In this document: piece by piece, positions 1-64,000 of the stretch
Layout of the letters: each line of letters starts with the position of its first letter
Position numbering within the stretch: the stretch's first letter is position 1
NCBI RefSeq assembly: GCF_964355755.1
Contig: NC_092673.1
Location: 35,969,648-36,033,647 of the forward strand
Direction of reading: 5' to 3'
DNA from: Antedon mediterranea
Taxonomy: Eukaryota; Echinodermata; Crinoidea; Comatulida; Antedonidae
Length of the DNA stretch: 64,000 bases
The notes under the pieces: model-generated
The model's input: only the letters and a program-made list of their open reading frames with translations
Database searches by the model: none
What the model was told of the DNA's origin: nothing
Position numbers and translations under genes: made by a program

Positions 1-239
1 CTTCACGATCGATCGAAAAGTGGGCAAATTACAGGTGAAAAACAACAATATCAATCCGCGCGCAATGCATTTTGGGATTTATAGCGGGCCGCTATAATTA
101 TTAAAATCGATTTATTTTTCACATTTATAACCGTTTAAAGACGAAAAAAGTTATCGCAATAGGACCATATAGTATTATTTTTACATTAAATATAGTTTGT
201 GATCTTAAATTAGATCTAAAAAACGTAGGGAATGGGGCT
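1..239 (-). mobile_element. TTAA-target MITE, truncated by window edge
   Basis: This is the inverted, partial copy of a ~625-bp non-coding element found complete at 7589-8211 and 55861-56486. It ends in GTAGGGAATGGGGCT and is followed directly by TTAA (240-243), as expected of a piggyBac-like non-autonomous element. The rest lies beyond the window start. No coding sequence is visible. Confidence 0.8.
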
Positions 240-539
240 TTAAGATAGAGGCATGAATGATGAATTCACATTTTACTAATATTATTTATAAACATTTGTT
301 TCATATTGAATGCCCTATTTTTTTTATCTTTGTTCGGAAAGTGAGTTTTGACCATAAATACGAGAGTTATTTATTTTCGGAAACCATTTTTTGACCTTAG
401 TTCACTTGCGATTCTTCATAACCAGCCTATTAGTGGCGATGATTTGCTTTTGGAATGAAATTAAGAAATAAAAAGGACATAAAGTGTATGTAAAGTAAAA
501 GGTATTTATGTAAAGTATCTATATTCTCTCTTATTTCAG

Positions 540-930
540 GTGTGAATCAACAACATTCTATATAGCAATATTAACACAATCAGAAGACGTGGATAAACTA
601 GTCATTTCAAAGAACATATCGGCCTTTTATAGGCCTCAGGCGGAAATAGGCCAAAGGTCAGAACGGCAGAACATCAAGGTCTATGAGGGCGGCTTAACAA
701 AGTATTCCAGCAGCGCTCCATCTGAAACAAAATCAAAACCAGTGTCGTCTCAAATCAGTCGAACTCTTCCAAATCCGTACCTACCAGAGGCAACGGAGCG
801 TGCATTTAGCAATCAAGCCACCAGGTTTAAGACGTCATGCAAAACTTTTCATCATAAGACAAGAAGGTGGTTGAATAGAGATGGTGGTGGAACATCTTTC
901 CATTCATCGTTAAATCATTTACAAACTAAT
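540..930 (+). CDS. Probable internal coding exon, owner uncertain (possibly CREBRF N-terminus)
   Basis: An open frame starts right after a good acceptor (TTATTTCAG, ending 539) and ends at a strong GTGAGT donor (931). It encodes about 130 residues rich in S, T, R and K; I recognise no domain. It begins with the last base of a split codon, so at least one exon lies upstream, outside this window. It ends in phase 0 and would join in frame to the CREBRF exon at 4573. Human CREBRF has about 90 more N-terminal residues than the exons from 4579 give, which would fit, but this exon does not resemble that region. It could instead be the last exon of another gene, because the frame reaches a stop at 946-948 if unspliced. 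Bases 244-539 show nothing I can support. Confidence 0.5.
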
Positions 931-1169
931 GTGAGTATCAATTATTGATATTTATTTTATTTCATTTCAAGCACGACACACGAAATTAAAATTGTAACAT
1001 TGTAAAACAGAGAAATGAAACAGGGACAACCACAAAACAAGCAAAACAGCTTTTACAACTAGTGGTGCCCTAAAAATAGAAAACAAGAAAAATTAATATC
1101 TAATTAACACTAAAAGTAAACAGTAAATAGCTGCTAATTATATTTTTTTATTTATATATCATTCATTTT

Positions 1170-1412
1170 AAGCTCTGTCTACACTATCAAACTTTATGTG
1201 ACAATGTGATGTGCCCATATACTGTATGTATGGGCATGATAATGGCATATCACTACTATATTTGGCATATCACTACCATATTTGTGCATATCACTACTAG
1301 TACCATATTTGTGCATATCACTACCATATTTGTGAATATCACTACCATATTTTTGCATATCACTTTTTTTTTTGTCAAAACTATAGTTTGTTTGATAGTA
1401 TAGACAGAGCTT
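1170..1412. mobile_element. MITE of the AGCTCTGTCTACAC family
   Basis: It is bounded by inverted AGCTCTGTCTACACTATCAA-type ends with TTA on both sides. The inside holds several copies of TATCACTACCATATTTG. The same family recurs at least a dozen times in this window. It has no coding capacity. Its TWA target duplications suggest a PIF/Harbinger-type non-autonomous element (inference). Confidence 0.8.
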
Positions 1413-1997
1413 TAGATTAGATAATTATTGTTAAATTGCATGTCAATCATTATACAGTTCAATGAACACAATGTCACTGTCTTTGACAATCGCATGATGT
1501 ATGATTCGATATCTGCTGCTATTTTTGTTCTGTATTTATCAGTGAAAAGTCATTAAGTTGTATTATGACACTGTACTTTAAACCTGTTAATGTGTTTGGT
1601 GGGTTTCATAACTAGAGACACTGTATTTCCCATGTTACATAACATCCAGACAGTATGGTGCTCCTAGTGTATTTTGCAATACTAAATATTATACTTATAA
1701 AGAAATAAATAAACCAATTGTTACATATTATGTATCTATTCAACTTCAGAATTTAACAGCTAGGTCCCATTTTTGGCAATTTATTTATTTATTTATTCAA
1801 CTTTGTTTTACAAGGATAGTACAGTACTACAGCTGTACTACAGCAGTACAGCTGACTTGAAGAGGCCCTCTTTAAAACAATACAAAAATATACAAACAAC
1901 ATTCAAACAAGATACAATAGGAATCATACAGATACAGATACAAAATTTTAAAATTCATACATGTACACAAACAAAATTACATGTTACATGTGTAAAA

Positions 1998-4098
1998 ATC
2001 CCACCATGATAAGACAATGTCTGATCCCACCATGATAAGACAATGTCTGATCCCACCATGATAAGACAATGTCTGATCCCACCATGATAAGACAATGTCT
2101 GATCCCACCATGATAAGACAATGTCTGATCCCACCATGATAAGACAATGTCTGATCCCACCATGATAAGACAATGTCTGATCCCACCATGATAAGACAAT
2201 GTCTGATCCCACCATGATAAGACAATGTCTGATCCCACCATGATAAGACAATGTCTGATCCCACCATGATAAGACAATGTCTAATCCCACCATGATAAGA
2301 AAATGTCTGATCCCACCATGATAAGACAATGTCTGATCCCACCATGATAAGACAATGTCTGATCCCACCATGATAAGACAATGTATGATCCCACCATGAT
2401 AAGACAATGTCTGATCCCACCATGATAAGACAATGTCTGATCCCACCATGATAAGACAATGTCTGATCCCACCATGATAAGACAATGTCTGATCCCACCA
2501 TAAGACAATGTCTGATCCCACCATGATAAGACAATGTCTGATCCCACCATGATAAGACAATGTCTGATCCCACCATGATAAGACAATGTCTGATCCCACC
2601 ATGATAAGACAATGTCTAATCCCACCATGATAAGAAAATGTCTGATCCCACCATGATAAGACAATGTCTGATCCCACCATGATAAGACAATGTCTGATCC
2701 CACCATGATAAGACAATGTATGATCCCACCATGATAAGACAATGTCTAATCCCACCATGATAAGACAATGTCTGATACCATGATAAGACAATGTCTGATC
2801 CCACCATGATAAGACAATGTCTGATCCCACCATGATAAGACAATGTCTGATCCCACCATGATAAGACAATGTCTGATCCCACCATGATAAGACAATGTAT
2901 GATCCCACCATGATAAGACAATGTCTAATCCCACCATGATAAGACAATGTCTGATACCATGATAAGACAATGTCTGATCCCACCATGATAAGACAATGTC
3001 TGATCCCACCATGATAAGACAATGTCTGATCCCACCATGATAAGACAATGTCTGATCCCACCATGATAAGACAATGTCTGATCCCACCATGATAAGACAA
3101 TGTCTGATCCCACCATGATAAGACAATGTCTGATCCCACCATGATAAGACAATGTCTGATCCCACCATGATAAGACAATGTCTGATCCCACCATGATAAG
3201 ACAATGTCTGATCCCACCATGATAAGACAATGTCTGATCCCACCATGATAAGACAATGTCTGATCCCACCATGATAAGACAATGTCTGATCCCACCATGA
3301 TAAGACAATGTCTGATCCCACCATGATAAGACAATGTCTGATCCCACCATGATAAGACAATGTCTGATCCCACCATGATAAGACAATGTCTGATCCCACC
3401 ATGATAAGACAATGTCTGATCCCACCATGATAAGACAATGTCTGATCCCACCATGATAAGACAATGTCTGATCCCACCATGATAAGACAATGTCTGATCC
3501 CACCATGATAAGACAATGTCTGATCCCACCATGATAAGACAATGTCTGATCCCACCATGATAAGACAATGTCTGATCCCACCATGATAAGACAATGTCTG
3601 ATCCCACCATGATAAGAAAATGTCTGATCCCACCATGATAAGACAATGTCTGATCCCACCATGATAAGACAATGTATGATCCCACCATGATAAGACAATG
3701 TCTGATCCCACCATGATAAGACAATGTCTGATCCCACCATGATAAGACAATGTCTGATCCCACCATGATAAGACAATGTCTGATCCCACCATGATAAGAC
3801 AATGTCTGATCCCACCATGATAAGACAATGTCTGATCCCACCATGATAAGACAATGTCTGATCCCACCATGATAAGACAATGTCTAATCCCACCATGATA
3901 AGAAAATGTCTGATCCCACCATGATAAGACAATGTCTGATCCCACCATGATAAGACAATGTCTGATCCCACCATGATAAGACAATGTCTGATCCCACCAT
4001 GATAAGACAATGTCTGATCCCACCATGATAAGACAATGTCTGATCCCACCATGATAAGACAATGTCTGATCCCACCATGATAAGACAATGTCTGATCT
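1998..4098. repeat. 26-bp minisatellite, about 80 copies
   Basis: The unit is TGATCCCACCATGATAAGAC plus AATGTC, repeated for 2.1 kb with few variants (CTAATCCC, AAAATG, GTATGATC, and a 3-base deletion giving GATACC). Because 26 is not a multiple of 3 and the unit lacks minus-strand stops, long minus-strand frames (up to 641 codons, 26-residue period) are open. These are a by-product of the repeat, not genes. It lies between exon 540-930 and the CREBRF exon at 4573. Confidence 0.97.
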
Positions 4099-4182
4099 GA
4101 TAAAAATAACATAACAAATGAAACTATTCTGAAACAATTTTTAGATTTGATAACATGATTCATATCTTGCCAAATTAGTATG

Positions 4183-4480
4183 TACTGTATTATCCCCCAA
4201 AAACATCAAAATTGGAGATTAATCAAATCAGACTTTGAATAGGCCATTTTTTTTTGTAGTTAATCACTTCCGTAGAAAAAGAACCCCAAAAATAATGTTT
4301 TCAGTTAAAAAATGACAACATAAATGGTTACATTCAACCAAACACCATTGTCTGACAGACAATTTAAGTATTTTTTGGCGTTAAATTGTTATCATGTACC
4401 GTAAATTTTTTTTGGTCAAAGTGAATATCTATTATGTGACATTAAAATGGCATTTAAAAAAAAAGACATTTTTAGGAAGA
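4183..4480. repeat. Diverged copy of the repeat at 11439-11764
   Basis: It shares the order of TGTATTATCCCCCAAAA, AATCAGACTTTGA, TAATCACTTCCGTAGAAA and TATTATGTGACATTAAAAT with the element at 11439-11764. The left end is recognisable but the right terminus is not clean, so the boundaries are approximate. It is non-coding. Confidence 0.6.
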
Positions 4481-4572
4481 CAATATATTTTTAATGAGGA
4501 AATAATCAGTAGAATTGACATATTTTTAGGTTGTTGTTAATGTTTACATAATTATTCTTACTTCTTCCATAG

Positions 4573-7500
4573 CCGGTAATGGATTTGTACTCATATAGTG
4601 ATCTGGTGTCTGGGGTGTCGTGTGTACCAAACCAAGAACAATCTCTTCAGTCTTCAAACTGTATATATTTGCCTGCTAGTCCGCCTTCTATGTTCCCTTG
4701 TGACCTAGAGGAGCCTCACAGCGTATCGTTTGGTAAACCCATCCCTTCAGGAAGTAAACAAGCAAATAAAACCCGTCACAGGCCACCCAGCATTATGGCT
4801 ACCAGTCCAAGTGGAGAGGGTCTCAATGATAGATTCTTTAATGATTTGTCCATCTGCAGCGGGTCGTTGGATGAGAGTGTTTGCGGCAGTTTCACCGACA
4901 GTTTGTGCGGAAGTTTTAACGAAAGTTTATGCAGTTTTAAAGATGGAAGAGAATCTCCTTGGGGTTCTTACGAAAGTGATTTTTACGGTCTTGATGACAT
5001 GAGCAGTCCTCTGCAACATCAGGTGGATGATTTTGCACACGACCCGACCCTCGCAGAATTAAACATGGAGGATTCACAAGGGTTTGATTTATCGCATCAA
5101 TCATCATTTTCACAAGCTAATAAGCAAAGTTCTGTTAGTATCCCAGTATTGTCCAAAGTCCTATCTCAACAAACCCTCCAATCAAACATGCAATCTTACT
5201 CTTGGCCTCAGGGACCCTCTAGGCATGTCTTCAATACAACATTTACAAACACTGCAATAGATGATGACCTCAAAAGTCATGACACATCTTCTACAAGTCT
5301 CCCTTCTGTAAGAAGCAAATCAGAGAAAAAAGACAGTTCTTTAGTTCTTGCAAAAAACAGCCTGCCAGTAAAATATCCCAATGACGTACATTCTGTAAGA
5401 GCAAAAAGCCCAATTGAGTATACCAATTTATTTATGATACGTTCTTCAAAAAATCATAGCAATTTTGGAAAGACAATAAAAGGAGAAAAAAGGAAAATAA
5501 GTGAAGTGACTGGAAGGAAAGATGAACCAAGGAAGTCAAAAGAAAGAATGTCACCTAGTCTACGGAAAGCAGCGTCTAGTCAAATGCAACTCATTGAGGT
5601 TAGTTTGGTATGACATTGTTAATGTTATAATAGTATTATAGTATCTACACTACCAAACTTTATGTGACAACAAATGTGATGTGCCCATATATGGACATGA
5701 TAATGTCATACTGTATCACTACCATATTTAAGCATATCACTACCATATTTGGTTAGTTAATTAGGGACTACTTTTTTTTATACCTTTGTATACATGCACG
5801 ATTCCTTTACAGTATCTTGATATTAATAACTGCTCTTCTCTATATAAAATTGGCATTTTGTAAATGTGATACTTAATATTTTAAGTTCAAATGCAGTATA
5901 AAAATGACAATAACAAATTATTGATCTGCCAAAAATCCCAGAAGACTCTGTTCGGAATGTGGTATTGATGTTGATATACCACATTTAAAAATACAAGTCA
6001 AAAGATCAGCTTCAGCAAATAATAAATCCATCTATAATTCAATCAATCATTGAAATGTCAAAGTGGTTAAGAACAAAATATTAATTATCTTGAATGATCA
6101 ATTTCCTGTAACTAGATTAAATTTCTGCTGAATATTGCAGGTGACGTTGGCACCTGGATGGTAGTTGCTGAAATGGCATATAATGATAAATTTTATGATT
6201 TATATAGTTAGTTTAATCTCTTTTCAAGTTAATTTAATCATTTTCATTTTATTTCAAAACCCAAACCAACAGCAAAAAAGAATTCGCCAATAACAGGCGG
6301 GTTAACACATAAATTGATTTCAATATCAATTAATTATTTAATTTTTTTTTTTAAACCTACTAAATGTTTACAGGAGGAGGAAGAAGAAGATGATGAAGAT
6401 GATCTTGATTCTCACGATGAGGGATTAGGGAGCGAGAGAGAAGATCATGATGTAAGTGATGATGAGATGGCAGATGATGCAAGCGATATATCTGATCTAG
6501 GTGAGTTTTATTGTAAACACACATGTACTGTCCAAACCATGTCAGCAAATTGGTGTGGACAAGTGGGTAGTTAGAGGTCTTGATTCTATAGTATATCTGA
6601 TCTAGGTGAGTTTTATTGTAAACACACATGTACTGTCCAAACCATGTCAGCAAATTGGTGTGGACAAGTGGGTAGTTAGAGGTCTTGATTCTATAGTATA
6701 TCTGATCTAGGTGAGTTTTATTGTATACACACATGTACTGTCCAAACCATGTCATAGCAAATTGGTGCATGATATGGACAAGTAGAAAGTAGGAAACTTG
6801 ATTCTATCAGTTGTTGTTGAATTTCTTTGTCCAAACCTTGCAAAGTAGATGTATGTATAGGGTAGCTGGTCTTAATTCTATAATTTTAATGAGAAGAGGT
6901 TTTAAAAAAATGGACTTTATTATCTTTTGGGATTAAAGCTATTCAATTTTGACAGTTTAACAAGGTTCAATTGCATTCTATAGTTTTGTTGTTAGATTGT
7001 ATTGACTAGTGACTTTGTGAAGTTACAAAGTCACATGGTGCTGTGCAGACTCACAACAGCTGTGCTGTGCCTTTGTATTTAAAATATATATATTTTTTTT
7101 AAATTCAGGAATTTCCAGTATCATTGGCCCAACTCCAAAAGCTCTTCGATCACGCCGAGGTGACTATGATGATTGGACGCCAAACCCAAAGCGTTTACTA
7201 CAGATTGGTAAAGAACTTTGCAAACTGAATAAAGTGATAGCTGATATGTTGCCACTGCACAGACTACCACCAAATTCACGAACAAAATCAAGAAAAGAAA
7301 AGAACAAGCTTGCTTCAAGGTAGGAAATTGTTGATATTCATAATCACTAAGGCCTTGTCTACACTATCAAACTTTATGTGACAAAGAATATGATGTGCCT
7401 GTATATGGACATGATGATGTCATATCACTACCATATTTGGGCATATCACTACCATATTTGGGCACATCACACTTTTTTTGTCAAACTAGTTTGATAGTGT

Positions 7501-10500
7501 AGACAGAGCTTAAGTATAGTCATTATAATTTAACAAAAGTTTCTATTGTATACAGTTAAGCAAAGTAAGCCAAATAAGAATACTTTAAAGACCCCTTCCC
7601 TACGTTTATTAGATCTAATTTAAGATCACAAACTATATTTAATGTAAAAATAATACTATATGGTCCTATTGCGATAACTTTTTTCGTCTTTAAACGGTTA
7701 AAAATGTGAAAAATAAGTCGATTCTAATAATTATAGCGGCCCGCTATAAATCCCAAATGCATTGCGCGCGGATTGATATTTTTGTTTTTCACCTGTAATT
7801 CGCCCACTTTTCGATCGATCGCGTGAGGCCAAAACAAATGGAAGACTCCTAACTTTTCAGCGAAAATACCGGGTTTTTCCCAATTTGTATCAACGGAGTC
7901 TGGCAAAAATAGAAAGACAATTAATGCAGCAACTATACAACGTCAGGCTAGGTATATAGCTAGCGTACGATGTTTGTACGTTACCGATGTTTACCAGCTA
8001 GGCCTACAAAACTAAGCCTAGCTAGGCTAGGCCTAAGACCTCGCGAGAGGTCGATCGCCGCGAGCTACTTAGGTAGTGCATTGTTTCTCACTTTTTATCA
8101 TAATTTACCATAAAACGTACTTTAAGACAAGGAATGACATGGTTTAATGTTTTTAAAGTGATATAATGTATTATTTTCCAAAAAACGTCCAAATTTGCAG
8201 GGAAGGGGTCTTTAATATTATTGTAAATTATTGTTGTTTTTGTTGAGATGTTTTTATGTAATAAGAATATGATAGAAATAAAACTTGTACCGAATATATG
8301 CTGTATAATTAAAGACTTAAATTCAACCAAAATTGAAATTCACTAAAGCGCTTCATATTACCACAGAGAAATAAGTTTTCTCTATAAGTATTGTATACAA
8401 TGTATGTACGTATATCAAATATAATTAAACATTAATAATAATTAATATTTTTATATTCATGTTGTTTTGTGCGAGTAATGAATTTGTGAAATATAAGACA
8501 ATTTGTAGGAGAAATTCAATTTATGTTGATTGATTTGGTTAATAATGCATAGAGTACTCGCTTACAATTCCAAGAATTAGTTGAGTGTCTTTCTCTTGGG
8601 TTTTATTACTTACCTGTCAATCATTCTACCTCATTAATATTCATAATTTCAATCAATCCTCCTTTTCTGCATAATTTCTAATATGATCAACTCAAGGATA
8701 AGCATTTGATGTATCATACACTCTCTACATGATGGCCATTGCTTCTGTGTTATTGAAATAGAAATATTCTATTATCCTATATCTTAGTATTATCCTATCA
8801 TCCTATATCTTAGTATTATCCTATATCTTAGTATTATCCTATTATTATGTAAATAAGTTTGCATGCATGTAAATGTACCTGGAAATTAATCAATGCCACA
8901 CCAACACAAATTAATCAATGCCTGCCACACCAACACAAATTTGAATCCAGAATCCTACCATTAGACAACTGGGTCTTGCATGGTATGGTTCAACTGGGTC
9001 TTGCATGGTATGGTTCAACTGGGTCTTGCATGGTATGGTTCAACTGGGTCTTGCATGGTATGGTTCAACTGGGTCTTGCATGGTATGGTTCAACTGGGTC
9101 TTGCATGGTATGGTTCAACTGGGTCTTGCATGGTATGGTTCAACTGGGTCTTGCATGGTATGGTTCAACTGGGTCTTGCATGGTATGGTTCAACTGGGTC
9201 TTGCATGGTTCAAGTCCATATTGGATAGCGACTCTTTATTTCAAATTTGTTTATTTATGTGCAATTGTTTAGACTCTACATGGTTAGAGTTGCATCTTAT
9301 CTTATCTTGTTTTATTTTAACTTTAATGCACGCAATACTGGTTATATATTTCAAAGCAGTGTCGTAACGCAGGGGGAAAGGCCCCTCCTGGTTTAGAAAA
9401 CTCTAAAAGGCCCTTCAATGCTGGGAGTTGCATTGGGGCTCCTCATGCTACTGGGGCCCTTTGTTTACCATGCAGTGAACGGTAATAGCCAATACGCCAC
9501 TGATTCAAAGGGAATAAGCTAATAATAGGCTCATGTTATGTATATTTATAGATTAATTGATTACAAAATAATCTACCATTATAGTCAACTGTTTCCCAAT
9601 ACCGAACAGCTGTGGCTGGCCAAACATGTCTAATTTTCCGGAAAGTAGTACTAGTAGTTGTAGTAAAAATAGTATACTGCTTTTGAAATCAACTACACTA
9701 TTGTATGAAGGCATTTATTAATTATTTTCATTAATATTTTACAACTGAAACATGAATAGGAACAAAAGAAACGTAGAATTTTAAATTAGCAGATGCTATG
9801 TCTGATGAACTAATTAAGTGTTATACAATATTTCATTGTCTTCTCATTTTCCAGAGCATGCCGACTAAAGAAGAAAGCACAGCATGAAGCAAATAAGGTC
9901 AAGCTACATGGCCTAGAAAAGGAACATGGTAAGTAACACTGCATTGTGGGATACATCCACTTTAATAAGGTCAAGCTACATGGCCTAGAAAAGGAACATG
10001 GTAAGTAACACTGCATTGTGGGATACATCCACTTTAATAAGGTCAAGCTACATGGCCTAGAAAAGGAACATGGTAAGTAACACTACATTGTGGGATACAT
10101 CCACTTTAATAAGGTCAAGCTACTAGAAAAGGAACATGGTAAGTAACACTACATTGTGGGATACATCCACTTTAATAAGGTCAAGCTACATGGCCTAGAA
10201 AAGGAACATGGTAAGTAACACTACATTGTGGGATACATCCACTTTAATAAGGTCAAGCATGGCCTAGAAAAGGAACATGGTAAGTAACACTACATTGTGG
10301 GATACATCCACTTTAATAAGGTCAAGCTACATGGCCTAGAAAAGGAACATAGTAAGTAACACTACATTGTGGGATACATCCACTTTAATAAGGTCAAGCT
10401 ACTAGAAAAGGAACATGGTAAGTAACACTACATTGTGGGATACATCCACTTTAATAAGGTCAAGCTACATGGCCTAGAAAAGGAACATGGTAAGTAACAC

Positions 10501-11978
10501 TACATTGTGGGATACATCCACTTTAATAAGGTCAAGCTACATGGCCTAGAAAAGGAACATGGTAAGTAACACTACATTGTGGGATACATCCACTTTAATA
10601 AGGTCAAGCTACATGGCCTAGAAAAGGAACATGGTAAGTAACACTACATTGTGGGATGCATCCACTTTTAACTAACTTTAACCATGTGGTATAACAATGA
10701 CAGCATACCATTGGCATTAACAACCTGTCTAAGTCACTTGCTCAAATCAGGTTGTTCAGGTGCTTGCATATTGTCTTCAAAGTTCTTCCTTAACATGTAT
10801 AGTATTCATATTAGTCTGGTTGTAGTCACTGTGGATGAAAGTAAGATTTTGATATATTTAAGCTCTGTCTACACTATCAAACTCGTTTTGACAAAAAAGT
10901 GTGATGTGGTCAAAAATGGTAGTGAAATCCCCAAATATGGTAGGTAGTGATGTGACATCGTCATGTCCATTTATGGCCACATTACATTTTTTTGTAGACA
11001 GAACTTTAGTTATATTGTTGTTTTTTTATTAGTGTTGTTTGCAGCTTATCTTCAAAGCCAATCAGTATAACATGTTTGTTACACCTCTACTGATATCTAT
11101 TCTGAGAATGTTCTTACTAACAAGTATTAGTACATTTATCTTTTACTTCATAGAAAGCTTGTCATATGTGTTATCACAAATCAAGAAAGAAGTGGCATTG
11201 AGGACTAAACAGCAAGGATCTCATTATCCATTCTCTTTGTCTAAAATGTTGGAACAACTCACAAATGAAAACTTAGGTATGATTCATTATTATCTTTTGC
11301 TTGTTGTTTTTTAAAGATCTCATGAAATATTCCAACCATAATTAAATTTAAATGAGTAAACAAACTCTTTGTCATAGCTTTGATAAATAGACAATGCTTG
11401 AGCCCAAGAAGGCGATATATTGCTATGATGTGGTTTAAAGATGTATTGTCCCCCAAAAGCATGAAAGATGAAGATTAATAAAATCAGACTTTGATTAGGC
11501 CATTATGTAGTTTCAACAAACTTAATCACTTCCGTAGAAAAAAAAACCTGAAAAAATCATATTTTCACTAATAACATGACAAAAATAAACTGTTAAATTC
11601 AACCAGAATCCCATTTGCTGCCAGCCAATTTGACCATATTTTGTAAATTACAGTTTTTTCCAGGTAAAATATTTGTTTTTTTTTTATTCAATTTTTGGTA
11701 AAAGTAAATAACTATTATGTGACATTAAAATTGAAATTATTTTTTCAGGGGGAACAATTCACCTTTAAGTAATGCACGACTGTATACACTAAACAAGTAT
11801 CATACTGGCTTATAAATATTAATGAGTACAGTTTATTTGTATACTATTTAATAATAATATCTTTTAATTTGCAGCCACAAACATTGCCGGACACACAACA
11901 GAATTTGTTAACACTGTCCTTGACAAAACGGCCAATGGACATCCAACCGGTGGATTGGATGTGGAACTACCTGAATAA
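4573..11978 (+). CDS. CREBRF: CREB3 regulatory factor (CREBRF / Luman recruitment factor) orthologue
   Basis: Coding exons: 4573-5598, 6374-6500, 7109-7319, 9855-9928, 11154-11276 and 11875-11978 (TAA 11976-11978). All junctions are GT-AG and phases match (0,1,2,1,1). The first in-frame ATG of these exons, 4579, gives 552 aa (human about 639). Landmarks: YGLDDMSSP and [12 protein letters not shown] in exon 1, an acidic stretch with SHDEGLGSE in exon 2, [16 protein letters not shown] and [11 protein letters not shown] in exon 3, then [17 protein letters not shown] in exon 4. The last two make the basic region of its atypical bZIP, with the zipper continuing in exon 5. The C-terminus has [15 protein letters not shown] and [14 protein letters not shown] is a nuclear protein that antagonises CREB3/Luman in the unfolded-protein response (family knowledge). 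If exon 540-930 belongs here the protein is longer. Two junctions, after 6500 and 9928, are overrun by tandem repeats. Confidence 0.93.
5640..5752. mobile_element. Truncated MITE, AGCTCTGTCTACAC family
   Basis: It begins at GTATCTACACTACCAAACTT and includes the GTGATGTGCCCATATATGGA core and two TATCACTACCATATTT units. The right terminus is missing. It is intronic in CREBRF. Confidence 0.7.
6489..6765. repeat. 105-bp tandem repeat spanning a CREBRF splice donor, about 2.6 copies
   Basis: The exon end TATATCTGATCTAG plus donor GTGAGTTTTA occurs at 6500/6501 and again at 6605/6606 and 6710/6711, with the intervening intron sequence copied. Only the first copy is attached to the acidic coding exon; the others are intronic decoys. 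Confidence 0.93.
7349..7513. mobile_element. MITE, AGCTCTGTCTACAC family, near-complete
   Basis: Inverted ends CTTGTCTACACTATCAAACT and AGTTTGATAGTGTAGACAGA enclose the standard core. TAA flanks both sides. It is intronic in CREBRF. Confidence 0.85.
7589..8211. mobile_element. Complete TTAA-target MITE (piggyBac-like), 623 bp
   Basis: It is flanked by TTAA at 7585-7588 and 8212-8215. The termini are AGACCCCTTCCCTACG and GCAGGGAAGGGGTCT, a short inverted repeat. The interior is non-coding with a CpG-rich stretch (GCGCGCGGATTG, TCGATCGATCGCGTG). It is highly similar to the copies at 1-239 and 55861-56486. The TTAA duplication is what piggyBac transposases leave; no transposase is seen here. 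Confidence 0.88.
8968..9212. repeat. 25-bp minisatellite, about 10 copies
   Basis: The unit is CTGGGTCTTGCATGGTATGG plus TTCAA, almost perfect. Plus-strand frames are open across it only because the unit lacks stops. It is intronic in CREBRF. Nearby, 8768-8840 has three short copies of TATCCTATATCTTAGTAT. Confidence 0.95.
9892..10668. repeat. 72-bp minisatellite copying a CREBRF exon end and splice donor, about 11 copies
   Basis: Each unit holds the last ~37 bases of the bZIP exon (AATAAGGTCAAGCTACATGG and on to GGAACATG), the donor GTAAGT and ~30 bases of intron. Several units have a 6-10 base deletion around CTACATGG; one has AACATAGTAAGT. In the exon frame the donor reads GGT AAG TAA, so retaining any unit ends translation. 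Only splicing from the first donor (9929) keeps the zipper frame. Confidence 0.96.
10858..11008. mobile_element. MITE, AGCTCTGTCTACAC family, inverted core
   Basis: Starts AGCTCTGTCTACACTATCAA, ends GTAGACAGAACT, with TTA on both sides. The core is in the opposite orientation to most copies. It is intronic in CREBRF. Confidence 0.8.
11439..11764. mobile_element. Second TTAA-target MITE family, 326 bp
   Basis: TTAA at 11435-11438 and 11765-11768 flanks the inverted termini AGATGTATTGTCCCCC and GGGGGAACAATTCACCT. It is non-coding and intronic in CREBRF. A diverged relative lies at 4183-4480. Confidence 0.75.
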
Positions 11979-14880
11979 ATAGAACATATTTCTCTGTGTA
12001 AAAAAGCCGATTTACGCACATTACATAATGGAACTATTTATTTTCTATTTAATAATAAAAAAATAGAAATGGATTAGTGAAAGAGTTTCAACCACAACCT
12101 ATAGCATGGTCTCCATATTATATAAAGACTTTATTTGGAGGAAATTATAAAAATTTAAAAACAGAAAAATCAAATTTCACTAAATTGTTTTTGTCGAAAC
12201 TGACGAGATTAGTTCAATAGAGCTTGCATATTTGAACAACATCGAGTATTTATTATACATTGTTCTCATTGTATATAATGCTGTACATTATCAATTATTA
12301 AGTCTCCATGGCTGTACTGGTATAACATCTGAAAATCATAATCTAACTACTGTATATCTGGCATACTGTACTTTTAATGCGTTGTGTTGCAATAATTGTG
12401 TGGATAAATAATGAACTATCTTTTAGTACATGTTACTGTATGTTCAGTTTAAAGGTATTACTTGGATATATCACTATGTGACCAAGCTTTAAGCTTGGTT
12501 CCCTCTAGGATGCAACGCAAAGATGTAAAGCAACATAAATGATTTGACCAATCACAAGCAATGGATTATTCAAACAGTGGCTCATTGGTCAACTCACTTG
12601 CGTTGCATGTATGTCCTTGTATAACGTCTCTAGTGGGAACCATGCTTTATTATTAGCCTATTCATTTAATCATTCTAAGTAAAGTTAGCTTTACCGCAAA
12701 CTTATAGTGTTTATTAACAATTCTGCGTGAAAGCCAGTGTAATTATCATCAATAAATGTTTGCTCTGTAGGAAGTGTGCTGGAAATGATAAACACACATG
12801 CCAACACCTTGGTTTTATTATTATGTTGTATCAACAACAGTAGATTTAGTAATTGCTTATTAATATCAAACTATGTTTATAGTGTTGAGGAAGCAAATGG
12901 GATTGAATTAAAATAGTGGTAGTATTTATATTCTCATGATTTCCTGCATATAAATGCAATATGATAAATATTTAACTCATTATTTACTGTGAATTTAAAG
13001 GGAATGTTTGGAGTTGCTGACAATGTTAATGGGATAGTTAATGCATATTACACATATACACATTTCCATTACTTACATTGAACAAAATAAATGAACCATC
13101 ACAATTACTATATTCATTGCTATAATTTATTATCATCATTTAATCACTGTGTAAATTAAATGGTGCAATCATAAATTGTACCTTGTACACTAGCAGCAAC
13201 TCAACTTAATTTAAAAACTTAAACCATTATTAATGTGGGTCCTATTTAATCTACCATGTTATTTCACTTCAATAATTTGTCATGTTCTTTACTTTAATTA
13301 TTTATTTTATTTATTAAAGATTAGTAAAGCTCTGTCTACACCATCAAACTTTATGTGACAAAAAAATGTGATGTGCCCAAATCATGGACATGATGATGTC
13401 ATATTATTACCATATGGGCACATCATACTTTTTTGTAATACTGTACTAGCTTGATAGTGTAGACAGAGCTTAAGAATCTTTTTACTCAGGATTTTTATTG
13501 TAAAAGGTGGTAACATTCTTAAACATTTGTATTACCTATTATTTATTTTTATTATCTATTCAGTAATCGTAATCTTACGAGTTGTTATAGAAATTGAAAA
13601 ATTAATTTTCTTTGCGATATTGATGAGATAGGTATAATGTGTGTGTTCACCAAAAGTAAAAATAAACTTTAAAATATGTAAATAAGATTAATATTATTGA
13701 AGGTAATTGGTCATTGGCAAGCGTGTTGCCATGGCAATAAATCATACACTGTATATACTTAGTAAAAATATAGATAATATAGTAAATGAAGATCCGTGGT
13801 TTATTTTTCTGTATTTATCTGTAAAATTTATGAATGCATTTTTAAAAGGTTTGAGCATTTGTTTTAGTAGGTGTTGTGCAACCTATCCCTGGCATAGGTC
13901 ATAGTTCAGATTAAAGAAAGGTGGTGTAAATAATATTTTTATACACTGGTTGCAGTGTATTTGAGATAATGAAGAAGAAAGGCTTTTAATTTGAAATGTG
14001 CTATTTTCTTGAATAAATATATTTGAAAAGCTTCTCTTTGTATTTTTTGATGTTTTTTTCACATTGTAAAGCAGTAAACATTGTACTAAAAACAGAGCTC
14101 AAGTTCTTTGGACCAAACAGGTACTACAATTTAAAGATTTAAATTCATAAATGAAGTTAAATGTTTACTTTTACAATTAGCCCTTGTTTACTTTATTTAT
14201 TTTATACAGTTTCTTTCTTGAATTATTGTTGTTAGATCAAAATTTATGCATTTTTTGTGAAAGCTGTGAATAAAGTTGAAAGTTAGTTATGAAAATATAG
14301 AAGATTATTTAACTTGACTCACATTAAAAATCAATACACTTAGTAGATGCTTTGAACTTGAGACTATGCTATCTAGATAACTGACAAAGAATATAATTAT
14401 CCAAGCTGACGTACATTTGCTTGCATCATGAGGGAGATAAAACCCTGATGTTGTTCATTTTATCATATTTGACACTTGAGCTCAAATAGAATAAACCAGC
14501 AAGATAGTGTTGCCATGGTAGTTATATAAAAGTAATTGTAGTGATCATATTATTTAACAATCTTTAGTATCCAGGTTTTTATCTTTTGACATTGTCCCTA
14601 TTGGACATACAGTAAATGATTTACCCATACTAACTACTTCCCACAACGCGATTAAAAAATACCTCACTTTTGATTTTGAAACAGCCACGTCAGCACGTAA
14701 CACAAAAGCTCTGCAATACCAGATTTATAAAGGTACATTTTAACACTAATTTTTGTACAATAGGAATTAATGAACACAATATTATAACAATTACTGATAA
14801 TCACAATCCAGTAGAAAAGATTAGTATCAGCATTAAAAATATAATCACCAAATAAAAAAAAAAATTATATTTTACTAATT
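11979..14880. other. CREBRF 3' flank / 3' UTR and spacer
   Basis: No supported gene. AATAAA-like signals occur soon after the stop and again near 12750 and 13087, so the 3' UTR may be long, but the poly(A) site cannot be chosen by eye. A MITE lies at 13328-13473. Short open frames here have no recognisable domain. Confidence 0.6.
13328..13473. mobile_element. MITE, AGCTCTGTCTACAC family, with TAA duplication
   Basis: AGCTCTGTCTACACCATCAA on the left and TTGATAGTGTAGACAGAGCT on the right are each flanked by TAA. The core is shortened relative to other copies. Confidence 0.85.
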
Positions 14881-14884
14881 ACAG

Positions 14885-15447
14885 GATGGAAACAGCTAGT
14901 AACAATACAGAATTGGCAAAGAAACCAGAAGTGAAATGTATTTGTGAAACGAAAGAGGTTGAACATTACTGCCAGGAATGTGAACATTACTTGTGCAACA
15001 CCTGTAGCAAACCATATAAACTACTTCCAACAACCAAAAAACATACTCTACTCTCAGCAGGCAATGACGCCACATCAAGTTTGCTGTACACCACGTATAT
15101 AGGGAACTGTTGAGTTTCTCCAAACTCGAATAGCACATTATTGAACTGTTTGTAGAAAGTTGAAAGTTGGACATAAAACATCCATCCAAGTAAAGACATC
15201 TTGACTTTTTTCCTATTTTGGACGGGAAAGAAAATTCAGGTCCGACTCGGGTAAAATGAAGATTATCAAACATGCAGAAAAACTACTCTTAAACGAAAGA
15301 ATCACAAACGTCAGCAAGGATATCGAAAAATGTAAACGGAAAGTTTCTGACCCGACTTTCCTAAATATTTCTTCTAGATCTAACTCAGAGATATGTGACT
15401 TTTCCAGTCTGAAATTTCCTAGAAAAGACAGGATCTTAGTTTTTTAG
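14885..15447 (+). pseudogene. Broken TRIM-like B-box zinc-finger fragment
   Basis: From ATG 14886 a 75-residue frame contains a B-box-like spacing: CICETKEVEHYCQECEHYLC, then NTC and a downstream H before TLLSA. B-boxes of TRIM proteins have this C-x-C/H pattern. The frame stops at 15111-15113. A second short frame, 15256-15447, is lysine- and glutamate-rich (LLLNERITNVSKDIEKCKRK), like the start of the TRIM coiled coil, and also stops. The acceptor-like TTACAG just before the ATG could make it an exon, but no partner exons, RING domain or complete coiled coil are seen. Decayed TRIM copy is the best reading. Confidence 0.5.
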
Positions 15448-16077
15448 ATCTAAAAAACTTAAACTCCAGAGGATGACAATTTCTATCAATCATCACTCAG
15501 ATCTTTCCATAGTTGCCATTTCTGGCATTATTAATATTATGCGTTTTGGCATTATTTAGAGGCCCACTGCATCTGGCATAATGCCGCGGCATTATTTATC
15601 CGTTTTTAGTATAATCTGGCAAAATGTTGTGTTTTTTGAACAACTTAAAAAATAATATACCACAGAAAAAAAATTATTTTTTGTTTAATCTTGCAATTTC
15701 GTAGGCCTACATATCACCTTACACAATATCATATCGTACAAAACAGGTCTATCAGGTTTTTTCGTAGGCCTACAATAGTGCATCCATCCTTTTGTTTCGG
15801 ACTCGGTCGACTCTTCGGATAGGAAGGCTGCTCATAAACTACCATGTGTGCGATAGGCAGCACAACGAAACCGACGAGGCTAGCCGTGATTGACAAATTA
15901 TATATTGTATTGTCGATCAGCGTTGCTTGATGGGCTACCTCCATGAAACATGGTTAAATAAGAACAATATGAAACGAAATTATAAGTCTATAGGACCAGC
16001 CCACCAATAGAGTTGCCCGGAAATATGGAAAGAATAATACAAGACTCCAGGACCAGCCCCTGCCTAACCTAAATTAA
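15448..16077. other. Spacer with no supported gene
   Basis: The stretch 15520-15640 repeats the word TGGCATTATT/TGGCATAAT. The same word recurs near 59955-60215. Minus frames such as 15944-15729 show no domain. Confidence 0.4.
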
Positions 16078-16185
16078 CTTAACTCTCTAAATATCTCTCT
16101 TTCAAAATAAAAGAAAAACATTTTATATTAAAAAAAAAAAGAAATCTGTAAAGATTCGAACCCCAGTTAGTAGAGCTGAGAGAAT

Positions 16186-16545
16186 CCCCGGGGGCAGGAA
16201 CCTAGCAGATCCCCTCATTTAGTTTGAAAGTAATCTCGAAAAGAAGTTCATCTGGAAAGGCCCAAGAATACTAAAAAATGAAGGAGTACATTTGGTGGTG
16301 CCACACTGTTAAATTTAAATTTTTGTGCTAAACATAACATTTACATCATCAAAAATCGGGTGGCGAAAGCCACAGACAAATAAAAGATGTTATCGTGTGC
16401 TCTTCCCCCGCCTCAGCACTAATGCCAATTGAAGCCAAATGTACTCCTTCATTTTTTAGTATTCTTGGGCGGGCTTCCTTTCCAGATGGACTCCTTTTCG
16501 AGACTTTCAAACAAAATGAGGGGATCTGCTAGGTTCATGCCCGGG
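16186..16545. repeat. ~110-bp inverted repeat (imperfect palindrome)
   Basis: The arm at 16186-16295 (CCCCGGGGGCAGGAACCTAG ... GAAGGAGTACATTT) is mirrored at 16436-16545 with small differences, around a ~140-base centre. Transcripts would fold into a long hairpin. The 146-codon plus frame at 16429 crosses one arm and shows no domain. Confidence 0.85.
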
Positions 16546-16994
16546 GAAATTATTTTTTTACAAGATTTTAATAATCTTCTAAATGTAAAGATCAACAACA
16601 ATCAACAGTGTGGCGTGTTGACCGCAATGACTAACAATACCATCTTCCCCACTACACCTGCACCAATTCATTTGCATAATAACGCACGGCATACCAACTG
16701 TTCAATATTTTTGTATAGGGGTAGCAATCAATGGGTTGGTTGGATGGCCAGGCTTGTTCAGGCTGCTATTGTTCATCATTTAATTCATTCATCAGTTGTT
16801 TTGATTTCTCATTATTATCAATTATTCACTAATAATTCAATATCATTTATTCATGCTCAAACACAGTAAAATGTAGTACATGGTTTGAAATCCTTTTCGT
16901 TTTTTCAAAGTTAAAAATTCACAACAAATTGTGAAAATTATTTATTACAATAATGCATATGTATTTAAATAAATAGAGAGAATACACTAGCCAG

Positions 16995-18879
16995 CAGTGG
17001 TGGCGCCAGCGGGGGGGCTACGGGGGCTCTAGCCCCCTCGTCGGGGAGCCTAGCCCCCCCGTCGGGGAACACGGGTACTTTTTGTCGGGGAATATAACAT
17101 ACAGTAAAAAAAATTCACGTTCACTTCATATAGCTTCAGCGCCTAGAAAACCACGACGTTCCATTGACCGTGAGAGTACGTCAGAGGGCTATTATGCATT
17201 CGTTATTGCCAGAGATCTAACTACTAAACAATAGCTAGTACGCACTTGTTTGGCGGTATCCCTTTGTACGAATCGTTCACCGTTGGGTCGAGACGCGTGA
17301 TATCATGTTCCATCCAGGGACCAAAATGTGTAATGTAGTTATTTTCCAGGCGAAGTTTACCGACGGTTACCGAAGGGAACACGGGTACTTTTTATCGGGG
17401 AATATAATATACAGTAAAAAACGTTCGCGTTCACTTGGTAGCTTCAGCTTCTAGAAAACCGCGACGTTTCATTGACCGTGAGAGTACGTCAGAGTGCTAT
17501 TATGCAATTTATATGCATTCATTATTGCCAGCGATCTTACTACTAAACATTAGCTAGGTACGCACTTGTCTGGCGGTATCCCTTTGTACGAATCGTTCAA
17601 CGTTGGGTCGAGACGCGTGATATCAAGTTCCATCCAGGGACCAAAATGTGTAATGTAGTTATTTTCCAGGCGAAGTTTACCGACGGTTCGGATACTTTTT
17701 GTCGGGGAATATAATTCGTTCGCGTTCACTTCGTAGCTTCAGCGCCTAGAAAACCTCGACGTCTCATTGACCGTGAGAGTACGTCAGAGTGATATTATGC
17801 ACTTTATATGCATTCATTATTGCCAGCGATGTAACTTACTACTAAACAATAGCTATAGGTACGCACTTGTCTGGCGGTATCCCGTTGTACGAATCGTTCA
17901 ACGTTGGGTCGTGATATCATGTTCCATCCAGGGACCAAAATGTGTACTGTAGTTATTTTCCAGGCGAAGTTTACCGACGGTTACGTCGTGTACTGTGTCG
18001 ACGTGCGCTACACTACAGCAAAAACGAATTATGTTAATTGTTCGTATGTTCACCAATTTTTTAATTTACAAGTAACCTTCTGTACCGTGGGGCACCTAAA
18101 ATAAATATTTCATCCATTACTAAACAAAAAAACATGCCATTTTCGCTTAGCCAACATCTTATTATAGCTAAGTTATTAAATGTTCAATGTCCTGATGTCA
18201 TGAATTTCTCTCACCACTCGGAAGTCCAGATGGTACGCAGGCATACACTTGGGAGGAATAAACTTATTTCCCCGACTGAAAAAGGTCTACGCTTGCGTTT
18301 TTTAAGCCTCTGGGCCTGATGTTTCCAAAGTATAAAATGCAATTTTTTGAAGACCTGCAGCTCTAGTTTTAAACATTTTCTTAGCTCAGCCCCAACAATA
18401 AAGCTGGTCATATTTCGAAGTACAAGAAGTGCATTTTCCGGGACCTAACATCTCTATTTTTCAAACACTTCTTAGCTCAGTCACAACCATGATAGGGACT
18501 TATATATTTTGTTTCATGTTTTGAAGTATAATAAGTCCAATTTCCAGGACCTCCAACTCTATTTTTCTAAATTTTCTTTGAACTTTTATTTTTTAAATTG
18601 AAAAATATGGATTGAAACAGTCATCGCGCATCGTTTTTTTGCACGCAGTATTTTATATATGCATTATAAAAAATGGAAAAAATGGCTACCCTAAATCGGA
18701 TTAAAATGACCTCAAATGACGCTAGAACGCGTTGCTTCCGGGGGCTTCGCCCCCTGGACCCCCACCGGGGGCCCTTGGCGGCCCCCTGGCCCCCCGCCTT
18801 GTGATGCTCGCTTCGCTCGCATAGCCCCCTCGTCGGGGAATGTAGCCCCCGCGTCGGGAAGATCCTGGCGCCACCCCTG
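16995..18879. mobile_element. Non-autonomous hAT-type transposon with 8-bp target duplication
   Basis: CTAGCCAG occurs at 16987-16994 and 18880-18887. Between them the 1,885-bp element starts CAGTGGTGGCGCCAG and ends CTGGCGCCACCCCTG. An 8-bp duplication and CAG...CTG-like termini are the hAT signature. The inside has three degenerate ~310-bp tandem units beginning near 17067, 17380 and 17690 (TACTTTTTGTCGGGGAATAT; GTACGAATCGTTCAACGTTG) and GC-rich ends with AGCCCCCTCGTCGGGGA. I see no hAT transposase frame, so it is probably mobilised in trans. Confidence 0.88.
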
Positions 18880-18949
18880 CTAGCCAGGCCATCGGCATCT
18901 TTACACATTTCTATTTATTTGTTCCTAATTTTCTAACATAACTTAGGTG

Positions 18950-19262
18950 TTCTTAAACTTGAGGGCGCCAAACCTAAAATTTACGAGATCGGAAAGAGGC
19001 GGGTAGCCAAACAAAAAATGATGGTGTGCTTGCTCCCTTGCCTCTAGCACGGTAAGGCTCTCTCACAGCCTTGTGGTACCACACATCAGATGCTTTGATG
19101 TTATTGCCTCGTGATGTGTGGTGGAAAGGGGGACGTTTAAATCTGTGAACCCCAAACACAGAAGCTCGCATAGCTTTAACTCTTTTCCACCGACCGGCAT
19201 GGGGTTTGAACCCACGATATCGTGTTCCACGACGCTCTACCAACTCAGCTATCCGGCCCTCT
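18950..19262 (-). repeat. tRNA-like SINE or element body
   Basis: Read on minus from ~19260: GGATAGCTGAGTTGGTAGAG (A-box-like) then GGGTTCAAACCCC (B-box-like). The anticodon stem does not pair as in a real tRNA. The body continues TAAAGCTATGCGAGC and ends CTCGTAAATTTTAGGTTTGG plus CGCCCTCAA. The copy at ~59495-59770 shares the body and end. Confidence 0.65.
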
Positions 19263-20036
19263 GGTTTATAGCAAGGTTAAAATAAAACTAGATTCGTTTC
19301 CTCAAAAGTACGTCATGAATAAGCAAATTTAGAATGACGTAATATGAAGCGCGTATAAGACTATACTATTGTCACCTTTCATTAATCGTGTACATTGTGG
19401 CACATAACGGGTAGTGCTCTATTAACTATCGTTGGATTCTCTCAGCTCTCTACGGATTTCTTCTTTTTTTTAAAATAAATATAAAATGTTTTTCTTTTAT
19501 TTTGAAAGAGAGATATTTACACATTTTATAATGATTGTTAAACTGTTATTAGGCCTATTTAATAATGTTATCTATTGAAATATTATTTATTAATCTTATA
19601 AAATGAATATATTTTTAAATTGAGATAATATACAGTCAGTAACATAAAATATAATTCGGATAGTAAAAGTGACATTTGCAATTACCATTTTCGCACTTTA
19701 GATATTGGGAATTATTAGTTTATTACACACAAAACTAAAAATATAAATTTGTAACGACATGGGATAACATTTTTGGCCCACTTTGTGTCAGTTAGGGTTT
19801 TACATACGTTTTTTAATTAGGGCCACATTTTGAGGATTTGTCATTATTTTTCCAATGACAGGCTACGGCATGAATTAAAATTTTATCGCTGGCAACACTG
19901 GATCTCGCGTTTCATGCAATTGGGGGCGCCCTTTACTGTTATTTTCATTTCGTGAATCCTGGAATCCGTGATGCTTAAAATCATATTTAACATAAAAACA
20001 CGCTGAAATGTTATAAATTTGCAGAAAACCCTCACT

Positions 20037-23000
20037 ATGAATGTCGTGCCTAAAACAATTGGAGGTATACTTCATAATTTGAACAAAAATGCATCCGATT
20101 GGTAAGTTATAACATCTGAATTCTAGGCTCATCCAACCAGCAAATTGAACATGCAAGAAGAAAGGAGGGAGAGTGGGAGAGTGATCCCTGTGAGTGACGT
20201 GGAGAAGTCATAATGATTAGGTAGGGCCTAGCTAGTAGGCCTACAGTAGTAGAAACTGATGTTTGCAAGAGGCTTGCAACAGCGACTGGTCTAAATTTAC
20301 TCTCTACTGTCTACACTGTCAAATTTTATGTCACAAAAAAAGTGTATGGACATAATGATGTCATATTACTACTATATTTGGGCATATCACTACCATATTT
20401 GGGCACATCACACTTTTTTGTCAAACTAGTTTGATAGTGTAGACATAGCTTAAATTAAAACTCTGTCTACACTATCAAATTGTATGTGTTTAATATATTT
20501 TAACACCGTCAAACCGTAAATTATTAAACGTAGATTGTTTTTCTTTTATAGGGGATGGCCATCATTGCTTGCATATGGCTGCCAGACGTCTGTTGTAGTT
20601 GTTGACACAAAGACTGTTCAGGTAGTGTGCCTGTATTCATTTGATATACCAAATTGTTGGTAATATACATTAATTCATTCATTGTAATGTAATGTTGTTT
20701 GATTTATATATAGCGCTTATGCACTTGTCAATTGTATGACCCACTATACGACCCCCGGGAGAGGTGCGTCATTTGTCCGATGTGCGTCATACTTTTGAAT
20801 ACCATGACGCACCCATGCGTCAAAAAGGTGACTTACCTTTAGGTGACCATGACGCACCCATTTTGACGCACTGTGACCATGTTGTTTATGATATGGTGGG
20901 TGGTAAAGTGACGGACATTGACACACCTTGTTCATTGATGTGACGTACCATCTAGGTTTTTTGACGCACCCCTGCGTCAGTAATTATTTGTAAATGACGC
21001 ACCTCTCCCGGGGGTCGTATAGTGAGTCATACAATTGACAAGTGCATTATACAATCAAAAGATTGTCCCAAAGCGCTGAGAGAAAAAAAAAAAAGAAATT
21101 ACAAAGAAAAAAGATGCGTTTGTTTAATTATTTTTTATTTTATTTGTTTGAATTAATTATTATTCGTCCGTAAATGAACCAAACAAGACTATCTAACCAA
21201 AACCTTAGAAATAAATAAAGAAAATTGATTGTTATTTCTAGATAATTCAAACACTTGAAAAACACAAGAGTCATGTGACACGAGTGAAGTGGGCACGTGA
21301 AAACTATCATCACACAATTGAGGCGCCATACACCTTACGTCTTGCATCAGCAGATAACTCGGGTCACATCATTGTTTGGGATGTCAGTGAAGCTTGTGAA
21401 AGAAGTAGTTTTTCTGAAGGAAATAAACCAGTCTTAGGTAATAACAATCATGATATATTTTTTAATAATGTTTGTTCTATTTTGTTAGGGTTACATGTTA
21501 GGGTTACATGTTAGGGTTACATGTCTAAAGTACTTGTACTTATTTTGTATCCGATTCCATTATCATTTTATTGTATTTGTATATGTTTATATTTTGATCT
21601 TGGAATAAAAATGTCAATGATTGATTGATTAGATAGTAATATTATGAGTTATTTCTTTTTTCATATCATATCTCAATGATTTTGACATATTACAAAATGT
21701 GTCGAAAAGTCATTAAAATGTTTTTTTTTTCCACAGAGATGGAATGGCTTTCAACACAAGATGCGTCACATGATCTTCTGGTTGCCCTTCACCCACCATA
21801 CTCAATCATTTTATGGAATGTAGCAACTGGCACAAAACTTTGGAAGAAAACATTTACAGATAACATTCTATCTATGACCTTTGACCCATTTGAACCCACT
21901 AACCTTACTTGTAAGTTAACAAAATACTAACATAAGTACAGTACTGTTAACTTAAGTACAGTACTGTTAACTTAAGTACAGTACTGTTAACTTAAGTACA
22001 GTACTGTTAACTTAAGTACAGTACTGTTAACTTAAGTACAGTACTGTTAACTTAAGTACAGTACTGTTAACTTAAGTACAGTACTGTTAACTTAAGTACA
22101 GTACTGTTAACTTAAGTACAGTATTGTTAACTTAAGTACAGTACTGTTAACTTAAGTACAGTACTGTTAACTTAAGTACAGTACTGTTAACTTAAGTACA
22201 GTACTGTTAACTTAATTTGTTCACTAATAATTTTAGTTACTACTACTATTAAGCTTTGTCTACACTTCCAAACTTTATATGACAAAACAATGTGATGTGC
22301 CCATATATGAACATGACGATGTCATATCACTACCATATTTGGGTATATCACTACCATATTTGGGCACATCACATTTTTTTTTCGAAATATTTTTATAGTG
22401 TACCAACATAGAGCTTAAAATTTAATTGGTTGTTTCACTTCGGTTAAATTTTCAATTTTTATATTTAGTGCTGGGAAATGATTGCATTTTGTTTGTCAAC
22501 GATTTTTCCATCGCTAAAGCGCCCTCAAGTAATGGACGTAAATTTTACATTACATGTCCAAGTTCAATCCCATCGTCGTCGGGTAGCAACTCTGCCTCCA
22601 CAGGAGAGAAGAAAAATGGAGGCAAACCAAAAGGAGCATTAAGAAGAGTACGTCTACTTGTTGGTGATAGTAAACCAAAGTGAGGAGTATTACATACTGT
22701 TATGCTTAAATTTTGATTATGAAATTGAATTACAAAAAGAAACATGGCATGGGCATCTTGGAAATAAAAAAGGAATTCTAGTGCACACTTTTTATTGTTA
22801 AATTGTTTTTTTTTATTTGTAAATGTCTAATTTTTCTGCTGTATGTACTGCAATATGTTTTTTTTTATATTTCAATGAGATTTATATCGTATTATTATGT
22901 GTGTATATAATAATATAGTAATATTTTATATTGATTTTTTATATAATTGTAATCAACTCTCAATTCAATTTTTAGAGAGTATGAAATAAAAGCCATAATA

Positions 23001-26000
23001 ATAAAACTAAGCACATATCCAAACAATTTACTCTTTTGTATTCGTAGAAGTAGTGATAATGGTAGCTCTGACACAGATCCCATCTCATTGAATGACTGCA
23101 TCCAGCTTTGTTACCTGCAATCCTGTCGCCATCATCTACTTCTATTGTACACTCGGGAAATACTGATACTAGATCTAGAGATCAATCAAACGGTTGGAAC
23201 CATACCAATGGAGAGGACTGGTTCACCATTTCAAATGGTTTATCCTTGCAGGTTAGTTTCAACAAGGGATTCTCATGTTTATCAATTAATATTTAGCTCT
23301 GTCTACACTACCAAACTAGTTTGACAAAAAAGTGTGACATGCCCAAATATGGTAGTGAAATTCCAAAATATGGTAGTGATTGATTGATTTTATTTGATGC
23401 TCAACATTAAAATTACATAGAGACAAAAGACAAAATAACGAGCATCAGGAACACCCATTAGGCCAGAAAAAAACCAGCCTATTTCCAATGGGGTCCAAAT
23501 AAATGATAGTGATATGGCATCATTATGTCCATATATTATGGGGTCATCACATTTTTGTTACATAAATTTGATGTTGTAAATAAGGCTTTGAGAGTGGCCA
23601 TTTTTGTTTTTTCATTATCTAAAAGTCTGATTTGTTATCCATAGACAACGTGATGTACTTGTATGTATGCATGAGAATGGAAGTATTAGTGTCCGTGTGA
23701 GACGTAATGGTCAGTCTTCAAATCACCCAACATCAGCAGTAACGCCGATTGACCAGTTGGGCAGTTTTAGTAACTTTCAAGGTAATGTGTGTACATTATT
23801 AACTCCATCACATAATTAAAGTGACCACTCAAAAGAAAAATTATTTTTTGTTGTAGTCTTAAGCCCTGTCTACACTATCAAACTATTTTGACAAAAAGTG
23901 TAATGTGCCCAATATGGTGGTGATATGCCCAAATATATGGTAGTAATATGACATCATCATGTCCATATATTTTGACACATAACATTTGATAGTGTAGACA
24001 AAGCCTTACGTTTATGTTTGAATTTGTAGGTGAAGCTGGAACAGGATTTGACCAGCTTGAGATAATATATGATCTACGTTGTCAGTCGGATCCGCTGCGA
24101 GTCACCAAACATGTCCGAGCATTCAGCATCGCAGTGTGTTTGTGTACAGAACGCAGCATCGCACTAGTTATGAGTGACGGCCGTATTTTGTTTTGGAACT
24201 TGATCACCATAGACTACATTCCAAGTACCATTAGTAATACGCATTCACAGCTAGTTCTCACACCTCTCTTCTCTCCTGGTTACTCCAGCGACAGCAACGG
24301 TGAATTTGAATTCTTACCACCTATCAAATCACCGCAGAAATCACAAGTCGCCGCACCTTATCCAAAACTGTGCTTATCAGATCTGATTGGTCATGCTCAG
24401 AATCTTGGAAACGAAACAAAACATGGACATGAGGTTATTTTGAAGTTTGTATTGACAGGATTATTGAGTGGTGTTGGCATTATGCCAACTGTGATTCGTA
24501 TGTGTCCGCCATTAACTACTAAAAACCTGACTTACCATCAACCACTTGTTGCCGTGGGTACAGCTACAGGATTGGTTCAAGTCTTTAATGTATCATCTGG
24601 TGCTCTTGTCAAGGAGTATAACATACATATATCAAATATCAGGTCTGTATTTCAATTGATATAATACTTAACAATAGCTTGTACTGTATACAGTATATAC
24701 ATGTATTATATGTAATAAGCACCAAGAAAATCTTTTTATTATCTTTTATTTTTTAGGGGAATAGAATGGATCAACCTCAACAGCTTCTTTTCCTTCAGCC
24801 ATCCAAACCCTAATAATAATGGACTAGTCCGGAATGAACTTCTTTTATTAGATCTTCAAACTGGACGGACTACTCCATTGAGAAAAGAAAAGGGGGAAGA
24901 ATCACCTATTGAAGCTGTGAAAGTTTCTCACTTAAAGTAAGTGAAAATACTTAGCAATAATGAAGTATTTTGTCAATTATAAGTTTGTCTACTAAAGAAC
25001 TATTTCTTATAAATAATTTTTTTTTACAGGCTGTATTTTATAATTATGTTCAAAGAGAAAGCTTTTGAAGTTTGGGACTTGAAGTCATGCACGATGCTCA
25101 GAGAAATGCCAACTAACTTTCCTATTATTACAGCTTTGGTAATGTAATACAAACATTCTCTCTCTAGTCTCTTGAAATGTTTTCCGTCATTCACATTATG
25201 CTTTCCAAGATTTGCTTCCATATTTTTCTGTTTTGGGCAGGATGGTTTGTTATTGTGCTAAAGTCTACATTTTTTCCTTTTAAATCTTTCTTTAAATCCA
25301 GTTTTCTTTTGGTCTTTTTACTCTCTTTTCAGTTTCCTTCATTGCTGGTCTAATTTGCATACCGTCTGGTAGTCTAATTTGCATACCGTCTGGTAGTCTA
25401 ATTATGTGTCCATACCATTTCTGTAAGATCAAAATTACTGTATATAAAGAAAAAGAAAATCAGTATATATATTTATTGAATATTGTTTTATTTGACAGGA
25501 GTGGTCACCATCTCACAACGTAAAGAACTTAAAGAAGAGACAACAGCAACAAGCCTTACATGAGTCTATTTCTGGCAACCTACCTGTTAAAGAAACCACT
25601 CCAACAGCTTCACATATATTAGGTGTGTTTATTTTGGGTTTTCTAAGATTAAAACAGTTGAGCATAGTGATATGATTATAATTGCATTTGGTGTTAAAGA
25701 TATAGTAGACTAGTATCATTGTATAGCATAACAGTCTATGAATATATCTAGTTAGGGTTAGGGTTATATCTAGTTATGAACATAATTCTGTAATTTTGTT
25801 ACATCTATCCTAAGATACTGTTAGGGTTAGGGTTATATCTAGTTCTGTAATTTTGTTACATCTATCCTAAGATACTGTTGGTGTGCATGCTGGAACTAAA
25901 GCTACATCAACATCTATATCCAGAGAACACTTTGTTTTTACTGACAACAATGGACTGTTGTATCACTTCATTGTTCAAGGTAGTACAGTTAAAGATGGCT

Positions 26001-29000
26001 CCAAGATGCCACCTGAGGTAAGATAACCAGGAGATTTGGGGACCCTTTAGGAAACAAACAACTTAAATGGTTATCCTCTGCTTTACATGTTTAATTTGGA
26101 GACCCTTTAGGAAACAAACAACTTACAGGTTATCCTCTGCTTTACATGTTTAATTTGGAGACCCTTTAGGAAACAAACAACTTAAATGGTTATCCTCTGC
26201 TTTACATGTTTAATTTGGAGACCCTTTAGGAAACAAACAACTTAAATGGTTATCCTCTGCTTTACATGTTTAATTTGGAGACCCTTTAGGAAACAAACAA
26301 CTTAAATGGTTATCCTCTGCTTTACATGTTTAATTTGGAGACCCTTTAAGAAACAAACAACTTAAATGGTTATCCTCTGCTTTACATGTTTAATTTGGAG
26401 ACCCTTTAGGAAACAAACAACTTAAAGGGTTATCCTCTGCTTTACATGTTTAATTTGGAGACCCTTTAGGAAACAAACAACTTAAATGGTTATCCTCTGC
26501 TTTACATGTTTAATTTGGGAACCCTTTAGGAAACAAACAACTTACAGGTTATCCTCTGCTTTACATGTTTAATTTGGAGACCCTTTAGGAAACAAACAAC
26601 TTAAATGGTTATCCCCTGCTTTACATGTCTTTGTATTATTCTTTGTATTTATTGTCATTTTGTATGCTGTTTTATAAATACTACTGTTTTATAAATACCA
26701 CTGTTTTATAAATACCACTGTTTTATAAATACCACTGTTATATAAATACTACTGTTTTATAAATACCACTGTTTTATAAATACTACTGTTTTATAAATAC
26801 TACTGTTTTATAAATACCACTGTTATATAAATACTACTGTTTTATAAATACCACTGTTTTATAAATACTACTGTTTTATAAATACCACTGTTTTATAAAT
26901 ACCACTGTTATATAAATACTACTGTTTTATAAATACTACTGTTTTATAAATACTACTGTTTTATAAATACTACTGTTTTATAAATACTACTGTTTTATAA
27001 ATACTACTGTTTTATAAATACCACTGTTTTATAAATACCACTTTTTTATAAATACTACTGTTTTATAAATACTACTGTTTTATAAATACTACTGTTTTAT
27101 AAATACTACTGTTTTATAAATACTACTGTTTTATAAATACTACTGTTTTATAAATACTACTGTTCTTGGAAAGCAAAAAATATTACCTAATTCTCCCAAC
27201 ACTTTTTCATTAGAAGTTTATCTTCTGATAAGTATCACAATATATGTGTGTATTTACAGAGTGGAATGGGTAGTGTGACTTGTATAGCCTGGAAGCAAGA
27301 CCTGATGGTGTTAGGTGACACAGAAGGCAACTTAAATCTGTGGGACATTAAGGGCAAAATATCAAGGTGTGTTCAATTTACTATTTAAACGGAAGGTCTC
27401 TGGTGGTTTACAATGTTACTGTATTGGCTTATGTGCTGTGTAAATAAATGCCCCAGGAGTCTAGGGCAGAAGCAGAAGAAGTAGTATAAGGAAATGTCTA
27501 TGTTGAAATCAGAGGATTAATTAAGCTGGCTTCTGCAAATCCTGTAATAAGAAGTAATACTAAGTATTTAATAATAATAATGGTCTTTTGTATAGCACCT
27601 AACCAAAATAAATTCTCTAAAGCGCTACGACCACAAGACTCAAACTAGGTAGAATTACGTCATTTCATGAGAGATGAGTTTTCAGCAATTGATGTCAATA
27701 GAATTGCCATTCTTGATTGATTTCACTTAAATCAATAAATACATTTTATAAGAAAGTATTTCCAGTGGTTTCTACTTTAAAAAGGTGTTTCTCTTATCAT
27801 ATGTATGAATGTATTATTAGTATGGTAAAGATTGATTTCATGTTTGTATACTGTTAATACACAGGAATGTACCAACACATCGTGGTTGGCTAAAGAAACT
27901 GAAGTTTGCTCCTGGTAAAGGCAATATGAGACTAATGATACTATGGAATGATGGAGTTGATATATGGGACACAAATGCAGTAAGAAAGGATTACTATAGA
28001 AGAGACATTGGTCTTTTTTGTTGATCCAATGGATCGAAAGTCCTGTAAATCGTACTCATCTTTTTGGTCAACAAAAGAAAAATTTATCTATATTAGTAGG
28101 ATTTGAAATTATTTCAACAAAAAGATTATTAATACACATATTTATATGTTCCTACTGATGGTAGAAAGAAATATATTTAAAGTTATTTTTGTCAAAGGAT
28201 GGATTTCTGAAACTGACTATAATCAGATCAAATACATTCTTAAGATAAGACTGGGTTGATAAAATAAATGCTCTGCTTAGGTACTGCTTAAATTTGTCAA
28301 GCAAAATGTTGATATGCCAGTCTATTCACAGATAACAAGGATTAGTGGTCTACGTGGCAACAAAGAAAGTTTCAAAGTACTTGATTCTGATTGGGCGTCA
28401 TCTGATAAACCTGTGGTGCTTACTGAAGATGGCTGTCTGCGAGTGTACGATGTGGAATTTAAAGCTACATGTACATCATTATCACACAGTGTGCTTCCAG
28501 GTAATTAAGAACTATTATATCAACACCTAAATAAATTCCTGTCATTTGGTTGAATGATAGTGGCTCACATGGAGTGCAATAGTACGCACTATTGAACGAT
28601 CATTCAATAGTTTTGTTTTTTTTAAATTGTTGGAAAATATTGTGTTATACTATTTACATTTGAAATACAACAGTGCCGCCTATTTTGTATTTCTGCAGTG
28701 AACATTAAGTGTAATTAATGATGATAGGTTATATTTCAACTCGACTTTACCTCGTTGAAATATGACCATCATTCACCTCATGCGATTATTTGTACCAATA
28801 CACTCATAAACATTCATTATTTGTATACTAAAAAATACTAAGAAGGCACTAAAATGTCTGTGATAACGAAAGAATTGGTTTTAGCCCACTTCCATCTTTG
28901 ATATTACTACACATACACCATTTTCAGAGCCTGTTTTCTGTCCTCATCTACTGACCGCCAAGGCTGGACTAGCCATGAAATATACCATACAACATCAGGC

Positions 29001-32000
29001 ATGGAATGATTCGTACACTTTGGAACTTTCTAGTGAATAGTAAGTAGCATAGCTGTATGATTTTTTTTCAATTAGTGCTGCAAAAAATAATAAATATGTA
29101 TAATGTTGATATAAAGTTTGTAGTACACCGCTTATATTAGTTCTGAAAAGAACTGTTGAGTTTCTCGACGTTTCGATCAATATGCTTTGATCTCCTCAAG
29201 AGTTCAAACAATAAATATGTATAAATGATTTGTTTTTTATGGCAGTGAAACACCAGAAGATGAGAATATCATAGAATTAGTAAATGTTCAGATGAACCTA
29301 CTACCAATGGAGATCCAATCGTACCTTAGTGCGTGTCCGTACGGAACAGCACAACGATGCCTCTTTGCTGCTAATCTATTTGGGGATGAAGCGGAAATGA
29401 ACTTTTGGACAGTGGCACTCTATTACTTAAAGAGTGAGCAAGCTAGACTGGGCTGTATCATTCATAAGGTGGGTCACTTAATCATTTATTTCCTTGAATT
29501 GGATACTGTATGTTTTCTAAAGCTCTGTCTACACACAAAAATGTGCCCATATATGGACATTATGATGTCATATCACTACCATATTTGGCCATATCACTAC
29601 CATATTTGGGGCCATCACAGTTTGTTTGTCAAACTAATTGGATAGTGTAGACAGAGCTTTAGAAAATCTAAACAGGACTTGATTGATTGTTGATTGTACA
29701 GTACAATACCCAAAATATAATAACATAGCTTTGACCCCTATCTACTGTATAACAGAATAGCACAGAGCTGGCAGCGACACCATCGACCTCTGACATCTAC
29801 CTTCCTGGGGATCCACTAGATCCAATGCACATTGCTGGTGGTAGTGATCTTCTAAATCTGATAGATAAGAAAGAGGAGGCCATTAAGTGCACATGTCTGA
29901 AAGAACCTTCACTTGACTGTTGCTATGACGCACTCTGTACAAACCAGTCTTATAAGGTTTGTCCTGTTTGAATTTTATTTCTAATCATAAAAAGTTCTAA
30001 TCTAAAACCATACTAAAGCAACTCAGGTGGAGCAGTCAGAAAATTACTCAAAATAAAGGTTTTAAGTAGTAATAGCATTAACCATAATTTGTTTGATTTA
30101 TACTGAAAACACTTTTTGTCCATCAAACTCTTTCACAGCAATAACAAATTCCATACATCTATAAAGCCCTTGTAAACCCTTAATTTTTGTAGTTGTTTGA
30201 ATTCATTGGTTTTTTTTTTGCAGAGATATCAATTGGAACGTCTATGTCTTCATGACAACAAGAGAGCAACTTATGCACATACAAAGAAGTGTGCTGAAAG
30301 TTTGATGCTCCTGGGACAGGTGTGCATCATGCTTTTCTTTTTATTTCAGTTAATTAAATTTTATAGACAAAAATTGTAATAAAAGGAAAGATACAAGAAA
30401 TAATATTGAACTGAGAAAGTTTAATAAAAAAATTCTTTTTATTGGGGTCCCCAAATACAAAAAGAAAAAATTGACAACATTGCAACTTCCTAATTTGAAT
30501 TTTAAATGGAATATGATGGTTAATAATAATTTGGACAAGTATTAAACATATTTGTTATATTTATAGACTGATAGAGCTGTACAACTTTTCCTTGAAACTG
30601 AGTCTGAGAATGATAGCTATTACGTGGACCTATTGAGGGCATGCTTGGTAGCCACAATCAGGTCTTCAGGTGCTTCTCAGAGTACAATTAAACTTGTAGC
30701 AACGAGTCTCATAGCAAATGGTAGATTGTCAGGTCAGTTACTAATTATGCACTATATTAAGGCTTGATGTGCCCATATAATGTTGTAAAAGCTCCAAATT
30801 TAAATCTGTTCAAGTCACTCCTCAATGGTAATTGGAAGTCCCTTGACTGCAAGTTTACCTTTTCATATTTATAATCACTTTGGAACATTATGTGTACACC
30901 CGGAGTCATACGAAGACAGGAAGGGTCATATAAGCTATATTTAGCTTTCTAACCGACCCATAACATCAAGCAAGTATATATGGACATGATGATGTCATAT
31001 CACTACCATATTTAAGCATATCACTACCATATTTGGGCACATCACACTTTTTTGAAAGTATAGACAGAGCTTAAGAAAGTGTGTGTACTACTAAACAGTT
31101 GTATATTATGTTATGTCATAACCAGAAGGAAATAAATGTATCAATAATTAATGTTTTATAGAGGGTGTACAGTTGCTGTGTCTGATTGATAAAGGTCTAG
31201 ATGCATGCAGGTATCTGCAGACTTATGGTCAGTGGAATCAGGCAGTATGGCTAGCAAAGGTAACTCTTTTAAATCTATTGTGAGAAATCTTGTCTTTGAA
31301 TATTTGTGTTGTCAAGAGGACGACACATACCACAACTTTCTACTCCCCTAAGGAGTGTCGAGTGCTGCCATCAAATATCACCCGTTCGTCTGTTCACAAC
31401 AACAGGGTAACCCCCTACTCTTTCGAAAGATTTGCTGGGTTCTTTAAAGTGCACACGAGCCAGATGTGGACCTATGGCTTAAATCCTTATCCGAGAAGAC
31501 TTGTTCCACCACCAGAACAATGGTTGAGGAGTGACGTGAACCTAGGCTGATTGTATATACTAATGTTATATTTACTTGTAGGCAACCCTGAGCTATGCAG
31601 AGTGTTGTGAGGTACTCAAGCGATGGGTTGACTATCTTTGTACGCCGACTGTCAATCAGAAGTCATTGGCCATATTGGTGCTCCTCTCAATGGGACAGTT
31701 TAGAAGGGTACTTGAGTTGCTAATGAGGCAAGTAACTTTAACTCTTACATTTATTAATAAATAAAAAATGACCACTAAACATGTAAACATTTATACAGTC
31801 AAAGTAGTTGATATAAAAGATACATACATGAATAAAAAACACACCTAACTGGTGACAGTGGCTTAAACTGCTTTTGTGCTTGTCTGGCACTAACTGGTGA
31901 CAGTGGCTTAAACTGCTTTTGTGCTTGTCTGGCACTAACTGGTGACAGTGGCTTAAACTGCTTTTGTGCTTGTCTGGCACTAACTGGTGACAGTGGCTTA

Positions 32001-35000
32001 AACTGCTTTTGTGCTTGTCTGGCACTAACTGGTGACAGTGGCTTAAACTGCTTTTGTGCTTGTCTGGCACTAACTGGTGACAGTGGCTTAAACTGCTTTT
32101 GTGATTGTCTGGCACTAACTGGTGACAGTGGCTTAAACTGCTTTTGTGCTTGTCTGGCACTAACTGGTGACAGTGGATTAAACTGCTTTTGTGCTTGTCT
32201 GGCACTAACTGGTGACAGTGGCTTAAACTGCTTTTGTGCTTGTCTGGCACTAACTGGTGACAGTGGCTTAAACTGCTTTGGTGCTTGTCTGGCACTAACT
32301 GGTGACAGTGGCTTAAACTGCTTTTGTGCTTGTCTGGCACTAACTGGTGACAGTGGCTTAAACTGCTTTTGTGCTTGTCTGGCACTAACTGGTGACAGTG
32401 GCTTAAACTGCTTTTGTGCTTGTCTGGCACTAACTGGTGACAGTGGCTTAAACTGCTTTTGTGATTGTCTGGCACTAACTGGTGACAGTAGCTTAAACTG
32501 CTTTTGTGATTGTCTGGCACTAACTGGTGACAGTGGCTTAAACTGCTTTTGTGCTTGTCTGGCACTAACTGGTGACAGTGGCTTAAACTGCTTTTGTGCT
32601 TGTCTGGCACTAACTGGTGACAGTGGCTTAAACTGCTGTTGTGATTGTCTGGCACTAACTGGTGACAGTGGCTTAAACTGCTTTTGTGATTGTCTGGCAC
32701 TAACTGGTGACAGTGGCTTAAACTGCTTTTGTGATTGTCTGGCACTAACTGGTGACAGTGGCTTAAACTGCTTTTGTGATTGTCTGGCACTAACTGGTGA
32801 CAGTGGCTTAAACTGCTTTTGTGCTTGCCTGGCACTAACTGGTGACAGTGGCTTAAACTGCTTTTGTGATTGTCTGGCACTAACTGGTGACAGTGGCTTA
32901 AACTGCTTTTGTGCTTGCCTGGCACTAACTGGTGACAGTGGCTTAAACTGCTTTTGTGATTGTCTGGCACTAACTGGTGACAGTGGCTTAAACTGCTTTT
33001 GTGATTGTCTGGCACTAACTGGTGACAGTGGCTTAAACTGCTTTTGTGCTTGTCTGGCACTAACTGGTGACAGTGGCTTAAACTGCTTTTGTGCTTGCCT
33101 GGCACTAACTGGTGACAGTGGCTTAAACTGCTTTTGTGATTGTCTGGCACTAACTGGTGACAGTGGCTTAAACTGCTTTTGTGATTGTCTGGCACTAACT
33201 GGTGACAGTGGCTTAAACTGCTTTTGTGCTTGTCTGGCACTAACTGGTGACAGTGGCTTAAACTGCTTTTGTGCTTGTCTGGCAGCTAGTGATTGATTTT
33301 ATATTTTCTTGCGTCACGTTTGTTTAATTTGTTGATTTGTATTATATTTTGTAAAATGTATATATTTTACCTGAATAAATAATAATAATTAATTATAATA
33401 AATTAGACATAGTTCTTTCATTAATTACATATAGATAACAAAATGGTGTGTAATGGTATTTTTCATTTTTTTTTCAGCTTACACTACTATGACCGAGCAG
33501 CAATGCTGGCTGAGGCATGCTCTGAGTTTGGTGTTCTTCCTGAAGACAAAGTTACAAATATCCTTTACTTTATCTTGTACTATACTTTATATTAAATTCG
33601 TATTTATATTTATACTAGCAATTATACCCGCCCCAGGGCGGGTTTCAAAATTAGTTTAAAGCCTTCTCAACACCCGACGCCAGTATATGTCTATACTCAC
33701 CAATCTCCACCCTTCTTCAATACCACCCCATACTCTTTTTTAAAAACAAATTCTTCCCAGTGATGGACAAATTCAATTCAACGTAACCTTCAAATTGAGA
33801 GGAGTATACATAGCTATGATGGGTCTAATAATGGTTGAAGTACGTTGTAAATTGTGTAAATGAATAGGTGTCATATTGGCTGATAATTAAAATATCTAAT
33901 TTAGATACTGCGGGCCCCCAGCCTTCTTTCTCCTCTCACCACCCCAGCCACATCAACAAACCTTAACTCCTCCTCCCCTGGGTGATGTGTTGAAGCCGGT
34001 TCCAGTACAAATTATGTTATTTTCACTCCCAACCCATAATCCCTCAGTGGCAGTTTTCAAATGTAGTTTAAAACATTCCAAATACAGTTTCGGGCATGGT
34101 GATAAGCCTACATCCACCCCAAACTCCCATCCGCTTCCCAGGGATGATTAAATACTTTAACATTTTCCAACAATTCTGGTGTAAGCAAAATCTAATCTCC
34201 CAACCCCACTCTCCCACAATTGACGTTTTTTTCTTGGAGGATTGGTGATATAGTTGAACACAGTAACAGTAAACAACATGTGTATGTTCACACACGTATG
34301 GATGTCTGTAATGAGACAATCCAAGAGACCGATACAAAGCTGGATATGGTTAAAGTACTTTGCTAAATGTGTAATTGAATAGGTGTCATATTGGTTAATG
34401 AATAAAATATGTATATATATATCTATATTTCCCCAAACGCCTTGCTGAGGATAATTCAAATACTGTAAAAATTTTGTAGTATATATTTTACAATTCGATA
34501 GCCTACAACCCCGAGCCCTAGCAAAAATGTGACATCACAAACCACCACACCACCCACCCCTCCCACAAAAATCCCAGGAGTCGGGGGAATTTTTTAAAAT
34601 GTAGTTTAAAACCTTACGGGTACAATTGCCATCATTTTGATACCCCATACGTATGGTTACGTGCAGAAACAGAAATTTGTATAACGAACAAACATCGAAA
34701 GTGGGGGTTTTGACCACATTTTGGTCCCTAACTTGGATCCTAGGTGGCGGATGATGTTGAAATATAGCTTAGAACATTCCCGGTACAATAGCGGTCATTT
34801 TGATACCCCATATGTAAGATTATGTGCAGTAACAAAAATTTGTATAACGAACAAACAAACAAACAGACAGACAGACAAACTCTCTCACTTATAATATAGA
34901 TTCTACAGAACCCATTGTTTGTTTTTTTTATATGTTTAGGCAAATTGCCAAGGATAACCATATTAAGCGAATTAATTCACTATCCTTCTTAAAGGTGGCA

Positions 35001-35353
35001 ATCTTGTTCACAAGACAAACATATACTTAGGAGTGGAGTTGTAATTTGTCATTTGAAAAAATCCTGACATGACAGGACTTGAACCCAGGATCCTTGTACT
35101 GGTAGCCAAGCCACAACTCCACTCCATTATGGTACATTTGATATTTATACTGTATGTTAATATTACTGGTGAAATTGTAGGTTTGCAAAACTTTTTTCTT
35201 TAACAGTTTATCTTACGAAGTATTCTAGAGAAAATATACATTGAGTATGCTCGTTATTTACTGTCGCTAGGCAACAAGAAAGGATATGGATACTTTTGCA
35301 ATAAAGCTGCTGAGAAAGCCAAGAAAGTTATCACTGACCTGGAATGGTCATAA
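20037..35353 (+). CDS. WDR11: WD repeat-containing protein 11 (WDR11) orthologue, complete
   Basis: 24 coding exons: 20037-20101, 20552-20621, 21242-21437, 21737-21910, 22469-22679, 23048-23251, 23645-23781, 24030-24642, 24757-24936, 25030-25138, 25499-25622, 25872-26017, 27260-27366, 27865-27979, 28281-28500, 28928-29039, 29246-29468, 29756-29956, 30224-30319, 30567-30732, 31162-31259, 31582-31727, 33478-33550, 35207-35353. Sum 3,933 nt, 1,310 aa (human about 1,224). Phases match throughout. Hallmarks: VKWARENYHH, GTKLWKKTF, RMCPPLTTKNL, NGLVRNELLLLDL, REHFVFTD, NGRLSEGVQLLCLIDKGLDA and DRAAMLAEAC. N-terminal WD beta-propellers are followed by an alpha-helical C-terminal part. WDR11 works with FAM91A1 in tethering endosome-derived vesicles at the TGN, and in ciliogenesis/Hedgehog signalling (family knowledge). 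ATG 20037 is the only in-frame ATG after a stop at 20004. The intron after 31727 has a GC donor. The donor at 33551 (GTTACA) is weak. Confidence 0.96.
20303..20453. mobile_element. MITE, AGCTCTGTCTACAC family
   Basis: Left end CTGTCTACACTGTCAAATTT, right end AGTTTGATAGTGTAGACATA. The next bases (20459-20480) start another partial left end, ACTCTGTCTACACTATCAAA. It lies in WDR11 intron 1. Confidence 0.8.
20720..21046. mobile_element. Harbinger-like MITE with ~52-bp inverted ends, inserted in a LINE/SINE tail
   Basis: It starts TGCACTTGTCAATTGTATGA and ends with its reverse complement; the ends stay inverted out to the GGGAGAGGTGCGTCAT region. TTA flanks both sides (20717-20719, 21047-21049). 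The interior repeats TGACGCACCCAT in both orientations. Removing it rejoins a TATATAGCGCTTA...TCCCAAAGCGCT sequence, typical of LINE/SINE 3' tails. Confidence 0.85.
21484..21525. repeat. 13-bp repeat TTAGGGTTACATG, 3 copies
   Basis: Three tandem copies lie just inside WDR11 intron 3. They are short and telomere-like in wording only. Confidence 0.85.
21931..22215. repeat. 20-bp minisatellite, about 14 copies
   Basis: The unit TTAACTTAAGTACAGTACTG is itself built of near-palindromes (CTTAAG, AGTACAGTACT). It is nearly uniform, with one ATT variant at ~22122. It begins about 20 bases after the WDR11 donor at 21911. Confidence 0.96.
22250..22414. mobile_element. MITE, AGCTCTGTCTACAC family
   Basis: AGCTTTGTCTACACTTCCAA on the left; the right end is degraded (ATAGTGTACCAACATAGAGCT). 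The standard core is present. Intronic in WDR11. Confidence 0.75.
23293..23590. mobile_element. MITE of the same family, split by a second repeat
   Basis: The left end AGCTCTGTCTACACTACCAA and the ATGGTAGTGAAATTCC core are interrupted at ~23376-23504 by a stretch starting TGATTGATTTTATTTGATGC, which looks like a LINE/SINE tail. The MITE core then resumes (ATATGGCATCATTATGTCCA). The right end is degraded. Intronic in WDR11. Confidence 0.6.
23861..24007. mobile_element. MITE, AGCTCTGTCTACAC family, inverted core
   Basis: AAGCCCTGTCTACACTATCA left and TTTGATAGTGTAGACAAAGC right. It ends only ~22 bases before the WDR11 exon at 24030, so the element sits beside the branch-point and polypyrimidine region. 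Confidence 0.82.
25742..25880. repeat. Duplicated intron end with two (TTAGGG)2 tracts and a duplicated acceptor
   Basis: GTTAGGGTTAGGGTTATATC occurs near 25752 and 25820. TTACATCTATCCTAAGATAC plus TGTT occurs twice. The second copy, with acceptor AG at 25870-25871, opens the WDR11 exon; the first is followed by the TTAGGG tract. Confidence 0.9.
26037..26625. repeat. 60-bp minisatellite, about 10 copies
   Basis: The unit is AGGAAACAAACAACTTAAAT, GGTTATCCTCTGCTTTACAT, GTTTAATTTGGAGACCCTTT. It begins ~20 bases after the WDR11 donor at 26018. Copies are more than 95% alike by eye. Confidence 0.96.
26664..27165. repeat. 17-bp AT-rich minisatellite, about 29 copies
   Basis: The unit CTGTTTTATAAATACTA has ACTA/ACCA and TTTT/TTAT variants. 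It follows the 60-bp array in the same WDR11 intron, so that intron is mostly satellite. Confidence 0.96.
29518..29660. mobile_element. MITE, AGCTCTGTCTACAC family
   Basis: AAGCTCTGTCTACACACAAA left, GGATAGTGTAGACAGAGCTT right. The outer bases TTTCTA...TAGAAA are also inverted. It lies ~50 bases after the WDR11 donor at 29469. Confidence 0.82.
30960..31073. mobile_element. Left-truncated MITE, AGCTCTGTCTACAC family
   Basis: The core from TATATGGACATGATGATGTC to CACATCACACTTTTTTGAAA and the end GTATAGACAGAGCTTAAG are present; the left terminus is missing. Intronic in WDR11. Confidence 0.7.
31283..31551. other. Unusual GC-richer intronic stretch, 86-codon frame, unexplained
   Basis: This part of a WDR11 intron is less AT-rich than its surroundings and has an 86-codon plus frame (31290-31550) with words such as FYSPKECRVLPSN and SQMWTYGLNPYPR. 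I recognise no domain. It may be part of a repeat family not otherwise seen here; WDR11 splicing skips it. Confidence 0.35.
31850..33285. repeat. 45-bp minisatellite, about 32 copies, inside the GC-AG intron of WDR11
   Basis: The unit is TAACTGGTGACAGTGGCTTA, AACTGCTTTTGTGCTTGTCT, GGCAC. Variants alternate GTGCTT/GTGATT and TGTCT/TGCCT in blocks, suggesting multi-unit duplication. The unit is 45 bp (3 x 15) and lacks a minus-strand stop, so a 500-codon minus frame with a 15-residue period is open. I treat that frame as a repeat artefact. Confidence 0.96.
33616..34905. repeat. ~1.3-kb interspersed repeat with internal modules
   Basis: It starts ATACTAGCAATTATACCCGC and ends CTTATAATATAGATT. 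Inside, modules with TAGTTTAAAAC/TAGCTTAGAAC, TCATTTTGATACCCCATA and AAATTTGTATAACGAACAAA recur about every 200 bases. The ends resemble non-LTR retrotransposon tails in other animals, but the class is not certain. It is in the last WDR11 intron; no coding frame is convincing. Confidence 0.5.
35015..35140 (-). repeat. tRNA-like repeat with inverted ends
   Basis: The minus strand reads GGAGTGGAGTTGTGGCTTGG, then a B-box-like GGGTTCAAGTCC. GGAGTGGAGTTGT at 35031-35043 is matched by ACAACTCCACTCC at ~35112-35124. The cloverleaf cannot be completed convincingly, so I call it a tRNA-derived or hairpin repeat, not a tRNA gene. Confidence 0.45.
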
Positions 35354-35479
35354 TCAACCTTTGACCTGCTGACCTTTGAATAATTGTATGAAAGAATTTA
35401 ATTTGTTGGAATTGATTTTAACCAACCTAAACAATAAGCATGTTTGGTAATATTAAAAAAAAGTTTATAGTTATTCTCT

Positions 35480-36345
35480 CGGAAATAAGGAGGCATAATT
35501 GGCCTATTATACAACTCACATCTCCAATCATTAAGTTCAAATGTAATTTTTTAACCCTGAGTATGAACATGGAGCAACACATGAACATGGACAATTGGAC
35601 GAAAGTTTCTTTTGTGAACAATTTTAAACAGAGATAGATTGGCTGTAGCCATGTAAATCAAATCAACCATGACTTATTGGCAACTACTGAATGATGCTAA
35701 TTTTGCATTGGATCAACAATGTGTTTTAATTATTATCATCTTTCGAACTCTGAATTTCTTCGATATATTAACCATATATGTAATGTGTAAATCAAATAAT
35801 ATATCTTTATTTGGTAATAATATATACTGTACTAGCCTTAGATCATGTATAAACCTTTCTTGTTAATCAATTGTAAAATATATTCAATGTGAAATAAACA
35901 GACACAAAAAAGTTTACAATATCTTATAACTGAATGTTGGAGTTGGTTTTGTACCTGTATTATTTACTGCTACGAGACACACACCCAGCAGTTATTATTT
36001 GACTAGGCTTGGCCTACGCTAAGTCTAGGTAGCTGCTGATACTGAGGCTTAGATTGCTACAGTCATGTTACGCCTGCTGCGGATACCTAGTTAGGCTTAG
36101 ATCACACTACGCACACATGGCCTAAAAGCAGGCTATCATGGGTATATATCCTAATAATTCTAAACTAACATTGATTAATAAATCAATATTTCAGAAATAA
36201 GGAGGCATGGCCTATAATATAACTCACATATCCAATAATTAAGTTCGAATGTCATTTTTTAAATCCTTATTATGAATATGAAGCAACAAAATGAACACAG
36301 ACAATTGGACGAAAGTTTCTTTTGTGAACAATTTGATTGGCTAGC
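35480..36345. repeat. Two direct copies of a ~160-bp sequence, 710 bp apart
   Basis: AAATAAGGAGGCAT...AACTCACAT...CAATTGGACGAAAGTTTCTT and TTGTGAACAATTT occur in order at 35480-35640 and at 36190-36345. The sequence between is unrelated and holds nothing I can name. The first copy is in the WDR11 3' flank. Confidence 0.85.
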
Positions 36346-37703
36346 TCTTTGTTGTGTTGAACTAATCACCAATCGAAGTAGGCCTACGTGTACGTGCCCC
36401 TGGCTAGTTTCATACATTCCAGGATTGAGCAGGGAAACACGACGTCGTGGGTTAAACTCAGGCACGTTGTGGCTGCTAAGCTTTGATTAATTTAAATGTT
36501 ACAATCGACTACATGATACATCGATTTGCAATCATAATATTTACACCATTGCCAAGAGAGATTTTAAGCCAATTAAATAAAAGTCAGTAGAGCTAGAGAG
36601 ACTCGATAGATGAAGTTATTTAATTGCAGCAAAAATACTATTTTAGAACCAGTAGGCCTAGTTTTCCGAAGTAGTATCTTTTATCAAGGCATTATTGGTG
36701 GCGCATTATGTCGCGATCATTTACTGGTCACTCGTATTTGTGCTAATTTGCATATCAGGTGAACCATTTTGAATACGCTGCGTGAGCGTTGTTTCGGCAG
36801 AATGATCTTAGTTGTTGTCGAAGTAAGACATGTTATCGTTTTATTTCTTTAAAATGTGGATTTTTCTCAAAACTGTGAGTAAAGATTATTTTGTAAGACT
36901 CAATAATAATTTATTACCGTAATAAATTTGAATTTTTGCCGAAACTGCGAGTAGATATTGATATATTTTCAAAAATTATAATAATTTATCACAATGAATG
37001 AATTATATCTAGTTGTGTTCCCTATTACGAATTATAGGTACCTGTGTGGTTATCAATACATCAATCAACCTCTTTAATTTATACACCGCTTTGTCCTATT
37101 GGCGTTATATTATTAGTCTACTAATAGAATCCCCTTTCTTTCACATCACAAGAAAAGTTTATATTATACCGTATTATAGGACACTACAAGCCAGTTTATG
37201 TCATTTACTCCGTATAAATGAAAAACGATAGATATTATTACATTAGAACATGGAGAATAACTTATTTCTCCATGATTAGAACAATAATTTTGGAAGCTAC
37301 ACTTTTTAAACAGTGGCACGGTAATTCTTGGGTAGGCCTAAGTAAAAGAAAATTGATTTAACAAGACATTTTTTACAAGAAAAATACAAAAGATTTAACA
37401 AAGCTAAGAACTTTCCCTTCTTATTAGTTTTGGTGAAGCCTACAAAATCGATAAATTTCAATATGTAGTCTCAGTAGGAAGAATGTATCAGCAAGATGAA
37501 TCTCTGCTTTAAAAAGATGTACGTAGCGCCCTCTTTCTGTTTACACGCCAACTAAACGTCATCCTGTCATCAGTCTTTTGTAAACAATTCCTCACATTTT
37601 ACGTTTGAGCACCGCCGAGACGCAGACGATCCGTCAATCATCTGTCGGGCAACTGGCGGTGAAACTTCTTAGTTTTAGTTAAGAAACAAACTTAAAAACA
37701 TTT
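36346..37703. other. Upstream flank of ZIP13, no supported gene
   Basis: AT-rich spacer. The ~200 bases before the ZIP13 ATG are richer in CpG (GAGCACCGCCGAGACGCAGA), consistent with a promoter or 5' UTR, but no TATA box or initiator can be assigned with confidence. Confidence 0.4.
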
Positions 37704-40700
37704 ATGATGATGTTGCTTTGTAATCAGCGTTTGTTACTGGTCCTATTTTTAAGCACCACCTTCTTCTGTGCTAAGTGCGAGATACATCGTGTTAAACCTC
37801 ACAGCTCAAAGAGGATACAGCCTTTCAAAGAACGAAGGCACGAAGAACGATCCGCCACTGAGCACAGGGTAACAGTACAGGAGGATGAACATGTCGGCAG
37901 GAATGACGAAGATAAAATATCGCACACAGAAAGTTGCGTATATGCTTTAATTGCTACAATTTTGGTTGGTCTTAGTGGTGTTTTTCCACTTCTTTTACCG
38001 TTTGATACCAGCCATATCAAAGAAGGAAGTAAGTTATTTCCACTTACTTAAGTGCAATGAATTAGGCTTAATATTAAAAGTTTTATCAACTTTTTGTGTA
38101 AGTTTCAATACCACTTTATGATTAGGGTTATATAGAGTAAAATATCTGTAGGCATCGTAGGCCCTATATTGTTTTTCAATAATAATTTACACAATTAACA
38201 AAAAATCCCCCCAAAATACTTTTTTCATTTAAGTAGGTAACTTATTTGTTCATACACAAAAGGGTTTTGCACTGCTACTACTGTAGGCCTACTTTTTGAG
38301 TTTTTTATTTCATCAGTGCCTCTGTGTCAGTGTATAAAACATTAATTTTTTTGTGAACAGAAGAAGGAGCTGGGTTCCGTTGTTTGCTCGCATTTGCTGT
38401 TGGTGGTCTCCTAGGCGATGTGTTTCTTCATCTTTTGCCCGAAGCATGGGCACATATCAACTTATCAAGTGAGTTCTTAAAAAAATAATTTCAATGTCTT
38501 TGATATTATAATAAATAATAATTTATAATGTGCAAATTCCATATCCATCATCAATGACGTTACAAGTTATCACAATACTTAGCACAATATTCAATATAGA
38601 TTCTTCACACAACAATTATATTTTGTATTATTCGTTGTAATTTATTTAATATTCTGAATTAAGCGTAAACATATGGTCATTAGTGGCCTACATGTACACA
38701 AGATAATTTGTCTTAAATTTCCCATCACACAACACAACATGTGTCAGGTAGTAGGAAGAAATAGTCAATTACATGGTAGAAGAATTGTTAAACAAAAACT
38801 GGCACTGAGCCACTTCTCCACTGTGCAGGAATATTATTTTCCAAAAGACCAAATTTCGTCCCTTTTATTTCTCTACATAATAATATAATAAAGTGGCATG
38901 TGCAGAATCACATAATATGTTATGTGCATGTTACCTCAATACATATTTTATAAAGTCGATATTTTAGCAATTTGTCGAAATTTTTTTTTTTTAAATGACC
39001 ACATTTCGACCATTTTTTTTCTACATAATCCTATTAGTCTCTATTGAAGAAAAGCTGTAGAATAATTAGTTTTTGTGTTCTCATGACAAACTTATTGTAC
39101 CAGTATCCTGTTGCTACTGAAGTAAATGATGGTACCCACTATAAATGTCTCAAGACTGAGGTGTGAGCATATCTTGGTTGTACAAACAAATTCAAATCCT
39201 GAATGAATTAATATAGAGACTTAAACAACAGTAACAACAACAATTACACAGATGATTATTATTTTTGTTGTAATTTCACATTTACATTGTGCCACGTATT
39301 TTAAGAACTATTTCCTTCATTGACCTTGTCTCATTGCTTTATGCTTCCTGTGGAGAGTGATATCAAATTTCCAGACTTCACTACTGAATTGATATATATT
39401 ATACAGTGTACAAGTGAATATTATCATGATGCTTATAAATGAACCATTTTGCTTCAGTCTTGATCTCTATAGCAACAATATCATTTACAGTGAATCTAAT
39501 ATATTATTAAAAGAGATATATATTTACAGACTAAATTTAACAACTTTATAAGACACACACGATGAGGTTGTTTATACTTAAAATTATTATACTTAATTTA
39601 TTATTAATACTTGTTCTGTGGACGAAATACCCTTATCTTGTCTTGTCTTATTATGCTCATATAATGTATTTTAATTTCTATATTAGATGATGGTTCAACA
39701 CATTTGAGTATAGGCCTTTGGGTTTTGTTTGGTTTACTCAGTTTCATGATACTTGAAAAAATCCTAAGTGATGAAATCGATAATAGAGAGGTAAGTACCT
39801 TTACTAAGACTATAATAGAGAGGGCGGTATCTTACTTAACTTAGGTATCGTACCTAACTTAGGTACCGTAATTAACTTAGGTACCGTACTTAACTTAGGT
39901 AACGTACTTAACTTGGTACCGTACTTAACCTGGGTACCAACGGATTCCAACATAATGGTAACTGGAATTTATTCAATGAACTAATTAAAAATAGCAAACA
40001 CACTTTTTTTATTCCATTGTTGCTAATTGTTTGTTTCTTTTTATAGTTAGAAAAATTAAAATATAGTTCAGAGCAGTCTACGGACCATGAAGACATATCT
40101 ACCACCACTAATGGTAGTAAGCAGGTAGCTGTTGTACATAATAGAACTACAAGAGTCAAGTCAAAACATACAGCGAATGGACAAAAGAAAACTAAAAATG
40201 GTTTTATAAAAGGCAAATCAAATAAAAAAAAAAATCAAAGTCCACCAGCTAAAATACAGGTATTATCTTCATCTTGGTTTATTTAATTATAGTAAAGCTT
40301 ATTTATTTAACATTTATTAAAATGCTATAATTCTTTCCATGCATTTGTAAATCTAAAATTAAAACTATTAAAAACCAGACTGTTTGACATGAGGAAATAC
40401 CAGGTCAGTTAAAGCTAATCTCTTCTTCTATTGTTGTTGTTATCTACAATAGCATATTGTGGTACAATATGCTGTGTGTTTAAATATTAGGCTGGATTAT
40501 CATTCTACACCAGTAATGGTTATCTCTCAAAATGGACGTCTTTTTTTACCCCTACGCTGTGTGTTTAAATATTAGGCTGGATTATCATTGTACACCAGTA
40601 ATGGTTATCTCTCAAAATGGACGTCTTTTTTTACCCCTACGCTGTGTGTTTAAATATTAGGTTGGATTACCATTGTACATCAGTAATGGTTATCTCTCAA

Positions 40701-43700
40701 AATGGACGTCTTTTTTTTACCCCTACGCTGTGTGTTTAAATATTAGGTTGGATTATCATTGTACACCAGTAATGGTTATCTCTCAAAATGGACGTCTTTT
40801 TTTACCCCTACGCTGTGTGTTTAAATATTAGGCTGGATTACCATTGTACACCAGTAATGGTTATCTCTCAAAATGGACGTCTTTTTTACCCCTACGCTGT
40901 GTGTTTAAATATTAGGCTGGATTACCATTGTACACCAGTAATGGTTATCTCTCAAAATGGACGTCTTTTTTACCCCTACGCTGTGTGTTTAAATATTAGG
41001 CTGGATTACCATTGTACACCAGTAATGGTTATCTCTCAAAATGGACGTCTTTTTTTACCCCTACGCTGTGTGTTTAAATATTAGGCTGGATTATCATTGT
41101 ACACCAGTAATGGTTATCTCTCAAAATGGACGTCTTTTTTTACCCCTATGCTGTGTGTTTAAATATTAGGCTGGATTATCATTGTACACCAGTAATGGTT
41201 ATCTCTCAAAATGGACGTCTTTTTTTACCCCTACGCTGTGTGTTTAAATATTAGGTTGGATTATCATTGTACACCAGTAATGCTTATCTCTCAAAATGGA
41301 CGTCTTTTTTACCCCTACGCTGTGTGTTTAAATATTAGGCTGGATTACCATTGTACACCAGTAATGGTTATCTCTCAAAATGGACGTCTTTTTTACCCCT
41401 ACGCTGTGTGTTTAAATATTAGGCTGGATTATCATTGTACACCAGCAATGGTTATCTCTCAAAATGGACGTCTTTTTTTACCCCTACGCTGTGTGTTTAA
41501 ATATTAGGCTGGATTACCATTGTACACCAGTAATGGTTATCTCTCAAAATGGACGTCTTTTTTACCCCTACGCTGTGTGTTTAAATATTAGGTTGGATTA
41601 TCATTGTACACCAGTAATGGTTATCTCTCAAAATGGACATCTTTTTTTACCCCTACGCTGTGTGTTTAAATATTTAGGCTGGATTACCATTGTACACCAG
41701 TAATGGTTATCTCTCAAAATGGACGTCTTTTTTTATCCCTATGCTGTGTGTTTAAATATTAGGCTGGATTATCATTGTACACCAGTAATGGTTATCTCTC
41801 AAAATGGACATCTTTTTTTACCCCTACGCTGTGTGTTTAAATATTAGGCTGGATTACCATTGTACACCAGTAATGGTTATCTCTCAAAATAGACATCTTT
41901 TTTTACCCCTACGCTGTGTGTTTAAATATTAGGCTGGATTACCATTGTACACCAGTAATGGTTATCTCTCAAAATGGACATCTTTTTTTACCCCTACGCT
42001 GTGTGTTTAAATATTTAGGCTGGATTACCATTGTACACCAGTAATGGTTATCTCTCAAAATGGACATCTTTTTTTACCCCTACGCTGTGTGTTTAAATAT
42101 TAGGCTGGATTACCATTGTACACCAGTAATGGTTATCTCTCAAAATGGACGTCTTTTTTACCCCTACGCTGTGTGTTTAAATATTAGGCTGGATTACCAT
42201 TGTACACCAGTAATGGTTATCTCTCAAAATGGACGTCTTTTTTTACCCCTACGCTGTGTGTTTAAATATTAGGCTGGATTATCATTGTACACCAGTAATG
42301 GTTATCTCTCAAAATGGACGTCTTTTTTTACCCCTATGCTGTGTGTTTAAATATTAGGCTGGATTATCATTGTACACCAGTAATGGTTATCTCTCAAAAT
42401 GGACGTCTTTTTTACCCCTACGCTGTGTGTTTAAATATTAGGCTGGATTACCATTGTACACCAGTAATGGTTATCTCTCAAAATGGACGTCTTTTTTACC
42501 CCTATGCTGTGTGTTTAAATATTAGGCTGGATTATCATTGTACACCAGTAATGGTTATCTCTCAAAATGGACGTCTTTTTTTACCCCTACGCTGTGTGTT
42601 TAAATATTAGGCTGGATTACCATTGTACACCAGTAATGGTTATCTCTCAAAATGGACGTCTTTTTTTACCCCTACGCTGTGTGTTTAAATATTAGGCTGG
42701 ATTACCATTGTACACCAGTAATGGTTATCTCTCAAAATGGACGTCTTTTTTACCCCTACGCTGTGTGTTTAAATATTAGGTTGGATTATCATTGTACACC
42801 AGTAATGGTTATCTCTCAAAATGGACATCTTTTTTTACCCCTACGCTGTGTGTTTAAATATTTAGGCTGGATTACCATTGTACACCAGTGGTTATCTCTC
42901 AAAATGGACGTCTTTTTTTATCCCTATGCTGTGTGTTTAAATATTAGGCTGGATTATCATTGTACACCAGTAATGGTTATCTCTCAAAATGGACATCTTT
43001 TTTTACCCCTACGCTGTGTGTTTAAATATTAGGCTGGATTACCATTGTACACCAGTAATGGTTATCTCTCAAAATGGACATCTTTTTTTACCCCTACGCT
43101 GTGTGTTTAAATATTAGGCTGGATTATCATTGTACACCAGTAATGGTTATATATGCTGTGTGTTTAAATATTAGGCTGGATTACCATTGTACACCAGTAA
43201 TGGTTATCTCTCAAAATGGACGTCTTTTTTTACCCCTACGCTGTGTGTTTAAATATTAGGCTGGATTATCATTGTACACCAGTAATGGTTATCTCTCAAA
43301 ATGGACGTTTTTTTTTACCTCTATGCTGTGTGTTTAAATATTAGGCTGGATTACCATTGTACACCAGTAATGGTTATCTCTCAAAATGGACGTCTTTTTT
43401 TACCTCTATGCTGTGTGTTTAAATATTAGGCTGGATTACCATTGCACACCAGTAATGGTTATCTCTCAAAATGGACATCTTTTTTTACCCCTATGCTTGA
43501 AATAACTTTCTTAAATTTGTTCAAAATCCTGTTTAAGCCAAGTTGTGCTAATAATAGAATACTTCTTTGAATCTTAATTGTTTGTTTTTTGGGGGTTTTT
43601 TTGTCATTGAGGTTAGGGACAAATTTTTACATCCAGTAATAGTTATCTCGCAAAATGGAGGACTTTTTGTACCTCCCCATGCTTTCAATAATTGTTCGTT

Positions 43701-46700
43701 TAAACCAAATCAAATGTGATAATTGTTTGATACCTCTTTGTATAATCTTTATTAACTAATTGGTTTTTTTTTTGTCATTTAGGTTACAGGATATTTAAAT
43801 TTGTTTGCAAATTTTATTGATAATTTTACCCATGGACTTGCAGTAGCTGGTAGCTTTCTTGTTAGTAAAAAGGTAAATACCCTAATATCTCACTTGAGTT
43901 TTCTTTCAAATTTTTCATGCAAGTAATGATCTGGGTGTGGTTACATTTATCAGTTGATAACATTAACATATTAACTCTGCTAAAGCTATGTATAGGATAT
44001 GGATACCCTTACTGTGCTGAAATGTAGCCTTAGGGTCAAATATTAAAGATAAAGGTCATTTAAGTATATTATATCATATGGGAAAAGTTGTGTTATTGAA
44101 GGATCAAAGTTTATTATACTTTACTGGAATCAAATTTTGTTTTAGCGATATTCTAAATGTAATATTTTGTGTAAATGTGTTATTTTTGGTTATTTGAATG
44201 AACTTTTAAATGGAATTTTATATTTATACTTTTTATATTAGAATGTAAATTTGGCGAAATTCTGATTTTTCTGCAATTTCACTTATAATTGAATTGAATT
44301 TGAATTAATACATTAGCTCTCCAACTATCAATCAATATATATCAATATATATCAATATATATCAATATATATCAATATATATCAATATATATTAGTTATT
44401 TGGGATTGATAAAGTTAAAATGTGAAAATTGTATGAAAATGAAATAATGTATCAAGAACTGCATTCCCACATTATGCCATATAAGGGTACTAGTATGATT
44501 TTATATTACCAACATGTAAAATGAATTTCATTGATTTCTGAAAAATGTCACTAATAAACTAATGATATTAATGTTTTTTAGGTTGGCATTGTAACAACAT
44601 TTGCAATAATGCTGCATGAAATACCACATGAGGTAAACATTAATGTAAACTATTTACTTTATAAAATTGTTAAAACTGAAGTTTTAAAATTATTGAAACT
44701 TTATAAAAAAGTAATACTATACAGTCAACTGTATACTGTATACATCTATATATTAATTTACAGGCTTTGACAAACTGCTCTATGATATACTGGAAATAAA
44801 ATAAATTAATGTATACACTTCTAAGATTGAGGAAATCTGTATTATTCATACAAATTTGTCAAATTGTTATATTTTTTCTTAAAGATTGGAGATTTTGCAA
44901 TATTACTACGTTCAGGTTTTGATAGAAAGAGTGCAGCAAAAAATCAAGTCATGACCGCAACAGGAGGCATGCTAGGAGCTGTATTTGCTCTGGCATCAGA
45001 TTCAGCAGAGGGTGTAGGTGAGTAAGATGTAATTGTCTAGGGAGTGAGTATGAAACTCTGTCTACACTATCAAACTTTATGTGAAAAATGTGATATCACA
45101 TCACATATTTGGGCATATCACTACCGTACATCACACTTTTTTGTCATACTAGTTTGATAGTGTAGACATAGCTTCAGGGACTGCAACGGGAGGAATGCTA
45201 GGAGCTGTATTTGCTCTTGGCATCAGATCAGAGGGTGTATGTGGGTAGGATGTAAATGCCTATTACTAGGGAGTGTGTTTTAATGATTTAACATTTTGTT
45301 TGTGAACAATTTAATATTCTAAAAACAGGAAATAATTTGGTGTTTTTTTATATCTCTGTAGGCAGCAGTTCAGCATGGGTTCTACCATTTACATCTGGGG
45401 GATTTTTATTCATTTCTCTTGTTACAATTGTACCAGAATTACTTGAAGAAAAAAATGCTAGGTAAGTATAAATCCTTGAAGATATTCCACAAATAAAAAG
45501 TTAATACAAATACATAATGGTACTATTATGAAGAACAATTGGCTTCAGTGAATGTATGAGTTCTGAACAATTGGATTCAGTGAATGTAAGAGTTCTGAAC
45601 AATTGGCTTCAGTGAATGTAAGAGTTCTGAACAATTGGCTTCAGTGAATGTATGAGTTCTGAACAATTGGCTTCAGTGAATGTATGAGTTCTGAACAATA
45701 GAGAGAAATGGCGAACCGCGATGACGTCACTCAAATTTCACTGAGCGGGTATAGATTGTAAACAAACCATTTCGCCACATGTTTTTGTATGGGAAATTCC
45801 GATGGGTTGAGTTAAAAAAGTAGGTAGAAAAGAACGTTTAAAACACACATAATAGCAGTATCTTTTTTTTTTTGCAACCCCTTAACAATTTTAATGTTAT
45901 ATGGGCAAATCTTAACATATTTTATTTTAATTTGGATTGAATTAAGACGCGTTTTTGTTATATACTGTACCCAGCTCTAGGCCCTAGATAGTTGGCCTGT
46001 ATATGCTGTAGTACCTCGAGTACTCGAGCCTAGCACGGATTATCGGTTATTATAATAATCATAATAATAATAATAATATTGGAAATTCGTTATTGCATAC
46101 TGTATTACTACTACTACTAATTTAGCTAGGGTGCTGCTAAGCCTCTCCTAGCTAGGTAGTAAGACTAAATAGAGCATCTCTAGTAGATGTAGGCCTAGCA
46201 TTAGTTTCAGCTTGACAACTGCCATTTTGTTATGTGGCTAGTGAGTAGTGATGCTTCCTTCCTGCAGGGGGCTATCGCCAGTAATGATACTTGATAACAC
46301 CATTCTACTATAATACTATAGGCCTAGTCTAATGTAGACCTACAGATATGAGATATTTTTAGGAATATGATTGTGAATGATGGATGACTTTTATACATAA
46401 CAAGAATTATGAGCGTTACAGCAACAACATTGGTTAGACGACGCCATGATTCACGTGTATAAACATAGGAAATGTGCCGCCCTCAACGGTTTGTTATGAT
46501 TTTATACCCACTCGGATTTTAGACGCCGGTTCGCCATTTCTCTCTATTGGCTTCAGTGAATGTAAGAGTTCTGAACAATTGGCTTCAGTGAATGTAAGAG
46601 TTCTGAACAATTGGCTTCTGTGAATGTATGAGTTCTGAACAATTGGCTTCAGTGAATGTATGAGTTCTGCAACGCTGCAGACAATACAATAGTGATGTGT

Positions 46701-47359
46701 CCTTTACCTTTTCCTTATTGGTCAATATATATATATATATATATGTATACCGCTTCCCTGCTGTCATCCAGTAGCATTTATTCATTCATTCATTTCTCTC
46801 TATTTCGGACTTAATGTTCATAGAAAAAGCAAATATTAACAAAAGTTAATCCACAAACTATATAAAAGTTTATCTAATTAACTTTAAAAAAAATTTGTTC
46901 CATTTTTTAAGAAGCTTTGATTCAAGAATAAGAGTAATAAAATGTCTCAATTGTCTTATCCCACTCAGCAATGTTTAGTGAAATTTGTTGTTCTAAAATA
47001 TGTACATTGTATTATTTTGTCTGATCTGTTTTGCATTGTACTATTACTTGTCTATTTTCATAATGTTATTGTCGGTCCATATGCTAGTATTGATTGTATG
47101 AATAATATCTGTATTGTTAAGTCACCTATAAAGTAATATTGATTTTTTTGGCCATTTATGTTGATATTGAATATTATAGATTCACAAAAAAAAAAAAAAA
47201 AAATTTATTCTGCTAATACAATACTGTAAGCTTAAAATATGATGGGTTGCGGTACTTTTGATAATTGTTAATGTTTTATCTTTCAGGGAATCATTAAAGC
47301 AGACAATTTGCTTGTGTATAGGAATTGCTGTGATGTATCTTGTCAGCTACTTTCATTAA
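37704..47359 (+). CDS. SLC39A13: Zinc transporter ZIP13 (SLC39A13) orthologue, complete
   Basis: Nine coding exons: 37704-38028, 38361-38468, 39687-39790, 40047-40259, 43783-43872, 44582-44632, 44885-45017, 45362-45461, 47287-47359 (TAA). Sum 1,197 nt, 398 aa (human 371). All are GT-AG and in phase. It begins with a probable signal peptide ([16 protein letters not shown]), then a polar segment, [13 protein letters not shown], and FLHLLPEAW. The 213-nt exon encodes a lysine-rich cytosolic loop. The metal site shows [13 protein letters not shown] and HEIPHEIGD, the LIV-1 signature HExPHExGD. ZIP13 moves zinc (iron in flies) across secretory-pathway membranes and matters for connective tissue in vertebrates (family knowledge). 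Start: first ATG of three in a row. Introns hold an 85-bp satellite, a MITE and a copied exon piece. Confidence 0.95.
39820..39945. repeat. 18-bp degenerate repeat around GGTACC
   Basis: About seven units of CGTACTTAACTTAGGTAC with indels lie just after the ZIP13 donor at 39791. The unit is close to self-complementary. Confidence 0.85.
40470..43496. repeat. 85-bp satellite, about 35 copies, in ZIP13 intron 4
   Basis: The unit is GGCTGGATTATCATTGTACA, CCAGTAATGGTTATCTCTCA, AAATGGACGTCTTTTTTTAC, CCCTACGCTGTGTGTTTAAA, TATTA. Copies differ in the T-run length (6-8), ACC/ATC and CGT/CAT. The linked variants ATATTTAGG and TTTATCCCTATGC recur ~1.19 kb apart (41640 and 42826), so blocks of many units were duplicated. 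Partial relatives extend to 43690. Short plus frames of 60-126 codons inside are artefacts. Confidence 0.96.
44325..44392. repeat. 11-bp AT repeat ATCAATATATA, about 6 copies
   Basis: Short, nearly perfect and intronic in ZIP13. Confidence 0.9.
45053..45171. mobile_element. Short MITE, AGCTCTGTCTACAC family
   Basis: AACTCTGTCTACACTATCAA left, TAGTTTGATAGTGTAGACAT right, with a deleted core. It sits between ZIP13 exon 7 and a degraded copy of that exon's end. Confidence 0.8.
45176..45280 (+). pseudogene. Degraded duplicate of the end of ZIP13 exon 7
   Basis: ACTGCAACGGGAGGAATGCT through GAGGGTGTATGTGGGTAGGA matches exon 7 and its intron (44955-45045) apart from small indels (CTTGGCATCAGATCAGAG). 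The donor GTGAGT has become GTGGGT or is displaced, and the frame is broken, so it is not expected to be spliced in. Confidence 0.85.
45540..46680. repeat. 32-bp minisatellite split by an 848-bp insertion
   Basis: Units of TGAATGTAAGAGTTCTGAAC plus AATTGGCTTCAG lie at 45540-45698 and resume at 46547-46680. The frame of the repeat is continuous across the insertion at 45699-46546. Confidence 0.93.
45699..46546. mobile_element. 848-bp element with 20-bp inverted ends, inserted in the minisatellite
   Basis: It starts TAGAGAGAAATGGCGAACCG and ends with the exact reverse complement. A second inverted word, GTGGGTATA/GCGGGTATA, lies further in. The flanks rejoin to the array unit CAA^TTGG. No transposase frame is present; it is non-autonomous of unknown superfamily. 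It is intronic in ZIP13. Confidence 0.82.
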
Positions 47360-47767
47360 TTGATGAGCTTGCAACAAAGTACAAAAATTCAATTGATTGT
47401 AATCAGAGAATAATGAAGTAGTCCAATGCAAACACATGGTGTCATTTGCATTGTTAACATGTGTTCACACTGGTGTTATTTGCAGTGTTAACACGCATTC
47501 CCACTGGTGTAATTTGCATTGTTATGCATTCACACATGTGTCATTTGGCAGTGTTAACATGTATTTAGGAGTAACTTTCCAACAAACGGTGCTATTTTTT
47601 ATGTTTGACAAATGAGGCTAAATTAATGTAATACTTTATATATATTATGTACAGTATCAAATAAAAACATATATCTTAAAACTGTAAATATAAAAATAAT
47701 TTTTTACCAGTTTTACCAATTTTAAAAGTTAAGGTAATTAAGGATAAAACACACCTTTTTCAGGTAA

Positions 47768-47917
47768 GTTTGATATAATTATGGCAGATAATCTATAATT
47801 TGATATAATTATGGCAGATAATCTATAATTTGATATAATTATGGCAGATAATCTATAATTTGATATAATTATGGCAGATAATCTATAATTTGATATAATT
47901 ATGGCAGATAATCTAAA
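47768..47917. repeat. 30-bp repeat, 5 copies
   Basis: The unit is TTTGATATAATTATGGCAGA plus TAATCTATAA, in the ZIP13 3' flank. A 76-codon minus frame here is an artefact of the repeat. Confidence 0.94.
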
Positions 47918-48149
47918 TTCAAGGTGACTATGTCGATGAGAAAGATTTTTATGTGCCATCAGTTGCATTATACAACTATTTTATAATAACTACGACTTGA
48001 AGACTTCACCAAACCATTGGTTGCAAAAAGGCAACTTATCATCGTCCAAGTTTGTACTTTTTCCACTGTTTTCTATATTTATATAATAATCCTAGTTAGG
48101 TGATAATTATGCACTTTTTGATTTGACAAAGACAGATATTAGATATACC

Positions 48150-48375
48150 ATGTGTACACATTATGTGGTGCATTCTAGGTGAAACAACAAATAATGTACA
48201 CATTATGTGGTGTATTCTAGGTGAAAACAACAAATAATGTACACATTATGTGGTGTATTCTAGGTGAAACAACAAATAATGTACACATAATGTGGTGTAT
48301 TCTAGGTGAAAACAACAAATAATGTACACATTATGTGGTGTATTCTAGGTGAAAACAACAAATAATGTACACATC
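48150..48375. repeat. ~43-bp repeat, about 5 copies
   Basis: The unit is AATGTACACATTATGTGGTG, TATTCTAGGTGAAAACAACA, AAT, in the intergenic region between ZIP13 and PRELID1. Confidence 0.92.
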
Positions 48376-48777
48376 TTGTTTTATTCAATATATTTATTTC
48401 AAATAATTAATACAGTAGCTTATTTATGATCTAAAATAATGCAAATAAAATCATCTATTGTTTTTGACTCTCCTCAGTGCTTCACTATTGTGTTTTATAT
48501 TTCGATCACTGAAAAGAATAAAATTAACCAGCCATACAAAACTGGCAAATGTTATAGTATATTAACCAGCCATACAAAACTGGCAAATGTTATAAGTCTG
48601 TTATTCCTGAGTTGTTAATTCCTTAAAAGGAACGATATTATTCGTCAAAACATCAAAACAAATTTTAATTTACAGTTACCTAATAAATTGTAAAAACAAA
48701 TTTTAATTTTACAGTTATCCAATAAATTGTAAAAACCTTTATATTGGTCTTTGGTTGTTGATTTGTACATTTAATTA

Positions 48778-48948
48778 TGGTCTCTGTTCTACTACACTGT
48801 TTGTATATCAAGTCCCTCCCTATGTTGTTTACTTCCCTCTGTTCTACTACACTGTTTGTATATCAAGTCCCTCCCTATGTTGTTTACTTCCCTCTGTTCT
48901 ACTACACTGTTTGTATATCAAGTCCCTCCCTATGTTGTTTACTTCCCT
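48778..48948. repeat. 55-bp repeat, 3 copies
   Basis: CTCTGTTCTACTACACTGTT, TGTATATCAAGTCCCTCCCT, ATGTTGTTTACTTCC in tandem, just before the convergent PRELID1 3' end. Confidence 0.93.
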
Positions 48949-49042
48949 ATCGGTGGTGTAGTTTTATTGTTTAATTTTGATGCAATTTCTCTCATAATTC
49001 AAAGTGTTCCTATAGATATAAACTGGCACATTCAATTTCAAT

Positions 49043-52000
49043 TCATTGGCACATCCCTGCTTTGGCTGCCATTTTAGCAGCCTTCGTTTTCGCAGTATTC
49101 TTCATCTTTGACATCTCTGTCGGCAGAATGTCAACATTTGATTTTTCAGTGGTTGGATAAAGGCGATCAATCACATATTGTAATCCGCGGTTTGATTTTA
49201 AAATGTTTGTTTTATATCTTTCCAGACCAAAAGCCTGAAGTGGTCTAGAAAACCCATACATATTTGAATTGATCCATGCTTCCTTTTCAACAACAGTCCA
49301 GTCTTTGTTTTCTGAGGAAGCTTTGTAAACGCACTTTTCTTCCAAAACCTATAAATAATAATTTGGTTAATTACTTTCACTTGAAATAACCATGATTTTC
49401 TACTATATCTTAAGTTTAAGTAATCTACATTTAAATAAAGTCTAGATAGTCTAGATACCCTAGATAGTCCAGATACCCTAGATAGTCTAGATCCAACCAT
49501 GTAAACAAACCACCCTTTCTTTTTTTAATTAACATTCCATCATTTACTTGTTGTAGTAACTGGTACCCACCATAAATCTTGTATATCCAATATTCCTAGT
49601 ATACGATGTCATGACCTTCTTAATTGGATCTACAACAGTCTCCTCTACGATGTACACGTGCCGTGCATTGTTCCCAAACACAAAGTTTCCCCATCGAGGC
49701 ATGCGATTGGTCTTTGATAATATTCGAGTAGACACTAATTTGTTGTCCTCCACATTTCTTGATATTGTATCTTCAGATATGACATGTTTACTGAACAATA
49801 GAACAAATATTTCATATGATTAATTTAGTAAAAATTCAAAAAATTGTTTTGGAAAATTATTAGAATTTATTTAATATAATTGTGGGTATATTTTAGAACA
49901 TTGGTAAATCACAGACTAAGATTAGGAAGGGATCCAGTCAAGTCGCCCCATCGCAAAGTCGCCCCATACAAAGTCGCCCAATACAAAGTCGCCCCATCGC
50001 AAAGTCGCCCCAAAACAAAGTCGCCCCGGCACAGTCGCCCCATCTCAAAGTCGCCCCATTACAAAGTCGCCCCATCGCAAATTCGCCCCATCGCAAAGTC
50101 GCCCCAACGCAAAGTCGCCCAATCGCAAAGTCGCCCACGGTTTTAATCATATCGGTTGCGTTTGATATCGATTGCGTTGTTACTTTGGTCACGCTAAATG
50201 TCGTATACATTAATGTTTATCCTATTATATACATAATGTGTTTTAATTTGTATTTTACAGGTTTTACTGGAGTGATGTGCTTTTTAAAAATCATTAAAAA
50301 AATAGTCCCTTGTTTGAAAGTTTTAAAAAGATTATCCCTGATTTAGGCCTATAGTTTCGAAAATGTTAATTTAATATGATTTTAAAATTAGTTACCAGAG
50401 CCACAATTACAATTTCTTCAACCTACGCGATACCAGCTCATTTTTTAGGATAATAGCCTATAATAAATGTATAAATGTGTAGTAGGCCTTCGTATAGATT
50501 TACAGTAGTTAAAACAATAACAGTGTTGTAATAGGCTACTTATTGATCATTTTGCATTTATTGACAAGTTATGTGTCTTAATTTTATAATGACTTTTCAA
50601 AATGAAGAAAAAAAGGGGATTTCATCGCCGATATGATTGTTTTACATGCAGGTATTAGTAAAATTAAAACGCAACATTTTGACCATGGAAAAACCATCGT
50701 ACAGTATCGTGTGCGTGTTTTTTAAAAAGGGGAATCCCCGACGGTCAGCAGAAAGACGTAGCAGCTGTGAGGAAACAGATACCAGAAGGCGCAGCTCCGA
50801 TTGGATTCAGAGAATGTTTCAGATGGCGAGTCGCCTTTTATTCAACAGCACAATGATCATTTTACTGAAGAAATTTTTTTCAATCCTTTTGGTTATAGAA
50901 CATTCTAATTATAATGCCTAATAAATATCCTCATATCGGGTGTTTATTTAATTTTAAATTAAACAAGACAGTGAAGAGGCACGGAATAATACGTACACGG
51001 ACGTACGACAAATACACACACGCACGTTATCATTTACGACATATAGTGGTGATATGATGCAATTTTATAATGGGATATAATGATGGGATTGCCTTTCCAG
51101 GAGTCTTACAATCAATGTTCACTGTAATACTATGTATATAATAGTAAACTGAATGTTTATAAATAAATTGTTTTACGTAATTTGTTGCATATAAAATAAA
51201 AGACACAGACGTAGCCTACGTTTCCTATAAAATATTTCACATTTAAATAATTATGTAAATTGTACTGTTAAATGACATTATGCTGGATAATACTATATCT
51301 TAAACTATGTTTACAAATTGTCATTTTTTAAGCCACACATCTTTCTCATCATAGGCCTACTGACCTGTAAAATAAAAACAAAAATCAATTATTAATATAG
51401 GCCTAATAATAATAATAAATATTCATCGACCAAAGTAAAAATAATCTAGATCGTATAACATCATTTTATCGCGACCGATTTCGAACGCGACTGATGATAT
51501 CATCGTAAAACTCCGGCGGGGTTTCCCCATCTTCAGATGGTGCGTTGTAGAGTGCGACAACGGCAACGGCGGAGTAATTACGAGGGTTTCCCTCTGGTAA
51601 GCTAGCACGTTAGAGTGCGACCGCGGAGTGCGACCGAGTGATTAGTCGGGGGCTTCCTCTCTGATATGGGGGTGCGTGCCGATCGTGTGACCTGAGACTA
51701 CATGGCGGGGCTTCCCCTTTTATGCCTACACAATCTGTGTTATTTTGTGTATCATTGCAACATTTTACGCACTTGTAAACTGTTTTTTAACGTTTTGGGG
51801 CGACTTTGCGATAGGGCGACTTTGTGATGGGGCGACTTTGCGATGGAGCGACTTTGCGTTGGGGCGACTTTGCGATGGGGCGACTTTGCGATAGGGCGAC
51901 TGTGTCGGGGCGACTTTGCGATGGGGCGACTTTGCGATGGGGCGACTGTGTAAGGGGCGACTTTGTATGGGGCGACTTTGCGATGGGGCGACTTGACTAG

Positions 52001-52323
52001 CATCCATTAGGAATAGGGGGCACTGCTTGACAACAACCTACAGTACTCCTAGCAACCACTAACATGTACGTATTCATGGTTTAACGTAAAGAATTACAGA
52101 TACTACAAGGTATATTTATAAAAAACGAGACTCCAACTTTGCCATGTGCACCTTTCTCTGCATGGTTTTGTGCTGTTGGGTTAAAGTTTGCTGTTGGATT
52201 GGAAGAAGTGAATAATAATTTTAGAAATTCAAACCTGGTGGGATTTGGGTATTTTTGCCAAAATGCTCCTGTCACTTGTTCCCAAGTGTTCTTGAAAACA
52301 ATATTTGATGAAAAGTACTTCAT
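49043..52323 (-). CDS. PRELID1: PRELI domain protein 1 (PRELID1) orthologue, mitochondrial phosphatidic-acid transfer
   Basis: Three exons on minus: 52323-52235, 49790-49571 and 49348-49043 (TGA). Junctions are GT-AG with phases 2 and 0; sum 615 nt, 204 aa (human 219). The protein starts MKYFSSNIVFKNTWEQV, then AFWQKYPNP, SKTNRMPRWG, EETVVDP and EKEAWINSNMYGFSRPLQAF, all PRELI/MSF1-domain landmarks matching PRELID1 better than PRELID2 or PRELID3. The tail is basic and alanine-rich (KTKAAKMAAKAG), like the PRELID1 C-terminus. With TRIAP1 it carries phosphatidic acid across the intermembrane space for cardiolipin synthesis (family knowledge). Intron 1 holds a 2.06-kb foldback element. It diverges from the SDR gene 1.08 kb away; the bases between are AT-rich with AGGCCTA words and no clear core promoter. 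Confidence 0.94.
49936..51998. mobile_element. Foldback-type element with tandem-repeat inverted ends
   Basis: The left end is an array of ~13-15-bp units (CAAAGTCGCCCCATCG) at 49936-50140. The right end (~51797-51998) is the same array inverted (CGACTTTGCGATGGGG), finishing GGCGACTTGACT against the left AGTCAAGTCGCC. The interior (~1.65 kb) has a 94-codon plus frame at 50637 with no domain I recognise. Tandemly repeated inverted ends are typical of Foldback/Galileo-like elements. No clean target duplication is visible. It lies wholly in PRELID1 intron 1. Confidence 0.85.
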
Positions 52324-53402
52324 TATTTTATGCCGTTTTCTATAAATAAAAGGAAATGTAAATAGGCCTAGACCACAAACAAAATTGTATTAAAAAATTA
52401 ATTCTAAAATAATGGGATAGGCCTAGCTAGGCCTATATTTTTCATTTTTAGGTATAGAATAGGCGAATCATAAGTATGATATATTTGTCCTTTGTGGCTC
52501 TTCATGAATTTCGGAGTTCCATGACCTGCGGCCGAAATGCACTGTGCCCATAATAGCTTTAGACTAGCCTACCAGGCCTCTAGGCCTACTAGCTATAGGC
52601 CTAGCCTCCTAGTTTAGTTAGGGCTAGCTAGGCCTAGCCTAGAGAGAGTAATGTATAGGCCTAAGTAAGAAGAGGGCGGATGATCAGCCACATATCATAG
52701 GCCTACTAGGCCTAGGCTAGGCCTAAATGATTTCAATGTAACCTAGGCCTAGGCCTAGTTAAATTCAATTTAACATACTTTACCTCACATTTATATAGAC
52801 ATTAGTATTTAGGTTAGGTTAATGTAAATACGGCAAATAACAGTAAAAGAGAAGCATGGATCAACACCGGAAGAATAAAAGTTAAAAGTCGAGCATGATA
52901 TGCATGGTCGACTTAATGAAAGGTCAAAGTCTACATCGGAGTTGATGAGTTGATGGCGCTATACAATTTTCATTTTTATATTAGCTAATTATAACAAAGA
53001 TCAAAGATAGTGTGCAGTGTACTATCTTTGCTGATTTATCAAATAAATCGACTTTTGACTTTAATCGAAGTACGTAGGCGCTAACCCATGCAGTTTCGTA
53101 CCCACCCCTTAACATTTCTTAAAATTGTTTCAATCCTTCGTCCATCCAACACACTCGCGAGTCGGTCTTCAACATCCTGCAAAAACAACAGTTCAGTAAG
53201 TAAGTAGTAGTACTTAGACTAGACTGTACTATATATTATCAATTCAAACGTATTTAAAATACTGGAAAATTGATGTAGGCTTAGATACCAAATACAGCAG
53301 CAGACTTGTTTAACGTTGTAAAGCCAGTATTTTTCAGGAATAATTAGTAGCTAGTCCATAAAATAAAACACTTTTTTTTGTGTTCTAAAGACGAAGTACC
53401 AG

Positions 53403-54215
53403 ATGATGGAAGGGCGTGTTTACATGATAACTGGATCTACAGATGGAATTGGAAAACATACAGCTCTACAATTGGCACATGCAGGAGCTACGGTCCTGAT
53501 TCATGGACGAAATAAACAAAGAGGGGAAGACGTTATTAAACAGATCAAAGACGAGACAAAAAACAACAATGTCCGGTTGTTCATAAGTGACTTGTCAACT
53601 TTAGATGGAATCCGAAAGCTGGCCGAAGATGTCAAAAAATCTGAAGGCTCTATCGATGTTCTCATCAACAATGCAGGAGTATTTCTGAAGAAGCGATCAG
53701 AAACTACAGATGGTTTGGAAACCACATTCGCTGTGAATGTTGCTGCACCATTCCTTCTCACATACCTTTTACTTGATCTATTGCATGCTGGGAACAAACC
53801 TCGTTTAATAATCACAAGTTCTATCTCGCAAACAAATGATATTAATATAGCTGATCTCCAGTCCTGCAATGGTTACCGCGACGGACATGGTGCCTATGAC
53901 CTGTCAAAGACAATCGACCTTATGATGGCTCTGGAAATGTCAGACAAATTTAATGATGCCGGAATAATGGTAAATTCTTTGGATCCAGGGACAGTGGAAA
54001 CAAAGATGCTCTCAGAAGGTTGGAGCTGTCCCGGTATACCAGTTGACAAAGCTGATAATACCTTCTTATTAGCTACTGATGCTAAATATGATAACGTTAC
54101 TGGGAAATATTTTGTGGATAACGTCGCAACTGAAATTAGTAATGTTTGCAAAGATATTAAATTACGTCAAGAAATATGGAAGAAACTGGAAGATATTACT
54201 GGAGTGAAATATTAA
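53403..54215 (+). CDS. Intronless short-chain dehydrogenase/reductase (retinol dehydrogenase/DHRS-like)
   Basis: A 270-aa classical SDR in one exon. The cofactor motif TGSTDGIG is at residues 10-17, NNAG at 89-92, serines at ~139-140, and the catalytic YDLSK has Y165 and K169. DPGTVET is near 195. HGRNKQR after strand 2 suggests NADP(H) preference. The length is normal for a soluble SDR; no signal peptide or membrane anchor is seen, so it is probably cytosolic. The nearest families are RDH11-14/DHRS12/DHRSX-like, but the substrate cannot be told. Start: ATG 53403, or the next codon-set ATG at 53406; CCAG directly before could be the acceptor of a 5' UTR intron. AATAAA signals lie ~110 bases after the stop. 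The lack of introns, unlike every neighbour, suggests a retrocopy or a naturally single-exon family member. Confidence 0.9.
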   Translation: MMEGRVYMITGSTDGIGKHTALQLAHAGATVLIHGRNKQRGEDVIKQIKDETKNNNVRLFISDLSTLDGIRKLAEDVKKSEGSIDVLINNAGVFLKKRSETTDGLETTFAVNVAAPFLLTYLLLDLLHAGNKPRLIITSSISQTNDINIADLQSCNGYRDGHGAYDLSKTIDLMMALEMSDKFNDAGIMVNSLDPGTVETKMLSEGWSCPGIPVDKADNTFLLATDAKYDNVTGKYFVDNVATEISNVCKDIKLRQEIWKKLEDITGVKY

Positions 54216-54364
54216 ATATTTGTTTATAATTGACATATTTTAAAGGGTTTCCAATCTAATACTGGTGATTTATAACAACATACAGTAGTATTTGATTCAC
54301 ATTAATAGCTGCTTTAAATGTTTCAAATAAAAATAAATGAATTTATCTAACTGTGTGTTTCTTT

Positions 54365-54585
54365 TTCATACATTGCCATAATGCATTATAAGCATGACAA
54401 CATAGTATACTAGTATACATTGCCATAATGCATATAAGCATGACAACATAGTATACTAGTATACATTGCCATAATGCATATAAGCATGACAACATAGTAT
54501 ACTAGTATACATTGCCATAATGCATATAAGCATGACAACATAGTATACTAGTATACATTGCCATAATGCATATAAGCATGACAAC
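54365..54585. repeat. ~45-bp repeat, about 5 copies
   Basis: The unit is CATTGCCATAATGCATATAA, GCATGACAACATAGTATACT, AGTATA. It follows the SDR polyadenylation region. A minus frame across it is an artefact. Confidence 0.93.
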
Positions 54586-55097
54586 AATAGACAAATCAGT
54601 GTATGACACTAGTGATAGTGTAAGTTTGGTCAAATTATATAAACATATTTTTGGAAGCCATATTTTTACAATTATGTCCTTTATTTCTTGCCATTTTTCT
54701 CCTTTTGATTTTTGGAAGCTTGAGCAACAAATCAACTCAGTTTAAGCTGGGAGATGTTACATCTCCCTGGTTTAAGGGCAAATTAAAGTGACAATCATTA
54801 AAGTGACAATCATTGAAACATCTTCTCTACAAACATAATAATAAGGTATAGTTTATATTGTATTAACAATGTTTGAGTCCAAACGCATACATTTTATCGC
54901 TACACATATATATACAGTGACAACAAAATTAAACGTCAGCACATTGACTCTCCAAATGCACTCTGCATGTAACGCATGGCATGCTATCAGTTAAGTCGGA
55001 GCTACACTGCAACATCCTGGTTACTTGTAAATAGATTCCAACAGAATGTCCCCACGAATACAGCAAATGTATAAATGTTTTTTTTAGTTGGTGGAAA

Positions 55098-55243
55098 GTA
55101 CAACTCATAGAAAAATAGGATGAAATTGCTTCAACGTAAGTTTTTTCCTACAGGTTGGGCACTTGTGTTGGTACAACTCATAGAAAAATAGGATGAAATT
55201 GCTTCAAGGTAAGTTTTTTCCTACAGGTTGGGCACTTGTGTTG
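55098..55243. repeat. 73-bp tandem duplication of the RNF4 3' coding end
   Basis: Two copies: 55171-55243 codes the last RING residues and stop of RNF4; 55098-55170 repeats it in the 3' UTR with one change (ACGTAAG for AGGTAAG). On minus, the second copy would code the same peptide, but it follows the stop at 55180-55178. Confidence 0.92.
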
Positions 55244-57907
55244 GTTCTTTATGGAATTTACAATACAAACATTGCAGAATATATGTCCACACACAGTTGA
55301 AACTAGTTGGCGTTGGCGCTTTATCTGAATTAGAAAGAAAAATAAAACAAAATATCAACATTTTTTATTTATTTTTAAGGTACTTTTAATGCAATTATAT
55401 ATTTAGCCCTTGGCTACAATTTGTCACATCAATAAATATGATAAATTTGTATTTACCATTCGTTCACTTTCCATACAAACAGGACAGACAATTTCTTTTC
55501 TTGGTGATGCCAAGGTTTCATCTGTTGATGCATTTAAGGTTTCATTTCTATATAAAACATCAAATCATTTAGATAAAGGAAATATTACTATTAATACTGC
55601 GTGTGTTTCCATAGCCTAAAGTTCTGTCTACACTATCAAACTTTATGTAACATATATTGACATGATGATATTTGGGAACAAACTAGTTTGATAGTGTAGA
55701 CAGAGCTTAAGTAAATGGTGACTGGGAACAAACTACTTTGATAGTGTAGACAGAACTTAAATAAATGGTGACTGGGAACAAACTAGTTTGATAGTGTAGA
55801 CAGAGCTTAAGTAAATGGTGACTGGGAACAAACTAGTTTGATAGTGTAGACAGAGCTTAAAGCCCCATTCCCTACGTTTTTTAGATCTAATTTAAGATCA
55901 CAAACTATATTTAATGTAAAAATAATACTATATGGTCTTATTGCGATAACTTTTTTCGTCTTTAAACGGTTAAAAATGTGAAAAATAAGTCGATTCTAAT
56001 AATTATAGCGGCCCGCTATAAATCCCAAAATGCATTGCGCGCGGATTGATATTTTTGTTTTTCACCTGTAATTCGCCCACTTTTCGATCGATCGTGAGGC
56101 CAAAACAAATGGAAGACTCCTAACTTTTCAGCGAAAATACCGGGTTTTCCCCAATTTGTATCAACGGAGTCTGGCAAAAATAGAAAGACAATTAATGCAG
56201 CAACTATACAACGTCAGGCTAGGTATATAGCTCGCGTACGATGTTCGTACGTTACCGATGTTTACCAGCTAGGCCTACAAAACTAAGCCTAGCTAGGCTA
56301 GGCCTAAGACCGTCCACGAGAGGTCGATCGTCGCGAGCTACTTACGTAGTGCATTGTTTCTCACTTTTTATCATAATTTACCATAAAACGTACATTTAAG
56401 ACAAGGAATGACATGGTTTAATGTTTTTAAAGTGATATATATGTATTATTTTCCAAAAAACGTCCAAAATTGCAGGGAAGGGGTCTTTAAGTAAATGGTG
56501 ACTGGGAACAAACTAGTTTGATAGTGTAGACAGAGCTTAAGTAAATGGTGACTGGGAACAAACTAGTTTGATAGTGTAGACAGAGCTTAAGTAAATGGTG
56601 ACTGGGAACAAACTAGTTTGATAGTGTAGACAGAGCTTAAGTAAATGGTGACTGGGAACAAACTAGTTTGATAGTGTAGACAGAGCTTAAGTAAATGGTG
56701 ACTGGGAACAAACTAGTTTGATAGTGTAGACAGAGCTTAAGTAAATGGTGACTGGGAACAAACTAGTTTGATAGTGTAGACAGAGCTTAAGTAAATGGTG
56801 ACTGAATACAGACTAAAACAGCACTTGTGTAAGAAATGTCTACATATGAGATTCAACAACAGCACTTGTGTAAGAAATGTCTACATATGAGATTCAACAA
56901 CAGCACTTGTGTAAGAAATGTCTACATATGAGATTCAACAACAGCACTTGTGTAAGAAATGTCTACATATGAGATTCAACAACAGCACTTGTGTAAGAAA
57001 TGTCTACATATGAGATTCAACAACAGCACTTGTGTAAGAAATGTCTACATATGAGATTCAACAACAGCACTTGTGTAAGAAATGTCTACATATGAGATTC
57101 AACAACAGCACTTGTGTAAGAAATGTCTACATATGAGATTCAACAACAACAGCAGCAGTTATCTTGCTGATAATATAGTCACCTTTCTGTTAATGTAGGA
57201 TTTGGTAAAATTGGTAAAATCTCTAAATCAGTATCACTATCATCACTAATGAAGGAGATAGCATTCATGTGATGCACAACAGGTGGGCGATTCTCCCTTT
57301 GCAAACTTCGTCTGTTTGCCCTTGATTGCCTTGTTGAATCTAAATTAGATAATTAGAACAATAGCTATTATACACTGAATGAAGGATAGATAGACATTAG
57401 GTGTCTCTAATGGGGCTGTACACGTAATGGATGACTTTTAAAGGCGTATATGTTAGAACAAACAAATAAAACATGCATGCGACACAAGGAAAATGTAACA
57501 TTTCCTATATGGTCATTTATCATGTGGAATGTAGTGTACTTACAACCGGAACAAGGTGTCGTCAAATCTATAAATGCGGTAAATGTGTTGCTAGCTGGCG
57601 GTGATTCTACAGTCAAGTCTATCACTTCTGAACAAAGTAATTTAAAAAAAGGTTAACATCTACAACAACAAGTGGATATAGTAATACATACTCCATTTCT
57701 AGTGTCTAGAGATACCGTTTCAAAGTTTTTGGCTCCTAAATGTCACCACCAGTGACCAGGGTGTATTCATATACAAAGATTACCAACAACTTAACTAGCT
57801 GGTTTCAAATAAATTTTCATAATTGATTTAATTTAGATACCTGTTAAATGTTGTTCATCAATTACTTCAATTGATAAATCTACAATTGCTTCACTGCTAT
57901 TGGCCAT
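55178..57907 (-). CDS. RNF4: RNF4-type SUMO-targeted RING ubiquitin ligase, complete
   Basis: Five coding exons on minus: 57907-57841, 57627-57544, 57339-57183, 55547-55457, 55324-55178 (TGA). Sum 546 nt, 181 aa (human 190). Phases match (1,1,2,0). The N-terminus MANSSEAIVDLSIEVID and the next exon carry SUMO-interacting motifs: IVDLS, VIDLT and FIDLT. Then an acidic ISDDSDTDLE, and a C-terminal C3HC4 RING: CPVC, STVCGHIFCNVCIVNSIK and KCPTCRKK, ending TLKQFHPIFL, close to the RNF4 end KRYHPIYI. RNF4 ubiquitylates poly-SUMO chains in the nucleus, for example in PML and DNA-damage control (family knowledge). CCAG at ~57959 may be the acceptor of a 5' UTR exon. A 1.5-kb satellite and MITE complex sits in the intron between exons 3 and 4. 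Confidence 0.94.
55617..56805. repeat. 50-bp satellite made from a MITE terminus
   Basis: A short MITE (55617-55709) is followed by tandem units of GTAAATGGTGACTGGGAACA, AACTAGTTTGATAGTGTAGA, CAGAGCTTAA. Each unit carries the right inverted end of the AGCTCTGTCTACAC family. There are about four units before and six or seven after a 626-bp insertion (55861-56486). Confidence 0.94.
55861..56486. mobile_element. Complete TTAA-target MITE inserted in the 50-bp satellite
   Basis: It starts AGCCCCATTCCCTACG and ends GCAGGGAAGGGGTCT, with TTAA at 55857-55860 and 56487-56490. Every neighbouring satellite unit shows the empty site GAGCTTAAGTAA, so the target duplication is proved within the sequence. 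Same family as 7589-8211 and 1-239. Confidence 0.95.
56806..57146. repeat. 41-bp minisatellite, about 8 copies
   Basis: The unit is AACAACAGCACTTGTGTAAG, AAATGTCTACATATGAGATT, C. It abuts the 50-bp satellite and ends ~40 bases from the RNF4 exon at 57183, close to its donor. Confidence 0.95.
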
Positions 57908-57959
57908 ATTGTAGTTTGGTTTAACAAAATGCAACTTCTCTTCTTGAACTAGGCTATAT

Positions 57960-59289
57960 CTGGCAAAACAAACAATTCTCTAATAAGTTTAAAAACTATG
58001 TAGGCTAGCACTAGGCTAGCTAGTACTAGTAGTACAACTGAATCTGTCCAATCTTTCAAAATAAATAAGACACCACCACGCCAAATTCCTTATTTTATTA
58101 ATAATAATATTAATAATAAATATGTTATTGTTAATATGATATGGGATGATAAGGACATTAAGTCTAGCAGTAATCTTAAAAACATAAATTCACTTAGGCT
58201 GGCCTCTCTAGACCCGAATTTAGATTAACGTTGCCGCGTGTGAGTGTAGTATAGGCCTAGGTAGGATATCTCCTGAGGATTAGCTCTAGGCTGGGCTAGG
58301 CCTAGGCCTAGCCTTAATTATTATAGGCCGACGAAAATGTCAGAATTAATTATGACGTATATGGGACTGCATGGTTGCTGCATGCAGTGTTACTGTTAGG
58401 CCTAGCCTATTCACTGCATGCAGTGTTAGGCCTAGCCTAGTAGGCTTAAAAGCATGCTTATGATACGATGTTTCAATGTACCTTAGTCATAATTTAGGCA
58501 AAAAAAATCGGATCGTTTTCCGTCGCTGTGAGTTTAGGCTAGTCGGTTCGTCCTCTAGAAGTAGAAGAAGAAAAGCTCTCCCTGAAGAGCAATGGAGCAT
58601 GCAATAAAAAAACAAAAAAAAACAAAAACAATTATTAAGTACCGCCCTCAACGTCAACGTACAAGCCAGACTGTTAGTGAGAGGCATGCGATTCTTTGGA
58701 GACAGCCCTACAGAAATGCAGTTTACACTCTTCGTACTGACTCTTTTATTCAATAGTATATTCATCTTTATGGTATCTATTATTAGTAGCCAATATACAA
58801 TAGTAAAATGTAAAACTCATTTTTATTGGGCCTCACGCGTCGTCGATGTATATGGGTCATGCTACCAGGAACTAAAATGCGTAGGCTAGGCCGGCCTAGT
58901 TATTTCTCTGAAATAAAAGAATAAACGATAGCTGTATTCAATTTAAACAAAAAAAGAGAAACAAAAATGGTTAGAGATTCGAACCACAGCTAGAGGAGAG
59001 AGTATGACTGAACCACACTATACTGAGCCACAATGTACACGAATAATTTAGACTTACATCCATAAATACTGTATGCATATTCATGACCGTAATTTTGAGA
59101 GAACGAAACTTGCATTAATAATTTCGCAAACAAGATAACTGGAGCGTTGTGCTGAAGTTAAGATGGTATTGAAAAGAAGTTGAATAGAAGCCCATACAAG
59201 AGTACTAAAAAAATGAAGAAGCACATGGGCTTCTTTTCGAGGTTTTATGGTAGTCTGTTTAATTGGGGAAATGTATGCCACACAAATTT
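57960..59289. other. RNF4 upstream flank, no supported gene
   Basis: Contains many AGGCCTA words around 58250-58450. It also has a fragment with ATTCGAACCACAGCTAGAGG (~58977) resembling the tRNA-like part of the 16.1-kb repeat, and a 70-codon plus frame at 58677 with a hydrophobic stretch but no family I recognise. Confidence 0.4.
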
Positions 59290-59770
59290 TAAAAAAAGGT
59301 CCACTTGTATCTCTCTTTCAAAATAAAAGAAAAACAATCATTTTCCATAAAAAAAAATCCTGTAGAGGTTCGAACCCAGGTCTGAGAGAACTCAAAACTG
59401 AGCATTGCCCGTTACGCCACAAAGTACGTGACTGAACAGCTGATAATAGTCTATTTATACGTGTATTACGTAATTCATCATTACGTCATAAATATCATAT
59501 TAACCATGACCAATGTTGACAACACGTATGTTGTAGGTTTGATTCCCACGCTGGTCGGTGGAATAGAGTTAAAGCTATGCGAGCAACTGTGTTTGCGGTT
59601 CACATAATTATATGTCTCCCTTTCCACAAAAGGCTGTGGCAGGGCCTTTGTGATAAGGCAGGAAGAGCACATTTAACATCTTTTTTTTATTCTAATTTTT
59701 TTTTTCAACCTGTATTCGATCTCGTAAATTTTATGTTTGCCGCCCTCAATTTTAAAAGAAATTGAATTTA
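59290..59770 (+). mobile_element. Second copy of the composite tRNA-like repeat
   Basis: It reads TATCTCTCTTTCAAAATAAA, GGTTCGAACCCAGG, then TTTGATTCCCACGCTGGTCG, TAAAGCTATGCGAGC and CTCGTAAATTTTATGTTTGC plus CGCCCTCAA. This is the same order as 19517 back to 18950 on minus. It supports a single repeat family of roughly 500-570 bp. No coding frame is convincing. Confidence 0.65.
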
Positions 59771-59954
59771 TATTTTCATCGCAGGTGAACGAAACGGTTA
59801 TTTCAATATATCCGTTTCATGCATGATATTTTTTGTACTAATATGTTTATGAATAACAGTTTATGGTAGTACAGTATAATAATTATCCGAGAATATATGT
59901 TTTAAACATCATTTAAGCATAATTTTGACATATAATTTTAGAAAATATAGCATA

Positions 59955-60220
59955 ATCTGGCATAATTTTGAAAAACTAATTCTGAAGCATATTTCCCATG
60001 ATCTAGCATTTTTTATAGCGTAATTGTAACCAAATATACACATTGTATAATGATGTTTTATGTGCCATAAAAGCGCCAAACAAAAAGTTATCCAGGTATT
60101 TTTGGTTAAATAAACTTTTTGTTTAGCCTTCCGCTTTTGTGGCACATAAAACATCATTATATGTTTTGGTGACATTTGGCCATAATTGTTCCTAGCATAA
60201 CCTGGCATAATACTGTGCTG
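59955..60220. repeat. Palindromic element around a ~45-bp inverted repeat
   Basis: AATGATGTTTTATGTGCCAT...CAAACAAAAAGTT (~60048-60092) is mirrored by AACTTTTTGTTT...GGCACATAAAACATCATT (~60113-60160). CATAATCTGGCATAA-type words occur on both sides. Confidence 0.8.
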
Positions 60221-60299
60221 CCACCTAGCACATCAAAGATCAATCTGATGTCGGAACCTACCCCAAAGGCTGTACGTGGGAAGGCCTTACTAACTATGT

Positions 60300-61716
60300 T
60301 TGCTTTTATTAGGTGATCATTTAGAATAAAATGATCACCTATTGTTATTGTATGAAATCTTTATTTGGTTATCCGCAACGAAGTTGCAGGATAACCTCTT
60401 GTGATTGTACGAAATCATCATCATCTTTTTTGTCATCTTCTTTCTTTCTGTATGATTTTTGTGTAACGCTTTTCTCTAAAACTTGCAAACATAACATTTT
60501 GTTAACTATGTTAACATTTTGACATTCACGTAACGTCGTCAAGCAAAGCTTTTCATGATGTTTACAATTGCGCAACGCGACGTACGCGCGATTTAACGAT
60601 TTTCTCGTATTTAACATATGTTGAAAACCAAATAACATTTTAAAGTGAAACTTTGCAAAAGTTTAATTTATATCATGCGCTAACTGTCTGTTGAAAAAAA
60701 ATTGCGTGTTTTACACAAAGTTATGCGCGCACGCGCATTTAAAATTTCAAAATGCGCAAAATTAATTTCTAATCAACTTTCTACGCGTTTCATGTCGTTT
60801 TAAGCATGTAAAAAATTCCCACGCGTGGGCACATTTTTACGTGTGCGGTGCGCACGTAGCATTGAAAACGTATTTTTCGCGTGATTTATGTTTTTCCAGC
60901 TTTTTCTAGTAATTTTACCAAATTTTAAACAATTTCGACTTAAAGATACGTCATACGAGCACGTCCAATTGGACAATTTGCGCGCGTTTTTTATGAAAAG
61001 GTTAAAAAATTCGTTTAAAATATGCCTTTTTTTAAACAGTCGTAATTTCTAAACTAGACGGTCAAATTTTTGTGGATGACATATTCTGGAAGTAGATGAG
61101 TTTTAGATATCGGATCAGGTATTAATATGGCTAACCGGACATTGTGACGTCATCATATGGCCACGCAAACATAAAATTTAGGATTTTTGTATCTTTCGTC
61201 ATAGCTCATCACATTGAATAGAGCGCATCTCCACTTATCCGTTTTCCATTTTAACCCCGATTTTGATATTGTCTAGGTCAATCAAGTGTCTTTCGCATGA
61301 GTTAAAAATATTTTAATTTTTTTGACGTCATCATGCCTAAAAATTTAAATGACGTGTGGCATTAATTTCATCTTTACAGTAAATTTTAATCTGTTATAGC
61401 TCGTAAGAAAAAAATGTGATAATCACGATTAAAACTTTTTCTGGAAGCTATTGGATTGTAGATACGAAATTATGTAAAAATGTTGCCAATCGGATGTTGT
61501 GACGTCATCATATGGCCAGTTAAATAAAAAAGGTCGTATTTTCATCTTTTGCGTCATAATTCATTACATTTAAAAGAGCGCGCATCAATATTTCACGTAT
61601 TCAAATTTCTTCTACACGCTAATACGTTGTTGCTGAGATAATTTCCTTTCGGAATTGCTACCTTCGCGTTTCATTTTAAAACCGTCAACATGTTAAAAAA
61701 TTGCAATAAATAGCGG
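60300..61716. other. CpG-rich non-coding stretch with short palindromes and a ~350-bp degenerate repeat
   Basis: Begins with AGGTGATCATTT/AAATGATCACCT and GGTTATCC-GCAAC/GTTGC-GGATAACC palindromes (60311-60397). GTGACGTCATCATATGGCC occurs at ~61144 and ~61499, each followed by CATAGCTCATCACATT / CATAATTCATTACATT and AGAGCGC. There is no long frame. It could be the tail of a large transposon; I cannot name it. Confidence 0.5.
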
Positions 61717-64000
61717 GTCCCGTAATTAATAAATAATAAATAATAAATGAAAACTTATATAGCGCCGGTATCCTCCACCCATGTGGCGCTCATGGCGCTT
61801 TGTGCATTAACAACGTGCGAGAACATCAGCGAATAGCGACGTCTTTAGGTTGGTCTTGAAACTGTTTAGACTAGTTGAGCATTTAACTGTTGCTGGTAAG
61901 CTGTTCCATACACTTGCGGCCGCAACGTAAAAAGATCTCTGACCCCACTGATTTTTCGCTCTACGCTCTTGAAGAAGGTTTTGTGACAATGATCGTAGGC
62001 CTCTGCGGGATGATTCGTAACGATCCACAAGGTCAGATAAATAAGCAGGAGCACTGTCATTTAGGATCTTGAATACAAACAACGCAAGTTTGTACTTAAT
62101 ACGTTGTTGAACAGGCAACCAATGCAAATCCATCAGGACAGGAGTTATGTGAGCGTTTGATTTTGTATAAGTTACAATTCTAGCTGCCATATTTTGCAAG
62201 CGCTGCAAACGTTGTATTTGAGATTTTGGTATGCCAAACAACAAGGCATTACCAATGTCAATTTTAGAAGTGACAAATGAGTGTACAATCAATTCAGCTG
62301 TTTTCTTGTTAAGATTACCGCGAATACGACCAAGGTTCCTAATCGATATGCATGCTGCTTTGGATACAGTTGTTATTTGTGCTTCCATAGTGAGATTACT
62401 ATCCAGCATGATTCCCAGATTCCGGACCACCGATGAGGGAGCGATGTTAGAGTTTCCGATTCTGATATGTGTGATGTTGATTTTGGAGATGTTACATTTA
62501 GACCCGACGATAATAAACTCTGTCTTTCCATCATTCAACTTTAGGTAATTTGTTGTCATCCAATTGCGAACATCTTCTATACAGGCTTCCATCTTACTGA
62601 TTGCTGCAGCAACATCCCTTTGCACTGGATTTACTGACACATAAATCTGTGTATCATCTGCATAGAAATGGAAATGTAGACTGTGTTTGCGAATAATGTC
62701 ACCAAGGGGAAGCGTATAAATGGAAAACTGGCCAGGCCCAATTACTGACCCCTGTGGTACACCATATTCCAGGCAAGCTTCATCTGAGAATGCATCATTG
62801 ATACAGACTAGCTGACGTCTTCCTGTAAGATATGACTGGAACCAGTTAAGAGCAACACCATTTATGCCAATGCGATTTCTCAGACGGGTTATCAGTCTTT
62901 GGTGATCAACTGTATCAAACGCTGCTGACAAATCCAACAACACCAATAGCGTTATTTTCCCATCATTCATTCCTTGTAACAAATCATTCTGTACCTTTAA
63001 AAGGAAACTCTCCGTGCTATGACATGCACGATATGCCGACTGGTAATTCTCATTTAAATTATGCTTTTGAAGATATGGAGTAATGCGTGATGTCACTACA
63101 CGCTCCAGAGTCTTTCCAAGAAAAGAAAGATTCGACACCGGGCGGTAATTTTTCAGCGTGTTATGATCCAAGTTTTGCTTTTTTATTAAAGGACGAACGT
63201 GAGCAATTTTCAGTTCATCTGGCACTATGCCGGTATTAAGAGAATGGTTAATGATTTCCGTTATTATTGGAACGACTGCGTCTATACACTTCTTCAGTAT
63301 AGAAGTAGGAACTGGATCTAACCTGCATGATTTTGTTGGTGATTTCATCAGAATGTTGCGGATCTCATCTTGAGATGCTGGTGTAAATGTTGTGAGATGC
63401 TGATGAACTGCTGTCACAGGCTCATTAAATGACATGTCATCAATCTTGAAGTCGTCTCTGATGATCTTGATCTTGTCTGTGAAAAACTGACAGAACCTGT
63501 TCGCAAGATCTAAGTCAGAAAGACTATCTGGGAGAGGTGATACCTGGCGATGATGAAGGAGTTGGTTAACAATTTTAAAAAGTCCTTTCTGATCTGCTGC
63601 ATGTTCTTCACACAAGCCAATGTAGTAGTTGGCCTTTGCCTTTCTTACCATGGAATTTACATTCCTCTTCTGTGCAATGTAAGCTTGACGATCTATTTCC
63701 AGATGAGAGATTCTCCATTTCTTTTCAAGCTTACGCTTTGTTCTTTTCTCAGCATAGATGTCACTGTTATACCAACTAGTGTTTGGTCGGACCTTAACTG
63801 TTCTCTTTTTCGGTGGTGCGTGTTTGTCAAGAAGTTCACTCAAAGTGGTGACATATAGTCGTACTTTACTTGATAAATCAAGATTTGAGAGCGAAGTTCC
63901 GAGATCAGACTGTGTGATATCTTTACATAATGTCTCAAAATTTATAGCATTCCAATGACGAGTTTCGATGGATTTAGTGATTACCGGTGGCTTCTTGATA
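61717..64000 (-). mobile_element. CR1/L2-like LINE, 3' part, continues past window end
   Basis: On minus, the reverse-transcriptase frame ends at 61807 and is followed by a short 3' UTR with GCGCCACATGGGTGGAGGAT, then GGCGCTATATAAGT and a terminal (ATTT)ATT-type simple repeat near 61717-61745. Such tails are usual for CR1/L2-group LINEs. The 5' part lies outside. Confidence 0.88.
61807..64000 (-). CDS. Non-LTR retrotransposon polyprotein, reverse transcriptase part (partial at N-terminus)
   Basis: An intact frame from the window edge to a stop at 61807, about 730 residues. The linker SELLDKHAPPKKRTVKVRP follows the endonuclease domain, which would lie beyond 64000. RT motifs in order: NYRPVSNLSFLGKTLE, LDLSAAFDTVDH (motif A aspartates), YGVPQGSVIGPG (motif B) and FYADDTQIY (motif C, catalytic YADD), then NYLKLNDGKTEF. 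The C-terminal end VWNSLPATVKCSTSLNSFK is common in CR1/L2/Rex-type LINEs. No stop or frameshift is seen in the visible part, so it may be recent. The frame is open upstream of any ATG, which is why I run it to the edge. Confidence 0.9.
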   Translation of the reverse strand, partial: IKKPPVITKSIETRHWNAINFETLCKDITQSDLGTSLSNLDLSSKVRLYVTTLSELLDKHAPPKKRTVKVRPNTSWYNSDIYAEKRTKRKLEKKWRISHLEIDRQAYIAQKRNVNSMVRKAKANYYIGLCEEHAADQKGLFKIVNQLLHHRQVSPLPDSLSDLDLANRFCQFFTDKIKIIRDDFKIDDMSFNEPVTAVHQHLTTFTPASQDEIRNILMKSPTKSCRLDPVPTSILKKCIDAVVPIITEIINHSLNTGIVPDELKIAHVRPLIKKQNLDHNTLKNYRPVSNLSFLGKTLERVVTSRITPYLQKHNLNENYQSAYRACHSTESFLLKVQNDLLQGMNDGKITLLVLLDLSAAFDTVDHQRLITRLRNRIGINGVALNWFQSYLTGRRQLVCINDAFSDEACLEYGVPQGSVIGPGQFSIYTLPLGDIIRKHSLHFHFYADDTQIYVSVNPVQRDVAAAISKMEACIEDVRNWMTTNYLKLNDGKTEFIIVGSKCNISKINITHIRIGNSNIAPSSVVRNLGIMLDSNLTMEAQITTVSKAACISIRNLGRIRGNLNKKTAELIVHSFVTSKIDIGNALLFGIPKSQIQRLQRLQNMAARIVTYTKSNAHITPVLMDLHWLPVQQRIKYKLALFVFKILNDSAPAYLSDLVDRYESSRRGLRSLSQNLLQERRAKNQWGQRSFYVAAASVWNSLPATVKCSTSLNSFKTNLKTSLFADVLARC

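Follow-up and report, generated by a model that had tools for sequence, protein, structure and literature searches.

A splice-donor-copying minisatellite in a CREBRF-like gene of the crinoid Antedon mediterranea: an echinoderm 'mirage' that is probably close to neutral

A tandem repeat that copies the end of an exon together with its splice donor raises the question of which donor is used, and whether the number of copies matters to the gene. Such an array lies in a stretch of 64,000 nucleotides of the A. mediterranea genome (contig NC_092673.1, positions 35,969,648 to 36,033,647), referred to here in its entirety as the window. The features discussed are collected in Table 1.

Table 1. Features of the CREBRF-like locus (window positions) and boundary arrays in sampled genes (positions within the named piece).
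Feature	Position	Strand	Basis or detail
Modelled CREBRF-like gene	4579-11990	+	AG/GT ends and open frame
Exons of the gene	4579-5598, 6374-6500, 7109-7319, 9855-9928, 11154-11276, 11875 to stop before 11990	+	Modelled
Fourth exon, 74 nt (putative basic region and zipper start)	9855-9928	+	AG acceptor, GT donor, joined open frame
Fifth exon (remaining zipper and residues after)	11154-11276	+	Gene model
Second donor-copying array, same gene, end of exon 2	6487-6767	+	105-bp unit x 2.7 (TRF)
Minisatellite at exon 4/intron 4	9892-10668	+	TRF period 72, 11.0 copies, 95% matches, score 1421
Authentic 5' splice donor GTAAGT, copy 1	9929-9934	+	Frame fits exon 11154-11276
Ten extra GTAAGT donors	10001-10639	+	Starts 10001, 10073, 10139, 10211, 10280, 10352, 10418, 10490, 10562, 10634
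In-frame TAA read when donor 1 is skipped	9934-9936	+	Translated products of donors 2-4
Donor-straddling array, chaperonin (CCT-family) gene	L014 903-1094		
Donor-straddling array, chaperonin (CCT-family) gene	L014 2069-2250		
Donor-copying array	L014 2916-3253		Exon absent from family-search listing; one copy TT for GT
Acceptor-straddling array, myosin gene	L035 2065-2192		Decayed copies upstream

Exon ends of the gene were picked by AG/GT dinucleotides and an open frame, and exon numbers count modelled exons only. The six modelled exons joined to give 552 residues without a stop. Residues 442-496 matched Pfam bZIP_1 (E 7.7e-5) with 23.2 bits against a curated cut-off of 27.6, and bZIP_2 was matched with 18.8 bits against a cut-off of 22.3. 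An earlier note on this DNA had described a CREBRF bZIP gene; the intact frame with a probable bZIP is present, and the name CREBRF is putative, being based on similarity of the bZIP and C-terminal sequence and not on a matched CREBRF record. When the 113 C-terminal residues were searched against the genome, this one locus accounted for all five matches; three are the last three exons, and two weak ones (E 0.10 and 0.49) lie within the array in intron 4 or immediately past it. No paper naming CREBRF was among the best matches listed in a search for literature on CREBRF splicing.

The units of the exon 4 array were delimited by splitting it at the recurring AATAAGGTCAAGC; they start at 9892, 9964, 10036, 10108, 10174, 10246, 10315, 10387, 10453, 10525 and 10597. 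Each of the 11 consists of an exon tail (37 bp, or 31 bp in units 4 and 8 and 34 bp in unit 6) followed by 35 bp of intron; the unit straddles the modelled exon-intron junction, as had been claimed. Eight have a length of 72 bp, and the exceptions are units 4 and 8, with 66 bp each, and unit 6, with 69 bp. The array spans 777 bp and begins 37 bp into the modelled exon, so the interval of 9855-10668 given in the earlier note does contain it, but opens with 37 bp of unrepeated exon. Distinct variants distinguish the units and occur in irregular order along the array, and an identical 6-bp deletion is found in units 4 and 8, which suggests block exchange between units. TRF also reported periods of 138, 279 and 351 bp for the same interval, of which 279 bp corresponds to four units. 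A DNA search of the genome (354 Mb, 18 contigs), in which very common words were skipped, found no second locus of the array, its one match being the array itself.

These features point to an origin by one tandem duplication, the breakpoints of which would have been 37 bp inside the exon and 35 bp inside the next intron. Judging from the variant pattern, unequal exchange probably then amplified the duplication into an 11-unit minisatellite, and a later block exchange would account for the deletion shared by units 4 and 8 and for the four-unit period.

GTAAGT was found in all 11 units, whereas 500 rounds of dinucleotide-preserving shuffling of the array stretch gave 0.33 occurrences on average and never more than 3. 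The 'about 11' copies of the earlier note are therefore exactly 11 if the authentic one is counted, leaving ten extra donors, and these do form the proposed ladder of near-identical sites; nine of the ten have the same score as donor 1 (5.65, using a donor scoring matrix). The exception is the donor of unit 7, which scores 1.59 because its position -1 is A and not G. The remaining donors of the gene score between 1.91 and 6.47. The retention of GTAAGT in every unit says little on selection, because the units are highly identical. RNA folding of 9855-10107 (253 nt) gave z = 0.11, so no unusual structure that would hide the extra donors was detected in this segment. Where equal donors compete, the upstream one is not always chosen, and the competing load of nine equal-scoring donors on donor 1 is unusual; it counts against a reading in which donor 1 alone is used.

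The coding consequence of skipping donor 1 is the same throughout the ladder, as CAT GGT AAG TAA is then retained in the mRNA. Donor 1 gives a product of 552 residues and donors 2, 3 and 4 each give 479 residues with the C-terminus LEKEHGK, so that among these four translated forms only donor 1 provides the full frame; donors 5-11 retain the same upstream stop. The truncation by GGT AAG TAA that the earlier note had read from the sequence was thus confirmed by translation for donors 2-4 and follows from this stop for the others. The distance from the stop to the junction ranges from 64 to 697 nt across donors 2-11. Nonsense-mediated decay is generally expected when a stop lies more than 50-55 nt before a junction, and the mRNAs from all ten extra donors are therefore candidates for it. 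The predicted fate of these forms is loss by this route, and not production as truncated protein.

The gene has a second array of this type. Its unit joins 14 bp from the end of the second exon to 91 bp of intron, and GTGAGT is present at 6501 (authentic), 6606 and 6711. Among the 48 merged arrays in the window, only these two contain a donor scoring at least 4.5 inside the unit. Two of the five modelled donors of the gene are consequently in arrays and the other three are outside the listed arrays; this share is higher than in the sampled genes described below, for a gene that was chosen for its array.

Other arrays in the window have features of their own. The one at 21911-22215 (20-bp units) begins 17 bp, and the one at 47764-47919 (30-bp units) 5 bp, downstream of the G of a candidate donor GTAAGT, which is not repeated in either. 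At 49940-50136 and 51796-51994, two minisatellites whose 16-bp units are reverse complements lie opposite one another with approximately 1.7 kb between them, an arrangement that recalls a fold-back element whose ends consist of repeats, and L007 4743-6480 resembles this facing pair.

The frequency of arrays at exon boundaries was determined in 25 pieces of the genome (160,922 bases) holding 21 genes, some of them partial (nine chaperonin, four tektin and eight myosin). The genes were picked by family and not by repeats, with the myosin piece L033 taken partly for two close matches to one model segment, and 101 of the 102 listed family matches lie wholly inside the pieces. Tandem arrays cover 6.3% of these pieces (69 arrays), 9.1% of eleven 9-kb pieces taken one from each of contigs C1-C11 (37 arrays) and 22% of the window. 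In an automatic pass, one of 74 donors fell within an array, as did none of 85 acceptors; the pass misses arrays into which a family match runs. Arrays near matches were therefore considered (eight at 60 bp or less from a match, plus one in L038 with an exon crossing the piece edge), and the sequence was inspected for eight of the nine, leaving out L019 1944-1995, 46 bp before a match. This added two donors and one acceptor, and the five other inspected arrays are intronic.

In total, boundary arrays were found in two of the 21 genes, at three donors and one acceptor, among the 69 arrays. Chance placement at 6.3% coverage would be expected to catch approximately 4.6 of the 74 donors and 5.3 of the 85 acceptors; the observed counts are not above this expectation, so there is no enrichment at splice sites and nothing suggests that these attract arrays. 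Boundary arrays do cluster within single genes, with two in the CREBRF-like gene and three donor-copying arrays in a 3.5-kb span inside one chaperonin gene (L014). In the myosin array of L035, the upstream copies read AAAG or GAAG compared with GTAG at the real acceptor, as if decoy acceptors had been weakened. Across 12,198 unit positions there are 9 donor motifs and 5 reversed ones, and the density of donor motifs is 0.74 per kb in arrays versus 0.43 outside (reversed motif 0.53 outside); no enrichment in units is claimed, because four of the nine come from one 279-bp unit of the exon 4 array.

The sampled families also gave observations unrelated to the arrays. On contig C3, at about 19.6-25.1 Mb, a myosin-head segment (model about 342-408) is present at no fewer than 19 places and a second (model about 564-640) at 12 or more, both among the 65 of 335 candidates that were scored; this is a local expansion. 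In L033, the same myosin segment (model 107-152) occurs twice, at 3017-3148 and 3188-3322, 39 bp apart, and the two copies are possibly mutually exclusive exons. Two tektin exons scored much higher against sea urchin chains of 8SNB, a doublet structure (PMC10973386), than against the next-best chains, which are mammalian: 182 bits versus 139 (7UNG, human) and 295 versus 157 (7RRO, bovine). Among the tektins available for comparison, which included none from amphioxus or hemichordates, this favours an echinoderm over an amphioxus host. A COX1 search of the genome gave no match, and a GFP family search, which might have pointed to amphioxus, was negative here and equally in all 14 controls, so that it carries no weight.

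We are fairly confident that the exon 4 array is a young minisatellite that straddles a splice donor by chance, that donor 1 is the one used, and that the array is close to neutral. Through exon definition of the 74-nt exon, the spliceosome would pair the upstream acceptor, which is fixed at 9853-9854, with whichever donor is closest, so that donor 1 would give the full protein. Slips to donors 2-11 would yield degraded mRNA, which would keep the array close to neutral, and most likely it does little harm to splicing.

A regulatory role, in which copy number tunes output as the earlier note had suggested, is unlikely. In its specific form the ladder would be a rheostat, in which use of donors 2-11 exposes to nonsense-mediated decay a fraction of transcripts that depends on copy number, and thereby sets the amount of CREBRF. 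The equal score of nine of the ten extra donors, their common stop 64-697 nt before the junction and the second ladder at the end of exon 2 are all in keeping with this. We nevertheless regard it as very improbable, as the amphioxus precedents suggest regular splicing (PMC3087553, PMC3902484), boundary arrays occur no more often than expected from array coverage, and the near-identity of the units suits a recent array better than a maintained device. Were the choice of donor to vary with copy number, the array would act as a heritable, perhaps somatic, tuner of a stress regulator.

We give the same low standing to the array being an assembly artefact, for example an over-expanded short repeat. 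A single assembly was examined, the copy numbers of the amphioxus PGBD5 repeats differ between two sequence versions (PMC3902484), and one amphioxus globin array was judged by its authors to be aberrantly assembled in the draft (PMC3087553). Set against this are the distinct variants of the units and their irregular order, the length of the array, which at 777 bp is short relative to long reads, if long reads were used, and the commonness of tandem arrays in both the gene pieces and the scattered pieces.

A broader proposal, that unstable minisatellites at donors form a lineage-wide, copy-number-tuned splicing rheostat, with the two CREBRF ladders jointly setting the share lost to nonsense-mediated decay and an energy and stress regulator thus varying by array length between individuals or even somatic cells, we consider a shade more doubtful still. 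Least probable of all is that the ladder serves as a source for a new intron or pseudo-exon, the role put forward for the amphioxus globin repeats. The unit does hold AAG|GTC plus a donor, and a model exists (PMC3087553), but the opening AG of every unit (TCCACTTTAATAAG) follows an A and no more than a short run of pyrimidines, and inclusion of the 31 nt so defined would disrupt the reading frame.

The reading of a near-neutral array with donor 1 in use agrees with the amphioxus precedent. Tandem repeats spanning exon-intron boundaries were named 'mirages' in amphioxus, where they occur in Adh3 (units of 10-72 bp) and in the globins BflGb6 and BflGb9 (150-160 bp), with splice signals in many but not all of the globin copies (PMC3087553). 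RT-PCR suggested that splicing of these genes is undisturbed, although the copies could be cryptic sites; the same report discusses length instability, a role in making new introns, and the possibility that mirages are general in cephalochordates (PMC3087553). Troponin C was added subsequently, together with similar repeats adjoining 5' splice sites in PGBD5, which have units of 60 and 108 bp and copy numbers that vary between two sequence versions; undisturbed PGBD5 splicing is an inference of those authors (PMC3902484).

In both animals a minisatellite-like repeat crosses an exon-intron boundary (modelled here), which in mirages may be on the donor or the acceptor side; the units of 66-72 bp and 105 bp are near the reported range, and the copies carry splice signals. 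The differences are the echinoderm host, the exon, which encodes a putative bZIP, and the copy number, which is 11 here compared with 3 and 6 in two BflGb6 haplotypes and 2-7 in PGBD5. In human segmental-duplication genes, variable internal tandem repeats, some of them at the exon-intron boundary, change gene structure (PMC2812944). These are also boundary minisatellite expansions, but their effect is to lengthen exons or create new introns in recently formed paralogs, whereas the crinoid array was found at one gene locus and has a stop in each unit.

No report of boundary minisatellites in echinoderms or sea urchins was found among the titles and opening lines of abstracts in the open-licence literature. 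The array is an echinoderm example of an amphioxus-type mirage; it extends these repeats from cephalochordates to an echinoderm, in keeping with the view that they emerge in any DNA rich in minisatellites. Its row of eleven donors, ten of which share one score, also provides a natural test of spliceosome choice.
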